This document shows positions 1 through 64,000 of a stretch of 64,000 nucleotides of DNA, one piece after another. Position 1 is the first letter of the stretch, and each line of letters begins with the position of its first letter. Origin of the DNA: Rhodocyclales bacterium. Its GTDB lineage: Bacteria; Pseudomonadota; Gammaproteobacteria; Burkholderiales; Rhodocyclaceae. The stretch is from NCBI GenBank assembly GCA_016192435.1, contig JACPUD010000120.1, positions 1 to 64,000 of the forward strand. The letters run 5' to 3'. A model generated the notes under the pieces. The model did not search any database, was not told the DNA's origin, and saw only the letters and a program-made list of their open reading frames with translations. The position numbers were made by a program, and so were the translations under genes.

Positions 1-195
1 CTGAAGCCCGGCAACAACATGTACATCAATCTCGAACCCGATACGCGCAACGAAACTGACAGCCTGTTTACCGCGCTGTCGGTCGGCGGCAAAGTCGAGA
101 TGCCGCTGCAGGAAATGTTCTGGGGCGGCTATTTCGGCAGCCTCATCGACTGCTTCGGGGTGCACTGGATGCTCAACTGCGTCAGCAAGACCTGA
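1..195 (+). CDS. VOC/PhnB-like protein, C-terminal part (5' truncated by window edge)
   Basis: The reading frame is open from base 1 and stops at a TGA at 193-195, giving the last 64 residues of a protein that starts outside the window. The tail (NMYINLEPDTRNETD near the left edge, FWGGYFGSLIDCFGVHW towards the end) matches what is known of the PhnB-type branch of the vicinal-oxygen-chelate (glyoxalase/bleomycin resistance) fold, where the last beta strands carry a G.DCFG.HW motif. The substrate cannot be inferred. It converges on the formate dehydrogenase operon across an 79-bp gap. Confidence 0.7.
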   Translation: MKPGNNMYINLEPDTRNETDSLFTALSVGGKVEMPLQEMFWGGYFGSLIDCFGVHWMLNCVSKT

Positions 196-211
196 GCCAC
201 CGCCTGGCGGC

Positions 212-234
212 GCCGTGTCGCCAGCGCCAACTCT
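212..234 (+). repeat. Dispersed 23-bp repeat, copy 1 (intergenic)
   Basis: Exact match to the 13-base core GCCAGCGCCAACT with the preceding GCCGTGTC. It is the only one of nine copies in the window that lies between genes, here between the VOC gene and fdsD. It has no inverted symmetry and no T-tract, so it is not itself a terminator. Confidence 0.75.
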
Positions 235-274
235 GCGGCCCGCGCCGGGCGAACCTAGGCGCACCTAAGCCAAA

Positions 275-499
275 CTAGGCATCGCTGCACGCGAGGGCCA
301 GCAGCGCATCGCGCACCACGGGCTTGAGCTGCGCTTCCTCCGCGGTGCCGAGGGACTTCAGTATCTCGCCGCGCATGCGCGGCTCCCAGGTCCGCTGCAG
401 GTGGGCGGCGACGTCGGCGACGGCCTGCTGGCGATCCGGCATGGCCTCGAAGAAGGCGCCGATCGCGTTGGCCATTTTGATCAAGTTGTTGCGCTTCAT
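275..499 (-). CDS. fdsD: Formate dehydrogenase delta subunit FdsD
   Basis: A 74-residue protein beginning MKRNNLIKMANAIGAFF, the typical opening of FdsD, the small subunit of soluble NAD-dependent molybdenum formate dehydrogenases. In known systems FdsD is needed for maturation or stability of the enzyme and has no redox centre; none is seen here, since it has a single cysteine near its C-terminus. Start chosen at 499 because the ATG overlaps the fdhD stop by four bases (ATGA), the usual sign of translational coupling. It is the last gene of the operon. Confidence 0.88.
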   Translation of the reverse strand: MKRNNLIKMANAIGAFFEAMPDRQQAVADVAAHLQRTWEPRMRGEILKSLGTAEEAQLKPVVRDALLALACSDA

Positions 500-1281
500 G
501 CGATGGCCTCCGTCATGTTTCCGGTGTAGATCACGCAGGCCTCCTGGCGCAGGAAGCCGATCAGGGTCAGGTTGAGTTTTTCCGCCAGTCGCACCGCCGC
601 CGCGGTCGGCGCCGACACCGCGGCGAGGGTGCCGGCACCCATTGCCGCAGCCTTCTGCACCATCTCGAAGCTGGCGCGGCTGGTGATCACCAGCGCGCGT
701 TCGCCGGCGACGCCGCCCTTGCGTACCAGCGCACCGAGCGTCTTGTCCAGCGCGTTGTGGCGGCCGACGTCCTCGCGCACGCAATCGATGCTGCCGTCGC
801 GCTCGACGCAGCAGGCGGCATGGGTGGCACCCGTGGCCTGCTGCAGGAACTGCTGCAGCGGCAGGCTGCGCATGCCGGCGTAGAGCGCGGCCAGCGGAAA
901 CGCCGCGACCGGCGCCAGCGGCGACAGCTCGCGCTGCACCTGGTCGAGGCTCTCGACCCCGCACAGGCCGCAGCCGGTGCGCCCCGTGAGGCTGCGGCGA
1001 TGCGCCTTGAGGCGGGCGAAGGCGTCGCCGGCGATCTCGATCTGCAGCGTGATGCCGGCGGCCGATGCGCTGACGCCGATGTCGAAGATATCCTGACGGC
1101 GCGCCACGATGCCTTCGCTCAGGCTGAAGCCGACGGCGAAATCCTCGAGGTCGGCCGGCGTGGCCAGCATCACCGCGTGGCTGATGCCGTTGTACTCGAA
1201 GGCGACCGGAATCTCCTCCGCCAGATCGTCGGGCCGGCTTGCGCCGTCGCGCCACACCGCGCGTCGGACCATGGCTTTCAT
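496..1281 (-). CDS. fdhD: Formate dehydrogenase sulfurtransferase FdhD (FdsC-type chaperone)
   Basis: 261 residues. FdhD/FdsC proteins bind bis-MGD and, in E. coli, pass sulfur from IscS to the molybdenum cofactor before it is inserted into formate dehydrogenase. The two-cysteine loop GCGLCG is present at about C104 and C107, and the conserved LEDFAVGFSLSEGI segment at 45-58. Placed between fdsA and fdsD as in other fds operons, where it is often named fdsC. Cytoplasmic. The stop overlaps the fdsD start by four bases; the gap to fdsA is 29 bp. Confidence 0.93.
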   Translation of the reverse strand: MKAMVRRAVWRDGASRPDDLAEEIPVAFEYNGISHAVMLATPADLEDFAVGFSLSEGIVARRQDIFDIGVSASAAGITLQIEIAGDAFARLKAHRRSLTGRTGCGLCGVESLDQVQRELSPLAPVAAFPLAALYAGMRSLPLQQFLQQATGATHAACCVERDGSIDCVREDVGRHNALDKTLGALVRKGGVAGERALVITSRASFEMVQKAAAMGAGTLAAVSAPTAAAVRLAEKLNLTLIGFLRQEACVIYTGNMTEAIA

Positions 1282-1310
1282 GCGGACCTCATCCCAAGCT
1301 CATGCCCACT

Positions 1311-4082
1311 TCATGCGCCGGACCGGCGCGATACCTGCACCGCGGTGACCTTGTACTCGGGGCAGTTGGTGGCCCAGTCCGAGTTGTCGGTGGTGACCAC
1401 GTTGGCGCCCGATTCGGGAAAGTGGAAAGTCGTATAGACCACGCCCGGCTGCACCCGTTCGGTGACGGTCGCCGGCAGCACGGTCTTGCCGGCACGCGAC
1501 TCGACGCCGACGCGGTCGCCCTCGCGGATGCCGCGCTCCTCGGCATCGTGGGGATGGATTTCGAGCAGGTCGGCGGCGTAAAAGTCGACGTTGGCGGTAC
1601 GCCGCGTCTGCGCGCCGACGTTGTACTGCGAGAGCACGCGGCCGGTGGTCAAGAGCAGCGGGAAGCGCCGCGTGATCTTCTCGTCGGTCGGCACGTACTG
1701 GGTGATCAGGAAGCGCCCTTTGCCTCGGACGAATTCGTCAACATGCATGGTCGGCGTGCCGCCGGGAGCATCGTCGTTGCAGGGCCATTGCAGGCTGCCT
1801 TCGCGTTCCAACTTGGCGTAGCTGACGCCGGCGAAGGTCGGCGTCAGGCGCGCGATCTCGTCCATGATTTCGGACGGGTGCGCGTAGTGCATCTCGTAAC
1901 CCAGCGCTTTGGACAAAGCCAGCGTCACCTCCCAGTCGGCCATGCCGGCCAAGGGCGCCATGACGCAGCGCACGCGCGAGATGCGGCGCTCGGCATTGGT
2001 GAAGCTGCCGTCCTTTTCGAGGAAGGAGGCGCCGGGCAGGAAGACGTGGGCGTACTTCGCCGTCTCGTTGAGGAACAGGTCCTGCACCACCACGCATTCC
2101 ATGGCCGCCAGCGCGGCCGTGACGTGCTGCGTGTTCGGATCGGACTGCGCCGGGTCCTCGCCCTGGCAGTAGAGGCCGAGGAAGGAGCCGTCGAGGGCGG
2201 CCTCGAACATGTTGGGTATGCGCAGGCCAGGCTCGGACTGGATGGTCACGCCCCAGTCGCGCTCGAACAGTTCGCGCGTAACGGTGTCCGAAACGTGGCG
2301 ATAACCGGGCAGCTCGTGCGGGAAGCTGCCCATGTCGCAGGAGCCCTGCACGTTGTTCTGGCCGCGCAGCGGATTGACGCCGACGCCTTCGCGGCCGAGG
2401 TTGCCGGTGGCCATCGCAAGGTTGGCGATGGCGATCACGGCCGTGGAACCCTGAGAGTGCTCGGTGACGCCGAGGCCGTAGTAGATCGCCGCGTTGTCGG
2501 CCGTCGCATACAGCCGCGCCGCGGCGCGCACCTCCGCGGCCGGCACGCCGCTGGCGGCCTCCAGCGCCTCGGGCGAATTCGCCGGACGGGCGACGAACTC
2601 GCGCCAGTCGGCGAAGGCTTTGGCTTCGCAGCGTTGGGCGACGAAGGCCTCATCGACCAGGCCTTCGCTGACGATCACATGCGCCATCGCGGAAAGCACG
2701 GCGACATTGGTGCCGGGCCTGAGTTTCAGGTGGTGCTCGGCCTTGATGTGCGGCGAGCTGACCAGATCGATCTGGCGCGGATCGATCACAATCAGCCGGG
2801 CACCCTCGCGCACGCGGCGCTTGAGGCGCGAGGCGAACACCGGATGCGCGTCGCTCGGATTGGCGCCGAGCACGACGATGACATCGGCCTGCTCGACCGA
2901 CTTGAAGGTCTGCGTCCCGGCCGATTCGCCCAGCGTCTGCTTGAGGCCGTAGCCGGTCGGCGAATGGCAGACGCGGGCGCAGGTATCGACGTTGTTGTTG
3001 CCGAAGGCGGCGCGCACCAGCTTCTGCACCAGGTAATCCTCTTCGTTGGTGCAGCGGCTGGAGACGATGGCGCCGATCGCATTGCGGCCGTGCTCTTGCT
3101 GGATGCGGCGGAACTCGCGCGCGGTGTGCGCCAGCGCTTCATCCCACGACACCTCGCGCCAGGGATCGCTGATCTTGGCCCGGACCATGGGCTTCGTGAT
3201 GCGGTCGGGATGGGTCGCGTAGCCCCAGGCGAAGCGGCCCTTGACGCAGGCATGGCCTTCGTTGGCGCGGCCGTCCTTCCACGGCAGCATGCGCACCACT
3301 TCAGAGCCCTTCATCTCGGCGCGCAGGCCGCAGCCGACACCGCAATAGGCGCAGGTGGTGGTCACGCTGCGCCCGGCCTGGCCTTTTTCGATGACGGTCT
3401 TTTCCATCAGCGTCGCGGTCGGGCAGACCTGGACGCAGGCGCCGCAGGAGACGCAGTCGGAGTCCAGAAAACTCTCGCCCTGCCCCGCCGTCACGCGCGA
3501 GCCGAAGCCGCGCCCGGCGATGGTTAGGGCGAAGCTGCCCTGCTGCTCCTCGCAGGCGCGCACACAGAGATTGCAGACGATGCACTTGCCGGGGTCGTAG
3601 CTGAAGTAGGGATTCGACTCGTCCCTGACGACGTCGGTGTAGTGGTTCTCACCCGTGCCGTAGCGCACTTCGCGCAGGCCGACGACGCCGGCCATGGTCT
3701 GCAGCTCGCAGTTGCCGTTGGCGGAACAGGTCAGGCAGTCCAGCGGATGGTCGGAGATGTAGAGCTCCATCACGTTGCGCCGTAGCCTGGCGAGTTGCGG
3801 CGACTGGGTGCGCACCTTCATGCCGGCTTCGGCCGGCGTGGTGCAGGAGGAAGGGTAGCCCTTGCGGCCCTCGATCTCGACCAGGCAGAGGCGGCAGGAG
3901 CCGAAGGGCTTGACGAAATCCGTGGCGCAGAGCTTGGGGATCGACACGCCGGCTTCGGCGGCGGCGCGCAGCAGCGAGGTACCGCGCGCAACGCTGACGG
4001 CGATGCCGTCGATCTCCAGCTTCACCGTGTCGCCAGCGCCAACTCTTGGCGTACCGAAATCGATAGTCTGCGGAGCGTTCAT
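1311..4082 (-). CDS. fdsA: NAD-dependent formate dehydrogenase, catalytic alpha subunit FdsA
   Basis: 923 residues; oxidises formate to CO2 at a Mo-bis-MGD centre and sends electrons through Fe-S clusters to FdsB. Visible in order: 2Fe-2S ferredoxin domain (C52, C63, C66, C80), NuoG-like H112-C116-C119-C125 site, two 4Fe-4S sites (C167-C177 and C210-C220), the MopB 4Fe-4S site (C244, C247, C251, C279), and the Mo ligand pair C372-H373 in VCHSPTG. The C-terminal part carries the dinucleotide-binding segment LLLTTGRVLSQYN. Cysteine, not selenocysteine, is used. The start at 4082 overlaps the fdsB stop (ATGA); a longer in-frame extension upstream is only fdsB antiframe. Residues 13-20 are encoded by a dispersed repeat copy. 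Confidence 0.96.
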   Translation of the reverse strand: MNAPQTIDFGTPRVGAGDTVKLEIDGIAVSVARGTSLLRAAAEAGVSIPKLCATDFVKPFGSCRLCLVEIEGRKGYPSSCTTPAEAGMKVRTQSPQLARLRRNVMELYISDHPLDCLTCSANGNCELQTMAGVVGLREVRYGTGENHYTDVVRDESNPYFSYDPGKCIVCNLCVRACEEQQGSFALTIAGRGFGSRVTAGQGESFLDSDCVSCGACVQVCPTATLMEKTVIEKGQAGRSVTTTCAYCGVGCGLRAEMKGSEVVRMLPWKDGRANEGHACVKGRFAWGYATHPDRITKPMVRAKISDPWREVSWDEALAHTAREFRRIQQEHGRNAIGAIVSSRCTNEEDYLVQKLVRAAFGNNNVDTCARVCHSPTGYGLKQTLGESAGTQTFKSVEQADVIVVLGANPSDAHPVFASRLKRRVREGARLIVIDPRQIDLVSSPHIKAEHHLKLRPGTNVAVLSAMAHVIVSEGLVDEAFVAQRCEAKAFADWREFVARPANSPEALEAASGVPAAEVRAAARLYATADNAAIYYGLGVTEHSQGSTAVIAIANLAMATGNLGREGVGVNPLRGQNNVQGSCDMGSFPHELPGYRHVSDTVTRELFERDWGVTIQSEPGLRIPNMFEAALDGSFLGLYCQGEDPAQSDPNTQHVTAALAAMECVVVQDLFLNETAKYAHVFLPGASFLEKDGSFTNAERRISRVRCVMAPLAGMADWEVTLALSKALGYEMHYAHPSEIMDEIARLTPTFAGVSYAKLEREGSLQWPCNDDAPGGTPTMHVDEFVRGKGRFLITQYVPTDEKITRRFPLLLTTGRVLSQYNVGAQTRRTANVDFYAADLLEIHPHDAEERGIREGDRVGVESRAGKTVLPATVTERVQPGVVYTTFHFPESGANVVTTDNSDWATNCPEYKVTAVQVSRRSGA
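4024..4046 (+). repeat. Dispersed 23-bp repeat, copy 2 (inside fdsA)
   Basis: Exact 13-base core GCCAGCGCCAACT, repeat orientation plus while fdsA is on minus. It encodes RVGAGDT at FdsA residues 13-19, between the start and the ferredoxin domain, where length variation should be tolerated. Confidence 0.8.
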
Positions 4083-5674
4083 TTGTGTTTGTCTCCGAAA
4101 TCCCCGGGAAAGTGCCGTAAAGCCGACATCACCGGAATCGGCGTCATGCTGCCCATGGCGCACAGCGAGCCCTGGCTCATGGTCTCGCACAGGTCCTGCA
4201 GCAGTTCGATCTGCTCCTCTTGCCCGGCGCGGATGCGGTCGATGACTTCGACGCCACGCGTCGAGCCGATGCGGCAGGGTGTGCATTTGCCGCAGGATTC
4301 GACGGCGCAGAATTTCATCGCGTAGCGCGCCTGTTGCGCCATATCCACCGTATCGTCGAAGGCGACGATGCCGCCGTGGCCGAGACCGCCACCGATGGTC
4401 GCAAACGCCTCGTAGTCGAGCACGGTGTCGAATTGCGACGTCGGCAGGTAGGCACCCAGCGGCCCGCCGACCTGCACCGCGCGCAGCGGCCGGCCCGAAC
4501 GCGAGCCGCCGCCGAAGTCGTAGAGCAGTTGGCGCAGCGTGAGGCCGAAGGGCACTTCGACCAGGCCGCCGTGCTTGATGTTGCCGGCGAGCTGGAAAGG
4601 CAGCGTGCCGCGCGAACGGCCGACGCCGAGATCGCGATAGGCGGCCGCGCCCTGCGCCAGGATGTCGGGCACGCTGGCGAAGGTGATCACGTTGTTGATC
4701 ACCGTCGGCTGCCCGAACAGACCGCAAATCGCCGGCAGCGGCGGCTTGGCGCGGACGATGCCGCGCCTGCCTTCGAGGCTTTCCAGCAGCGCGGTTTCCT
4801 CGCCGCAGACGTAGGAACCGGCGCCCTTGCGTACTTCGACTTTGAAACTGCCCAGAAAGTCACCGGCTTCCTCCAGCGCCGCTTCGAGCGCCGCAATCGC
4901 GTGCGGATACTCGGAACGGACATAGATGTAGCCTTGCGTGGCGCCGACCGCGAGGCCGGCGATGGCCATGCCTTCGAACAACTGGAAGGGATCGCCTTCC
5001 ATCAGCATGCGGTCGGAGAAGGTGCCGGAATCGCCCTCGTCGGCATTGCAGACGATGTATTTCTGCGCCGCGGCGGTGGCGAGCACGGTCTGCCATTTGA
5101 TGCCGGCAGGAAAGGCCGCGCCGCCGCGGCCACGCAAGCCGGATTCGCTCACCGCAGCGACGATCGCGGCCGGCGCCATGGCCCGCGCCTGACGCAGGCC
5201 TTCGCCGCCGCCGCGCGCGACGTAATCGGCCAGCGAACGCGGATCGACGACCCCGATGCGCCGGCAGGCCAGGCGCTGCTGGCGCGCCAGCCAGGGAATT
5301 TCATCCGTCGGCCCGAGGCATAGCGCATGCGCGCCGCCCGCCATGAAATCTGCGGCGAACAGTCCCGGCACGTCGGCCGCCGCGACCGGGCCGTAGGCGA
5401 TGCGACCCTGCGCCGTGGCGACCTCGACCAGCGGCTCCAGCCAGACCATGCCGCGCGAACCGTTACGCACCAGGCGCAGGTCGATGCCGCGCCGCGCCGC
5501 CTCGGTGGCGATCGCAACGGCCACGGCATCGGCTCCGAGCGCCAGCGCCGCGGCATCGCCCGGCACGAAAACCGTGGTCCGTAGCGGCCTGCTGCCGGCC
5601 ACCCGCGGCAGGGGCAGGGATGCGGGCGCCGAGTCCGCGGCCGCGACTTCGATAGTAGCGGTTTCGACCTTCAC
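4079..5674 (-). CDS. fdsB: NAD-dependent formate dehydrogenase, beta subunit FdsB
   Basis: 531 residues from a GTG start that overlaps the fdsG stop (GTGA). NuoF-like diaphorase subunit: receives electrons and reduces NAD+. Seen: FMN/NAD segment GRGGAAFPAGIKWQ at about 182-195, the glycine-rich GAGSYVCGEETAL segment, and a C-terminal 4Fe-4S site with C461, C464, C467 and C505. The first ~140 residues form the variable N-terminal domain usual in FdsB, and the length matches known FdsB proteins. An upstream in-frame ATG at 5788 lies within fdsG and is not preferred. The stop overlaps the fdsA start by three bases. Confidence 0.95.
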   Translation of the reverse strand: MKVETATIEVAAADSAPASLPLPRVAGSRPLRTTVFVPGDAAALALGADAVAVAIATEAARRGIDLRLVRNGSRGMVWLEPLVEVATAQGRIAYGPVAAADVPGLFAADFMAGGAHALCLGPTDEIPWLARQQRLACRRIGVVDPRSLADYVARGGGEGLRQARAMAPAAIVAAVSESGLRGRGGAAFPAGIKWQTVLATAAAQKYIVCNADEGDSGTFSDRMLMEGDPFQLFEGMAIAGLAVGATQGYIYVRSEYPHAIAALEAALEEAGDFLGSFKVEVRKGAGSYVCGEETALLESLEGRRGIVRAKPPLPAICGLFGQPTVINNVITFASVPDILAQGAAAYRDLGVGRSRGTLPFQLAGNIKHGGLVEVPFGLTLRQLLYDFGGGSRSGRPLRAVQVGGPLGAYLPTSQFDTVLDYEAFATIGGGLGHGGIVAFDDTVDMAQQARYAMKFCAVESCGKCTPCRIGSTRGVEVIDRIRAGQEEQIELLQDLCETMSQGSLCAMGSMTPIPVMSALRHFPGDFGDKHK

Positions 5675-6114
5675 GGCTTGGCCTCCAGGGCCTCGATCAG
5701 CGCATCGAATTTCTCCGGCGTCACGCGCGCATGCAGCGTCGTTTCGTCGATCTGCAGCGAGGGGCCGCAGGCGCACAGGCCGAGGCAATACACGGGCTCC
5801 AGCGTCAGCTCGCTGCCGGCCAGCCGCGTCCGCGCATGCTCGGCCAGCGCTTGGCCGCCCACCGCCTGGCAGGCCTCGGCGCAGCAGATGCGGACCACGT
5901 GGCGGCCCGGCGGCTCCTGGCGGAAATGGGCGTAGTAGCTGATCACACCATGGACTTCGGCGCGCGACAGATTCAGCGCCTGGGCGATCAGCGGCACCGC
6001 CTCGGGCGGGATGCAGCCCAGCGCATCCTGGATCTCATGCAGGATCGGCAACAGCGCGCCGGGCCGCAGCCGGTGCGCCTCGATGATGGGTGCGACGGTG
6101 GCAAGGCTCTCCAT
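5671..6114 (-). CDS. fdsG: NAD-dependent formate dehydrogenase, gamma subunit FdsG
   Basis: 147 residues, NuoE-like thioredoxin-fold 2Fe-2S protein. The four ligands are C77-x4-C82 and C110-x3-C114 (YCLGLCACGPS), the normal NuoE/FdsG spacing. In known FdsABG enzymes this subunit sits beside FdsB in the diaphorase part. First structural gene of the operon, 52 bp after the LysR gene and in the same direction, so regulator and enzyme may share a transcript or have a promoter in that gap. Confidence 0.93.
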   Translation of the reverse strand: MESLATVAPIIEAHRLRPGALLPILHEIQDALGCIPPEAVPLIAQALNLSRAEVHGVISYYAHFRQEPPGRHVVRICCAEACQAVGGQALAEHARTRLAGSELTLEPVYCLGLCACGPSLQIDETTLHARVTPEKFDALIEALEAKP

Positions 6115-6166
6115 GCCGCTTTGTACTCCGCCCGCGGCGAAAGCGAAAGCGGGAAAAACCGAAGGC

Positions 6167-7069
6167 CTATGCGGGTTTTTCGAAGGCCTCGGCCAGCGCC
6201 CGCGCCTCGGCGATCAGCGTGGCCACCATCGGCGGCTGCGGTTCGCGCGCCAGGGTGACGAGGCCGGTCGCCCAGTCAACCGCCGGCTCGACCAGTTCGA
6301 TCGCGACCACCCCGGGCGGCGTGCCGACCTGCTCCAGCACGCTGCGCGGCACGATCGACGACCAGTGGCCGGAACCGACATGGGCCAGGATGCTGACGAT
6401 GGAATTGGTCTCCAACATCGGCGCGACGCCAGCGCCAACTCTTGCGAACACAGCGTCGATGGTCTTGCGGTTCTGCATGTCGGGCGTCAGCAGGCACAGC
6501 GGCACCGTCGCCGCCTCGGCCCAGCGCACCGCCTCGCGCCCGGCGAAGCGGCCGGCGGCGCCGGTCAGCAGCACGTGGCGCTCACGCCAGATCGGCACGA
6601 TGTCGAAACCGGGAACTTGCGCCGAGTCGACATAGACGATGCCGGCATCGAGTTCGAAGCGGCGCAGGCGGCCCAGGATTTCGTCGGTGGCGAGCGACAG
6701 CACCTCGGCCGTGACCCGCGCATGGCGCCGCGCAAAGGAGGCGGTCAGCGCGGCGACCACGGTCAGCGCGGTCGGAATCACGCCCAGCCGCAGGCGGCCG
6801 GTGAGGCCGTCGCGCAGCGTCGCCAATTCCTGCTTGAGGCCCTCGGCGCTGGCCGCCATGCGCTGCGCGTACTCGACCACGCTGCGTCCCTCCGGCGTCA
6901 GTCCGGCGAACTGCTGGCCGCGCTCGACCACGGCGACACCGAGCTCGGTTTCGAGATCGCGGATCGCCGCCGAGAGCGTCGAGGGCGAGACGTGGCAGGA
7001 CGCCGCGGCGCGACCGAAATGCTTCTCGCGCGCCAGGGCGATCAGGTAGAGGTATTTGCGGGAAATCAT
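6167..7069 (-). CDS. LysR-family transcriptional regulator, likely regulator of the fds operon
   Basis: 300 residues: N-terminal winged HTH at 1-60 (REKHFGRAAASCHVSPSTLS), then the periplasmic-binding-like effector domain. The start at 7069 (MISRKYLYLIALAREKHF) begins right at the HTH, as in LysR proteins; a longer frame upstream is antisense to the FAD gene. It is directly upstream of fdsG on the same strand. Known formate dehydrogenase operons often have a LysR regulator (FdsR), usually divergent. Regulation of fds by this protein is inference. Residues about 210-217 come from a dispersed repeat copy. Confidence 0.88.
   Translation of the reverse strand: MISRKYLYLIALAREKHFGRAAASCHVSPSTLSAAIRDLETELGVAVVERGQQFAGLTPEGRSVVEYAQRMAASAEGLKQELATLRDGLTGRLRLGVIPTALTVVAALTASFARRHARVTAEVLSLATDEILGRLRRFELDAGIVYVDSAQVPGFDIVPIWRERHVLLTGAAGRFAGREAVRWAEAATVPLCLLTPDMQNRKTIDAVFARVGAGVAPMLETNSIVSILAHVGSGHWSSIVPRSVLEQVGTPPGVVAIELVEPAVDWATGLVTLAREPQPPMVATLIAEARALAEAFEKPA
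6418..6440 (+). repeat. Dispersed 23-bp repeat, copy 3 (inside LysR gene)
   Basis: Exact 13-base core GCCAGCGCCAACT; the left end is less well matched. Encodes ARVGAGVAP around residues 209-217 in the effector domain of the LysR regulator, which is read on the opposite strand. Confidence 0.7.
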
Positions 7070-7189
7070 CGGGCCGCGCCATGTCCTTGGACGATCGCCA
7101 ATCTTCGCATCTTTCGCCGCGCTCCTGGCAGCGGCCTGCCGCAAATCCGGTTTCCGGCTACACTTTGGCAAAAAATCGGGAGGGGCGAC

Positions 7190-8788
7190 GTGAGCGAGGT
7201 CATCGTCATCGGCGGCGGAATTGCGGGTATCTGCGCCGCGCTGGAACTGCTCGACGCCGGACGCCGGGTGCTGCTGCTGGAGCGCGACACGGCGGACAAC
7301 TTCGGCGGCCTGGCGAAGGAAAGCTTCGGCGGCATCTTCCTGGTCGGCACCGCGGAGCAGCGCCGCGCCGGCATCCGCGACACGCCCGAACTGGCCCTGG
7401 CCGACTGGCAGGCCTTCGGCGAACTCGATCCGCATGACCGCTGGCCCTGCGCCTGGGCCGAGGCCTATGTGCAGCGCTGCCACGACGAGGTCGGGGTCTG
7501 GCTGCGCGAGCGCGGCGTCGGCTTCCTGCCGGCGCCACACTGGGTCGAGCGCGGCCTGTACACACCGGGCAATTCGGTGCCGCGCTTCCATATCGTCTGG
7601 GGCACCGGACGCGAACTGGCGCTGCGCCTGATCGACACCCTGGAACAGCATCCGCGCCGCGCCAATCTGGAAATCCGCTGCGGCCAGCGCGTCGAGCAAC
7701 TGGCGACCGCGAATGGCGCTGTCACCGGCTGCCGCGGTGTCGGCGAGGAGGATGGCAAAGTATTCGAGCTGACCGCAGGTAGCGTGATCGTCGCGGCGGG
7801 CGGCTTCAACGGCAACATCGAGCGCGTGCGCCAACACTGGCATCGCGACTGGGGCACGCCGCCGCCGGTGATCCTCAACGGCTCGCACCGCTACGCCGAC
7901 GGCCGGCTGCATGACGCCGTCAGTGCGGCCGGCGGCCAGCTCACGCACCTGGACGCGATGTGGAATTACGCCGCCGGTGTGCATCATCCGCGGCCGAGGA
8001 AGCCCGGCCACGGCCTCTCGCTGGTGCCGCCACGCTCGGCGCTGTGGCTCAACTGGCGCGGCGAGCGCATCGGACCGATGCCGCTGGTCACCGGCTTCGA
8101 CACGCGCGACCTGGTGGCCCGGGTCTGCGCCCAGGAACGGCAGTATTCCTGGCAATTGATGAACCGGCGCATCGCGCTGAAGGAACTCGCGGTATCCGGC
8201 GCCGAGCACAACCCCTCGATCCGCGACAAGAAGAAGCTCGCCTTCCTGCGCGACCTGATCTTCGGCAATCGATGGCTTTACGACGAGATGACCGGCAACT
8301 GCGAGGACTTCGTGGTCGCCCGCGACCTGCCCGAGCTGGTGGCGAAGATGAATGCGCTGCAAGGCGACGACGCGGTGAGCCTCGCCGCCGTGCATACGGC
8401 CACCGCGGCCTACGACGCGCAGATCGACCGCGGCCAGGGCCTGCACAACGACGAGCAACTGCGCCGCATCGCCTATCTGCGGCGCTGGAAGGGCGACCGC
8501 ATCCGCACCTGCAAGTTCCAGAAAATCCTCGACCCGCAGGCCGGACCGCTGCTCGCGGTGCGCGAATTCATCATCAGCCGCAAGAGCCTGGGCGGCATCC
8601 AGACCGATCTGCACAGCCGCGTGCTGGACCAAGCCGGGCAGCCGATTGCGGGCCTCTTCGCCGCCGGCGAAGCCGCCGGCTTCGGCGGCGGCGGCATGCA
8701 CGGCCTGCGCGCGCTGGAAGGCAGCTTCCTCGGCGGCTGCATTCTTTCCGGGCGCATCGCCGGCCAGGCCGCCGCCGCAAGCACCTGA
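7190..8788 (+). CDS. FAD-binding dehydrogenase, fumarate reductase flavoprotein-like
   Basis: 532 residues from a GTG start preceded by GGGAGG at a good distance. The N-terminal GGGIAGICAALELLDAG is an FAD-binding Rossmann motif, and the C-terminal AAGEAAGFGGGGMHGLRALEG segment is typical of the succinate dehydrogenase/fumarate reductase/ketosteroid dehydrogenase flavoprotein superfamily, close to the uncharacterised COG3573 group. It lacks any haem or Fe-S motif. Divergent from the LysR gene with a 120-bp shared promoter gap, and 22 bp before a ThDP enzyme gene in the same direction. Substrate unknown; not necessarily linked to formate. Confidence 0.85.
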   Translation: MSEVIVIGGGIAGICAALELLDAGRRVLLLERDTADNFGGLAKESFGGIFLVGTAEQRRAGIRDTPELALADWQAFGELDPHDRWPCAWAEAYVQRCHDEVGVWLRERGVGFLPAPHWVERGLYTPGNSVPRFHIVWGTGRELALRLIDTLEQHPRRANLEIRCGQRVEQLATANGAVTGCRGVGEEDGKVFELTAGSVIVAAGGFNGNIERVRQHWHRDWGTPPPVILNGSHRYADGRLHDAVSAAGGQLTHLDAMWNYAAGVHHPRPRKPGHGLSLVPPRSALWLNWRGERIGPMPLVTGFDTRDLVARVCAQERQYSWQLMNRRIALKELAVSGAEHNPSIRDKKKLAFLRDLIFGNRWLYDEMTGNCEDFVVARDLPELVAKMNALQGDDAVSLAAVHTATAAYDAQIDRGQGLHNDEQLRRIAYLRRWKGDRIRTCKFQKILDPQAGPLLAVREFIISRKSLGGIQTDLHSRVLDQAGQPIAGLFAAGEAAGFGGGGMHGLRALEGSFLGGCILSGRIAGQAAAAST

Positions 8789-8810
8789 CCATGCAGAGGG
8801 AGATAGCACC

Positions 8811-10463
8811 ATGAACGGCGCCCAGGCATTGCTGCGCACACTCATCGACGCCGGTGTGACGACGTGTTTTACCAACCCCGGTACGTCCGAAATGCACTTT
8901 GTCGCCGCACTCGACACGGCACCCGAAATGCGGGCGGTACTGACCCTGTTCGAAGGCGTCGCCACGGGCGCGGCAGACGGTTACTCGCGCATGGCAGGCA
9001 AACCGGCCGCCACGCTGCTGCACCTGGGCTGCGGTTTGGGCAATGGCCTGGCGAATCTGCACAATGCCCGCAAGGGCAGAGTGCCGGTCGTCAATATCGT
9101 CGGCGATCATGCGACCACCCACGTCGGCTACGATGCCCCGCTGCAATCCGACATCGAGACCATCGCGCGCAACGTTTCGACCTGGGTGCGTACCTCGAAA
9201 AGCGCACAGGAGCTGAGCCGGGACGCGGTGGATGCGATCGCCGCCGCAACGGGTCCGTCTCGCGGAGTGGCAACCCTGATTCTTCCGGCAGACGTTTCCT
9301 GGAGCGACGGGGCACAGCCGATGCCACTTCATCCCTTCGCCATGCCGCCGGTAGCGACAAACGAGACGATCGCCGCCATTGCCGGAGCCCTGAGCGGGGG
9401 TGGCAAGACGGCACTTCTGCTTGGCGGCAGGGCGCTGCGCGAACCGGCGCTGCTGGCGGCATCCCGCATCGCACAGGCGACCGGGGCTGCCCTTTACGCA
9501 GAAGTCTTCCCGACGCGACTTGAGCGCGGCGCAGGCCTGCCAGCAGTCGAACGGATCGCCTACTTCGCGGAAATGGCCTCCGTCCAGTTGGCGGGCCTGG
9601 ACCACCTGATCCTGGTGGATGCAAAAGCTCCGGTGTCTTTCTTTGCCTACCCGGGAAAACAGAGCTATCTGGTGCCCGATGGCTGCCGACTGCACGAGCT
9701 GGCATCGTTCACCCAGGATGCGCTGGGCAGCCTGGAGGCGCTGGTGGACCGGCTCGGCGCCAGGGAGGTCAAGCCTCTGCTGCAGGAACCTTCTGTATTG
9801 GCGCGGCCCAGCGGTGCCCTTACCACCGACAAAGCTTGCCAGGCCATCGCCGCCGTTCTTCCCGTCGGTGCGATCATCTCCGACGAGGCGCAAACTTCGG
9901 GCTCCAAACTGGCGTCGCTGACGGCTCGTGCGCCACGGCACGACCTGCTGACCTTGACCGGCGGCGCCATCGGGCAGGGCCTGCCGGTGGCGGTAGGCGC
10001 CGCGCTTGCCTGTCCCGACCGCCCTGTCTTCGCGCTGGCAGGCGACGGCTCGGCGATGTACACGATCCAGGCCCTGTGGACCATGGCACGCGAGCAACTC
10101 AACGTGACCACGGTGATCTTCAATAATCGCTCATACGCCATTCTCAACATCGAGCTCCAGCGCGTGGGAGCGGAAGGCGCTGGAGAAGCGGCGAAATCGC
10201 AGCTCGATCTATCCACCCCGGCTCTTGATTTTGTGGCAATCGGCCACGGCATGGGAGTGCCTTCGGTCCGTGTCGAGTCCTGCGAAGAGCTGAACGCTGC
10301 CCTTGACCGCGCCGTCACTGAGCCAGGACCGCATCTCATCGAAGCGATCGTGCCCAGCGCATTTTCCGGATGGAAGCTCAAGGCCTTGCCGCACGTGATG
10401 AACGCGCTGGGCAAGATACCTCAGCCCATGGCCAAAGCACTTAAACGCAAGATCGCGCCCTGA
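8811..10463 (+). CDS. Thiamine diphosphate-dependent enzyme of the acetolactate synthase/benzoylformate decarboxylase superfamily
   Basis: 550 residues. The N-terminal domain has TNPGTSEMHF with the activating glutamate near residue 26; the C-terminal domain has the ThDP motif GDGSAMYTIQAL ending in FNN. Middle domain is Rossmann-like. It is clearly different from the true biosynthetic IlvI encoded at 26945-28654, and no small regulatory subunit lies nearby. The start at 8811 follows a purine-rich stretch (GAGGGAGA); longer in-frame sequence belongs to the FAD gene. Probably co-transcribed with that gene. It could be a decarboxylase or a carboligase; substrate cannot be told. Confidence 0.85.
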   Translation: MNGAQALLRTLIDAGVTTCFTNPGTSEMHFVAALDTAPEMRAVLTLFEGVATGAADGYSRMAGKPAATLLHLGCGLGNGLANLHNARKGRVPVVNIVGDHATTHVGYDAPLQSDIETIARNVSTWVRTSKSAQELSRDAVDAIAAATGPSRGVATLILPADVSWSDGAQPMPLHPFAMPPVATNETIAAIAGALSGGGKTALLLGGRALREPALLAASRIAQATGAALYAEVFPTRLERGAGLPAVERIAYFAEMASVQLAGLDHLILVDAKAPVSFFAYPGKQSYLVPDGCRLHELASFTQDALGSLEALVDRLGAREVKPLLQEPSVLARPSGALTTDKACQAIAAVLPVGAIISDEAQTSGSKLASLTARAPRHDLLTLTGGAIGQGLPVAVGAALACPDRPVFALAGDGSAMYTIQALWTMAREQLNVTTVIFNNRSYAILNIELQRVGAEGAGEAAKSQLDLSTPALDFVAIGHGMGVPSVRVESCEELNAALDRAVTEPGPHLIEAIVPSAFSGWKLKALPHVMNALGKIPQPMAKALKRKIAP

Positions 10464-10489
10464 TGATCATCTGCGCCGCGCGCCGGATT

Positions 10490-11353
10490 TCAGTCAGTTA
10501 CCGCTTGAGTATTCGTCCGTCCGGACAGCGCGGTGGCGAGGACGCCGCTGGCGACGATCAGGGCCACCCCCAGCCAGCCCGACCAGGGCAGGCTTTCGTC
10601 CCACAGCAGGATGCCGAAAGCGCTGGAAAACACTACGGTGCTGTACGCGAGGCTGGCCGAAACCAGGGTCTTGCCGCGTTTGTAGGCCGCGGTCATGCAC
10701 AGTTGGGCCAGCGCGCCGAAGCCGCCGACGCCGAGCAGCAGCAGCCCGCCGCGCAGGTCGATGGCATGGAAGGGATTGGCCAGCAGCAGCCAGGGCAGGC
10801 CGCCCAGGGCCGACATGGCGGAGAAATAGAACACCGTGCGCCACTCCGGCTCGCCCAGTTCGCCGAGGCGGCGCACGTTGAAATAGGCGATGCTGGAAAT
10901 GATCCCGGAGCCGAGGCCGAACAGGGCACCCAGCCACTGGTCGCGGGCCAGCGTCGGCTGCAGCAGCAGGATCACGCCGACGAAGCCTGCAGCGAGCGTA
11001 CCGTAGAAGCCGCGGCGCACCGGTTCCTTGAGCCACAACATTAGCAGCAGCGCGAGGAACAACGGCGATGTGTAGTTCAGCGTCACCGCGGCGGCCAGCG
11101 GAATCATGCTGATCGCGTAGAAGAACATCACCAGCGAGACGAAGCCGGACAGGCCGCGCACGACATGGGTTCGCGCGTGCGGCGTGGCCAGCGAGCGCCG
11201 GCGCAGCAGCACATAGGAACCGATGATCAGGGTCGCGATGAAGCCGCGCCAGAACACCAGTTCGGCGGCGGCGAACTGCGCCGAACCGAGCTTGACGCAA
11301 ACGCCCATGCAGGCGAAAAGCAGGCTTGCGGCGACCATCCAGAGTGATTGCAT
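10490..11353 (-). CDS. EamA/DMT-superfamily transporter
   Basis: 287 residues, about ten hydrophobic segments arranged as two EamA repeats, the ten-helix plan of the drug/metabolite transporter superfamily (RhaT/YdcZ-like permeases). The N-terminal repeat has SAQFAAAELVFWRGFIATL, where the F.R pair is common in EamA proteins. Inner membrane. Substrate unknown; known relatives export amino acids, nucleobases or other metabolites. It converges on the ThDP enzyme gene with a 26-bp gap and lies 51 bp downstream of the Rieske oxygenase gene on the same strand. Confidence 0.88.
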   Translation of the reverse strand: MQSLWMVAASLLFACMGVCVKLGSAQFAAAELVFWRGFIATLIIGSYVLLRRRSLATPHARTHVVRGLSGFVSLVMFFYAISMIPLAAAVTLNYTSPLFLALLLMLWLKEPVRRGFYGTLAAGFVGVILLLQPTLARDQWLGALFGLGSGIISSIAYFNVRRLGELGEPEWRTVFYFSAMSALGGLPWLLLANPFHAIDLRGGLLLLGVGGFGALAQLCMTAAYKRGKTLVSASLAYSTVVFSSAFGILLWDESLPWSGWLGVALIVASGVLATALSGRTNTQAVTD

Positions 11354-11404
11354 GAATGAAACGGGCGCCGGAGCAGCCCCGGCGCCCGCCTGACCTTTCC
11401 TGAA

Positions 11405-12505
11405 TCAGATGTGGCCGGCCATCACGCGCCGATAGAACTCATGGAAGTGCTGCATGCCGTCTTCCATCGGCGACTGGTAGGGGCCGACTTCGCTGCGTCC
11501 CTGCTTGAGCAGCGCGCGGCGGCCGCGGTCCATGCGTTCGCCGATGTCGTCGTCCTCGATCGCCGTCTCCATGTAGGCGGCCTGCTCGGCCTTGATGAAC
11601 TCGGGTTCGAACAGCGCGATGTCCTCGGGATAGTAGAACTCGACCACGTTCAGCGTGCGGTCGACGTCCTGCGGAATCAGCGTCGACACCACCAGCACGT
11701 GGGGATACCACTCGACCATGATGTTCGGATAATAGGTGAGCCAGATCGCGCCGTGCTTGGGTAATTCGCCCTTGTAGTATTCGAGCACCGCCTTGTGCCA
11801 GCGCTGGTAGGTGGCCGATCCCGGCTTGGCCAGCGAGGTGACGCCGACGCGCTGCACCGAATACCAGTCGCCGAACTGCCAGGTCAGGTCGTCGCAGGTG
11901 ACGAAGCCGCCGAGCCCCGGGTGATAAGGCACGACATGGTAGTCCTCGAGATAGACCTCGATGAAGGTCTTCCAGTTGTAATTGCACGGGTGCAGTTCGA
12001 CATGATCGAGCTTGTAGCCATCGAACTTGAGCTCGCTGCCGACCTTCATGCCGGCCAGGTCGGCATTGGCCGAACGCGGTCCCTTGAACAGCAGTCCCTG
12101 CCAGTTTTCCAGCTTCTGCTTGGCCAGGTTGAGGCAGGGATTCGTCGGAAAATGCGGCGCACCGATCAGTTCGCCGCCGCTGTCGTAGGTCCAGCGATGG
12201 ATCGGGCAGACGATGTTCCTGGCATTGCCGGCACCCTGCAACATGATCGCCTGGCGATGGCGGCAGACATTCGACATTTCGTAGCAGGCGTCGGGCTGGC
12301 GCACCAGCAGGCGCGCGTGATCGTGCCATTCCTGCGAACGGTAGTCATGCAGCTCGGGAATCATCAGTTCATGGCCGACATAGCCCGGGCCGGCGTCGAA
12401 GATCAGCTTTTTCTCCAGCTCGAAAAGCTTTTCGTCGAAATACCACGCAACCGGAAACTGCGATGCTCCCGGCGAGAGGAGCTTTCGCGAGCCAACTTCG
12501 GACAT
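11405..12505 (-). CDS. Rieske non-haem iron oxygenase, alpha subunit-like
   Basis: 366 residues. Rieske 2Fe-2S ligands are visible as C-R-H (CRHRQAIML) followed by C-P-I-H (CPIHRWTY). The C-terminal catalytic domain has the mononuclear iron site as H-x4-H in EDYHVVPYHPG. The start at 12505 (MSEVGSRKLL) is chosen over an ATG 54 bp upstream because it fits the usual length. No ferredoxin, reductase or beta subunit gene is adjacent. A similar oxygenase next to xseB-ispA-dxs is common in betaproteobacteria; its substrate there is not known to me. Divergent from xseB. Confidence 0.88.
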   Translation of the reverse strand: MSEVGSRKLLSPGASQFPVAWYFDEKLFELEKKLIFDAGPGYVGHELMIPELHDYRSQEWHDHARLLVRQPDACYEMSNVCRHRQAIMLQGAGNARNIVCPIHRWTYDSGGELIGAPHFPTNPCLNLAKQKLENWQGLLFKGPRSANADLAGMKVGSELKFDGYKLDHVELHPCNYNWKTFIEVYLEDYHVVPYHPGLGGFVTCDDLTWQFGDWYSVQRVGVTSLAKPGSATYQRWHKAVLEYYKGELPKHGAIWLTYYPNIMVEWYPHVLVVSTLIPQDVDRTLNVVEFYYPEDIALFEPEFIKAEQAAYMETAIEDDDIGERMDRGRRALLKQGRSEVGPYQSPMEDGMQHFHEFYRRVMAGHI

Positions 12506-12591
12506 GATTCCCAACCTCCAAGAGGGTTTACCCGGAAACCGGAAACGGACGGAAAACAAAGTTTCAGATCAGGCCGATGCCCACGTAGGCG

Positions 12592-12608
12592 GGCGTTGCG
12601 CCGAAACT
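12592..12608 (+). repeat. Short dispersed sequence B, copy 1
   Basis: The 17-mer GGCGTTGCGCCGAAACT recurs with one mismatch (A for G) at 42482-42498, also intergenic. It sits in the divergent Rieske-xseB gap. Only two copies were seen, so the family status is tentative. Confidence 0.4.
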
Positions 12609-12745
12609 GAAGGACCGTCAGGAGAGACAATCTGCGCTGAAAACCAGCCGCGCAATTGTAGCCAATTTGACCAGAGGGCGCACCTTAGGCTATTTTTACG
12701 GTTTTCCCTTGCCGCTGGTCACCGTTTTCGGCCAAGGCTTCACTC

Positions 12746-13042
12746 ATGGCCACACTCCCGAACACTGCTCCAGACACCGATTCAGCAAGCGCAAGCCCGT
12801 CGTTTGAAAGCGCCCTCAGCGAACTGGAGGGCATCGTCGCGGCGATGGAAGCCGGTCAAATGCCCTTGCAGGACGCGCTGGACGCCTACAAGCGCGGCGC
12901 CGCGCTGTTGCGCCAGTGTCAGGCCACCCTGGCCGCGGCGGAGCAGCAGATACGCATCCTGGACGCCGATGGCTTGCGCGACTTCGATGCCGCGCAGTTG
13001 GCCCCGGGGGATGCCGGGACCGAAGGCAAACAGGAAGGCTGA
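12746..13042 (+). CDS. xseB: Exodeoxyribonuclease VII small subunit XseB
   Basis: 98 residues with the XseB core: SFESALSELEGIVAAMEAG, MPLQDALDAYKRGAALLRQC and the AEQQI segment. XseB binds the large subunit XseA to form the nuclease that degrades single-stranded DNA to oligonucleotides. The alanine/serine-rich first 18 residues are longer than in E. coli. First gene of the xseB-ispA-dxs run, 7 bp before ispA, a linkage conserved in many proteobacteria. Cytoplasmic. Confidence 0.93.
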   Translation: MATLPNTAPDTDSASASPSFESALSELEGIVAAMEAGQMPLQDALDAYKRGAALLRQCQATLAAAEQQIRILDADGLRDFDAAQLAPGDAGTEGKQEG

Positions 13043-13049
13043 AACGCTC

Positions 13050-13934
13050 ATGGATTTCTTGACCTGGATGGACACCATCCAGCAGCGCACCGAGTCGGCC
13101 CTGGACGCCGCCCTGCCCGCGCCCGAACTCGCGCCCGCCCGCCTGCATGACGCGATGCGCTATGCGGTGCTGGGCGGCGGCAAGCGCGTGCGCCCCCTGC
13201 TCTGCCACGCGGCCGGCGCGATCTTCGAGGTCGACAGCAAGGTTCTGGACGCACCGGCGATCGCCGTCGAGCTGATCCACGCCTATTCGCTGGTGCATGA
13301 CGACCTGCCCTGCATGGACGACGACGACTTGCGCCGCGGCAAGCCCAGCTGCCACGTCCAGTTCGACCAGGCGACAGCCCTGTTGGTCGGCGATGCCTTG
13401 CAGACGCTGGCCTTCCAGACGCTTTCGACTCGCCTCGCCGGCATCGCCGCGGCGCGCCAGCTAGACATGCTGCATCTGCTGGCGGTCGCCTCCGGGTCGC
13501 GCGGCATGGCCGGCGGCCAGGCCATCGACCTTGCCGCGGTAGGCCAGCAGCTGAGCATCGGCGAGCTGGAATATATGCATATTCACAAGACCGGGGCGCT
13601 GATCCGCGCTGCAGTATTGCTGGGCGCCCATTGCGGCGAAGCTGCGCCGGATGCCCTGGAGCACCTGCGGCACTTCGCCAACCGCATCGGACTGCTGTTC
13701 CAGGTGGTTGACGATATCCTCGACGCCGAAGCCAGCACCGCCACCCTGGGCAAGACCGCTGGCAAGGATGCCGCGCAGAACAAACCAACCTACGTCAATA
13801 TCCTCGGCGCAAGAGAAGCGAAAACCATGGCAAGCAAACTGAGACAGGACGCGCACGACGCACTGGCGCCGTTCGGCGGCTCCGCCCGGCGCCTGCACGA
13901 ACTTGCCGATTTCATCGTCGAGCGGACTTTCTGA
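13050..13934 (+). CDS. ispA: Farnesyl diphosphate synthase IspA
   Basis: 294 residues, trans-polyprenyl synthase. First aspartate-rich motif at about 86-94 ([12 protein letters not shown]) and second at about 220-224 (DDILD) bind the Mg-diphosphates; [10 protein letters not shown] near 46 binds IPP. Condenses IPP with DMAPP and GPP to farnesyl diphosphate, feeding quinones, undecaprenyl phosphate and haem O. The start at 13050 was chosen over a much longer upstream frame that overlaps xseB. Its stop overlaps the dxs start by one base (TGATG). Confidence 0.95.
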
Positions 13935-15796
13935 TGAGCTATCCGCTGCTCGACTGCATCCAATCCCCGGCCGACCTGCGCACCCTGGAACGCGACCAGT
14001 TGCCCCTGGTCGCCGCCGAACTGCGGGCCTTCCTGCTCGAATCGGTATCGAAAACCGGGGGCCACCTGTCGTCCAATCTCGGCACGGTCGAGCTGACCGT
14101 GGCGCTGCATTATGTGTTCGACACGCCCGAGGACAGGCTGGTGTGGGACGTCGGTCATCAAACCTATCCGCACAAGGCGCTGACCGGCCGGCGTGCCGGC
14201 ATGGAACGCCTGCGCATGAAGGGCGGCGTATCTGGCTTTCCGCGCCGCAGCGAGAGCGAATACGACACCTTCGGCGTCGGCCATTCATCCACCTCGATCT
14301 CCGCCGCGCTGGGCATGGCCGTCGCGGCACGCAACCGGGATGAGGAAAGGCGTGTGGTGGCGATCATCGGCGACGGCGCGATGTCGGCCGGCCAGGCCTT
14401 CGAGGCGCTCAACAACGCCGGCGTGATCGACGCCAATCTGCTGGTCATTCTCAACGACAACGACATGTCGATCTCGCCGCCGGTCGGCGCGCTCAACAAG
14501 TATCTGGCGCGCCTGCTCTCGGGCGGCACCTTCAATGCCGCGCGCCGCGCCGGCGAGAAGGTGCTGGCGGTGATGCCCAACGTACTCGAGTTCGCCAACC
14601 GCGTCGAGGAGCACGTCAAGGGCATGATCTCGCCCGGCACACTGTTCGAGGAATTCGGCTTCAACTACCTCGGCCCGATCGACGGCCACGACCTCGATGC
14701 GCTGATTCCAACGCTGCAGAACCTGCGCAAGCTCAAGGGACCGCAGTTCCTCCACGTCATCACCCGCAAAGGCCAGGGCTACAAGCTGGCCGAAGCCGAT
14801 CCGATCCTTTACCACGGCGTCGGCAAGTTCGATGCCGCGAATGGCATCGAACCGGCCAAGGCACCCAGCCGGCTGACCTACACCCAGGTCTTCGGCGACT
14901 GGTTGTGCGACCAGGCGCAGGCCGATCCGCGCGTGATCGGAATCACGCCGGCAATGCGCGAGGGCTCGGGCATGGTCCGCTTCGCCCAGGAATTTCCCCG
15001 GCGCTACTTCGATGTCGGCATCGCCGAGCAGCATGCCGTCACCTTTGCCGGCGGGCTCGCTTGCGAGGGCATGAAGCCGGTGGTCGCCATCTATTCGACG
15101 TTTCTCCAGCGCGCCTATGACCAGCTGATTCACGACATCGCCCTGCAGAATCTTCCGGTGGTGTTCGCCATCGACCGCGGCGGACTGGTCGGCGCCGATG
15201 GCGCCACCCATAACGGCGCATTCGACTTGTCTTACCTCACCTGCATCCCCAATTTGGTGGTGATGACTCCGAGTGATGAAAACGAATGCCGCAAGATGCT
15301 GTCCACCGCGCTGACCCTGAACGGGCCAAGTGCGGTGCGCTATCCGCGCGGCAGCGGTCCGGGAGCCGCCATAGAGCCGGGGCTCACGACGCTGCCGACG
15401 GGCAAGGGCGAACTCCGGCGCCAGGGGCAGCGAGTCGCTCTGCTGGCTTTCGGCGCCATGCTCGCACCGGCGCTCAAGGCCGCCGCGACGCTAGACGCCA
15501 CGGTCGCCAACATGCGCTTCGTCAAACCATTGGACGGCAAGCTGGTCGAAGAACTTGCCGCAAGCCACGAATTGCTGGTTACGATAGAAGAGAATGCCTT
15601 GATCGGCGGTGCCGGTGCCGAGGTGGCGCGTGCCCTGGAAACCTCGGGCCTGCGTACCCCCCTGTTGCGCCTGGGACTGCCGGACCATTTCATCGACCAC
15701 GGCGACTCGGCCTTGCTGCTGGCTGAAATCGGCCTCGACGAAGCGGGTATTTTGCGCAGCGTTGAGGCGCGACTGGCCGCTGAAATTAATAGTTGA
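13934..15796 (+). CDS. dxs: 1-deoxy-D-xylulose-5-phosphate synthase Dxs
   Basis: 620 residues, full length for the family. Makes DXP from pyruvate and glyceraldehyde 3-phosphate, the first step of the MEP isoprenoid pathway and also a source for thiamine and pyridoxal synthesis. ThDP motif [15 protein letters not shown] near residue 146 with LNDNDMSIS as its end; transketolase-like pyrimidine domain with [15 protein letters not shown]. Translationally coupled to ispA by TGATG, so precursor and prenyl chain synthesis share an operon. Confidence 0.97.
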
Positions 15797-15822
15797 GTAA
15801 ATTCGTCGGATAATGATATAGT
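15793..15822 (+). promoter_or_regulatory. Possible sigma-70 promoter for folE2
   Basis: TTGAGT at 15793-15798, overlapping the dxs stop, and TATAGT at 15817-15822, separated by 18 bp in an AT-rich patch. It stands 53 bp before the chosen folE2 start. No transcript evidence. Confidence 0.45.
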
Positions 15823-15875
15823 CGTTAGCCCAAATCCGACAGCCACCCAAAATCAGAATGAATTGCAGGAATCCC

Positions 15876-16682
15876 ATGGCCCCACCCGAAAAATCCGTCA
15901 TTGCCGACGTTCAAAGCACCCCGGATTCGCGCCAGTTGCCGATCAACAAGGTCGGCATCAAGGACATACGCCATCCGTTCAAGGTATTGGACAAGAGCGG
16001 CGGCGTGCGTCACACCATCGCCAATTTCAACATGTATGTCGGGCTGCCGCATAATTTCAAGGGCACCCACATGTCGCGTTTCGTCGAGATCCTCAACTCG
16101 CACGAGGAAGAAATATCGGTTGAAAGTTTCGAAACCATGTTGCGCGAAATGGTCACCCGCCTGGAGGCGGCGACCGGGCATCTCGAAATGAGCTTCCCGT
16201 ATTTCATCAACAAGGTGGCACCGGTATCCGGCGTCAAGAGCCTGATGGATTACGACGTGACCTTCATCGGTGAAATCATCGAAGGCGGCCGCTACCGGCA
16301 GACCATCAAGGTCGTGGTCCCGGTCACGAGCCTGTGCCCCTGCTCGAAGAAGATCTCCGAGCGCGGCGCGCACAACCAGCGCTCGCACGTCACCATCACC
16401 GCGACCACCAACCAGTTGGTGTGGATCGAGGACATCGTGCGCATGGCCGAAACCCAGGCTTCGTGCGAGCTGTTCGGGCTGCTCAAGCGCCCCGACGAGA
16501 AGTTCGTCACGGAGCGGGCCTACGACAATCCGAAATTCGTCGAGGATCTGGTGCGCGATGTCGCCGGCGCGCTCAATGCCGACCCGCGCATCGATGCCTA
16601 TGTGGTCGAAAGCGAAAACTTCGAATCGATCCACAATCATTCGGCCTATGCGCTGATCGAGTGGGACAAGAAACACTTCTGA
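15876..16682 (+). CDS. folE2: GTP cyclohydrolase I type 2, FolE2
   Basis: 268 residues from the ATG at 15876, preferred over one 18 bp upstream because AGGAA sits six bases before it. FolE2 converts GTP to dihydroneopterin triphosphate, the first step to folate and, through QueD, to queuosine. The signature [19 protein letters not shown] contains the metal-binding cysteine of the family, and [15 protein letters not shown] lies near the end. FolE2 is the metal-flexible form, often used when zinc is limiting; no Zur site was recognised. Notably tgt and queA for queuosine are also in this window. Confidence 0.95.
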
Positions 16683-16717
16683 TCCCACGCGGCGGCGGCT
16701 GACCGTTCCAAGCACAA

Positions 16718-16749
16718 CGGGCCGCCCGGAGTATCCTCCGGGCGGCCCG
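16718..16749 (+). terminator. Strong hairpin after folE2, probable terminator
   Basis: Perfect 14-bp inverted repeat (CGGGCCGCCCGGAG / CTCCGGGCGGCCCG) with a four-base loop, 35 bp after the folE2 stop. The following bases CTTTGCTG give only a weak T-tract, so it may work in part with Rho. Confidence 0.6.
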
Positions 16750-16780
16750 CTTTGCTGTCTGCTACCGGAATCAGGTCCGG

Positions 16781-16932
16781 CGCGTAAGTTTTTAGCGCAG
16801 GCAAGCCCGCGCTGAAAACTTACACTGCGAGAGCTTTTAGCGCAGGCAAGCCTGCGCTGAAAACTTACACTGCGAGAGCTTTTAGCGCAGGCAAGCCTGC
16901 GCTGAAAACTTACACTCTTCGCGTAAGTTTTT
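16781..16932 (-). repeat. Three tandem 45-bp palindromic units inserted at the 3' end of rplS, flanked by a 13-bp direct repeat
   Basis: Units begin at 16790, 16835 and 16880 (the last is partial, to about 16917). Each carries AGCGCAGGC-AA-GCCTGCGCT, so each can fold back, and the second copy is near identical to the third. The flanks 16781-16793 and 16920-16932 are the same 13 bases (CGCGTAAGTTTTT on plus). On the minus strand the outer flank continues AAACTTACGCGCCGGACC TGA, which reads KLTRRT-stop, matching the C-terminus of the present RplS (KLTRRV). This looks like insertion or expansion within the old rplS end. Runs of T precede and runs of A follow each stem, so it is not a standard terminator. 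Confidence 0.85.
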
Positions 16933-17272
16933 CCTTGATGCGCGCCGACTTGCCGGAACGATCGCGCAGGTAGTACAGCTTGGCGCGACGCACGTCGCCG
17001 CGACGCTTGACCTCGATGCTGGCGATCAGCGGCGAGTAAGTCTGGAAGGTGCGCTCGACGCCCTCGCCAGACGAAATCTTGCGCACGATGAAGTTCGAAT
17101 TGAGACCGCGATTGCGCTTGGCAATGACGACGCCTTCGAAAGCCTGGACACGTTTGCGATCGCCTTCGACCACATTCACATTGACGATCACGGTGTCGCC
17201 CGGTGCGAACGCGGGAACGGTCTTGCCCAGGCGTTCGATTTCTTCGTTTTCGAGTTGCTGAAGCAGGTTCAT
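16910..17272 (-). CDS. rplS: 50S ribosomal protein L19
   Basis: 120 residues, full-length L19, at the 30S-50S interface. Starts [17 protein letters not shown] and contains the conserved [23 protein letters not shown] and [28 protein letters not shown] segments (interrupted here for brevity). Last gene of rpsP-rimM-trmD-rplS, the near-universal order, 87 bp after trmD. The final codon and stop (GTG TAA) belong to the tandem repeat described at 16781-16932; the probable original ending, Thr then TGA, lies 139 bp further on. Confidence 0.97.
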
Positions 17273-17359
17273 GCTTTACTCCGTCATTTATGGCTGCGGT
17301 TACTGCCCGCCAACCTTGCGCCCAGAGCAGGACCGACAAGGTCCTGATACGCGCCGTTT

Positions 17360-18127
17360 CTAATTACCTTGCCGCTGGAATTCCGCCAGCAGTTCGGCCT
17401 CTTCACTACTCAACACCCTCGTCTCCAGGAGATCCGGGCGCCGTTGCCAGGTCCGTCCCAGCGCCTGCTTCAGGCGCCAGCGGCGGATCCTTTCGTGGTT
17501 GCCGGACAACAAAACCTCCGGCACCGTCGATCCTTCATACACTTCCGGCCGCGTGTAATGCGGACAGTCGAGCAAACCGGCGGCAAATGAATCCTCCACC
17601 GCCGAAGCCTCGTCATTCAATGCACCCGGCAACTGCCTGATGCAGGCGTCCATCAAGGCCATCGCCGCCAATTCGCCGCCGGAAAGCACAAAATCCCCCA
17701 GCGACAACTCCTCATCCACGCAGCGCTCGATCAGCCGCTCGTCAATTCCCTCGTAGCGTCCGCAGAGCAGAATCGCCCCGGAACTTGCCGCCAGTTCCAC
17801 CACCCGCCGCTGGGCAATCGGCGCCCCTTGCGGCGATAGATAAATCACCTTCGGCGTAGTGCCAGCGTCAACTCCCGCGGCCGCTTTTGCCGCCGCCTTA
17901 GCGGCACCGATCGCCTGCTCCAGCGGCGACGCCATCATCACCATGCCGGGACCGCCACCGTAAGGCCGGTCATCCACCGTGCGATGCACATCCTGCGTCC
18001 ACTGCCGCGGATTCCAGCACTCGAGCTGCCACAAGCCACGCTCCAATGCCCGCCGCGTTATTCCCGATGCGGTAAGTGCCGCAAACATCTCGGGGAACAG
18101 CGTGACGACGTCGAAGCGCAAGCTCAC
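17360..18127 (-). CDS. trmD: tRNA (guanine-N1)-methyltransferase TrmD
   Basis: 255 residues from a GTG that overlaps the rimM stop (GTGA); an ATG 15 bp upstream is possible. SPOUT-fold enzyme that methylates G37 of tRNAs reading CNN-type codons, preventing +1 frameshifts. Seen: LFPEMF near the start, [26 protein letters not shown] of the trefoil knot, and [14 protein letters not shown]. The loop [20 protein letters not shown] is longer than in E. coli; the added part, residues about 85-92, is a dispersed repeat copy. Confidence 0.96.
17853..17875 (+). repeat. Dispersed 23-bp repeat, copy 4 (inside trmD)
   Basis: Core GCCAGCGTCAACT, one mismatch to the consensus. Encodes GVDAGTTP on the minus strand, in a surface loop of TrmD after an alanine-rich helix. 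Confidence 0.65.
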
Positions 18128-18630
18128 CAGTCGCTGCCCCAATCGACGCGGATCAGGTCTCCCGCCACATCCACCGCCTTCACTACCTGTTCGACGAAGG
18201 GCAACAAACGTTCATGCTCGCCGTCAACTACTACCAGCACCTGATTCGCGCCCGTCTCGATCAAAGACTTGACCCGGCCCAGGGGCTGGTCCTGCATATT
18301 CTTCACTGCCAGACCGATCAGATCGGCCCAGTAGTATTCGTCGTCCGCCGGCGCCGGCAAAGCTTCGCGCGGCGCACCGAAATAACAACTGCCCAGCGCT
18401 TCGGATGCATCGCGATCGTCGATGCCGACCAGCTTCGCCACGACCCCATCGCCGTGCCGCTTGACCGCTTCGAGCGCGCGTGCCTGCCACTTTTCTGCCG
18501 GGGCATCGACATCCGCGGAAAACCACCACTGCGGCATCTTCTTCCAGGCCTCGGGATCATCGCCGAAGGGATGGACCCGCAGCCAGCCATGCACCCCGAA
18601 CGGGGCGACTATGCGCCCCAATACAATCAT
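18124..18630 (-). CDS. rimM: Ribosome maturation factor RimM
   Basis: 168 residues, two beta-barrel domains. Binds S19 and helps mature the head of the 30S subunit. [24 protein letters not shown] at the N-terminus is the family opening (broken here into its parts [16 protein letters not shown] and LRVHPFGD), and the PRC-barrel domain has [18 protein letters not shown]. It lies 5 bp after rpsP and overlaps trmD by four bases, so all three are probably translated together. Confidence 0.95.
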
Positions 18631-18635
18631 GCGAT

Positions 18636-18890
18636 TCAGGCAGCCTTGGTCGCTGCGGCCTGCTTGACCAGACGCGCGGCAGTCGGCGACAACTGGGCAC
18701 CATGTCCCTGCCAGAAAGCCAGACGCTCGGTGTTGATCACCAGCCCCTGCTCGTTGGCGGCGGCGACAGGATTGTAATAACCGATGCGTTCGATGAAGCG
18801 GCCATCGCGACGGTTGCGCGAATCAGCCACCACCATATTGAAGAACGGGCGCTTCTTGGCACCGCTGCGGGCGAGACGAATAACAACCAT
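18636..18890 (-). CDS. rpsP: 30S ribosomal protein S16
   Basis: 84 residues, full length for S16. Starts [21 protein letters not shown], with the conserved [14 protein letters not shown] segment. First gene of rpsP-rimM-trmD-rplS. The start at 18890 is set by the family N-terminus; an in-frame extension upstream to 19193 is not S16-like. A promoter candidate and a small hairpin lie in the leader. Confidence 0.97.
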
Positions 18891-18921
18891 GGTGTTCTCT
18901 TGAAAAGCCGGAAAGCCGGCG

Positions 18922-18950
18922 ATTTTATTGCAAAAACCCGCAGAAAACAA
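18922..18950 (-). promoter_or_regulatory. Probable sigma-70 promoter of the rpsP operon
   Basis: Read on minus: TTGTTT (18950-18945), 17-bp spacer, TAAAAT (18927-18922), about 30 bp before the rpsP start. Between promoter and gene a small hairpin GCCGG-CTTT-CCGGC followed by TTTTC lies in the leader. Confidence 0.6.
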
Positions 18951-19275
18951 GGCGTAGCGGCGGCCATTTTGCTGACCATGGCGCGACCGGGCCACCCGCC
19001 ATGCCGACAGCCGTGCCTGGAAAACGCCTCGCGGCCCGGCTACGGTATGCGGGGCGCCACCTGGGACAACCACCAAATTCCACGTCTCGCCAAGTTCGTT
19101 CAAGAAGCGGCCAACAACATCGGCTTCCCGCAAGACCTCGCCAACGATTACGCCGTCATTGGAAATTGCCGGGCGTGGTGGACTGCAAGCCACTCGATCC
19201 GGATTCCTTTCAACCTAAGATAAAGTGTCCGGATTCCACTAGAATAATGCTTCGATCCCGGCCGTTGAGATCATC
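18951..19275. other. Intergenic stretch with no supported gene
   Basis: Divergent gap between the rpsP promoter and the next plus-strand gene. Around 19044-19223 a plus-strand frame ([18 protein letters not shown]...) has fairly high GC at third positions and the opposite strand also reads without stops, so a decayed gene is possible. I do not recognise it. The last 60 bp before 19276 are more AT-rich and may hold the promoter of the downstream gene. Confidence 0.4.
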
Positions 19276-20790
19276 ATGCGCCGCAAGAAGACCCCTACTC
19301 CACCTCCCGCCCAGCTTCAGCAAGTGCTGGATTGGCTCGTCGAGCCAACGCAGGACGATCCCCTGCTTGACCTGGTTCCCTTGCGCAATCACATTGCGGC
19401 GATCGACGCGCTGGAGCTTCCCGTCCTGCACCGTCTCAAGATCTACGAACTGCTCCAGCAGCGTTCCGCGCGCATTGACGATGCGCTGATACCGATGCTG
19501 CTCGATGTCAAGCTGCCCCTGCCGCCTCACCTGGGAACAGTCGCCCAGGGCCTGATCGGCCTGCGTGCGGAACTGGGCGAAGCATGGTTGAAGCTCGCCG
19601 GCGAGGCCGACCCGCAGGAACTTGCCCGGGTGCATCGCAGCAGTCCACAGATTTGCCTGCAGGGAATGCTAAATCTGTCGCAGCAGTTCATTGCGACTTT
19701 GCTGGTGGCGATTCCGATGCCCACGGGATTCTGGCGCAATGCCCAAGCGCTTTATCATTGCGCCCACGAGTCGCTCGATCCGACGGCGACCGTCCCCGTC
19801 GAAATCAGCGCGATCCATGCACGTTTCAGGGCCATGCTGGCGCTCACCGCGGCGCAACCCGAAGGACTTGCGCCGCGCGAAATTGTTTTCCTCGCCGAGT
19901 ACCTGGAGACTCGCGCTGCCCTTGTCAGGATCGACATGATCTGCCCCGAGGGCGCTGGCGACTGGTTGTGGATCGACGCCAATCTTGATCAGCCACCGGT
20001 CGCGCTGGAACGCGTCAGGCCGACCGGCGCAAACTGTCTGTTTTTCCGCTTTGGCGAACTTTCCGAACAGGCGACGCAACACCTCGACCTACTGAACGAC
20101 GGCGTACCACCGGCATCGCTCGGACTGCCGCTGCAAGCCGCCGGCGCCGACTACCGCAATGCGCTGGAACGGGCTCGCAAATGCTGGGCAGCGCCGCGCC
20201 GGCGTACCTTCAATCGGCGCGCACAGTCGCTGCCCGTCGAGGTCTGCACCCAGCTCAGTTCCCTTTGGTCGTCCCTGGCAAGCGGTTCTCATCAGGAGGC
20301 GGATTCCTGCGCCTGCGAATTGACTTACAGCGATTGGACGATACTCAACGACGGTCCCTCGGGCTACGCGATCGTACATGTCGTCGGCGGGGTCACCGGG
20401 ATCGTGGCTGGCTGCGCCGTCGGTTTGCGCACCGGCATCGGCGCCGCCTGGCAGATTTGCCTGGTACGCTGGGCCCGCAGCAAGAGCAGCAGCCAACTTG
20501 AACTTGGGCTGGAGGTCCTTGCGCCGTCGGCCATACCGGTCCGGATACAGACCCTTGGCCAGCGCAATGCGGAACCGCCGGTACCCGCTTTGCTGCTTCC
20601 GCCGCTGCCAAGCCTCAACCGCAGCGAAGCGATCCTGGCTATGCGAGGTGACTACAACGCCCGTCCATTCACCTTGTTGCAGGAAGGTGCGGACAACTTG
20701 CTCGTCGCCGAATGCATGCCGCAGCGCAGCCTCATCGAAACCTCCAGCGTCGAAGTCTTTGAATTCACTCGCAACCAGACGGCCAGTTAG
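19276..20790 (+). CDS. Conserved hypothetical protein with possible PilZ-like C-terminal domain
   Basis: 504 residues, soluble, no signal peptide or membrane segment. The first ~330 residues are helical and leucine-rich with no known motif. Around 345-400 the sequence TYSDWTILNDGPSGYAIVH and WQICLVRWARSKSSSQLELGLEVL resembles the beta-barrel pattern of PilZ-like domains found in large betaproteobacterial proteins of unknown function. The RxxxR arm typical of c-di-GMP binding is not clear, so ligand binding is doubtful. Overlaps the 3' end of the convergent YihY gene by four bases. Confidence 0.75.
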   Translation: MRRKKTPTPPPAQLQQVLDWLVEPTQDDPLLDLVPLRNHIAAIDALELPVLHRLKIYELLQQRSARIDDALIPMLLDVKLPLPPHLGTVAQGLIGLRAELGEAWLKLAGEADPQELARVHRSSPQICLQGMLNLSQQFIATLLVAIPMPTGFWRNAQALYHCAHESLDPTATVPVEISAIHARFRAMLALTAAQPEGLAPREIVFLAEYLETRAALVRIDMICPEGAGDWLWIDANLDQPPVALERVRPTGANCLFFRFGELSEQATQHLDLLNDGVPPASLGLPLQAAGADYRNALERARKCWAAPRRRTFNRRAQSLPVEVCTQLSSLWSSLASGSHQEADSCACELTYSDWTILNDGPSGYAIVHVVGGVTGIVAGCAVGLRTGIGAAWQICLVRWARSKSSSQLELGLEVLAPSAIPVRIQTLGQRNAEPPVPALLLPPLPSLNRSEAILAMRGDYNARPFTLLQEGADNLLVAECMPQRSLIETSSVEVFEFTRNQTAS

Positions 20791-21608
20791 GCACGTGCGG
20801 ATTGCGGCAACTCGGCGACAATCAAAGCACCAATCAGGATCACGCTCCACGATGCATACAGCCAGACCAGAAACACCGGGATTGCGGAGAAGGCGCCGTA
20901 GACCACCGCATTCACCGTGAATCCGGTTGCGATATACAGCGTGAACAACTTCTGCAGACCGACGAAGCCCAGCGCGGCCGCCGCTCCGCCAAGACCCGCA
21001 TGCCAGACCACTACCCGCTTGTTCGGTACGCCCCAATAGAGCAGACCGAACAGGGCGGTCATGAAGGCGAAAGGCAGGAGACCGCGGATCACGAAGGCAT
21101 TTACCCAGCGCGGCTCGTCGACCAGGCCCAACGATACCCCCGCAACGAACGATATCGCCGCAATGCTGGCACCGAACACCAGTGGCCCGAGCAACAGCGC
21201 CAGGCCGTGCATAGCCAGGCGTCGCAACAGCGGACGCCCGGACTTGACCCGCCAAATGTGGTTGAAAGCCCGTTCTATGGTCAGCATCTGCATCAGCGCA
21301 GTAGCGCCCAGCACCACGATCCCAAGCACGGTGACGCGGCCGGCACGAGACGCGAACTGCCCGATGTACTTGGCGATTATGGCGCCGGCCTTCTCAGGCA
21401 ACAGGTTGGCCAGCAAGAACTTCTCCAGTGCGGAACCAAGTCCGACCCCAACCGGGAACAAGGAGATCAGCGCAAACGCCGTTGCGATCATCGGCACCAG
21501 ACCGATCAGGGTGGCGAAGGAAAGTGCCGCCGCCGTCTGTACGCAATGCTCGTCGTGAAAACGACCGATTGTCCGCGCGATCAGCCGGAAGGGTGCCAGG
21601 AGCCACAT
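20787..21608 (-). CDS. YihY/BrkB-family inner membrane protein
   Basis: 273 residues with six predicted membrane helices, the plan of the YihY/virulence factor BrkB family (once misassigned as ribonuclease BN). Family features seen: QTAAALSFATLIGLVPM near the N-terminus, the ALMQMLTIERAFNHIWRV region, and the end segment FLVWLYASWSVILIGALI. Molecular function is unproven for the family. The start at 21608 is preferred to a longer frame because the family begins shortly before this point. Divergent from wrbA with only 28 bp between starts, so promoters must overlap. Confidence 0.9.
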   Translation of the reverse strand: MWLLAPFRLIARTIGRFHDEHCVQTAAALSFATLIGLVPMIATAFALISLFPVGVGLGSALEKFLLANLLPEKAGAIIAKYIGQFASRAGRVTVLGIVVLGATALMQMLTIERAFNHIWRVKSGRPLLRRLAMHGLALLLGPLVFGASIAAISFVAGVSLGLVDEPRWVNAFVIRGLLPFAFMTALFGLLYWGVPNKRVVVWHAGLGGAAAALGFVGLQKLFTLYIATGFTVNAVVYGAFSAIPVFLVWLYASWSVILIGALIVAELPQSARA

Positions 21609-21636
21609 ATAATCGGATTCTACTGGAGGCCGGTAA

Positions 21637-22587
<951 letters not shown>

Positions 22588-22604
<17 letters not shown>

Positions 22605-24126
22605 GCTTTTCCTGCCCGGAACGGAGTTTATTCAGCGCATTGATATAGGCCTTGGCCGAAGCGACCACGATATCCGTATCCGCACCCTGACCATTCACAA
22701 TTCGGCCGTCTTTCGACAAGCGAACCGTCACCTCGCCCTGGGCATCCGTGCCGGTAGTGATGGCATTCACCGAGTAGAGCAGTAACTCGGTACCGCTCGT
22801 TGCAATGGCCTCGATCGCCTTGAAGGTTGCATCGACGGGTCCGCTGCCGCTGGCCTCGGCCTGCTGCTCGGCGCCGCCGGCAGAAAGCGTCAGGCGCGCC
22901 TGAGGCACCTCGCCGGTTTCCGAGTGGAACATCGAAGACACGAGTTTGTAGTGCTCGTCGTCGGTGAGAACCATTTCGTCGCTCATCAGCGCGTGCAGGT
23001 CCTCGTCGAAAATCTCGTGTTTCTTGTCGGCCAGTTCCTTGAAATGGGTGAAGGCGGCGTTCAGAACCTGTTCGCTCTCGACCTCGATGCCGAGTTCCTT
23101 GAGGCGCGCCTTGAAAGCGGTGCGCCCGGAGTGCTTGCCGAGCACCAGCTTGTTGGCGTTCCAGCCCACATCTTCGGCACGCATGATCTCGTAGGTTTCA
23201 CGGTGCTTGAGCACCCCGTCCTGGTGGATGCCGGACTCATGGGCAAAGGCATTGGCACCGACGATCGCCTTGTTCGGCTGCACCGGAAATCCGGTGATGC
23301 TCGACACCATCTTGGATGCCGCGACAATTTGCGTCGTATCGATACGGGTAATGCAGGGAAACACATCCTGCCGGGTGTGCACCGCCATGACGATCTCTTC
23401 CAGCGCGGCGTTGCCGGCTCGCTCGCCCAGGCCGTTGATCGTGCATTCGACCTGACGCGCACCCGCCATCACCGCGGCAAGACTGTTGGCAACCGCCAAA
23501 CCGAGATCGTTATGACAATGCACCGACCAGATGACCTTGTCCGAATTGGGTATCCGTTCACGCAACTGGCGAATACGTTCGGCATACTGTTCCGGGACGT
23601 TGTAGCCGACGGTGTCCGGAATATTGATGGTGGACGCCCCCTCCTTGATCACCGCCTCGATGATGCGGCAAAGGAAGTCCAGATCCGATCGCCCGGCATC
23701 CTCACAGGAAAACTCCACGTCGCCGATCCCGTTGCGGGCAAAGCGCACTGCGTGCTGGGCGGCGACCAGCACGTCGTCGGGAGACATGCGCAGCTTCTTT
23801 TCCATGTGGATCGGACTGGTCGCGATGAAGGTATGGATGCGCCCCGATTTCGCCGGCTTGACCGCCTCCAGCGCGCGCGCGATGTCCTTGTCGAAAGCCC
23901 GGCACAGACCGGCCACCGTCGAGTCCTTGATGGTTTCGGCAACGGCCTTGACCGCTTCAAAATCACCGTTGGACGCAGCAGGAAACCCCGCCTCGATGAC
24001 GTCCACGCGCATCCGTTCAAGTTGCCGGGCAATCCGCAGTTTTTCTTCCTTGGTCATTGAAGCGCCGGGGCTCTGTTCGCCGTCGCGCAAGGTGGTGTCA
24101 AAAATGATCAACTGTTCCTTGGACAT
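22588..24126 (-). CDS. leuA: 2-isopropylmalate synthase LeuA
   Basis: 512 residues. Condenses acetyl-CoA with 2-ketoisovalerate, the first committed step to leucine. HMGL-like catalytic domain begins [15 protein letters not shown] (the metal and substrate site) and contains [13 protein letters not shown] with the metal-binding histidines; the C-terminal ~120 residues form the LeuA allosteric domain that senses leucine. The start at 24126 follows AGGAGAAG. Last of the ilvI-ilvH-ilvC-pssA-leuA series, separated from pssA by 343 bp. Confidence 0.96.
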
Positions 24127-24277
24127 GGTCTTCTCCTGGAAAAAATCAGGTTTCAGTCGAGGCTGGCGCCAGCGTAGTCGTATTAGGCGCAGCGACCGCA
24201 ACTAAAACCAAAAAATGGCTTATCCCGCCCCTCGTGGCGCGGGCACTGTCAACAACCGGATTGTGGGGGAGGTGTAT

Positions 24278-24388
24278 TTAGCGCGCGCGGCGCAGCAGCG
24301 GAAGCAGCTTGGCGCGCAACGGCAGGCGTGCAAGCAGCGCGCCGGAGAAGGCGAGGAACAGTATGGAAAAAGCCAGCATCTCAAACAT
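24278..24388 (-). CDS. Possible 36-residue membrane peptide, perhaps leaderless
   Basis: An ATG-to-TAA frame of 36 codons lies in the pssA-leuA gap. The peptide starts MFEMLAFSILFLAFSGALLA and ends with a leucine/arginine-rich tail, like a single-span membrane peptide with a positive cytoplasmic end. There is no ribosome binding site; a promoter-like pair ends seven bases before the ATG, so a leaderless mRNA is conceivable. No homologue recognised; chance is a real alternative. Confidence 0.3.
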   Translation of the reverse strand: MFEMLAFSILFLAFSGALLARLPLRAKLLPLLRRAR

Positions 24389-24395
24389 AATTGCG

Positions 24396-24424
24396 ACTAT
24401 AAAGATATTGCTCTGGTCGCGCAA
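24396..24424 (-). promoter_or_regulatory. Possible sigma-70 promoter ahead of leuA
   Basis: On minus: TTGCGC (24424-24419), 17-bp spacer, TATAGT (24401-24396). It could drive leuA with a ~260-base leader, or the small peptide at 24278-24388 as a leaderless message. The leader has no recognised riboswitch. Confidence 0.4.
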
Positions 24425-24469
24425 CAGATTTTGTCAGGGCCGCCGCGCGTAATACCGGAAAATCCGATA

Positions 24470-25237
24470 TCAGCAGCCTTCGCCGGCATTGTGTTTTCGC
24501 CGGCCACGCTTCCACAACGCCATGACGTAACCCGACAGGGCATAGGCAAGAAACAGGGCGAACAGAATTCCCGGCGGATACGACGACACGAGCCCGTAAC
24601 CGAGGACGATGGCGGGAAGGACAATGAACGGCACGCTGCGGCGCAGATTGATGTCCTTCCCACTCCAGTAGGGCACGGTGCTGACCATGGTGATGCCGGC
24701 AAACAGCGTCAAGGCAAACGCATACCAGCGTACTTCTTCGCCGGGAATATTCAGGTCGTTGATGATCCATACAAAACCCGCCACCAGCGCGGCCGCTGCC
24801 GGGCTGGGCAATCCCTGGAAATAGCGCTTATCCACAATACCAATATTGGTATTGAAGCGAGCCAGGCGTAATGCCGCACCTGCGCAATAGACGAATGCAG
24901 CGATCCAGCCCCACTTGCCCATACCCTTCATCGCCCACTCGAAGGCAATCAATGCCGGAGCCGCGCCAAAGGACACCATGTCGGATAGTGAATCGTATTC
25001 CGCGCCGAAAGCGCTCTGCGTTCGCGTCATGCGCGCCACACGGCCATCCAGGCCGTCGAATACCATGGCGATGAAAATTGCCACCGCCGCATGCTCGAAG
25101 CGTCCGGTCATCGCCTGGACTATGGCGTAAAAACCCGAAAACAGAGCTGCCGTCGTCAGCAGGTTGGGCAGCAGGTATATGCCGCGCCGACGCAGTTCGG
25201 AATTCATCAGCGCCTTGCGAGGTGGAATTGCCGGCAT
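24470..25237 (-). CDS. pssA: CDP-diacylglycerol-serine O-phosphatidyltransferase PssA
   Basis: 255 residues, integral inner-membrane enzyme with about six to eight helices. Makes phosphatidylserine from CDP-diacylglycerol and serine, the route to phosphatidylethanolamine. The CDP-alcohol phosphotransferase motif D-G-x2-A-R-x8-G-x3-D-x3-D is seen as DGLDGRVARMTRTQSAFGAE then YDSLSD. This is the membrane (Bacillus-type) form rather than the soluble E. coli form. An internal ATG ten codons in (MNSELRRRG) is an alternative start. Its place between ilvC and leuA is common in betaproteobacteria. Confidence 0.93.
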   Translation of the reverse strand: MPAIPPRKALMNSELRRRGIYLLPNLLTTAALFSGFYAIVQAMTGRFEHAAVAIFIAMVFDGLDGRVARMTRTQSAFGAEYDSLSDMVSFGAAPALIAFEWAMKGMGKWGWIAAFVYCAGAALRLARFNTNIGIVDKRYFQGLPSPAAAALVAGFVWIINDLNIPGEEVRWYAFALTLFAGITMVSTVPYWSGKDINLRRSVPFIVLPAIVLGYGLVSSYPPGILFALFLAYALSGYVMALWKRGRRKHNAGEGC

Positions 25238-25367
25238 GGTTGAATTACAGAAGGGAATGCTGCCTATTCTAACGGCTCATGCTGGTTCGGCAACCAACAC
25301 GCGTCGTACTGCTCGCGCGCCGAGCCCGGTCCGCGGCACTCGCACAGATCTGGCCGCGGAAAACACA

Positions 25368-25392
25368 AAGGGCGCAGCTCGGCTGCGCCCTT
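25368..25392 (-). terminator. Hairpin after ilvC, probable terminator
   Basis: 11-bp perfect inverted repeat AAGGGCGCAGC / GCTGCGCCCTT with a three-base loop, just after the ilvC stop on minus, followed by TGTGTTTT. Separates the ilv genes from pssA. Confidence 0.7.
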
Positions 25393-25411
25393 CACGATAC
25401 AACGACAGGCA

Positions 25412-26443
<1,032 letters not shown>

Positions 26444-26450
26444 TCAGAGT

Positions 26451-26942
26451 TCATACTTTGAGAATTCGATCGCCGCGCCCGATGCCTGAAACGCCGGTGC
26501 GAACGGTTTCAAGTATCAGGGAACGATCAATGGCTTCAAGAAAGGCATCCAGCTTGGAGCCGTTGCCCGTCAGTTCGATCACGTAGGTCGAATCGGTGAC
26601 GTCGATGATGCGGCCGCGGAAGATATCCGCAATCCGTTTCATCTCTTCACGATCCTTGCCGGCGGCGCGCACCTTCACCAGCATCAGCTCGCGCTCGATA
26701 TGCGCAGCTTCGGACAGATCCACCACCTTGACGACGTCTATCAGCTTGTTCAGCTGTTTGGTGATCTGTTCGATGACATCGTCCGATCCGGTGCTGACAA
26801 TGGTCATGCGGGAAAGCGAGGCGTCTTCGGTCGGCGCAACGGTCAGCGACTCGATGTTGAAAGCGCGGGCAGAGAACAGGCCGGAAACACGTGAAAGCGC
26901 GCCTGCCTCGTTTTCGATAAGAATGGAAATGATGTGTCGCAT
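26451..26942 (-). CDS. ilvH: Acetolactate synthase small (regulatory) subunit
   Basis: 163 residues, typical IlvH/IlvN length. N-terminal ACT domain (MRHIISILIENEAGALSRVS) binds valine for feedback inhibition, followed by the C-terminal ACT-like half with GRIIDVTDSTYVIELTG. Partner of the large subunit whose gene ends 2 bp upstream, giving tight coupling. Confidence 0.96.
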   Translation of the reverse strand: MRHIISILIENEAGALSRVSGLFSARAFNIESLTVAPTEDASLSRMTIVSTGSDDVIEQITKQLNKLIDVVKVVDLSEAAHIERELMLVKVRAAGKDREEMKRIADIFRGRIIDVTDSTYVIELTGNGSKLDAFLEAIDRSLILETVRTGVSGIGRGDRILKV

Positions 26943-26944
26943 GC

Positions 26945-28654
26945 TTACAGTTCCTCGGCCAGAATCATTTCCGACAAACCCTTGCCGGCCGCCACCATCG
27001 GATAGACATTGGCCGTCTGATCGGTAAGGAAATCCATGAACACAAGGTCGTTCTTGTGCTTGGTGAAAGCCTCGCGCAGCGCCGGCTCCACGTCGGCCGG
27101 ACGTTCTATTTTCATGCCCACATGGCCGTAGGACTCCGCCAACTTGACGAAGTCCGGCAGGGCATCGACGTAGGACTCGGCGTAGCGGTTACCGTGGAAC
27201 ATCTGTTGCCACTGACGCACCATCCCCAAATAGCGATTGTTCAGGTTGATGATTTTGATCGGCAGGCGAAACTGCTTGGCCGTAGACAATTCCTGGATGT
27301 TCATCTGAATCGAAGCTTCGCCGGTAATACAGGCCACAGTCGCCTTTGGATTGGCGAAGCGGACGCCCATCGCATAGGGGAGACCTACGCCCATGGTGCC
27401 GAGGCCGCCGGAATTGATCCAGCGACGCGGTTTGTCGAACTTGTAGTACTGCGCCGCCCACATCTGGTGCTGCCCCACGTCCGAGGTAATGAAGGCCTCG
27501 CCGCCAGTAACTTCATAGAGCTTTTCCACCACATACTGGGGCATGATGATTTCCTTGCCCTGCTTGTACCTGAGCGATTTCTTGGCGCGCCACTCGTCGA
27601 TCTGCTTCCACCAGGCGGCCAGCGCCTTCGAATCAGGCACTCCGGCAGAAGCTGCGAGAAGCTTCTGCAATTCGTCAAGCACATCGGGCAGATTACCGAC
27701 AATGGGTACGTCGACCTTGACCCGTTTCGAAATCGAAGAGGGATCGATGTCGATATGTATGATCTTGCGCGAAACCTCGGCAAAATGCGCCGGGTTGCCA
27801 ATTACGCGATCATCGAAGCGCGCACCGACGGCGATCAGCACGTCGCAATTCTGCATGGCCATGTTGGCCTCGTAGGTGCCATGCATGCCCAGCATGCCCA
27901 GCCATTGCTTGTCGGTAGCCGGATACCCCCCCAAGCCCATCAGGGTATTGGTCACCGGATACCCGAGAGTCCGGGCAAGCTTGACCAGCCGTTCAGCCGC
28001 ATCCGAAAGAATCACGCCGCCTCCGGCGTAAATCATCGGCCGCTTGGCTTCCAGCAGCATCTGCACCGCCTTCTTGATCTGCCCGCTATGGCCCTTGACC
28101 ACCGGGTTATAGGAGCGCATGGCGATGGTCTTGGGGTATTCGAATTCGCACTTCTGGTTGGTGATGTCCTTGGGGATATCCACCAGGACCGGACCAGGGC
28201 GGCCAGTCTTGGCGATGTAGAAAGCCTTTTTCAGGGTTATCGCCAGATCCCTGACATCCTTGACCAGGAAGTTGTGCTTCACGCAGGGCCGGGTAATGCC
28301 GACCGTGTCGCATTCCTGGAAGGCGTCCTGGCCTATGTAGGCCGTAGGTACCTGGCCGCTGATGATAACCATCGGCACTGAATCCATATGGGCCGTGGCG
28401 ATACCGGTTACCGCATTGGTCACGCCCGGCCCCGAGGTGACCATGCACACGCCGATCTTGTTGGACGAGCGCGAATACGCATCCGCCGCATGAACGGCCG
28501 CCTGCTCATGGCGAACCAGGACATGCTTGAACTTGTCCTGTTTGAAAAGTTCGTCATAAATATAAAGGACCGAGCCGCCGGGATAGCCGAATACGTATTC
28601 GACCTTTTCCTCCTGCAAGCACCTGATTACAATTTCTGCGCCGGTTAGCTGCAT
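26945..28654 (-). CDS. ilvI: Acetolactate synthase large (catalytic) subunit
   Basis: 569 residues. ThDP/FAD enzyme that joins two pyruvates, or pyruvate and 2-ketobutyrate, to start valine, leucine and isoleucine synthesis. Seen: EYVFGYPGGSVLYIYDEL with the activating glutamate region, RHEQAAVHAADAYSRSS, and a ThDP motif that reads ITGEASIQMNIQELSTA (GEAS in place of the usual GDGS) ending in NLNNRYLGMVRQWQ. First gene of the ilv set. It is divergent from the ECF sigma gene. Confidence 0.96.
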   Translation of the reverse strand: MQLTGAEIVIRCLQEEKVEYVFGYPGGSVLYIYDELFKQDKFKHVLVRHEQAAVHAADAYSRSSNKIGVCMVTSGPGVTNAVTGIATAHMDSVPMVIISGQVPTAYIGQDAFQECDTVGITRPCVKHNFLVKDVRDLAITLKKAFYIAKTGRPGPVLVDIPKDITNQKCEFEYPKTIAMRSYNPVVKGHSGQIKKAVQMLLEAKRPMIYAGGGVILSDAAERLVKLARTLGYPVTNTLMGLGGYPATDKQWLGMLGMHGTYEANMAMQNCDVLIAVGARFDDRVIGNPAHFAEVSRKIIHIDIDPSSISKRVKVDVPIVGNLPDVLDELQKLLAASAGVPDSKALAAWWKQIDEWRAKKSLRYKQGKEIIMPQYVVEKLYEVTGGEAFITSDVGQHQMWAAQYYKFDKPRRWINSGGLGTMGVGLPYAMGVRFANPKATVACITGEASIQMNIQELSTAKQFRLPIKIINLNNRYLGMVRQWQQMFHGNRYAESYVDALPDFVKLAESYGHVGMKIERPADVEPALREAFTKHKNDLVFMDFLTDQTANVYPMVAAGKGLSEMILAEEL

Positions 28655-28691
28655 TGATTACACCTGTTACACTTTTCGAGTGAAACGTATA

Positions 28692-28720
28692 ACCTTACTG
28701 ACTCGTCCGCGAATGGTCAA
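28692..28720 (-). promoter_or_regulatory. Possible promoter of the ilvIHC operon
   Basis: On minus: TTGACC (28720-28715), 17-bp spacer, TAAGGT (28697-28692), 38 bp before the ilvI start. The -35 is good and the -10 weak. No leader peptide rich in Val/Leu/Ile was found. Confidence 0.35.
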
Positions 28721-28818
28721 GATTTATGTCTGCGGTGCTCGCACCGGAGACGGTATCCCTTGCGGATATAGTCGGCCTTTCGCAGTGAAAAACTGCTGAA
28801 AGGTGACAGGAGTCACTC

Positions 28819-29382
28819 CTGAGTTCTCGAACCGAACTATCCAATTTCCTTGCCAGCATAGAGCGGCGCGCCTTCAAGCAGGCCATGTTTGCCATCCGAA
28901 ACGAGGAGACCGCACTGGACATTGTTCAGGATGCGATGATGCGTCTCGCGGAAAAATATGGCGACCGCCCAAGCGCGGAATGGCCGATGTTGTTCCAGCG
29001 GATCCTGCAAAATGCCATTCGCGACTGCTACCGGCGATCCAAGGTGCGGTCCCTTTGGACTACGCTGTTGTCATCCCTGTCGCCGAATGAAGATGACGAC
29101 GCCGATCCCCTTGAAACCTTTGCCGGAGAGAATGAGTCAGCCGCCCTGACTCCGCCGCATCAGCAGCTGGAACGCTCGCAACTCCTTGGTATTATTGAAA
29201 AAGAGATTGAAAAACTACCGCCGCGTCAACGTGAAGCCTTCCTGATGCGTTACTGGGAGGAGATGAATATTGCCGAGACCGCGGCGGTAATGGGTTGCAC
29301 GGAAGGCAGCGTTAAGACACACTGTTCGCGCGCCACGCATACCCTGGCCGCAGCGCTCAGGGCAAAGGGCATAGAGCTATGA
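28819..29382 (+). CDS. ECF-type RNA polymerase sigma factor (RpoE-like), apparent CTG start
   Basis: 187 residues if begun at CTG 28819; the first in-frame ATG is at 28885. Region 2 (SIERRAFKQAMFAIRNEETALDIVQDA split over 17-40) begins before that ATG, and an in-frame TGA at 28804 leaves no ATG, GTG or TTG in between. AGGAG at 28808-28812 is six bases before the CTG. Region 4 has LPPRQREAFLMRYWEEM and the HTH CTEGSVKTHCSRA. Such proteins direct polymerase to stress genes. Its stop overlaps the DUF3619 start (ATGA). Confidence 0.85.
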   Translation: MSSRTELSNFLASIERRAFKQAMFAIRNEETALDIVQDAMMRLAEKYGDRPSAEWPMLFQRILQNAIRDCYRRSKVRSLWTTLLSSLSPNEDDDADPLETFAGENESAALTPPHQQLERSQLLGIIEKEIEKLPPRQREAFLMRYWEEMNIAETAAVMGCTEGSVKTHCSRATHTLAAALRAKGIEL

Positions 29383-29765
29383 ATGAAAATACGGAATTTG
29401 GCTACAAGACAAGACAGATATTGAACGAGGGGGTCGATACACTCGACAGGAAGGTGGCCACCCGTCTTTATGAAGCCCGTCAGGCCGCCTTGAATGTAGA
29501 GCGTCCGGCGGTGATGGGCTTGCGCCTTGCAGGAATCGGACACGGCGTGGAGATCGCTGTTTTTCCGCATGTGCGGAACCTGCTTGCCATTGTGGCTTTG
29601 AGTGTCGGTGCCGTAGGAACCTACTACTGGGATGCCTATGAGCAGGCCCGGGAATTCGAGGAAATCGACAGCGCGCTGCTGGCCGACGAACTACCCCCTG
29701 CCGCCTATCTTGATCGAGGCTTCCACGCATGGCTCGAGTACGCTCCGGACTCATCCTCGCAGTAG
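29379..29765 (+). CDS. DUF3619 membrane protein, possible anti-sigma partner
   Basis: 128 residues: cytoplasmic N-terminal part (MNENTEFGYKTRQILNEG), one membrane helix near 66-82 (NLLAIVALSVGAVGTYYWD), and a short acidic periplasmic tail with SALLADELPPAAYLDRGF. This fits DUF3619, which in betaproteobacteria directly follows a small ECF sigma gene. Single-span topology and coupling to the sigma gene suggest an anti-sigma role, but that is inference. Overlaps the next gene by 37 bp. Confidence 0.85.
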   Translation: MNENTEFGYKTRQILNEGVDTLDRKVATRLYEARQAALNVERPAVMGLRLAGIGHGVEIAVFPHVRNLLAIVALSVGAVGTYYWDAYEQAREFEEIDSALLADELPPAAYLDRGFHAWLEYAPDSSSQ

Positions 29766-30262
29766 CGTTCTGGCTGGTCTTCCCGCCCAGCCATGCAGCC
29801 ATAGTTCCTCCGCTTTCGCAGCCGTCCTGGTCCGAGTTGACTGCGGAACAGAAGCGCGTTCTCGCTCCGCTTTCCAGCGAATGGGACAGCATGGAAGGCT
29901 TCCGACGCAAAAAGTGGCTGGGTATTGCTCAGCGCTATCAGTCCATGGCTCCCGACGAACAGGCCCGCATGCAGCGACGCATGACCGATTGGGCCAAGCT
30001 CACGCCCGACGAGCGCAAGCGGGCAAGAGACAAGTACAGGTCATTGCAAAAAGCGCCCGCAGAAAAAAAGGAAGCAGTCAAGTTGAAGTGGCAGGAATAC
30101 AAAGAACTTCCGGAGAGCGAGAAAACCCGCCTCAAGACTGAAGCCGCGCGCAGGCCCACGCCTCGCCCAGCGCCCTCCAAGCCAGCCGTTGCGCCCAAAC
30201 CATCGATCCCGTCGGGCGAACCGCCGCCGGCAGCCCCGGTCGCTCCAGCGACCACACGTTAG
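29729..30262 (+). CDS. DUF3106 secreted/periplasmic protein
   Basis: 177 residues. Starts with a signal peptide (SGLILAVAFWLVFPPSHA). The mature part has repeated W..L...QK..L.PL and MAPDEQARMQRRMTDWAKLTPDER units, a tryptophan/helix pattern of DUF3106, resembling Spy-like LTxxQ repeats, then a proline/alanine-rich tail from about 140. Function unknown; the sigma-DUF3619-DUF3106 order suggests an envelope stress module. Overlaps DUF3619 by 37 bp in another frame. Confidence 0.85.
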   Translation: MARVRSGLILAVAFWLVFPPSHAAIVPPLSQPSWSELTAEQKRVLAPLSSEWDSMEGFRRKKWLGIAQRYQSMAPDEQARMQRRMTDWAKLTPDERKRARDKYRSLQKAPAEKKEAVKLKWQEYKELPESEKTRLKTEAARRPTPRPAPSKPAVAPKPSIPSGEPPPAAPVAPATTR

Positions 30263-30276
30263 TCTGGTCGGTAATC

Positions 30277-30747
30277 GTGTCTGCCGCAGCGGCGCCCACC
30301 GCCGCCCAACTGCCGAGCCTGCGTCGCCGGGTTGCAAGCATGCTTTACGAAAGTCTGCTGCTGCTTGGGGTACTTTCCGTCAGTTTCATGCTGCCGCACC
30401 TTGTCCTGGGTATGGGATTCAACCTCATTTTGCCGGGCTGGGTGTTGCTCGGCCACGTATTCATCGTGCTGGGCGCCTATTTCCTCTGGTACTGGATTCA
30501 TGGCGGGCAGACCCTGGCGATGCAGACCTGGAATATCAGGCTGACCACACCAAGTGGAGCTCAACCGTCCCCGGCGCGACTCGCACTGCGTTATGTTCTG
30601 GCCTGGCCCAGTCTCCTCTATTTTGGTGCCGGGGTGCTCTGGGCTCTGTTCGATCGCGATCGCCAATTCCTCCATGACCGCCTGGCGGGAACCCGATTGG
30701 TGTTCAAGCGACAGCAGGATTCGTCAGCGCCGATCAACCCACCATAG
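30277..30747 (+). CDS. RDD-family membrane protein
   Basis: 156 residues from a GTG 14 bp after DUF3106. Three to four hydrophobic helices, with the RDD pattern LRRRVASMLYESLLLLG, GGQTLAMQTWNIRL and the end segment DRDRQFLHDRLAGTRLV. RDD proteins are inner-membrane proteins, some linked to ion transport; no specific role is known here. Last gene of the sigma operon; its 3' end overlaps lptG on the opposite strand by 24 bp. Confidence 0.9.
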   Translation: MSAAAAPTAAQLPSLRRRVASMLYESLLLLGVLSVSFMLPHLVLGMGFNLILPGWVLLGHVFIVLGAYFLWYWIHGGQTLAMQTWNIRLTTPSGAQPSPARLALRYVLAWPSLLYFGAGVLWALFDRDRQFLHDRLAGTRLVFKRQQDSSAPINPP

Positions 30748-31803
30748 CATTCCGGCGGCGGTCATCAAGAACAGTACGCTTGGCGTTATCGCGGAGTAGA
30801 AGGGTGGCCAGCTGTTGATCACGCCGAGACTCGAAAAAAGGCCATTCAACATGTGGAACCCGATGCCAAGCATGATGCCGGCGAATACGCGGATGGTCAC
30901 CGCACCCATTCGATCCTGCATGTACGCAAACGGCAAGGCCAAAGACATCATCACCAGCGCCGCCAAAGGGTAGAAGAGTTTCTTCCACATCGCTATTTCA
31001 TAGCGATCCGTTTTTTGCTGATTGCCGCTCAAGTGGCGGATAAAGAGATATAAATTGACCAGCGACATGCGTTCCGGCACCACCAATAGCACGGATAACA
31101 AATCCGGATTGAGCGCTGATTTCCAGCTTAGCTCGCGATACCTTTCCACATGCGCCATATCGCCGGAAAATACCGTGCGGGCTACGCCACCGAGTGACCA
31201 TGTATTCGCACCGAGGTAGGTGCCTCCGTCGGCTTGGGTGATGGAAAGCAGTTGAAACCGGTCATCGAATTCAAACACGCGCACGTTGTGCAAAGTCGCG
31301 TCCGGAAGCACCTCGCGAACATTCACGAACGAGCGCTCGTCCCGCACCCAGAGGCCGGAACGAAACTCCTGCGCCACCAGGGAACCCATCGCCTCGAGCC
31401 TCAATTGCTGGGCTGCCCGCTCCGATGGCGGAGCCACAAACTCGCCGACCAACAGGGTCAATGCAGAGAACACCAGTCCGATCTTGGCCAAAGAGAACAA
31501 CAAATCCTTCGTCGAGAGGCCGGCGGCGCGCAGCACGGTAATCTCGGAGTGACGTGCGAGAACAGTAAGGGCGTACAGGGTGCCGATCAAAACGCCGATC
31601 GGGAACAACTCATAGAGCCGGCCGGGCAAGGTCAGAATCACATAGCCCAGCGCATGCTGAATCTGGTAACTACCCTTGCCTATGCTTTCAAGCTGATGAA
31701 TCAGGTCAAAGAACGCAAAGAGCATCAGGAATGCCAGCAATACCAAACCCGTTGACGCGTAGATCTCACGCGCCAGATGGCGTTCGTAGAGTTTCAGCGC
31801 CAC
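30724..31803 (-). CDS. lptG: LPS export permease LptG
   Basis: 359 residues from a GTG at 31803, which has GGGGGA eight bases upstream; an ATG at 31818 lacks a site. LptG pairs with LptF and ATPase LptB2 to extract lipopolysaccharide from the inner membrane into the Lpt bridge. KLYERHLAREIYASTGLVLL opening, three N-terminal helices, a periplasmic beta-jellyroll in the middle, and three C-terminal helices ending LMTAAGMLWWVDRR. Overlaps the lptF stop by ten bases. Confidence 0.95.
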   Translation of the reverse strand: MALKLYERHLAREIYASTGLVLLAFLMLFAFFDLIHQLESIGKGSYQIQHALGYVILTLPGRLYELFPIGVLIGTLYALTVLARHSEITVLRAAGLSTKDLLFSLAKIGLVFSALTLLVGEFVAPPSERAAQQLRLEAMGSLVAQEFRSGLWVRDERSFVNVREVLPDATLHNVRVFEFDDRFQLLSITQADGGTYLGANTWSLGGVARTVFSGDMAHVERYRELSWKSALNPDLLSVLLVVPERMSLVNLYLFIRHLSGNQQKTDRYEIAMWKKLFYPLAALVMMSLALPFAYMQDRMGAVTIRVFAGIMLGIGFHMLNGLFSSLGVINSWPPFYSAITPSVLFLMTAAGMLWWVDRR

Positions 31804-32876
31804 CGCAGTTTCCCCCATGCCAGGGGATTCTGCCGTCGATAGAAGAGCACCACCAGCAGCAAGAACATGCCGACGTGAACCGCCCAGACGCCAATCTCAA
31901 AACGCAGTTTGCCTTGCGCAACCCAAGCTTGGCTGACACTGAGCAGATTGCTGTAGATCATGTAAGTAAGCAGTGCGAAAATCAGGTTGTTGGTCCGCCC
32001 GGCACGCGGATTGACGAATGCCAGCGGTATCGCCAGAACGGCCAGATTCAGTGCCGCAAGAGGCAAGCCGAGGCGCCACAGGAGTTCGGCCAGATGGGCC
32101 GGCTGAGGATCTCGCACAAGTTCCCACACCGGCTTGGTGCGCGGCGAATCCTCAAATCCGCGGGCCTCCTTGGTTTCAATGCGCAAGGCATAGCGATCAA
32201 ACTCCATAACCCGGTACTCAGGTGTTCCCGCAGTACCCTCGTAGCGCCGCCCATGATCCAGAACGAGAAAACGATCACCGTTGGGAACAGTTTCGGTGTG
32301 GCCTTGCGCCGTCGCCATGACGCCCAGCCGGCCCTGCTGCATGGAGCTGATGAATATGTTCTTTACCTTTCCATCCTCGCCGGCAACACTTTCCACGAAA
32401 AATACGCGGTCGGCGCCGCTCGACTCGTTGAATGCGCCTGGCGATACTCGTGCCACATCGTCGCGCTGATCCATGCTTTGGCGATATGCCTCGCTCTTTT
32501 GCGTCGCCCATGGCGCCAGCAGCAGTGAAAGAACGGCAATCACGAGCACCGGCGGCCCAACGAACTTCAATACCGGTTTGACCCAGGCAGTGAGGGGTAT
32601 CCCTGATGACAGCCAGACCACCATCTCCGAATCGCGGTACCAGCGTGACAGCGTCATCAATACTGCGACGAAGAGGGTCAGCGAAAGCAGTACCGGCAGA
32701 TAGCTGATCGCACGAAAACCCAACAGAGCAATTACCGCCTCGGAAGCCAGTTTTCCACCCGCCGCATCCCCCAGCAGACGAATCAACTGCGTGGTCATCA
32801 GGATCGCGAAGAGCGCGACAAATACCCCCACCGCCGTATGGGTGAACTCCCTAATTGCGGCGCGCTGGAAAATCAT
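31794..32876 (-). CDS. lptF: LPS export permease LptF
   Basis: 360 residues with the YjgP/YjgQ plan: helices at the N-terminus (FQRAAIREFTHTAVGVFVAL), the conserved ISYLPVLLSLTLFVAVLMTLSR coupling region split around helix 3, a periplasmic jellyroll, and C-terminal helices. Works as the LptF half of LptB2FG. First gene of lptF-lptG, divergent from pepA, as in many proteobacteria including E. coli. Confidence 0.95.
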   Translation of the reverse strand: MIFQRAAIREFTHTAVGVFVALFAILMTTQLIRLLGDAAGGKLASEAVIALLGFRAISYLPVLLSLTLFVAVLMTLSRWYRDSEMVVWLSSGIPLTAWVKPVLKFVGPPVLVIAVLSLLLAPWATQKSEAYRQSMDQRDDVARVSPGAFNESSGADRVFFVESVAGEDGKVKNIFISSMQQGRLGVMATAQGHTETVPNGDRFLVLDHGRRYEGTAGTPEYRVMEFDRYALRIETKEARGFEDSPRTKPVWELVRDPQPAHLAELLWRLGLPLAALNLAVLAIPLAFVNPRAGRTNNLIFALLTYMIYSNLLSVSQAWVAQGKLRFEIGVWAVHVGMFLLLVVLFYRRQNPLAWGKLRWR

Positions 32877-32896
32877 CGTGTAACAGAATATCTGCT

Positions 32897-32926
32897 TTGA
32901 CTTTTGGTGAAAACTTGGGGAATAAT
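32897..32926 (+). promoter_or_regulatory. Probable sigma-70 promoter of pepA
   Basis: TTGACT at 32897-32902, 18-bp spacer, AATAAT at 32921-32926, 71 bp before the pepA start. It stands in the divergent lptF-pepA gap. Confidence 0.6.
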
Positions 32927-32997
32927 CGCGGCATTGGCGGAAACTACTCGAAACTTAACAATTTCTCCGATCTTCCGCCGCCTCCAAGGAGAGCATT

Positions 32998-34521
32998 TTG
33001 GAATTTAGCATAAAAAGCGGAAGCCCGGAAAAGCAACGCAGCGCATGCGTTGTAGTCGGTGTCTTCGAACCGAGGAAGCTTTCCGCCGCAGCGGAGGTGA
33101 TAGACAGTGCCGCCCACCAGTTTCTCAGCGATATTCTGCGTCGCGGCGACATGGAGGGAAAGAGCGGCAGCTGCCTGTTGCTCCATGGTGTTCCTGGCGT
33201 CGAAGCGGATCGCATCCTGCTGGTCGGACTTGGCAAGGAAAGGGAGTTCCGCGAAAAGGAATACCGCACCGCCCTCGCCACCGCGGTGCGGCAGCTCAAT
33301 GAAACCGGGGGCTTCGACGGCACGCTTTATCTGACCGAACTTGCAGTCAAGAAGCGCGATGTCGCATGGAAAATTCGACAGGCCGCACTGGTGGTGCAGG
33401 AGACGCTCTACCGCTTCGATCGCCTCAAGTCAAAGAAAGAGGAAGTGCGTCGCCCGCTACGCAAACTGACCTTCTGCGTCACTCGCCGCAATGAACTTGC
33501 CACCGCCGAAAACGCACTGGCGGAAGGGCTGGCGATTGCAGCCGGGATGGACCTGGCCAAGGATCTCGGCAATCTGCCGGGCAATATCTGCACTCCGAGC
33601 TACCTCGCCGACCAGGCCAGGCAGCTCGCAAAATCGCACGCATTGGGCGTCGATATTCTCGATCGTGCCGATATGGAAAAACTCGGCATGCACACCCTGC
33701 TTTCCGTCGCGCGCGGCTCGCATGAGCCGCCCAAGTTCATCGTCCTGAGGCATTCCGGAGGCGCCTCCGGAGCCAAGCCGGTGGTACTGGTGGGCAAGGG
33801 CATCACCTTCGATTCCGGTGGCATTTCACTCAAGCCCGGGGCGGAAATGGACGAGATGAAATATGACATGTGCGGCGCTGCCAGCGTACTCGGAACGCTC
33901 AAGGCGACTGCCATGATGAAACTGCCACTCAATGTCGTCGGCGTCATTCCATCCACGGAAAACATGCCGGGCGGCGCGGCGACCAAGCCAGGCGACGTCA
34001 TCACCTCGATGTCGGGGCAGACGGTGGAAATACTCAACACCGATGCCGAGGGCCGCCTGATCCTGTGCGACGCCCTCACTTACGTCGAGCGCTTCGACCC
34101 GGAGTGCGTGGTCGATATCGCCACGCTGACGGGCGCCTGCGTGATTGCCCTGGGACATGTCGCCACCGGCCTGCTCGCCAATAACGAGGGCCTCGCCAGG
34201 GAACTGCTCGATGCGGGCCAGGATGCCTACGACCGCGCCTGGCAAATGCCCCTGTGGGACGACTACCAGGAGCAATTGAAGAGCAATTTCGCCGACATGG
34301 CGAATATCGGCGGCCGGCCGGCCGGCACCATCACCGCGGCCTGCTTCCTCGCGCGCTTCGCCGACAGGTACCATTGGGCGCATCTCGACATTGCCGGCAC
34401 GGCCTGGCGTTCCGGCAAGGACAAGGGTGCTACCGGACGACCGGTGCCCTTGCTTAGCCATTTCCTGATAGACCGCGCCAAGAATGCCGCAAAGCCGGCC
34501 GGAAAGCACAAGCGGGAATGA
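32998..34521 (+). CDS. pepA: Leucyl aminopeptidase PepA (cytosol aminopeptidase, M17)
   Basis: 507 residues from a TTG start preceded by AAGGAGA. M17 family two-metal peptidase removing N-terminal residues; in E. coli PepA also binds DNA as an Xer accessory protein and regulator. Metal and catalytic segment: [21 protein letters not shown] in two parts, then the signature [14 protein letters not shown]. The N-terminal macro-like domain covers about 1-165. It overlaps the next gene, holC, by four bases, an order conserved across proteobacteria. Confidence 0.96.
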
Positions 34522-34946
34522 CCAAGATCACCTTTCTCCATGGCGCGCGCGACCGGCTCCAGGCTGTCGCCACATGGCTGGAGCGCGCCAGCGGCGAAGG
34601 TCGGCGAGTATTGGTGTATGTACCCGCCGACGACCGCCGGGAGCACCTCGATCGCCTGTTGTGGACCCAAGCCGCAACCGGCTTCATACCCCACTGTCGT
34701 GCCGAGAGTGAATTGGCGGCAGAAACCCCGATCGTCTTCGCATCGGAACTCGATCACCCGCTCCACGACGAATGCCTACTGAATCTGTCGGACGAAGTCC
34801 CGTCGGGGTTCAGCCGCTTCGAGGAACTGATCGAAATCGTCAGCGTCGAAGATGCCGACCGCTTACCCGGTCGCGAACGCTTCCGCTTTTATCGCGAACG
34901 CGGTTACCCGTTGGAAAACCGCGATATCTCCGGAGGCATCCAGTAG
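34518..34946 (+). CDS. holC: DNA polymerase III chi subunit HolC
   Basis: 142 residues. Starts [21 protein letters not shown], and has the family segments [20 protein letters not shown] and FIPHC. Chi links the clamp loader (through psi) to SSB at the replication fork. Directly follows pepA with an ATGA overlap and is directly followed by a hypothetical gene. Confidence 0.93.
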
Positions 34947-35330
34947 ATGGCTGACGACGATACGGCCGATCTCCTGCGCCAGGCCGATGCGCTGATCCGG
35001 CGCAACCGGACCTATATCGCCGGCTCGGTGCCGGTGGCGACTCAGATCCCGCCACCCGACGACGATTTGCCCGTGCTTACCGACATCGTCACCGAACAGG
35101 AAGCCGCGCTGGCCACCGCGCCGCCGCACCTGCAGCAACATCTCGACGCCTTGCGCGAGGAACTCTCGCGCTGGCTGGTGCAGGAATTGCCGCACGCCGT
35201 CCTGAAAGTCACGGATGGTTTGGCGGATCAACTGATGGGAGAACTCACCCATCAAGCCGAAAAGAAGTTGCTGCCGCGCCTGATTGCGCGGCTCGACGGT
35301 ACTGCCGACCAAAACCCGGCCGAAGAATAA
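34947..35330 (+). CDS. Conserved hypothetical protein downstream of holC
   Basis: 127 residues, acidic, no signal or membrane segment. The middle carries DDDLPVLTDIVTE, a short motif seen in small betaproteobacterial proteins that follow holC (perhaps DUF2486-like), followed by a helical C-terminal half (HLDALREELSRWLVQELPHA). Starts immediately after the holC stop, so co-expression is likely. Function unknown. Confidence 0.75.
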   Translation: MADDDTADLLRQADALIRRNRTYIAGSVPVATQIPPPDDDLPVLTDIVTEQEAALATAPPHLQQHLDALREELSRWLVQELPHAVLKVTDGLADQLMGELTHQAEKKLLPRLIARLDGTADQNPAEE

Positions 35331-35374
35331 ATCCGGGCAAGACCGGCTCTGGCGACAGTGCCCCGGGTCGGGAA

Positions 35375-37500
<2,126 letters not shown>

Positions 37501-37501
37501 C

Positions 37502-37831
37502 ATGGCGTTTGCGGACAATCTCAAACAGCTGCCCCGCATCTCGCATCTGGCCGCAATCCAGTTGCTGGACAGCGAGGGCAAGATCACCGCGACGATTGAA
37601 AACAAGTCGGGGCAAACCGGCTCGCTATCCGTCTATAACCATCTCGGGCAGATATACGGCGCGATCACCGCCGAGGCTGCCAAAAAGGGGCTGGAACTGT
37701 ATGCCGAACATACGGACGATGCACGACAGAATCCCGGCAAGCATCCCAACATCGACCGCCTGCTGGAATTGGCGGCGGACGGCAAGCGCCTGCTGCGCGT
37801 CAAACACCTCTTCGCCACCGGAATCGACTAG
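37502..37831 (+). CDS. Small conserved hypothetical protein (DUF2322-like)
   Basis: 109 residues, soluble. Starts MAFADNLKQLPRISHLAAIQL and continues with SGQTGSLSVYNHLGQIYGAI, which fits my memory of the DUF2322 family; the assignment is not certain. It begins one base after the purB stop, so the two are probably one transcript. Function unknown. Confidence 0.8.
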   Translation: MAFADNLKQLPRISHLAAIQLLDSEGKITATIENKSGQTGSLSVYNHLGQIYGAITAEAAKKGLELYAEHTDDARQNPGKHPNIDRLLELAADGKRLLRVKHLFATGID

Positions 37832-37989
37832 CCGGCATCTTCCGGCCCGCCGTACTGCCCGCCGCTGCTCCGGTCTGTAACCCAGGTCACCGATGGCTTG
37901 CCAGCGGGATGGAATAATTTCTGAACGCTAGTCGTATACCGGGTGCCGGTACCTGCTGGCCTTACCCTCGACAGACAAAAGGAGTTCAC

Positions 37990-38460
37990 ATGAAATTCAA
38001 CAAAATCGCCGTCGCAGTTCTCGCTATTGGTCTCTCCGGCGCAACTCTGGCCCAAAATATCGGCAAGGCCGAAGACCAGATCCGCTGGCGCCAGTCGGTG
38101 ATGCAGACTCAGGGCTGGAGCATGGCCCGGATCAAGGCCAATATTGACGGCACGTTCAACAAGGACCAGGTGATCCAGGCCGCCAACACCATCCAGGCGA
38201 TCGCCAATTCCGGCTCGGGCGGGCTGTTCCAGCCGGGAACCGACACCGGCAAGGGCTGGCGCGAGACCAACGTGAAGCCGGAAATGTTCAGCAATGCCGC
38301 CAAATTGAAGGAAGTCGGATCGGCCTACAACAAGGCAGCCAACGAAATGGCCAAGGTCGCGGCCACCGGCGACGCCGCCGCGGTCAAGGCCCAGTTCGGC
38401 AATCTGGGCAAGGCCTGCAAGGGTTGCCACGACGAATTCCGCAAGGAAGAAAAGAAATAA
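37990..38460 (+). CDS. Cytochrome c' (periplasmic, mono-haem)
   Basis: 156 residues: signal peptide of about 21 (MKFNKIAVAVLAIGLSGATLA), then a four-helix-bundle cytochrome with the haem site C143-K-G-C146-H147 at the very C-terminus, the hallmark of class II cytochromes c. Known cytochromes c' bind NO and protect denitrifiers and other bacteria from nitrosative stress. AAAGGAG precedes the ATG. Its gene converges on a cytochrome b561 gene, and such pairs are known in other proteobacteria. Confidence 0.94.
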   Translation: MKFNKIAVAVLAIGLSGATLAQNIGKAEDQIRWRQSVMQTQGWSMARIKANIDGTFNKDQVIQAANTIQAIANSGSGGLFQPGTDTGKGWRETNVKPEMFSNAAKLKEVGSAYNKAANEMAKVAATGDAAAVKAQFGNLGKACKGCHDEFRKEEKK

Positions 38461-38495
38461 ATTGCCGCTAGCGGGCGCGTTCGATACCGCTGCGA

Positions 38496-38515
38496 CGGCC
38501 ACCCTCGGGTGGCCG
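38496..38515 (+). terminator. Intrinsic terminator of the cytochrome c' gene
   Basis: Stem CGGCCACC / GGTGGCCG with a short CTCG loop, followed by TTATCTTTCTT. It lies 36 bp after the stop. Confidence 0.75.
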
Positions 38516-38524
38516 TTATCTTTC

Positions 38525-39208
38525 TTACCAGTTCGGCGCCGCGGCGGGCGCCGCAGCAGGCGGAGGTGAGGCAATCCAGGCGCCGCTGGCAGCATAGGCG
38601 GCGCCCAGGGCAATCGCCAGCGCCACGGAAAATGCCAGGACGCCGCCGCCCTTCGCCGTATCGCCAGCGCCTACTTTCCAGCCCGTGATCATGGGCATGA
38701 TCAGGGTTTCCTTCTTGTATCGCACGTAGTAGACGATGGCGCCCAGATGCGCCAACACCAGGAGGATGGTCAGCGGCTCGATCAGGCGATGAATGCCGGC
38801 CGCCCGATCCGAGAATTCCTTACCGACCAGGGCGTAGAGCGGTCCCTCGAAGGCGATGTCATCGTTGGCGAACAAGCCGGTCGCCACCAGCAGCATGAAC
38901 GTGCCCAGCATGGCCAGCACCGACAGCGCACCGAGCGGATTGTGTCCTGCGCCCTGCCACTGCCCGCGGATATAGTCTTTGATCGCGCGCGGCCCGCGCA
39001 CGAACTGGCTGAAGCGCGCGTAGGTCGAGCCGACAAAACCCCAAACCAGGCGAAACGCCAGTAAACCGGCCACGGTCACACCGATGCGGCCATGCCAGAC
39101 CATGGCATTGCCGCCCAGCTTTACCGTGACGAAGGAGCCGACCACGCAGAGCGCCAAAGCCCAGTGGAACACCCGGGTCGGCAGATCCCAAACGCGGATG
39201 CGTTGCAT
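38525..39208 (-). CDS. Cytochrome b561-type membrane protein
   Basis: 227 residues. Four-helix b561/Ni-Fe hydrogenase b-type cytochrome domain with candidate haem histidines in RVFHWALALC, MVWHGRIGV, AGIHRLIEPL and VLAHLGAIVY. A fifth hydrophobic segment and an alanine/proline-rich tail follow. Start overlaps the secF stop by one base (TGATG), so it may be transcribed with sec genes, but functionally it more likely serves the convergent cytochrome c' as quinol-linked reductase (inference). Residues about 178-185 derive from a dispersed repeat, in the linker before the last helix. Confidence 0.9.
   Translation of the reverse strand: MQRIRVWDLPTRVFHWALALCVVGSFVTVKLGGNAMVWHGRIGVTVAGLLAFRLVWGFVGSTYARFSQFVRGPRAIKDYIRGQWQGAGHNPLGALSVLAMLGTFMLLVATGLFANDDIAFEGPLYALVGKEFSDRAAGIHRLIEPLTILLVLAHLGAIVYYVRYKKETLIMPMITGWKVGAGDTAKGGGVLAFSVALAIALGAAYAASGAWIASPPPAAAPAAAPNW
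38655..38677 (+). repeat. Dispersed 23-bp repeat, copy 5 (inside b561 gene)
   Basis: Core GCCAGCGCCTACT, one mismatch; full left end GCCGTAT present. Encodes KVGAGDTA in the loop between membrane helices of the b561 protein, on the opposite strand. Confidence 0.7.
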
Positions 39209-40158
39209 CAGACCACGGCTTCCTGCTTTTCTACCTTGGGCTTGACGAACTGCTCGCGCGAAACGCCGAGCCACATGACCAGGGGGCTGGCCACCAGCAC
39301 CGAGGAATAGATGCCGAACAGGATGCCGATGGTCAGCGCCAGGGCGAAGTAGTGCAGCGCCGCGCCACCGAAAATCAGCATCGAGGTGACCATCATCTGG
39401 GTCGAGCCATGGGTGATGATGGTGCGCGAGATGGTGCTGGTGATGGCGTGGTCGAGCACCTGCGGCGTGGTCATGCCGCGCTTCTTCTTGAAGGTTTCGC
39501 GGACCCGGTCGAACACCACCACCGACTCGTTGACCGAGTAGCCCAGCACCGCCAGCACGGCCGCCAGCACCGGCAGCGAGAACTCCCACTGGAAGAAGGC
39601 GAAGAAGCCGAGGATGATCACCACGTCATGCATGTTGGCGATGATGGCGGAGAGGGCGAAGCGCCATTCGAAGCGGAAGGCCAGATACAGCATGATGCCG
39701 ACCACCACCAGCAGCAGCGCCAGAGCGCCGTCTTCGGCAAGTTCCTTGCCGACCTGCGGCCCGACGAACTCGACCCGCTTGAGCTCAGGTTTGACAACTG
39801 GCGCCGTCCCGCCAGCGCCAACTTTTATCAGCGAGGCCATCACCTGCTCGCCGACCTTCGAGCTTTCGGCGCCCTTCGTCAGCGGCACGCGAATCAGCAC
39901 ATCGCGCGAGGAACCGAAGTTCTGCACCTGCGGGTCGACAAACCCGTCGGACTCCAGTTGCTCGCGGATTTTCCGCAAGTCGGGCGCCTGGGCATAGCTG
40001 ACTTCCATCAGCGTGCCGCCGGTGAATTCGACGGAAAAATGCAGCCCCTTGGTGCTCAGGAAGAACACCGCCAGCAAAAAGGTGATCAACGAGATGATGT
40101 TGAACACCAGGGCATGGCGCATGAAGGGAATATCTTTGCGTATGCGGAAAAATTCCAT
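39208..40158 (-). CDS. secF: Protein translocase subunit SecF
   Basis: 316 residues, six membrane helices with a periplasmic domain after helix 1. With SecD it uses the proton gradient to help exported proteins leave the SecYEG channel. RND-type features seen: FSVEFTGGTLMEV after helix 1 and LGYSVNESVVVFDRVRE in the membrane. Begins 1 bp after secD. Residues about 112-119 (KVGAGGTA), in the periplasmic domain, are a dispersed repeat copy. Confidence 0.96.
   Translation of the reverse strand: MEFFRIRKDIPFMRHALVFNIISLITFLLAVFFLSTKGLHFSVEFTGGTLMEVSYAQAPDLRKIREQLESDGFVDPQVQNFGSSRDVLIRVPLTKGAESSKVGEQVMASLIKVGAGGTAPVVKPELKRVEFVGPQVGKELAEDGALALLLVVVGIMLYLAFRFEWRFALSAIIANMHDVVIILGFFAFFQWEFSLPVLAAVLAVLGYSVNESVVVFDRVRETFKKKRGMTTPQVLDHAITSTISRTIITHGSTQMMVTSMLIFGGAALHYFALALTIGILFGIYSSVLVASPLVMWLGVSREQFVKPKVEKQEAVV
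39803..39825 (+). repeat. Dispersed 23-bp repeat, copy 6 (inside secF)
   Basis: Exact core GCCAGCGCCAACT with GCCGT at the left. Encodes KVGAGGTAP in the periplasmic P1-like domain of SecF, read on minus. Confidence 0.8.
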
Positions 40159-40159
40159 G

Positions 40160-42028
40160 TCAGACTCCCGGCTTCCAGACCTGCCCGATGCTCACCGCTT
40201 CCAGCTTGCGTCGACGGCCATATATCAGGTTGATCAGCGCACGCGAGACCACCACCGAACTGAAGATCGAGGTCAGGATGCCCAGGCAATGCACCACGGC
40301 AAAGCCGCGCACCGGGCCGGAGCCAAATATCAGCAGCGCGATGCCGGCGATCAGCGTCGTGATATTCGAGTCGAGAATGGTCGCCCAGGCGCGCTCGTAG
40401 CCGGCGGTGATCGCCGCCTGCGGCGAATTTCCGCCGCGCAGTTCCTCGCGCACCCGCTCGTTGATCAGCACGTTGGCGTCGATCGCCATGCCCAGCGTCA
40501 GGGCGATGGCCGCAATGCCGGGCAGGGTCAGCGTCGCCTGCAGCAGGGACAACAGCGCCACCAGGAACAGCAGGTTGGCCGAAAGCGCGAACACCGACAC
40601 GACGCCGAACAGCAGGTAGTAGGCCATCATGAACACGGCGATGGCAATGAAGCCCCACATGGTCGAGCTGAAACCCTTGGCGATATTTTCGGCACCCAGG
40701 CTGGGGCCTACGGTGCGCTCCTCGATGATTTCCATCGGCGCCGCCAGCGAACCGGCCCGCAGCAGCAGGGCTACATCATGGGCTTCCACGGTGCTCATGC
40801 GGCCCGAAATCTGCACGCGGCCGCCGCCGATCTCGGTGCGGATCACCGGCGCCGTGACCACCTCGCCCTTGCCCTTTTCGATCAGCAGGATGGCCATGCG
40901 CTTGCCCACGCTCTCGCGCGTCACGTCCTTGAAGATGCGCGCACCCGCAGAATCGAGCGACAGGTGCACCGCCGGTTCCTGGGTCTGATTGTCGAATCCG
41001 GGCTGGGCATCGGTCAGACGCTCGCCGGTCAACACCACCTGCTTCTTCACCAGCAGGCCGCGGCCGCCGCGCTCGACATAGTATTCGGTGCCGGGAGGCG
41101 GCTGGCCGCGGGCAGCCTGATCCATGACGCTGGGATTGGCGCTGGCTTCGTCGTCAACCATGCGCACTTCCAGGGTTGCCGTGCGACCGAGAATGTCCTT
41201 GGCCTTGGCCGTGTCCTGCACCCCCGGCAACTGGACCACGATGCGGTCTATGCCCTGCTGCTGGATCACCGGTTCGGCAACGCCGAGTTCGTTGATGCGG
41301 TTGTGCAGGGTGGTGATGTTCTGCTTGACGGCGAATTCCTGGATGCGCTTTTGCGCCACCGGCTTCAGCGTCGCCACCAGCTTGAGGTCGGTGCCTTCCT
41401 GGGCGTCGACCAGTTCCAGGTCCGGCTGGCTGTCGGCCAGGACGCTGCGCGCCTTGTCGCGGATTTCCGCCTCGCGGAAACGTATCGCCACGGTCTGTCC
41501 CTCGCGGCTGATGCCGCCATGGCGGATGTTCTTATCGCGCATCAGGCTGCGCAAATCGGCGCCGATCGAATCGAGGCGCTTGGTCAGCGCACCCTTCATA
41601 TCGACCTGCAACAGGAAATGCACGCCGCCGCGCAGATCGAGACCGAGATACATCGGCAGGGCGTTGATGCTGTTCAGCCAGTTGGGCGAGTCCGACACCA
41701 GATTCAGCGCCACGCTGTAGCTCGCATCCGCTGCCACCGGGTTCAGGGCCCTCTCGATGGCGTCCCGCGCCTTGAGCTGGGTATCGGTATCGGCCAGCCG
41801 TACGCGGATGCTGTTGAGATCGAGCACCATGCCTTGCGGGACGATCGATGCCGTCTTGAGCGCCGCTTCCACCTGGGCCAGGAGTTTGGCGTCGACCTTG
41901 TGCGTCGACTTGACGCTGGCCACCTGCACGGCCGGCGCCTCGCCGAAGAAGTTGGGCAGGGTGTAGAGCAGGCCAAGCACCAGGGCGATCAGCACCGTGG
42001 CGTTTTTCCAGAGGGGGTAACGGTTCAT
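40160..42028 (-). CDS. secD: Protein translocase subunit SecD
   Basis: 622 residues: one N-terminal helix, large periplasmic P1/P4 head, then five helices in the C-terminal third. YLGLDLRGGVHFLLQVD near residue 130 and the membrane segment MAIDANVLINERVREEL are conserved in SecD. Partner of SecF and YajC. Located yajC-secD-secF, the usual order, downstream of queA-tgt. Confidence 0.96.
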   Translation of the reverse strand: MNRYPLWKNATVLIALVLGLLYTLPNFFGEAPAVQVASVKSTHKVDAKLLAQVEAALKTASIVPQGMVLDLNSIRVRLADTDTQLKARDAIERALNPVAADASYSVALNLVSDSPNWLNSINALPMYLGLDLRGGVHFLLQVDMKGALTKRLDSIGADLRSLMRDKNIRHGGISREGQTVAIRFREAEIRDKARSVLADSQPDLELVDAQEGTDLKLVATLKPVAQKRIQEFAVKQNITTLHNRINELGVAEPVIQQQGIDRIVVQLPGVQDTAKAKDILGRTATLEVRMVDDEASANPSVMDQAARGQPPPGTEYYVERGGRGLLVKKQVVLTGERLTDAQPGFDNQTQEPAVHLSLDSAGARIFKDVTRESVGKRMAILLIEKGKGEVVTAPVIRTEIGGGRVQISGRMSTVEAHDVALLLRAGSLAAPMEIIEERTVGPSLGAENIAKGFSSTMWGFIAIAVFMMAYYLLFGVVSVFALSANLLFLVALLSLLQATLTLPGIAAIALTLGMAIDANVLINERVREELRGGNSPQAAITAGYERAWATILDSNITTLIAGIALLIFGSGPVRGFAVVHCLGILTSIFSSVVVSRALINLIYGRRRKLEAVSIGQVWKPGV

Positions 42029-42072
42029 GGCGTGGTACCCGGCCCGCGCTTTGACGCGGCCGGCCCGAAAAA

Positions 42073-42414
42073 TTACAGGTTCTTCAGCGTACCCTTGGGC
42101 AGCAGCGCACCCACGGCGTTCTTCTGCACGGTGATCACCACCGGGCCATCCTTGCCTTCGGCCACTTCGAGGCTCAGGTAGTTTTCACCCACCTTGGCGA
42201 TGCGGCCGGTGATGCCGCCCTGGGTGACCACTTCGTCACCCTTGGCCAGTTCGCTGACCATTTTCTGCTGTTCCTTGGCCTTCTTCATCTGCGGCCGGAT
42301 CATGACGAACCAGAGCACGATGAACATCAAAAGAATGGGCAGCATGCCCATCAGGCCGCCCGTCGGGTCAGCGGCGGCGGCGGCCGCCTGTGCGTAAGCA
42401 TTTGAAATCAGCAC
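42073..42414 (-). CDS. yajC: Preprotein translocase accessory subunit YajC
   Basis: 113 residues from a GTG start with GGAG upstream. Single membrane helix (LMGMLPILLMFIVLWFVMI) then the cytoplasmic RPQMKKAKEQQKMVSELAKGD segment and the GDEVVTQGGITGRIAKV barrel of YajC. Forms a complex with SecDF. A hairpin with T-tract lies between tgt and this gene, so it may have its own promoter. Confidence 0.94.
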   Translation of the reverse strand: MLISNAYAQAAAAAADPTGGLMGMLPILLMFIVLWFVMIRPQMKKAKEQQKMVSELAKGDEVVTQGGITGRIAKVGENYLSLEVAEGKDGPVVITVQKNAVGALLPKGTLKNL

Positions 42415-42436
42415 TATGAATCTCCAGGAAGGTCCA

Positions 42437-42457
42437 AAACGCTGCGCAGCAGCGTTT
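42437..42457 (-). terminator. Hairpin between tgt and yajC
   Basis: AAACGCTGC-GCA-GCAGCGTTT, 9-bp arms, followed on minus by TTTTGG if the stem's end is counted. It may end queA-tgt transcripts or reduce read-through into yajC-secDF. Confidence 0.5.
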
Positions 42458-42481
42458 CAATGAAGGCTCGCCCGCGATGCA

Positions 42482-42498
42482 GGCGTTACGCCGAAACT
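42482..42498 (+). repeat. Short dispersed sequence B, copy 2
   Basis: GGCGTTACGCCGAAACT, one base different from 12592-12608. Lies in the 100-bp tgt-yajC gap. Confidence 0.4.
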
Positions 42499-42514
42499 AA
42501 AATTAAGCGGCGGA

Positions 42515-44651
<2,137 letters not shown>

Positions 44652-44765
44652 CGGGAAGCGGGGAAGGACTTGCGGCGTCGGCCGGCATTGCGTCGACCGG
44701 CGCGCATGGTAGCAGAGCGGCCGCTCGTCAGGCCGCGGGTGCCGCAGCAACCGCGATGTCGACGC

Positions 44766-45440
44766 TCAATTCGCCACGTCCAGGTCGCCATGGCGTCTGA
44801 ACGCCGCCAGGTCCACCAGGACCAACTGCCCGCCGCGTTCCAGGATCAGGCCCTGAGCCATGAGATCGCGCATCACCCGGCTGACCATCTCGCGCGAAGC
44901 GCCGATCATCTTGGCAATATCCTGTTTGCTCAATTTGTGCGTCACGACCTTGCGCCCGTCGATGGTCTCTGCCGCTTCGAGCAGCAGGCGTGCGACGCGT
45001 CCATAGACATCCAGCAGCGCCAGGCTCTCGATGTTGCGGTCGGCCAGACGCAGGCGCTTGGTCAGGTTGCGCATGATGAACAGGGAAACATCGGGATTTT
45101 CCACCAGGCATTGCTTGAAATCCGCCTTGCCCATCACCACGACTTCACTTTGTTCGACCGCCAGCACCGTGGCCGAACGCGGATGGTCGTCGAGCACCCC
45201 CATTTCGCCGAACAACTCGCCCGGACCGAGCATCGACAGAATGACTTCGCGGCCTTCCTCGTCGCTGACCTGCACCTTCAAGGATCCTGAAAGCACGAAG
45301 TAGATGTTGTCGGTACTGTCGCCGGCATGCAGGGCGACGGTATTTCGCGGAATCTGGCGCAGCATGGCGACGCGGGTCAGCGGCTTCAGGCATTCGTCAT
45401 CGAGCATCTCGAAGATCGGCAACGCCCGCAGGACGGTCAT
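44766..45440 (-). CDS. Crp/Fnr-family transcriptional regulator (Crp-type)
   Basis: 224 residues: cyclic-nucleotide-binding beta-roll at about 10-120 (PRNTVALHAGDSTDNIYFVLSG, GPGELFGEMGVLDDHPRSATV in parts), long C helix, and HTH with LSKQDIAKMIGASREMVSRV. No N-terminal cysteine cluster, so not an oxygen-sensing FNR. The E-x-x-x-x-R-[ST] phosphate cassette (FGEMGVLDDHPRSA) suggests nucleotide binding. Start at 45440 set by the family N-terminus. Targets unknown; no clear gene partner. Confidence 0.92.
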   Translation of the reverse strand: MTVLRALPIFEMLDDECLKPLTRVAMLRQIPRNTVALHAGDSTDNIYFVLSGSLKVQVSDEEGREVILSMLGPGELFGEMGVLDDHPRSATVLAVEQSEVVVMGKADFKQCLVENPDVSLFIMRNLTKRLRLADRNIESLALLDVYGRVARLLLEAAETIDGRKVVTHKLSKQDIAKMIGASREMVSRVMRDLMAQGLILERGGQLVLVDLAAFRRHGDLDVAN

Positions 45441-45586
45441 TGAAACTCCAGCATTCCGCGCAATCACTACATCCCCTCCGTGAAAACCTCTACACCGCAC
45501 CGGGAGCCCAGTGTAATCGGAATATCGCCACTTTTCCTGCCGGCATCCGTCTTGCCGGCCCGGCTTGCCAGACAAGTATGTATTGT

Positions 45587-45671
45587 TGGTGCCGGGGGGG
45601 GAAGTCGAATCCCCATGCCTTGCGGCGGCGGTGTTTGAGACCGCTACGTCTACCGATTCCGTCACCCCGGC
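45587..45671 (-). tRNA. tRNA-Leu (anticodon CAA)
   Basis: 85 bases including an encoded CCA. Acceptor GCCGGGG pairs fully with CCCCGGC; anticodon stem GCGGT/ACCGC holds the loop CTCAAAC (anticodon CAA); long variable arm as in class II tRNA; T arm GGGGA-TTCGACT-TCCCC. Lies between the Crp gene and kup. No integrase or attachment-site duplication nearby. Confidence 0.96.
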
Positions 45672-45858
45672 CCGGGATGTCGCGGCACTTGATATGTAGC
45701 ACGCGAGGCGCGCATTATCCGACAAACCCGGGCGTCCCACAATCCACCTCAAGTTGAAAAGTCGCGCATCGAAGCGTCGCACCGCTCCTGCGGTTCGTGA
45801 TCGGGATGCCCGCCGTGGCGCGGCAACTCATGATTTGCAATGCGCCTATAATTATTAA

Positions 45859-47760
45859 ATGGTGCAGAGCAACAACAATAATCCTCTGGGCGGTACGAAG
45901 CCTCGCCTCGCCGCCGTTTCCGTTGCGGCCATGGGTGTGGTCTACGGCGACATCGGCACCAGCCCGCTGTACACCATGAAGGAAGTCTTCAACGGTCCGC
46001 ATGCCGTTGCGGTATCGGCGGACAACCTGCTGGGCATTCTGTCGCTGATTTTCTGGGCGCTGACCATCACGGTGTCGCTCAAGTATGTGATGTTCATCAC
46101 CCGCGCCGACAACCGTGGCGAAGGCGGCATCATGGCGCTGACATCGCTCGCCCTGCGCACCCGCGGCGCCGGACCGCGGATGATGTGGCTGCTGTCGGGG
46201 CTGGGCATCTTCGGCGCCGGGCTGTTCTACGGTGACGCGGTGATCACGCCGGCGATGTCGGTGCTGTCCGCCGTCGAAGGCCTCGAAGTCGCCACCCCGA
46301 TGTTCAAGCCTTATATCGTTCCGATCACCATACTGGTGCTCTGCGGCCTGTTCCTGTTTCAACCGCGCGGCACCGCCAGCGTCGGTGCCCTGTTCGGACC
46401 CGTGATGCTGTTCTGGTTCGGCACGCTCGGCGTGCTGGGCATCTGGAACATCCTCAAGCACCCCGCCGTCATCGCTGCCATCAACCCCTGGTATGCCCTG
46501 CACTTCTTCCTCGAAAACCGGTCCCACGCCTATCTCGCCCTGGGCGCCGTGGTGCTGGCGATCACCGGCGGCGAAGCGCTGTATGCCGATATGGGACATT
46601 TCGGCCGGCGCTCGATCAAGTGGGCATGGCTGGGATACGTATTCCCCTGCCTTTACCTGAACTATCTCGGCCAGGGTGCGCTGATCCTCGACAACCCGGC
46701 AGCGGTGAAGAATCCCTTCTTCATGCTGGTGCCCGACGAGCTGCTGTATCCGATGGTCGGCCTGGCCACCGCCGCCACCGTCATCGCTTCGCAAGCCGTA
46801 ATCTCCGGGGCGTTTTCGCTGACCAGCCAGGCCATGCAGCTCGGCTATTGTCCGCGGCTCCAGGTCAAGTTCACCTCGGAGCGCGAAAAGGGCCAGATCT
46901 ACATCCCCAACATCAACTGGCTGCTGCTGCTGGCCGTGGTCATTCTGGTGCTCGGCTTCAAGTCCTCGTCGAACCTGGCCTCGGCCTACGGCATCGCCGT
47001 GACCCTGACCATGATGATCGACACCCTGCTGGCGTTTGTCGTGGTACGCGCCCTGTGGAACTGGAACTGGTTGCAGGCCGGCTCGTTCCTGATCCTGTTC
47101 ATCGTGGTCGACTTCGCGTTTTTCTCGGCCAACCTGATCAAGGTGTTCGACGGCGGCTGGTTCCCCCTGGTGCTCGGCCTCGGCATATTCACGCTGTTCG
47201 CCACCTGGAAGCGCGGCCGCACCCTGCTCTACGAAAGGCTCCAGCAGGATTCGATTCCGCTCGACGCCTTCCTCGCCAGTCTCAGATACGGCGGTCCGCA
47301 CCGCGTCGCCGGCACCGGCATATTCATGACCACCCGTCCTGACGGCGTGCCGCGCGCCATGCTGCACAACATGCTGCACAACAAGGTGCTGCACGAGCGG
47401 GTAATCCTGCTCAATGTCAATATGCAGGACATCCCCCATGTCGACCCCAGCGAACGGATGCGGGTCGAAGCGCTCAGCGACGGCTTCTACCGCATCCTGC
47501 TGAATTACGGCTTCAAGGACGATCCCAACGTCCCGCTGGCACTCGAACTATGCGGCAGCCACGGCATGGCTCCGGTCGAGATGATGGAAAGTTCTTTTTT
47601 CCTCGGCCATGAAACCATCGTCCCCAATCGCGTGCCGGCCATGACCTTGTGGCGGCAAATACTTTTTATGTGGATGTTCCGCAATGCGGGTACGGCGACC
47701 GATTACTTCAAGCTGCCGACCAATCGCGTCGTCGAACTTGGAACCCAGGTCGAGCTCTGA
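45859..47760 (+). CDS. kup: Potassium uptake protein Kup
   Basis: 633 residues, 12 predicted membrane helices plus a ~150-residue cytoplasmic C-terminal domain. KUP/HAK/KT family K+/H+ symporter. The hallmark GVVYGDIGTSPLYTMKEVF is at about 28-46, and ADNRGEGGIMALTSLA at about 77-92. Full length for the family. No clear operon partners; a 230-bp AT-rich gap leads to sox. Confidence 0.95.
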   Translation: MVQSNNNNPLGGTKPRLAAVSVAAMGVVYGDIGTSPLYTMKEVFNGPHAVAVSADNLLGILSLIFWALTITVSLKYVMFITRADNRGEGGIMALTSLALRTRGAGPRMMWLLSGLGIFGAGLFYGDAVITPAMSVLSAVEGLEVATPMFKPYIVPITILVLCGLFLFQPRGTASVGALFGPVMLFWFGTLGVLGIWNILKHPAVIAAINPWYALHFFLENRSHAYLALGAVVLAITGGEALYADMGHFGRRSIKWAWLGYVFPCLYLNYLGQGALILDNPAAVKNPFFMLVPDELLYPMVGLATAATVIASQAVISGAFSLTSQAMQLGYCPRLQVKFTSEREKGQIYIPNINWLLLLAVVILVLGFKSSSNLASAYGIAVTLTMMIDTLLAFVVVRALWNWNWLQAGSFLILFIVVDFAFFSANLIKVFDGGWFPLVLGLGIFTLFATWKRGRTLLYERLQQDSIPLDAFLASLRYGGPHRVAGTGIFMTTRPDGVPRAMLHNMLHNKVLHERVILLNVNMQDIPHVDPSERMRVEALSDGFYRILLNYGFKDDPNVPLALELCGSHGMAPVEMMESSFFLGHETIVPNRVPAMTLWRQILFMWMFRNAGTATDYFKLPTNRVVELGTQVEL

Positions 47761-47839
47761 CAAACCGGCACGCCTGGTGCGTTGCAGCAGACTAGGAGAC
47801 GATTGCGGAGGGGGTTTTATTCCATTGTTTGAGCGATTA

Positions 47840-47875
47840 GCGCAATTAGTTTATTTCGATTTACCTTGCGCAATT
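47840..47875 (+). promoter_or_regulatory. Direct octamers upstream of sox, possible operator
   Basis: GCGCAATT occurs at 47840-47847 and 47868-47875, 28 bp apart (near three helical turns), in the AT-rich 230-bp region before soxY. This may be part of the sox promoter control region; no SoxR gene is seen in the window. Confidence 0.3.
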
Positions 47876-47991
47876 TGTATGCAAAACTCAGTCGCTCGGC
47901 AATCCATATGGCACTTTATTTACCACATCTAAAGTGATAGGTTCGCCCAGGAAATAGGCAGACATCTGATGACACGGAGGAGTACAAAGCA

Positions 47992-48468
47992 ATGGAAATG
48001 AACGTCACACGGAGAACCGTGCTTCGCGGCGCAGGAAGCCTGGGGGCGCTTTCTGCGCTGATCATGGCCGGCGTACTGAAGCCGACCGCGGCCTATGCCG
48101 CGGATTGGAACAAGGCCGCCTTTGAGGCCAAGGACACGGCCGGCGCGCTCAAGGGCCTGGGCGCGGCAACAACTGCCGACAGCAACGACCTGATGCTGAA
48201 GGTACCTGACATCGCGGAAAATGGTGCCGTGGTGCCCGTGGACGTGATCAGCAAGATTCCGAACACCAGTTCGATCGCGATCCTGGTCGAAAAGAATCCG
48301 CAGCCGCTTTGCGCCCAGTTCGACTTTGCCAACGGCGCCGTGGCGGAAGTTTCGGCGCGCCTGAAAATGGGCCAGACCTCCCTGGTCAAGGCGATCGCCA
48401 AGGCAGACGGCAAGTTCTACACGGCTCAAAAAGAAGTCAAGGTCACTGTCGGCGGCTGCGGCGGCTGA
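47992..48468 (+). CDS. soxY: Sulfur carrier protein SoxY
   Basis: 158 residues. Tat-type signal (RRTVLRGAGSLGALSALIM) and the swinging-arm ending VGGCGG, whose C156 carries the sulfur substrate through the periplasmic Sox cycle. Forms the SoxYZ carrier. GGAGGAG precedes the start. First gene of soxYZAXB; 29 bp before soxZ. Confidence 0.96.
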   Translation: MEMNVTRRTVLRGAGSLGALSALIMAGVLKPTAAYAADWNKAAFEAKDTAGALKGLGAATTADSNDLMLKVPDIAENGAVVPVDVISKIPNTSSIAILVEKNPQPLCAQFDFANGAVAEVSARLKMGQTSLVKAIAKADGKFYTAQKEVKVTVGGCGG

Positions 48469-48497
48469 CCCAACCCAACGGATATAAGGAAGACACC

Positions 48498-48809
48498 ATG
48501 GCAGATCCGATGAAAATTCGCGCCCAGATGAAAGGCGACGTCGCAGAAGTGCGCATCCTGATGGGACACGCGATGGAAACCGGCCAGCGCAAGGACGCGG
48601 CAGGCAAGGCCATCCCCGCCCACTTCATACAGTCGATGACGGTCGATGTGGGCGGCAAGCGTGTCGTCGACGGACAGATCGGCACTTCCGTGTCGCGCAA
48701 CCCGGTCTTTGGCTTCAAGGTCAAGGGCGCCAAGGCGGGCGACAAGGTTGTCGTCAGCTGGGTGGACAACAAGGGCGACAAGAGAACCGACGAAGCCGCA
48801 GTAGCCTGA
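48498..48809 (+). CDS. soxZ: Sulfur carrier partner protein SoxZ
   Basis: 103 residues, immunoglobulin-like fold, no signal peptide (exported with SoxY by Tat in known systems). PMKIRAQMKGDVAEVRILMGH near the start and PVFGFKVKGAKAGDKVVVSW near the end fit SoxZ. Start at 48498 with AAGGA upstream; a longer open frame overlapping soxY is not SoxZ-like. Confidence 0.96.
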   Translation: MADPMKIRAQMKGDVAEVRILMGHAMETGQRKDAAGKAIPAHFIQSMTVDVGGKRVVDGQIGTSVSRNPVFGFKVKGAKAGDKVVVSWVDNKGDKRTDEAAVA

Positions 48810-48919
48810 CCGTCTGATCCATGAGCGGCGCCGGGGATACCTTCCGGCGGCGCGCAGGGAAATAACACTAACCGCGGCGGGACATACCCGCCCAGCCCTT
48901 AACAGGACAGGAGGAGAAC

Positions 48920-49789
48920 ATGAAGCAAAACTTCATTGGCGCGCTCTGCGCCGTGGCGGTCATGGGTGGCGCGTTCGCCCAGACCCCGAAGAAGCCGGCG
49001 GCGAAACCCGCAGCCAAAATGGCCCCAGCGCCGATGGTCGAGGAAAAAGATGCCGCGACCCTGGAGTTCGAGAAGTTCCGCGCCGAGATGGAGGAAAGCA
49101 ACCCGGCCGAACTGTTCGAAATGAAGGGCGAAGAGCAGTGGAAGACCAAGCGCGGCCCGAAGAATGTCTCGCTAGCTGAAAGCTGCGACCTCGGCCAGGG
49201 TGTCGGCAAGGTCGAAGGTGCCTATGTGAAGATGCCGCGCTACTTCGCCGACGCCGATGCCGTGATGGACGCCGAACGGCGCATCGTCTGGTGCATGGTC
49301 GAGAAGCAGGGCTTCAAGTTCGACGAGATCGCTGCCAAGCCTTTCGCCAACGCCAACTTCACACCCGACATCACCAACCTCGTTACCTATGTCGCCGGCC
49401 ATTCGCGCAACATGAAAATCGCCGTGCCGCTGAAGGATCCCAAGGTGCGCGAAGCCTATGAAACCGGCAAGGCAATGGCCGCCTACCGTGCCGGCCCCTA
49501 CGATTTTTCCTGCAATACCTGCCACGGCTCGGACGGCAAGCGCATCCGCATGCAGAACCTGCCCAACCTCAGCACTGCGGCGGGCGCCATGAAGGGCGTG
49601 CAGGGCTGGCCGGGCTATCGCATGACGGGCGGCGTGATGCTGACCCATCAATGGCGCATGGGCGACTGCTTCCGCCAGCAACGCTTTCCCCAGCCGAAAT
49701 ACGCCTCGGATGCGATCGCGTATCTGCTGACTTACATGATTGGCAATGCCAACGGCCAGGTCTACAAAGGCCCGGGCATCAAGCGCTAA
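48920..49789 (+). CDS. soxA: Sulfur-oxidising cytochrome SoxA (mono-haem type)
   Basis: 289 residues. Signal peptide ending near AFA at 20, then a lysine/alanine/proline-rich linker. Only one haem site, C198-N-T-C201-H202, is present; C89 and C125 stand where the first haem of di-haem SoxA would be and may form a disulfide. C250 in GDCFRQQRFP is the conserved haem-ligand cysteine that becomes persulfidated. SoxAX joins thiosulfate to SoxY. This is the type II/III SoxA pattern. Confidence 0.95.
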   Translation: MKQNFIGALCAVAVMGGAFAQTPKKPAAKPAAKMAPAPMVEEKDAATLEFEKFRAEMEESNPAELFEMKGEEQWKTKRGPKNVSLAESCDLGQGVGKVEGAYVKMPRYFADADAVMDAERRIVWCMVEKQGFKFDEIAAKPFANANFTPDITNLVTYVAGHSRNMKIAVPLKDPKVREAYETGKAMAAYRAGPYDFSCNTCHGSDGKRIRMQNLPNLSTAAGAMKGVQGWPGYRMTGGVMLTHQWRMGDCFRQQRFPQPKYASDAIAYLLTYMIGNANGQVYKGPGIKR

Positions 49790-49802
49790 GAGGGAGACAG
49801 AC

Positions 49803-50417
49803 ATGACCAAGAAGATTATTCTGGCCGCAAGCATGGCCGCCACCCTGATGATTGCCTTGCCCGCCGTCGCCGAGGGCGACTATCGCGCCAAGGCCATCGC
49901 CACCTTCAACAAGGACTTCCAGGCGCGAGGCCAGGCATCCATCGACCGGCTGGCCGAAGATGGCCTGCAACTGATCTGCAACCGCACCGGCAACAAACCG
50001 CCCGAATACATCGCGAAGCAGATGGAAGCCGACCAACTGGCAGACGTCAAGTATCCGGCCGACGGCAAAATGTTGGGCGACTGGAAAGCCGGCGAGAAAC
50101 TCGCGCAGAGCGGCCGTGGTTTCACCTGGTCCGACAAGCCCGGCCTGCCGGTAGGCGGCAATTGCTACAACTGTCACCGGATCAGCCCGAACGAAACCTC
50201 CTTCGGCACCATCGGCCCGACTCTGTATCAGTTCGGCAAACTGCGCGGCAACACGCCGGATATTCAGAAGTACGTCTACTCCAAGATCTACAACGCCAAG
50301 GCCCACAACCTGTGTTCCGAAATGCCGCGCTTCGGGCGTGTCGGCGCGCTGGGGGAAAAGCAAATCAAGGATCTGGTTGCCCTGCTGCTCGACCCCGCGT
50401 CGCCGGTCAACAAGTAA
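49803..50417 (+). CDS. soxX: Sulfur-oxidising cytochrome SoxX
   Basis: 204 residues, signal peptide of 23 (cleaved after AVA), haem site C121-Y-N-C-H125, and SEMPRFG with the methionine ligand further on. A helical N-terminal extension of about 90 residues makes it longer than minimal SoxX; long SoxX forms are known in type II SoxAX. Partner of SoxA, 13 bp upstream. A terminator follows directly. Confidence 0.95.
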   Translation: MTKKIILAASMAATLMIALPAVAEGDYRAKAIATFNKDFQARGQASIDRLAEDGLQLICNRTGNKPPEYIAKQMEADQLADVKYPADGKMLGDWKAGEKLAQSGRGFTWSDKPGLPVGGNCYNCHRISPNETSFGTIGPTLYQFGKLRGNTPDIQKYVYSKIYNAKAHNLCSEMPRFGRVGALGEKQIKDLVALLLDPASPVNK

Positions 50418-50430
50418 ACGCGCCCCGTCC

Positions 50431-50457
50431 GAAAAGCCTGGCCGCGGCCAGGCTTTT
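50431..50457 (+). terminator. Strong bidirectional intrinsic terminator between soxX and soxB
   Basis: Perfect palindrome GAAAAGCCTGGCC-GC-GGCCAGGCTTTTC, 14 bp after the soxX stop; A-tract and T-tract on both sides of the stem fit a two-way terminator. Confidence 0.85.
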
Positions 50458-50460
50458 CAT

Positions 50461-50483
50461 GTCCGCGGCATTGCGCCGCGGAC
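50461..50483 (+). other. Second hairpin after soxX
   Basis: Stem GTCCGCGGC / GCCGCGGAC with loop ATTGC, three bases after the terminator. No T-tract; may block read-through or protect RNA ends. Confidence 0.5.
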
Positions 50484-50559
50484 GGTCTCCCTGGTGGGAT
50501 CAACTTTCATGAAGCGGAAAACAGCACCCCGCATCATGAAAGTCATTTTCAAACACCCG

Positions 50560-50620
50560 CCCCCCTTCACCCCCCTCGCGGGGGGGTTCCTGATTGGCTC
50601 GCTTCGCTCGTTTGTGTCTT
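50560..50620 (-). repeat. REP-like element before soxB
   Basis: C-rich then CCCCCCTCGCGGGGGGG fold-back, followed by GGCTCGCTTCGCTCGTTTG with its own short inverted part. This style of intergenic element (GC-run hairpin plus GCTCGCTTCGCTCG) is common in betaproteobacterial genomes. A related one is at 63061-63132. Confidence 0.55.
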
Positions 50621-50639
50621 TCACGTTAAGGAATCTGTC

Positions 50640-52361
50640 ATGTCTTCGATGAATCGCCGTGAATTCCTGCAAATCCTGGCCGCCGCATCCGCCGCCGGAT
50701 TTGCCCTCGATGCCCGCTCGGTATGGGCTGCCGGCAAGGGCGACAGTCTCTACGACCTGAAAAAGTTCGGCAACGTCCATCTGCTGCATTTCACCGATTG
50801 CCACGCCCAGCTGATGCCGATCTATTTCCGCGAACCGAGCGTAAACCTGGGCATCGGCGGCGCGCAGGGCAAGGCGCCGCACCTGGTCGGCGAACACCTG
50901 CTCAAGGCCTTCGGCATCAAGCCGAACGGCATCGAAGCCCACGCTTTCACCTACCTGGATTTCGAAAAGGCTGCCAGGACCTACGGCAAGGTCGGCGGCT
51001 TCGCCCACCTCGCCACGCTGGTCAAGCGACTGCGTGCCGAGCGCCCGAACGCCCTGCTGCTCGACGGTGGCGATACCTGGCAGGGCTCGGCCACGGCCTT
51101 GTGGAGCAATGGGCAGGACATGGTCGATGCCTGCAAGCTGCTCGGCGTGGACATCATGGCCGGGCACTGGGAATTCACGTTGGGCGACAAGCGGGTATTG
51201 GAAATCGTCGAAAAGGATTTCAAGAACAAGATCGATTTCGTCGCGCAGAACATCAAGACCAGCGACTTCGGCGATAAGGTTTTCGAGCCTTACAGCCTGC
51301 GCGAAATGAATGGGGTGAAAGTCGCCGTGATCGGCCAGGCCTTCCCCTACACGCCGATCGCCAATCCGCGCTGGATGGTGCCGGACTGGACCTTCGGCAT
51401 CCAGGACGACAACATGCAGAAGACGGTCGACGAAGCACGCGCCAAGGGTGCCCAGGTCGTCGTCGTGCTGTCCCACAACGGCATGGACGTCGACCTCAAG
51501 ATGGCCGGCCGCGTCACCGGCATCGACGCGATTCTCGGTGGCCATACCCATGACGGCGTACCGCAACCGGTGATCGTCAAGAACGGTGGCGGCCAGACCC
51601 TGGTGACCAATGCCGGATCGAATGGCAAGTTCCTCGGCGTGCTGGATTTCGACGTCAGGAACGGCAGGATTTCCGACTTCCGCTACAAGCTGCTGCCGGT
51701 GTTTTCCAACCTGCTGCCGGCGGACGCCGAGATGGCGGCGCTGATCGACAAGGTGCGCGCCCCGCACAAGTCCAAGCTGGAAGAAAAGCTCGCCGTTTCG
51801 GAAGGCCTGCTCTACCGGCGCGGCAACTTCAACGGCAGTTGGGACCAGTTGATTCTCGATGCCATCATGGAAGTGCAAGGCGCCGACATCGGCTTCTCGC
51901 CCGGCTTCCGCTGGGGCACTACGATCCTGCCCGGCCAGGCCATCACCTTCGAACACCTGATGGACCAGACCGCGATCACCTATCCGCACGCGACGCTGAC
52001 CGAGATGAGCGGCGAGCAGATCAAGACCATCCTCGAGGACGTCGGCGACAATCTGTTCAACCCCGACCCCTACTACCAGCAGGGCGGCGACATGGTGCGC
52101 GTCGGCGGCCTGCAATACACCTGCACGCCGGATGCGGGAATGGGCAAGCGCATCACCGACATGCGCCTCAAGGGCAAGCCCGTCGAGGCCGACAGGAAAT
52201 ACAAGGTTGCCGGCTGGGCGCCGGTGGCCGAAGGCGCCAAGGGCGAACCGGTGTGGGACGTCGTGGCGCGCTACCTGCGCGACAAGAAAACCATCACGCC
52301 GCGCAAACTCAACCAGCCCAAGCTCATGGGCATGAAAGGCAATGCCGGATTCGTCGGCTGA
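50640..52361 (+). CDS. soxB: Thiosulfohydrolase SoxB
   Basis: 573 residues. Tat signal (MNRREFLQILAAASAAGFAL), then the metallophosphoesterase/5'-nucleotidase fold: HFTDCHAQLMP, LLDGGDTWQGS and GGHTHDGVPQ hold the dimanganese ligands. Hydrolyses the terminal sulfonate of SoxY-bound thiosulfate to release sulfate. The C-terminal domain runs from about 370. Separated from soxX by 222 bp with a terminator, so it probably has its own promoter. Confidence 0.96.
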   Translation: MSSMNRREFLQILAAASAAGFALDARSVWAAGKGDSLYDLKKFGNVHLLHFTDCHAQLMPIYFREPSVNLGIGGAQGKAPHLVGEHLLKAFGIKPNGIEAHAFTYLDFEKAARTYGKVGGFAHLATLVKRLRAERPNALLLDGGDTWQGSATALWSNGQDMVDACKLLGVDIMAGHWEFTLGDKRVLEIVEKDFKNKIDFVAQNIKTSDFGDKVFEPYSLREMNGVKVAVIGQAFPYTPIANPRWMVPDWTFGIQDDNMQKTVDEARAKGAQVVVVLSHNGMDVDLKMAGRVTGIDAILGGHTHDGVPQPVIVKNGGGQTLVTNAGSNGKFLGVLDFDVRNGRISDFRYKLLPVFSNLLPADAEMAALIDKVRAPHKSKLEEKLAVSEGLLYRRGNFNGSWDQLILDAIMEVQGADIGFSPGFRWGTTILPGQAITFEHLMDQTAITYPHATLTEMSGEQIKTILEDVGDNLFNPDPYYQQGGDMVRVGGLQYTCTPDAGMGKRITDMRLKGKPVEADRKYKVAGWAPVAEGAKGEPVWDVVARYLRDKKTITPRKLNQPKLMGMKGNAGFVG

Positions 52362-52373
52362 CGGGACCGGCAT

Positions 52374-52397
52374 GCCAAGGCAGCGCGCTGCCTTGGC
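52374..52397 (+). terminator. Hairpin between convergent soxB and DsrE-like gene
   Basis: GCCAAGGCAG-CGCG-CTGCCTTGGC, perfect 10-bp stem, 13 bp after the soxB stop and before the end of the minus gene. No T-tract on either side, so termination strength is uncertain. Confidence 0.5.
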
Positions 52398-52412
52398 GGT
52401 GCGGCGTCCGGC

Positions 52413-52853
52413 TCAGGGCTTGATGTAGGCGAAGCCACCCCTGGCCTGCAGCTTGCCGATCTCGGCAACGCCCGAGGGCACGAACTTCGACTCCGGAATG
52501 AATTGCTTGCGGTCCAGCTTGCGGCTCTTGAGGGTAATTTCGCAGACGTCGAAGGTCACGCCGCGCTCGGTCAGCGACTCGACCGGAACATTGTAGGGAT
52601 TGCCGTTCTTGTCGCGGGCTCCTTCCATCAGGAAATCCACCCCGAGGGCATGCGTGACGACGATGATCTGCGCCTGCGGATTGACGTCGAGGTGGTTGCC
52701 GATATTGCGCAGCGCCGCGGTGGCCGATGCCGAATCGTTGATGTGATAGACCACCTTGTCCGGATGCACGCTGGACGTCATGTCCGTCGCACATGCGCCA
52801 AGGAGCATGGCGCTCGCGGCCAGGATACATGCCAGTCTGCTGGGTTCTTTCAT
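52413..52853 (-). CDS. DsrE-family lipoprotein
   Basis: 146 residues. Lipoprotein signal with lipobox LLGAC (C21), so anchored in the periplasm. The rest follows the DsrE/YchN-like fold: VVYHINDSASATAALRNIGNHL, QIIVVTHALGVDFLMEGA, and GVTFDVCEITLKSRKL with the cysteine at the usual sulfur-relay position. DsrE-like proteins bind or transfer sulfane sulfur. Convergent with soxB, which suggests a role near the Sox pathway (inference). Confidence 0.88.
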   Translation of the reverse strand: MKEPSRLACILAASAMLLGACATDMTSSVHPDKVVYHINDSASATAALRNIGNHLDVNPQAQIIVVTHALGVDFLMEGARDKNGNPYNVPVESLTERGVTFDVCEITLKSRKLDRKQFIPESKFVPSGVAEIGKLQARGGFAYIKP

Positions 52854-53064
52854 GGTTTCTCCTCCGTTGGCGAGGCGCGCCGGCCCCGATTGTTTTAAGT
52901 CTAAAAGACTACGCGCATCGAATACCGATTACAAGCCCGCACCGTACCAATCCCATGTCGTACACGAGATCAGCCAAGACGGCAGCCGGGCTGGTCCGCC
53001 CGCGGAAACATTTGCTTGCAAGGCGGCTTGCAGTGCTGCTGCCGGTGTCGGCTAGAATCGCCGC

Positions 53065-54621
53065 ATGAAAACGCGTTCACTCATCATTTTTCTGCTCAGC
53101 CTGGCTGCCGTCGGCGGCGGTACTTATGCGGCCTGGCGCAGCTACGGCTCGCCCGCCGACGCACCCAGGTTCAAGCTGGCGAAAGTCGAGTCCGGCCCGC
53201 TCACGGCGGTCGTCTCCGCCACCGGCACGCTGAACCCGGTGGTTTCGGTGCAGGTCGGATCGCAGGTCTCGGGGCAGATCAAGGAAATCCTGGTCGACTT
53301 CAATTCGTCGGTGAAATCAGGGCAACTGATTGCGCGCCTGGACCCGGAGACCTACGAACACCGTGTGCGCCAGGCCCAGGCGGACGTCGATGCGGCCCGT
53401 GCCGGCCAGGGCGTACAGCAGGCCGAGGTGTCCCGCGCCCGCGCCAATCTGTCCAATGCCCAGCGCGACTACGAGCGCAAGAAGACGCTGGTGGAAAAGA
53501 ACTTCATCTCCCCTGCCGAGCGCGATACGGCACAGAACACCCTCGATGCGGCGCGCGCCTCCCTCGCCTCGGCCGAGGCCCAGGTGAAGAACGGCGAAGC
53601 CGTGGTGCGGCAGCGCGAAGCCCAACTGGCGGCGGCGCGCGTCGATCTGGAACGCACCTCGATCAAGGCGCCGGTGGACGGCATCGTGGTCAAGCGCAGC
53701 ATCGAACCCGGGCAGACCGTCGCCGCCAGCCTGCAGGCGCCGGAACTCTTCGTCATCGCCAAGAACCTGACCGACATGCAGGTGGAAACCTCGATCGACG
53801 AGGCCGACGTCGGTCGCGTGCGCCTCGGGCAGAAGGCCAGCTTTACGGTGGACGCCTTCGCCGGCCGGCATTTCGAGGGCGAGGTGCGGCAGGTGCGCAA
53901 GGCGGCGACGGTGGTCTCCAACGTCGTCACCTATACCGTGGTCATCTCGGCGGCAAACCCCGATCTCACCTTGCTGCCGGGGATGACCGCCAATGTGCGC
54001 ATCATCACCGCGCAGAAGGACAAGACGCTCAAGGTACCCAATGCGGCACTGCGCTACCGCCCCGCCGTTGCCGCGGATGAGAAGAAATCGACCAGCACGA
54101 CGGCAAGCGCCGTAGCGCCAGCGCCAACTCCTGCGGCAGCGACTTCGAACAGCGGCGGCGCAGGCAGTGGCGGGCTGGCCCAGTTGCGCGACAGGCTGGT
54201 GGCCGATCTGAAGCTCGATGCCGATCAGCAGTCCAAGGTCGATGCGATCTTCGACGGCATGCGCGACAAATTCAGGGCCGCACGCGAGCTGCCCGAAGCG
54301 GAGAAGAACAGGGCGCAGGAACGCAACCGCGCCGAGATCCGCGAGAAGATCACGGCCATCCTCACGCCCGAACAGAAGCAGCGTTATGCCGAAACGGCCG
54401 GCGCGGCCCAGGCCGCACGCGCCGCCGGAGGCGGCGGCAGCGGCCGCATCTGGATCGTCGGCGCGGACGGCAAGCCCAAGCCGGTCGAGGTGCGCCTCGG
54501 CCTGACCGACGGCAGCATGACCGAGATCGTTTCCGGCGACATCAAGGACGGCCAGGAAGTCATCGCCGGCCAGCAAGCCGCGACGAAGGCATCCGGCATG
54601 CCCGGCCCGCGCCTGTTCTAA
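53065..54621 (+). CDS. Periplasmic adaptor of MacA/HlyD type with Spy-like insertion
   Basis: 518 residues, longer than usual MacA (~370-390). N-terminal membrane anchor ([20 protein letters not shown]), lipoyl/barrel-sandwich halves around [21 protein letters not shown] and [15 protein letters not shown], and a coiled-coil hairpin between. After the beta-barrel, residues about 340-445 are an insertion: alanine/proline-rich linker with a dispersed repeat, then a helical stretch ending [10 protein letters not shown], like the LTxxQ motif of Spy/CpxP proteins. Then the last strand domain resumes. Works with the two genes downstream. Confidence 0.9.
54109..54131 (+). repeat. Dispersed 23-bp repeat, copy 8 (inside adaptor gene)
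   Basis: Exact core GCCAGCGCCAACT with GCCGTAGC at left. Gene and repeat are on the same strand here, so it encodes AVAPAPTP, in the low-complexity linker at residues 349-356. Confidence 0.8.
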
Positions 54622-54632
54622 GAACTTCCGCG

Positions 54633-55346
54633 ATGAGCGAAGCGCTGATCCGGGTCGAGGGACTGACCAAGGATTACGTCATGGGCAGCAACGTGGTGGC
54701 CGCCCTGCGCGGCGTCACGCTCTCCATCGCGGCCGGCGAGTTCGTTGCCGTCATGGGGCCCTCGGGTTCCGGCAAATCCACCTTCATGAACTTGCTCGGT
54801 TGCCTCGACCATCCGAGCGCCGGCCGCTACTGGCTGGGCGGCCAGGAAGTCTCGGCGCTCTCCGGCGACGAACTGGCGGCGGTGCGCAATCGCAAACTGG
54901 GTTTCGTCTTCCAGCACTTCAATCTGCTGGCGCGCACCTCGGCGCTGGACAATGTCGCGCTGCCGCTGCTGTACGGCAATGTGCCGGCTGCCGAACGCCA
55001 CCCGCGAGCGGCGCGGCGCCTGACCCAGATCGGCCTGGCGGAGCGCATGGACCATCACCCGGCGCAGCTTTCGGGCGGCCAGCAGCAGCGCGTCGCGATC
55101 GCCCGTGCCCTGGTCAACGACCCGCAACTGGTGCTCGCCGACGAACCCACGGGCGCACTGGATTCGCGCACCAGCGTCGAGATCATGGCGCTGCTGCAGC
55201 AGCTCAACCGCGAGGGCATCACCATCGTGCTGGTGACGCATGAGCACGACGTCGCCGACTTCGCGGGACGCATCATTTCCTTCCGCGACGGCCAGGTGAT
55301 CGAGGACCGGCCCAACGCGGCCAAGGATGCGGCGGCGGCGCTATGA
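54633..55346 (+). CDS. ABC transporter ATPase, MacB/LolD type
   Basis: 237 residues. Walker A GPSGSGKS near 42, Q-loop in [21 protein letters not shown], signature [15 protein letters not shown] near 147, Walker [12 protein letters not shown]. Belongs to the MacB/LolD/FtsE class of mechanotransmission ABC ATPases. Sits between the adaptor and its permease; its stop overlaps the permease start (ATGA). Confidence 0.95.
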
Positions 55347-56578
55347 ACTTCGCCGCCACCCTGCGCATCGCCCTGCTCGCCCTGCGCATCAACAAGCTGC
55401 GCTCGGCGCTGACCATGCTCGGCATCATCATCGGCGTCGCCGCCGTGATCGTCATGATCGCGGTCGGCAACGGCGCCCAGGCCCGCGTCGAAGACCAGAT
55501 CAAGAGCCTCGGCTCGAACATCATCATGGTCCTGTCGGGTTCCATGACCTCGGGCGGCGCCCGCGGCGGCAGCGGTTCGCAGCCGACCATCACCGAGGAC
55601 GACGCCTACGCGCTGAATCGCGAAATCGACGAAATCCAGGCCGCTGCGCCGTCCCTGCGCGGCAGCGGACAGGTGGTGGCGGGCAACGCCAACTGGTCCA
55701 CGGTGTTCTACGGCACCTCGCCGGAATACCTCCAGGTACGAGACTGGGCAGTGATCGAAGGCCGCGGCTTCGAGCAGGCGGAAATCAACGGCGCCGGCAA
55801 GGTGGCCCTGATCGGCCAGACCGTGGCGCTGAACCTGTTCGGCGAGGCCAACCCGGTGGACCAGGTGGTGCGCGTCAATAAAGTGCCGCTGACCATCGTC
55901 GGCGTGCTCGACCGCAAGGGCCAGAACATGATGGGCCAGGATCAGGACGACATCATCCTGATGCCGATCAGCACGGCCAGGAAGCGCGTGCTCGGTTCCA
56001 GCCGTTACGCCGCCGGCCGCAACGTGGGCTCGATCATGGTCAAGACCAAGGACGGCGCCAACATGGCCGAAGCGGAGGCGCGCATGCGCGAACTGCTGCG
56101 CCAGCGCCACCGTTTGCAGAGCGGCCAGGACGACGATTTCTACGTGCGCAACCTGTCGGAAATCCTCCAGGCCCAGGAAGCCTCGTCGAAGGTGATGTCG
56201 CTGCTGCTGGCCGCCGTCGCCTCGGTCTCGCTGCTGGTCGGCGGCATCGGCATCATGAACATCATGCTGGTTTCGGTGACCGAGCGCACGCGCGAGATCG
56301 GGCTGCGCATGGCGGTCGGCGCCCGCGCGCGGGACATCCTGACCCAGTTCCTGGTCGAGGCAGTCACGCTGTCGCTGATCGGCGGCGCGATCGGCATCCT
56401 GCTCGGCGTCGGCGGCGCGACGGCGATCGCCGAATTCGCCGGCTGGCGCACCGAACTCTCGGGCGGCTCGATCGTGCTCGCCGCCGGCTTTGCCGGTGCG
56501 ATCGGCATATTCTTCGGCTATTACCCGGCACGCAAGGCGTCGCGCCTGCTGCCGATCGAGGCGCTGCGCTACGAATAG
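55343..56578 (+). CDS. ABC transporter permease, MacB type
   Basis: 411 residues: N-terminal helix ([20 protein letters not shown]), a periplasmic MacB core domain of about 220 residues, then three helices with [21 protein letters not shown] (split by position 315), which is the FtsX/MacB signature. In MacAB-TolC systems the permease drives substrates from the periplasm to the outer membrane channel. Here ATPase and permease are separate genes. Substrate (antibiotic, siderophore, peptide) unknown. Confidence 0.94.
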
Positions 56579-56653
56579 GACGCCGGCGGCGACAACCCGC
56601 CATCTTCATGCACGCTTCATGGATAATGCAGATTTTCCAGTCAGGACACCGCC

Positions 56654-58168
56654 ATGGCTGAAGAAGTCGAACTCAAGCTGGCGCTGGCAGAAGACCATCA
56701 GGGGCGCTTCCTGCGTCATCCGCTGCTGAAGCAGGCGATCGAACGCCGGGTCGAGACGCTGGACAACATCTACTACGACACGGCCGCGCTTTCCCTGCGT
56801 CGCCGCGGCATCGCCCTGCGCCTGCGGCGCAAGGGGCGCGACTGGCTGCAGACGGTCAAGCTGGCGGGCGCTTCGGCGGCCGGTCTGTCCAGCCGGCCGG
56901 AGTGGGAAGTTCCCTACGCCGGAAATTTCGATTTCTCGGGCGTCGACCAGTCCGCAGTGCGCGCCTGGCTGCAGCGGCCGAAGCTGCTGGCGCGCATCGT
57001 ACCGATTTGCGAAACCCGTTTCCGCCGCATCACCTGGACGCTTGCCGCCGCTCCCGGCACGGTGTTGCTGACCCTGGATCGCGGCTGGATCATCGCCAAC
57101 GGTCGCCGCGAAGCCATCTCCGAAGTGGAACTGGAACTAGCCGGTGCGCCGGTGCATGCGATATTTGCAGCGGCCACCCAGCTCGCCCAGCGGGTGGCGC
57201 TGACGCCCTCGGTGCTGTCCAAGGCAGAGCGCGGCTATCGCCTGCACCTGGGCACACCGCCGACGCCGTTCAAGGCCAAAGCCGTGGCGCTGTCGGCAGC
57301 CATGCCGCCGTTCGAGGCCTTTCGCCGGATCGCCCTGTCCTGTCTCGAACACCTGCAGCAGAATCATCACGGTGCGCTCTCCAGCGACGACCCGGAATAC
57401 ATACACCAGATGCGCGTGGCCACGCGCCGCCTGCGTGCGGCCCTGCGGCTGTTCGCCCCGGTGCTGCCGCAGCGGCTGGCCGAGTCGCTGCGCGCACCGC
57501 TCGCCGCCCTGATGACGCGTCTTGGCCGCGCGCGCGATCTCGACGTGCTGCTGAGCGAAATCGCCAACCCGGTGCTGGCCGCGCTGCCCAACGAACCACG
57601 GCTGCCGGCGCTGGCCAGCGACATCACCAACCGCCGCTATGCCGCTCGCGGCGAGGCGCTGGCCCTGCTCGCAGCGCCCGACTATGGAGGCACGCTGCTC
57701 GCCGCGCTGGAATCCCTGCACCCGACACCGGCACCCGACGCCGCGCTGATCCCGCTACAAAGCTTCGCTGCGGAACGCCTGCGACGCCTGCGCAGAAAAC
57801 TGCGCCGCCTGGCTGCGGCGGTGCAACTCGAAGATCCGCCATCGCTGCATGCCCTGCGCATCGGCGTCAAGCGTCTGCGCTATGCGCTGGAGTTCTTTGC
57901 GCCCCTGGCGCCGGACGCTACCTACGCTCGCGCGTTGCAGCGGCTCGCCGTGGCCCAGGACACACTGGGCCAGCTCAATGATCTGACCAATGCCGGTGCC
58001 CTGCTGATGGACTGCGCCGGCGATGATCCGCGCCTGCGCGAGGCAGTCACCCTGATCGGCGGCTGGCACGGCCCGCGCTACTCCCGGCTGCTGGCGGACA
58101 TCGCCAACGAGCGAGCGCGCCTGATCCGTTTGCGCCTGCCGCGGCTCGACGCCGGCAGCGCACGATAA
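56654..58168 (+). CDS. CYTH and CHAD domain protein
   Basis: 504 residues. CYTH domain at about 1-200 with the EVELKLAL opening (the E-x-E-x-K motif) and many inward-facing Arg/Lys (RRRGIALRLRRKG), as in triphosphate tunnel enzymes such as E. coli YgiF, which hydrolyse inorganic triphosphate. CHAD domain at about 220-490 with HQMRVATRRLRAALRLF and LHALRIGVKRLRYALEFF; CHAD binds polyphosphate. The neighbour SixA and polyphosphate context suggest phosphate metabolism, only as inference. Confidence 0.93.
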   Translation: MAEEVELKLALAEDHQGRFLRHPLLKQAIERRVETLDNIYYDTAALSLRRRGIALRLRRKGRDWLQTVKLAGASAAGLSSRPEWEVPYAGNFDFSGVDQSAVRAWLQRPKLLARIVPICETRFRRITWTLAAAPGTVLLTLDRGWIIANGRREAISEVELELAGAPVHAIFAAATQLAQRVALTPSVLSKAERGYRLHLGTPPTPFKAKAVALSAAMPPFEAFRRIALSCLEHLQQNHHGALSSDDPEYIHQMRVATRRLRAALRLFAPVLPQRLAESLRAPLAALMTRLGRARDLDVLLSEIANPVLAALPNEPRLPALASDITNRRYAARGEALALLAAPDYGGTLLAALESLHPTPAPDAALIPLQSFAAERLRRLRRKLRRLAAAVQLEDPPSLHALRIGVKRLRYALEFFAPLAPDATYARALQRLAVAQDTLGQLNDLTNAGALLMDCAGDDPRLREAVTLIGGWHGPRYSRLLADIANERARLIRLRLPRLDAGSAR

Positions 58169-58222
58169 TATGCAGGTAACGGCGATGCTTCAGCATTGCC
58201 CCCTTTCACCGGAGATACTTGG

Positions 58223-58684
58223 ATGGACCTGATACTTTGGCGTCATGCCGAAGCCGAAGACGGCGACGACAACCTCCCGGATCACAAGCGGCGCCTCAGC
58301 GCGCGCGGCGAAAAGCAGGCGAAGCAGGTGGCGCGCTGGCTGCACCGACACCTGCCGCACAAGCGGAAAGTCCTGGTCAGCCCCGCCGAACGCACGCAGC
58401 AGACCGCCCACGCCCTGGAACTGCCCTACGAGGTGGAGCCTCGGCTCGGCCTCGGCGCCTCGGTCGCCGACGTACTCTCCGTCGCCGGCTGGCCCCACCA
58501 CAGCGGCGCCGTGCTGGTGATCGGCCATCAGCCGACCCTGGGACGCGTCGCCGCCCAGTTGCTGGGCGGGACGGAGGCCGACTGGACCATCAAGAAAGGC
58601 GCCGTCTGGTGGTTTGCCCGCCGCGTGCGCGACGGCGAAAGGCGGACCGTGCTGCGCGCCGTGCTCAATCCCGATTTCGCCTGA
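58223..58684 (+). CDS. sixA: Phosphohistidine phosphatase SixA
   Basis: 153 residues from the ATG at 58223, with GGAG upstream; an earlier in-frame ATG at 58196 lacks a site. Histidine phosphatase fold with R7-H8-A-E at the N-terminus, SPAERTQQTA and VIGHQPTLGR with the second catalytic histidine. SixA removes phosphate from phosphohistidine in E. coli ArcB and in the nitrogen phosphotransferase system. Follows CYTH-CHAD, a common pairing. Confidence 0.92.
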   Translation: MDLILWRHAEAEDGDDNLPDHKRRLSARGEKQAKQVARWLHRHLPHKRKVLVSPAERTQQTAHALELPYEVEPRLGLGASVADVLSVAGWPHHSGAVLVIGHQPTLGRVAAQLLGGTEADWTIKKGAVWWFARRVRDGERRTVLRAVLNPDFA

Positions 58685-58797
58685 ATCGCAGGCGCCCCGC
58701 AGGATTCTGGTTTCATATCAGTTGCGGAAATGAGCGGCTTTTGATATTTTAGGCGTCGATATATTAACTGCGCTCCACCCGCCAGCGCCCAAACAAC

Positions 58798-59301
58798 ATG
58801 TCGAAGAAATCCGCTGCCGCCTCTGACACCGAAACCCGCGCCACTTCCGAACACGCCCCCGACCTCCGGCTCTGGTTGCGCACGCTGGCCTGCACCAACC
58901 TGATCGAAAACCACATCCGCTCGCGCCTGCGCGCCGAGTTCGGCATCACCCTGCCGCGTTTCGACCTGATGGCCCAACTCGAACGCTCGCCCCAGGGCCT
59001 CAAGATGGGCGAACTGTCCAAGCGCATGATGGTGACCGGCGGCAACGTCACCGGGATCACCGACCAGCTGGTCGCCGAAGGCCTGGTGGTGCGCGAGGAC
59101 AGCCCCAAGGACCGGCGCGCCTATATCGTCAAGCTCACGGGCGAAGGCCGCCGCAGCTTCCGCAAAATGGCCGAAGCGCATGAAACCTGGGTAGTCGAGC
59201 TGTTCGCCGGGATGGACGAGAAGCAGCGCGGCCAGCTCTACGAACTGCTCGCGGCGCTGAAACGCAGCGCCTCCATGGCCGCCGGGAAAAAGCTGGAGTG
59301 A
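58798..59301 (+). CDS. MarR-family transcriptional regulator
   Basis: 167 residues: low-complexity N-terminus of about 22, dimerisation helices, winged HTH with LPRFDLMAQLERSPQGLKMG and LSKRMMVTGGNVTGITDQL, and the wing VREDSPKDRRAYIVKLT. Relatives near aromatic degradation genes sense aromatic acids or CoA thioesters; the ligand here is unknown. Next gene is an alpha/beta hydrolase, which may be its target (inference). The upstream gap has AT-rich GATATTTTAGGCG and TATATTAA stretches suitable for a promoter. Confidence 0.92.
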   Translation: MSKKSAAASDTETRATSEHAPDLRLWLRTLACTNLIENHIRSRLRAEFGITLPRFDLMAQLERSPQGLKMGELSKRMMVTGGNVTGITDQLVAEGLVVREDSPKDRRAYIVKLTGEGRRSFRKMAEAHETWVVELFAGMDEKQRGQLYELLAALKRSASMAAGKKLE

Positions 59302-59342
59302 AACCCCAAACCCGGGGCGCCGCGGCGCGCCGGGAGCGGCGC

Positions 59343-60191
59343 ATGCCGACGCCTGAACAACTCGACCGCGAATACAACGCCCGCGCGGCGATCCCCGACC
59401 ATCCGCAGATCTTCGCCCGCTGGCGCGAGGAATCGCGCGCGGCACGCGCCGAGTTGCGCCACGAGCTGGATTGTCATTTCGGCCCGGCACCCGCCGAAAC
59501 CCTAGACCTTTACCCGACGGCGGCGCGCAATGCGCCGCTGCTGGTGTTCATCCACGGCGGCTATTGGCGCTCGCTCGACAAGCAGGATTTTTCCTTTCTC
59601 GCGCCGGCCTTCGTGCGCGCCGGCGTGGCCGTGGCCATGCCGAACTACGGCCTGGCGCCGGCCACCTCGATCGAGGACATGGTGCGGCAGATGCTGCGCG
59701 CGCTGGCCTGGCTCCATCGCAGCGCGCCGCAACTGGGCATCGATGCACGCCGCATCGCTGTCGCCGGGCATTCCGCCGGCGCCCACCTCGCCGCGATGAT
59801 GCTGGCCGCCGACTGGCCGCTCATGGCGCCCGACCTGCCGCCGGACCTGCTGTGCGGCGCCGCCTGCGTCTCCGGCATCTACGACCTGCAGCCGCTGGTG
59901 CGCACGCCCTTCCTGCAGCAGGACCTCGGCCTCGATGCGGCGACCGCCCAGCGGCTGAGCCCGATCGCCTACCGGCCGAAACTCGCAACGCCGCTGCTGA
60001 CCGCCGTCGGCGGCGAGGAAAGCGCCGAGTTCCGGCGCCAGAACCGGCTGCTGCGCGCAGCCTGGCCGCATTGCCCAGGCCGCGACCTGCCCCTGCCCGG
60101 CCGCCATCACCTGGCCAGCGTCGAGGCGCTGGGCGCCGCCGACCAGCCGCTGTTCCAGGCCACGCTGCGCCTGCTCGGAAAGGCGCCATGA
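59343..60191 (+). CDS. Alpha/beta hydrolase, esterase/arylformamidase-like
   Basis: 282 residues from ATG 59343, which has GGGAG upstream; a GTG at 59298 overlapping the marR stop is possible. Oxyanion segment FIHGGYWRS, nucleophile elbow VAGHSAGAHLAAMM, acid residue probably in the segment after LLTAVGGEES, and a late histidine in RHHLASVEAL. HGGYW and GHSAGAH are typical of the kynurenine formamidase/carboxylesterase group. Substrate unknown. Confidence 0.9.
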   Translation: MPTPEQLDREYNARAAIPDHPQIFARWREESRAARAELRHELDCHFGPAPAETLDLYPTAARNAPLLVFIHGGYWRSLDKQDFSFLAPAFVRAGVAVAMPNYGLAPATSIEDMVRQMLRALAWLHRSAPQLGIDARRIAVAGHSAGAHLAAMMLAADWPLMAPDLPPDLLCGAACVSGIYDLQPLVRTPFLQQDLGLDAATAQRLSPIAYRPKLATPLLTAVGGEESAEFRRQNRLLRAAWPHCPGRDLPLPGRHHLASVEALGAADQPLFQATLRLLGKAP

Positions 60192-60368
60192 CAACGGCGC
60201 AGGCCGCGCCGCGACAGGCGTCAGCGCGGGCAGCGCTGCCTGTAATACAATACGCGCCATGCGCGCCCTGCCGGTTGGCGCCCAGTCCGGCATTCCGCCG
60301 CATTTCCCTCAAGCGCTTCGCCGCCTGAACCGGTTCCCCGCGAGGGGCAGGCCGATTCAGGAGTTCAA

Positions 60369-61901
<1,533 letters not shown>

Positions 61902-61917
61902 CCGGACGCCATCGGCC

Positions 61918-63054
61918 ATGCGCGGCGCACAGGCATGGCAGCTCGAAGTTAACCCGTCCGGCGATCCCGCCACGCTGGTGATCGCGCTCGGCGGGCGCTG
62001 GCGCATCGATCAGCACCTGCCCGCGGCCGACACCCTGCAAGCCACGCTGGCGGCGCCGGTGCGCCAGATCCGTTTCGATGCAGGCAAACTCTCTGATTGG
62101 GATTCCGGCCTGCTGACCTTCGTTTCCGGCATCAGCAAGTCCTGCGCTGCGCGCGACATCGCGGTCGATAACAGCGGGCTGCCGCCCGGTGCGCAGCGCC
62201 TGCTGGCGATGGCGGCCGCGGTTCCCGAACAGAAACTGGCCGCGCGCGACCCGGGTCCGCAGGGAGCGCTGGCCCAGGTCGGCAGCGCCACCCTGGAGTT
62301 CGTTCACGGCGCGCCGCAGATGCTGAACTTTCTCGGCGAACTGGTGCTCTCGCTGCTGCGCCTCGTCTCCGGCCGCGCCCGCTTTCGCGCCCGCGACCTG
62401 TGGCTGGAAATCGAGGAAGTCGGACCGCGCGCGCTGCCCATCGTCTCGGTGATCAGCTTCCTGGTCGGACTGATCCTCGCCTATCTCGGCGCCGATCAGC
62501 TGAAGCTGGTCGGAGCGCAGATCTTCATCGCCGATCTGGTGGCGATCGGCATGGTGCGCGAAATCGGCGCGCTGATGACCGGCATCATCATCGCCGGCCG
62601 TACCGGCGCCGCCTTTGCCGCCCAGCTCGGCACCATGCAGGTCAATGAGGAAATCGACGCCTACCAGACGCTCGGCATCTCGGCCTTCGACTTCCTGGTG
62701 CTGCCGCGCGTGCTGGCGCTGATGTTGATGGTGCCGCTGCTGACGCTCTATTCGGCTTTCATCGGCATGCTTGCGGGATTGCTGGTGTCGCTGACCATAT
62801 TCGACATCGGCGTCTTCGAGTACTACACGGAAACCCTGCGCGCGCTGGAGTTCAAGCAGTTCGCGGTCGGCCTGTCCAAGGGCACGGTCTACGGCGCGAT
62901 CGTCGCCTTCGCCGGCTGCCTGCGCGGCATGCAATGCGGACGCAGCGCCGAGGCGGTCGGCCATGCGGCAACCTCCGCCGTGGTCACCGCGATCCTGCTG
63001 ATCACGATTGCGGCCTCGATCATGACCATCGTTTATTACCAGCTGGGCATCTGA
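61918..63054 (+). CDS. mlaE: MlaE-type phospholipid ABC transporter permease with N-terminal STAS-like domain
   Basis: 378 residues. The first ~110 form a STAS-like domain (LEVNPSGDPATLVIALGGRW, DAGKLSDWDSGLLTF), then the MlaE permease with five to six helices. Conserved: EEVGPRALPIVSVISFLVGL, MVREIGALMTGIIIAGRTGAA (in two parts) and QVNEEIDAYQTLGI. Part of the Mla-like system moving phospholipids between inner and outer membranes. A STAS-MlaE fusion is known in proteobacteria. The gap to rhlE is 16 bp. Confidence 0.92.
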   Translation: MRGAQAWQLEVNPSGDPATLVIALGGRWRIDQHLPAADTLQATLAAPVRQIRFDAGKLSDWDSGLLTFVSGISKSCAARDIAVDNSGLPPGAQRLLAMAAAVPEQKLAARDPGPQGALAQVGSATLEFVHGAPQMLNFLGELVLSLLRLVSGRARFRARDLWLEIEEVGPRALPIVSVISFLVGLILAYLGADQLKLVGAQIFIADLVAIGMVREIGALMTGIIIAGRTGAAFAAQLGTMQVNEEIDAYQTLGISAFDFLVLPRVLALMLMVPLLTLYSAFIGMLAGLLVSLTIFDIGVFEYYTETLRALEFKQFAVGLSKGTVYGAIVAFAGCLRGMQCGRSAEAVGHAATSAVVTAILLITIAASIMTIVYYQLGI

Positions 63055-63060
63055 ATTATG

Positions 63061-63132
63061 GCCCCCCACGCTCGCAAACCCTGCTCGCTGCCCCCCCACG
63101 GGGGGCGCATGTTTCCTTGGGACGGCCCGGCG
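63061..63132 (+). repeat. REP-like element between mlaE and mlaF genes
   Basis: GCCCCCCACGCTCGC at the left and a GCCCCCCCACGGGGGGC fold-back, then TTTCCTTGGGACGGCCC. This GC-run plus CTTGGGACGGCCC layout is a common betaproteobacterial intergenic repeat. The end GGGCCGTCCCAAG (reverse strand) recurs with one change at 63911-63923, across the ATPase gene, in opposite orientation. Confidence 0.6.
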
Positions 63133-63142
63133 GATACATGAC

Positions 63143-63895
63143 ATGAACGCGACGCCGCACATCGAAGTACGCGACCTCGCCATGGCCTATGGCGACTTCA
63201 TCGTGCAGCGCGGCCTGGATTTCACGGTGAACCAGGGCGACATTTTCGTCGTCATGGGCGGCAACGGCTGCGGCAAGACCACACTGATGCGCGCCCTGGT
63301 CGGCCTGCAGCGGCCGGCGGCCGGCGCCGTGCTCTACAGCGGCGAGGACTTCTGGAATGCCGGGCCCGAGGCACAGCAGCGCCTCAAGCGCCGCCTCGGC
63401 ATCCTGTTCCAGGGCGGCGCGCTGTGGAGCTCGCTGACCCTGGCGGAGAACGTCGCGCTGCCGCTGGCCGAATATACGGGCCTCGCGCCGGCCCGCGTCG
63501 ACGAGATCGTCGCCTTCAAGCTGGCCCTGGTCGGGCTGGCCGGCTTCGAGGATTTCTATCCCGCCGAACTCAGCGGCGGCATGAAGAAGCGCGCCGCACT
63601 GGCGCGCGCGATGGCCCTCGATCCCGACATCCTGGTCATCGACGAGCCCTCGTCGGGTCTCGATCCGCTGACGGCGCGCCGTCTCGACGAGCTGATCATG
63701 GAATTGCGCGACAGCCTGGGCACCACCATCGTCGTCGTCACGCACGAGCTGGCAAGCATACTCAGCATCGGCAACAATTCGATCTATCTCGATTCCGAAA
63801 GCCACACCATGATCGCTACCGGGCATCCGCAGGACGCGCTGAAAAACGGCCATCCCAAGGTGCGCCAGTTCCTCACCCGGGGTGGAACGGCATGA
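63143..63895 (+). CDS. mlaF: MlaF-type ABC transporter ATPase
   Basis: 250 residues. Walker A GGNGCGKT near 39, signature LSGGMKKRAALARAM near 143, Walker B LVIDEPSSGLDP near 164, and the switch histidine in VVVTHELASI. LSGGMKKR with the GNG Walker A is characteristic of Mkl/MlaF ATPases. Pairs with the permease 88 bp upstream; an MCE-domain (MlaD) gene is expected after the window edge. Confidence 0.93.
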   Translation: MNATPHIEVRDLAMAYGDFIVQRGLDFTVNQGDIFVVMGGNGCGKTTLMRALVGLQRPAAGAVLYSGEDFWNAGPEAQQRLKRRLGILFQGGALWSSLTLAENVALPLAEYTGLAPARVDEIVAFKLALVGLAGFEDFYPAELSGGMKKRAALARAMALDPDILVIDEPSSGLDPLTARRLDELIMELRDSLGTTIVVVTHELASILSIGNNSIYLDSESHTMIATGHPQDALKNGHPKVRQFLTRGGTA

Positions 63896-64000
63896 GCGCG
63901 CAGCGCAGGGCCGCCCCAAGCGGGCGCCAGCCAATGACTTGGAGGCCACGCGCAGCGGGGCCGAACATCCGTCACCCCCTTCCTCGGGAAGGGGGATGGG
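63893..64000 (+). repeat. REP-like/intergenic region at the right edge
   Basis: GCGCAGCGCAGGGCCGCCCCAAGC, seen here in two parts, is an inverted relative of the end of the element at 63061-63132, followed by a CCCCCTTCC-TC-GGGAAGGGGG hairpin at the edge. An ATG at 63892 overlapping the mlaF stop opens a short frame that does not resemble MlaD, so I do not call it a gene. Confidence 0.5.

Follow-up and report, generated by a model that had tools for sequence, protein, structure and literature searches.

We consider it likely that the three palindromic 45-bp units at the 3' end of rplS are a shortened and tandemly expanded copy of a small palindromic element that is dispersed throughout the genus, and that this element is a non-autonomous mobile repeat. 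Sister species carry filled and empty forms of the same site; at filled sites the terminus of the gene is duplicated and an orphaned copy lies beyond the element; the element occurs at many other places, with a preference for the edges of genes; and at rplS the last codons pair with an inverted copy of themselves in a hairpin, here called H1. At filled sites one copy of the terminus stays with the gene, and the orphan copy beyond the element, usually closer to the intact form in the sisters, is read as the former end (rplS) or the former start (fabD, secA). In the mechanism we propose, movement would be by transposition, with insertions tolerated mainly where the terminus is duplicated; the 45-bp units would stem from an internal deletion followed by slippage, and some insertions may have been lost through recombination between the two termini.

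In model bacteria, rplS, fabD and secA are essential genes. Within this one genus, sites at such genes occur naturally as empty, filled, layered and decayed, which makes it testable how a repeat enters a gene that must not break.

The end of rplS in the window and in sister species

The window is the whole 64,000-nucleotide stretch analysed. TRF identified a repeat at 16790–16916 with a period of 45, 2.8 copies and 98% matches. In register, the array occupies 16782–16916 on the minus strand as three palindromic units (16782–16826, 16827–16871 and 16872–16916) of the form TTTTCAGCGC(A/G)GGCTTGCCTGCGCTAAAA, each of which is a shortened form of the hairpin H2 described below; scored on their own strand with the family covariance model they reach 22.4–25.7 bits, with about 24 stem positions missing. 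The adjoining gene (16910–17272, minus strand, 120 aa) we take to be rplS (ribosomal protein L19) from the initial annotation and from its sequence; trmD, folE2, fabH, fabD, secA, hldD, rpmF, yajC and tgt are likewise names that we presume from the protein sequences. The open reading frame 17272–16910 and the comparison with sister species both place the present end of RplS at KLTRRV-TAA. Downstream on the same strand lies an orphaned former rplS end, AAACTTACGCGCCGGACCTGA, which reads KLTRRT-stop (TGA) at 16771–16791. The initial annotation had recognised the array, the present end and the downstream KLTRRT at 139 bp, and in this it was accurate, except that the orphan end is contiguous (16791–16771) and not in two parts.

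The order on the minus strand is thus rplS with its KLTRRV-TAA end, the three units, the orphan end, a GC-rich inverted repeat from the inverted-repeat listing (16711–16756) and then a convergent, folE2-like gene on the plus strand (15858–16682). The inverted repeat is likely to be a terminator common to both convergent genes. The K codons of the present and orphan ends are 139 bp apart, which is not a multiple of three, so that read-through of the present TAA would miss the KLTRRT frame; the suggestion that read-through keeps the frame therefore fails. An exact 13-bp direct repeat is present on both sides of the array, as had been reported, with one copy adjoining the orphan end (16781–16793) and one within the present rplS end (16920–16932). 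It is not the plain target duplication that had been assumed: the functional copy is a changed gene end, which pairs with its own inverted copy.

The array does not arise by chance. The core pattern, allowing up to three mismatches, has four matches in the window, three of them the array itself, against 0.22 expected in shuffled sequences, and the 246-nt RNA strand of the array region folds at −148 kcal/mol, which is 12.9 standard deviations below 200 shuffles (z −12.9). Elsewhere in its own genome, a draft of 148 contigs that is 83% complete, the exact array core has a single match, with three mismatches. The prediction of further genomic copies holds for the element family, which is dispersed, and not for the exact core.

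RplS was matched in 56 of the 61 genomes, including 27 of the 31 from the genus (no match in G006, G008, G019 and G020). A plain end, KLTRKA-TGA, without trace of an insertion is found in 13 of these 27 (G001, G003, G007, G010, G011, G012, G016, G017, G018, G023, G024, G026 and G029), which is the short form that had been anticipated in relatives. A palindrome follows the near rplS end in another 13 (G000, G002, G004, G005, G009, G013, G014, G021, G022, G025, G027, G028 and G030), and these sites combine a related palindrome with an orphan end; the number of units is one, two or three depending on the species, again as expected from a variable array. G015, in which the RplS match covers all 120 residues, has KLTRRVTPAA-TGA and an orphan remnant without a palindrome. 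Outside the genus, the palindrome occurs at the same place in one of 80 named loci (L074), a Nitrosomonadales MAG whose RplS is 86% identical and in which the near end KLAAR-TGA is followed by the palindrome and the orphan KLAARVAE-TAA; the closest named RplS among the records compared is that of a Sulfuritalea MAG, at 91%. These filled and empty sites support the original reading, in which an essential gene received an insertion at its end, the end was duplicated and KLTRRT is the old one. The insertion is not private to this genome, given the 13 genus genomes and the distant MAG, and an insertion that expanded into 45-bp units is an incomplete description, because each unit is a shortened form of a palindrome whose family extends across the genus.

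The orphan is usually the end closer to the intact form. Among 13 genomes with an orphan, its first 18 nt are nearer than those of the functional copy to the best intact rplS end in 10, and the functional copy is nearer in three (G005, G013 and G015); G027, whose contig stops in the palindrome, was left out of this comparison. The clearest case is G009, in which 72 bp separate the near K codon from that of the orphan (a 72-bp insert) and the orphan is identical at 36 of 36 positions to the intact end of G012. In the window itself the orphan is identical to its best intact match at only 20 of 30 positions, which, like the three exceptions, counts against our reading; the letters downstream of it align with ends in G015 and G027. 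Two contigs of G027, compared by eye, seem to give the order KLTRKA-TAA, palindrome, KLTRRVAPAA-TGA and a further remnant, that is, two successive orphans, and this layering suggests more than one round of insertion.

One of these contigs (L007) seems to end in the palindrome, with letters that we take to resemble a sequencing adapter. Together with the draft state of the window's own genome, this is what could point to an assembly artefact of a metagenome bin, an explanation that we regard as most improbable: the same element is found at this site in 13 genomes of the genus and in L074, in several of them well inside contigs. This argument covers the element, and not the number of units in the window's own genome.

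A tree was built from trmD and rplS DNA (30 rows, with several forks open and G003 represented by 20% of the columns). The rplS trace requires at least eight changes on this tree if any trace is counted, or nine for the palindrome, each of which may be a gain or a loss; this patchy presence is a point against our reading. Well-supported neighbours differ in state, with G013 filled and G017 empty, and with G005 and G030 filled and G007 and G018 empty. Some empty ends, such as that of G010 (AAACTTACCCGCAAGGCTTGA), resemble hybrids of a near and an orphan end, which would fit loss by recombination.

A dispersed palindromic family at gene edges

The inner core TAATGCCTGCGCCAGCAGGCGTTATGCC, with up to three mismatches, was found in 11 of the 31 genus genomes; 16 places were listed, three of which are rplS. 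A covariance model built from 16 copies located the family in 30 of the 31 genus genomes (at least 0–30 copies each, median 13, and none in G018) and in 11 of 30 genomes from elsewhere in the order (at least 0–8 each), these counts being lower bounds because at most 91 candidates were scored per genome, under strict filters. The window holds two further copies, both on the plus strand: one at an ORF start (12557–12614; 47.2 bits, E 3.8e-9) and one between yajC-like and tgt-like genes (42450–42504; 34 bits, E 5.3e-6). By eye, the first of these has similar flanks in G001 and G004, at a similar distance from rplS.

A full copy is approximately 48–72 bp long and contains hairpin H2 (TTTCAGTGAAGGCTAATGCCTGCG..CAGGCGTTATGCCGGAACTAAA), often preceded by the smaller hairpin H1. 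The whole unit is an imperfect palindrome, short and non-coding, with terminal inverted repeats, as is characteristic of a MITE. At the foot of the hairpin the tag GTAG appears in two of the 16 alignment rows, and GGAG or GGAA, on the 3' side, in 11. Copies adjoin unrelated genes. Four inner-core places on contig C118 of the window's own genome form an array of 4 × 63 bp crossed by an open frame (G000, C118:509–755, locus L147); the frame repeats SGVSAQANARASGRYAVAK and runs into what we take for a signal peptide.

This dispersal bears on a purely local origin, in which template switching at the rplS end would produce the inverted copy H1, and slippage the array, with no mobile element involved. 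H1 is indeed an inverted copy of the last codons, and the array is a clean tandem expansion; H2, however, recurs at many sites in many species and so was not made at rplS, which refutes a local origin as the full explanation and leaves it improbable. Template switching and slippage could nevertheless lie behind H1 and the number of units.

Placement was analysed from 105 model hits, obtained from 87 loci and the window. For the position test 44 copies were used, after most repeats of the same site had been dropped, although some still share a site. An ORF start (23 copies) or stop (11 copies) is found no more than 60 bp away for 34 of them, as it is for 27% of 1320 places drawn at random from these loci. 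Sixteen copies are inside ORFs, as compared with 85% of the random places, and 13 are at distance 0 from an ORF edge. The edge preference may be inflated, because stop codons in the element create ORF ends and the ORF caller is crude. For the flanking-repeat test 67 hits were kept, tandem arrays and double fetches having been dropped. Direct repeats significant by shuffling (p < 0.02) flank 16 of the 67, with aligned lengths of roughly 15–40 bp, and these 16 fall on only six sites: fabD (8 copies), rplS (2), secA (2), hldD (2), L154 and L188. The other 51 copies lack a significant flanking repeat in this test, which weighs against our reading, and a target duplication of fixed length was not seen at most copies. 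An exact target-site duplication is unsupported for most of the 67.

Relation to known repeats and transposases

The small palindrome with a mismatched stem resembles a REP element moved by a RAYT (REP-associated tyrosine transposase). Y1 transposase (Y1_Tnp) matches occur in 26 of the 31 genus genomes, and G018 has neither a Y1 match nor a family copy. Against this, none of 18 loci, taken around part of the Y1 genes listed, contains a family copy at E up to 1, the two Y1 loci examined for repeats have inverted repeats of their own that are unrelated to the family, four drafts without a Y1 match (G000, G006, G011 and G016) list 14–19 copies, and GTAG is found at the hairpin foot in two of 16 rows. 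We rejected the RAYT link on the absence of copies in the 18 loci, and consider it very unlikely. Four Y1 loci (L237, L241, L243 and L246) carry another motif, AAAGTCGGCGCTGGCG..ACGGCG, with inverted repeats such as AGGGGTCAGAGTCATTTG; these appear to form a distinct repeat family of TIRYT type.

No transposase or autonomous partner of the element came to light, which is a further point against our reading, and searches for a carrier were negative at the sensitivity used. Viral contigs gave no match to one exact pattern of the element, and plasmids none to the G009 site (141 bases including the element); phages gave one 28-bp match to the G009 site, at E 0.03, to letters beyond the element. 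No Rfam family reached its gathering score in the window, and the best Rfam hit for the G009 site, at E 0.72, was far under the cut-off. We found no earlier description of the element in the literature searched, which is not proof that none exists, and rplS is unmentioned among the papers listed by a literature search using that gene name.

The element is akin to the small palindromic repeats that are grouped with MITEs, and is set apart from them by the duplicated gene terminus and H1. In mycobacteria, MIRU repeats lie at the junctions of start and stop codons, and the placement seen here is similar. Rickettsia palindromic elements (RPE) are likewise small, dispersed and palindromic; they are described as 105–146 bp, or about 150 bp, in length, with many inside genes, and can fuse in frame to protein genes (PMC10969869, PMC2229807). 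By these descriptions the present element differs in being 48–72 bp long, mostly at gene edges, and accompanied at several sites by a duplicated terminus; an open frame crosses the four 63-bp units on C118, and most of the 44 copies tested are at ORF edges. The YPAL (RU-2) element of Yersinia is given as 168 bp long and intergenic, with duplicated targets that range from 3 to 26 bp and are at or adjoining dyad symmetry (PMC2229807). Both elements are small and have duplications of variable size, but here the flanking repeats of about 15–40 bp hold gene starts or ends. REP elements with a RAYT or TIRYT are also small palindromes, and GTAG REP ends are described as often supplying a stop codon to neighbouring ORFs (PMC3733652); unlike them, the present family showed no link to a Y1 gene in the loci examined, rarely has GTAG, is listed at about 13 copies per genome and duplicates the gene terminus.

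Duplicated gene starts and hairpin H1

The start of fabD is occupied in nine of the 31 genus genomes and empty in 22. The original start, MKFALVF (MKFAFVF in G014), stays upstream, and a second start follows the element. In eight of the nine the frame of the orphan start continues across the element and closes after 21 codons (type MKFALVFSSGITPAVAGISLH), and in G023 it runs on. Compared with the consensus of the 22 empty starts over 21 positions, the orphans match at 17–20, the functional copies at 17–19 and the empty starts at a mean of 18.7; overall, functional and empty starts differ little. The opening codons differ more distinctly: ATG-AAG opens six of nine functional copies and none of the 22 empty ones.

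In secA, a pattern search of 29 genomes found orphan starts, either one or two, in 13 of them, and by eye G010 has a degenerate one. For 16 of the 18 orphans the frame closes after precisely 19 codons (type MITGFSSSITPACAGISFL), and the element is read in the same frame as at fabD. ATG-ATA opens 12 of 13 functional copies against none of the 14 readable empties (G003 was unreadable). In G021, secA has a 37/37 repeat that, by eye, resembles a duplicated whole unit more than a fresh target duplication. Misannotation of gene starts and ends is thus easy at fabD, secA and rplS in this genus, and short leader peptides are predicted upstream of fabD and secA.

At rplS in the window, H1 (16906–16930, minus strand) consists of the last codons AAACTTACGC, the loop GAAGA and the inverted copy GTGTAAGTTT, which contains the TAA stop; all 10 positions are paired, one of them as G-U. 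The arms are complementary at 10 of 10 positions in 10 of 14 occupied rplS loci, as compared to 5–7 in the 13 empty loci. Lower values are found in G021 (8), G002 (7), G014 (9) and L074 (6), the last being limited by the minimum loop setting, since the printed arms pair at nine of 10. In G021, CTCAC:GTGAG with a TGA stop replaces CTTAC:GTAAG with a TAA stop. An energy test of H1 over 63 copies was weak (12 below z −1.5, mean −0.3), so that a family-wide H1 rests on letters common to many copies and on the pairing at rplS.

The pairing and the replaced pair in G021, the strong RNA fold and the constant leader length at fabD (eight of nine) and secA (16 of 18 orphans) are what would be expected of a structured mRNA element under selection, with the hairpins after rplS stabilising the mRNA or insulating it from the convergent gene, and with leader peptides ahead of fabD and secA. 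This is a possibility that we do not favour: the element is absent from about half or more of the sisters (13 of 27 at rplS, 22 of 31 at fabD), its copies adjoin unrelated genes, no Rfam family corresponds to it, and the orphan termini are left unexplained by selection on mRNA structure alone. The mobile repeat, which we prefer, allows a further and much more tentative proposal. It may be a new kind of small mobile element, one whose insertion remakes the start or end of the target gene, in that a second, synonymously changed set of first or last codons is folded on its inverted copy as H1; rplS, fabD and secA would survive the insertion, and the orphaned start might remain in use for a leader peptide with a tail from the element, coupled to the new start.

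At an hldD-like start, two loci (L196 and L208) have a family copy with the gene start duplicated and roughly 35 bp of flanking repeat; by eye, their H1 arms look long and nearly perfect.
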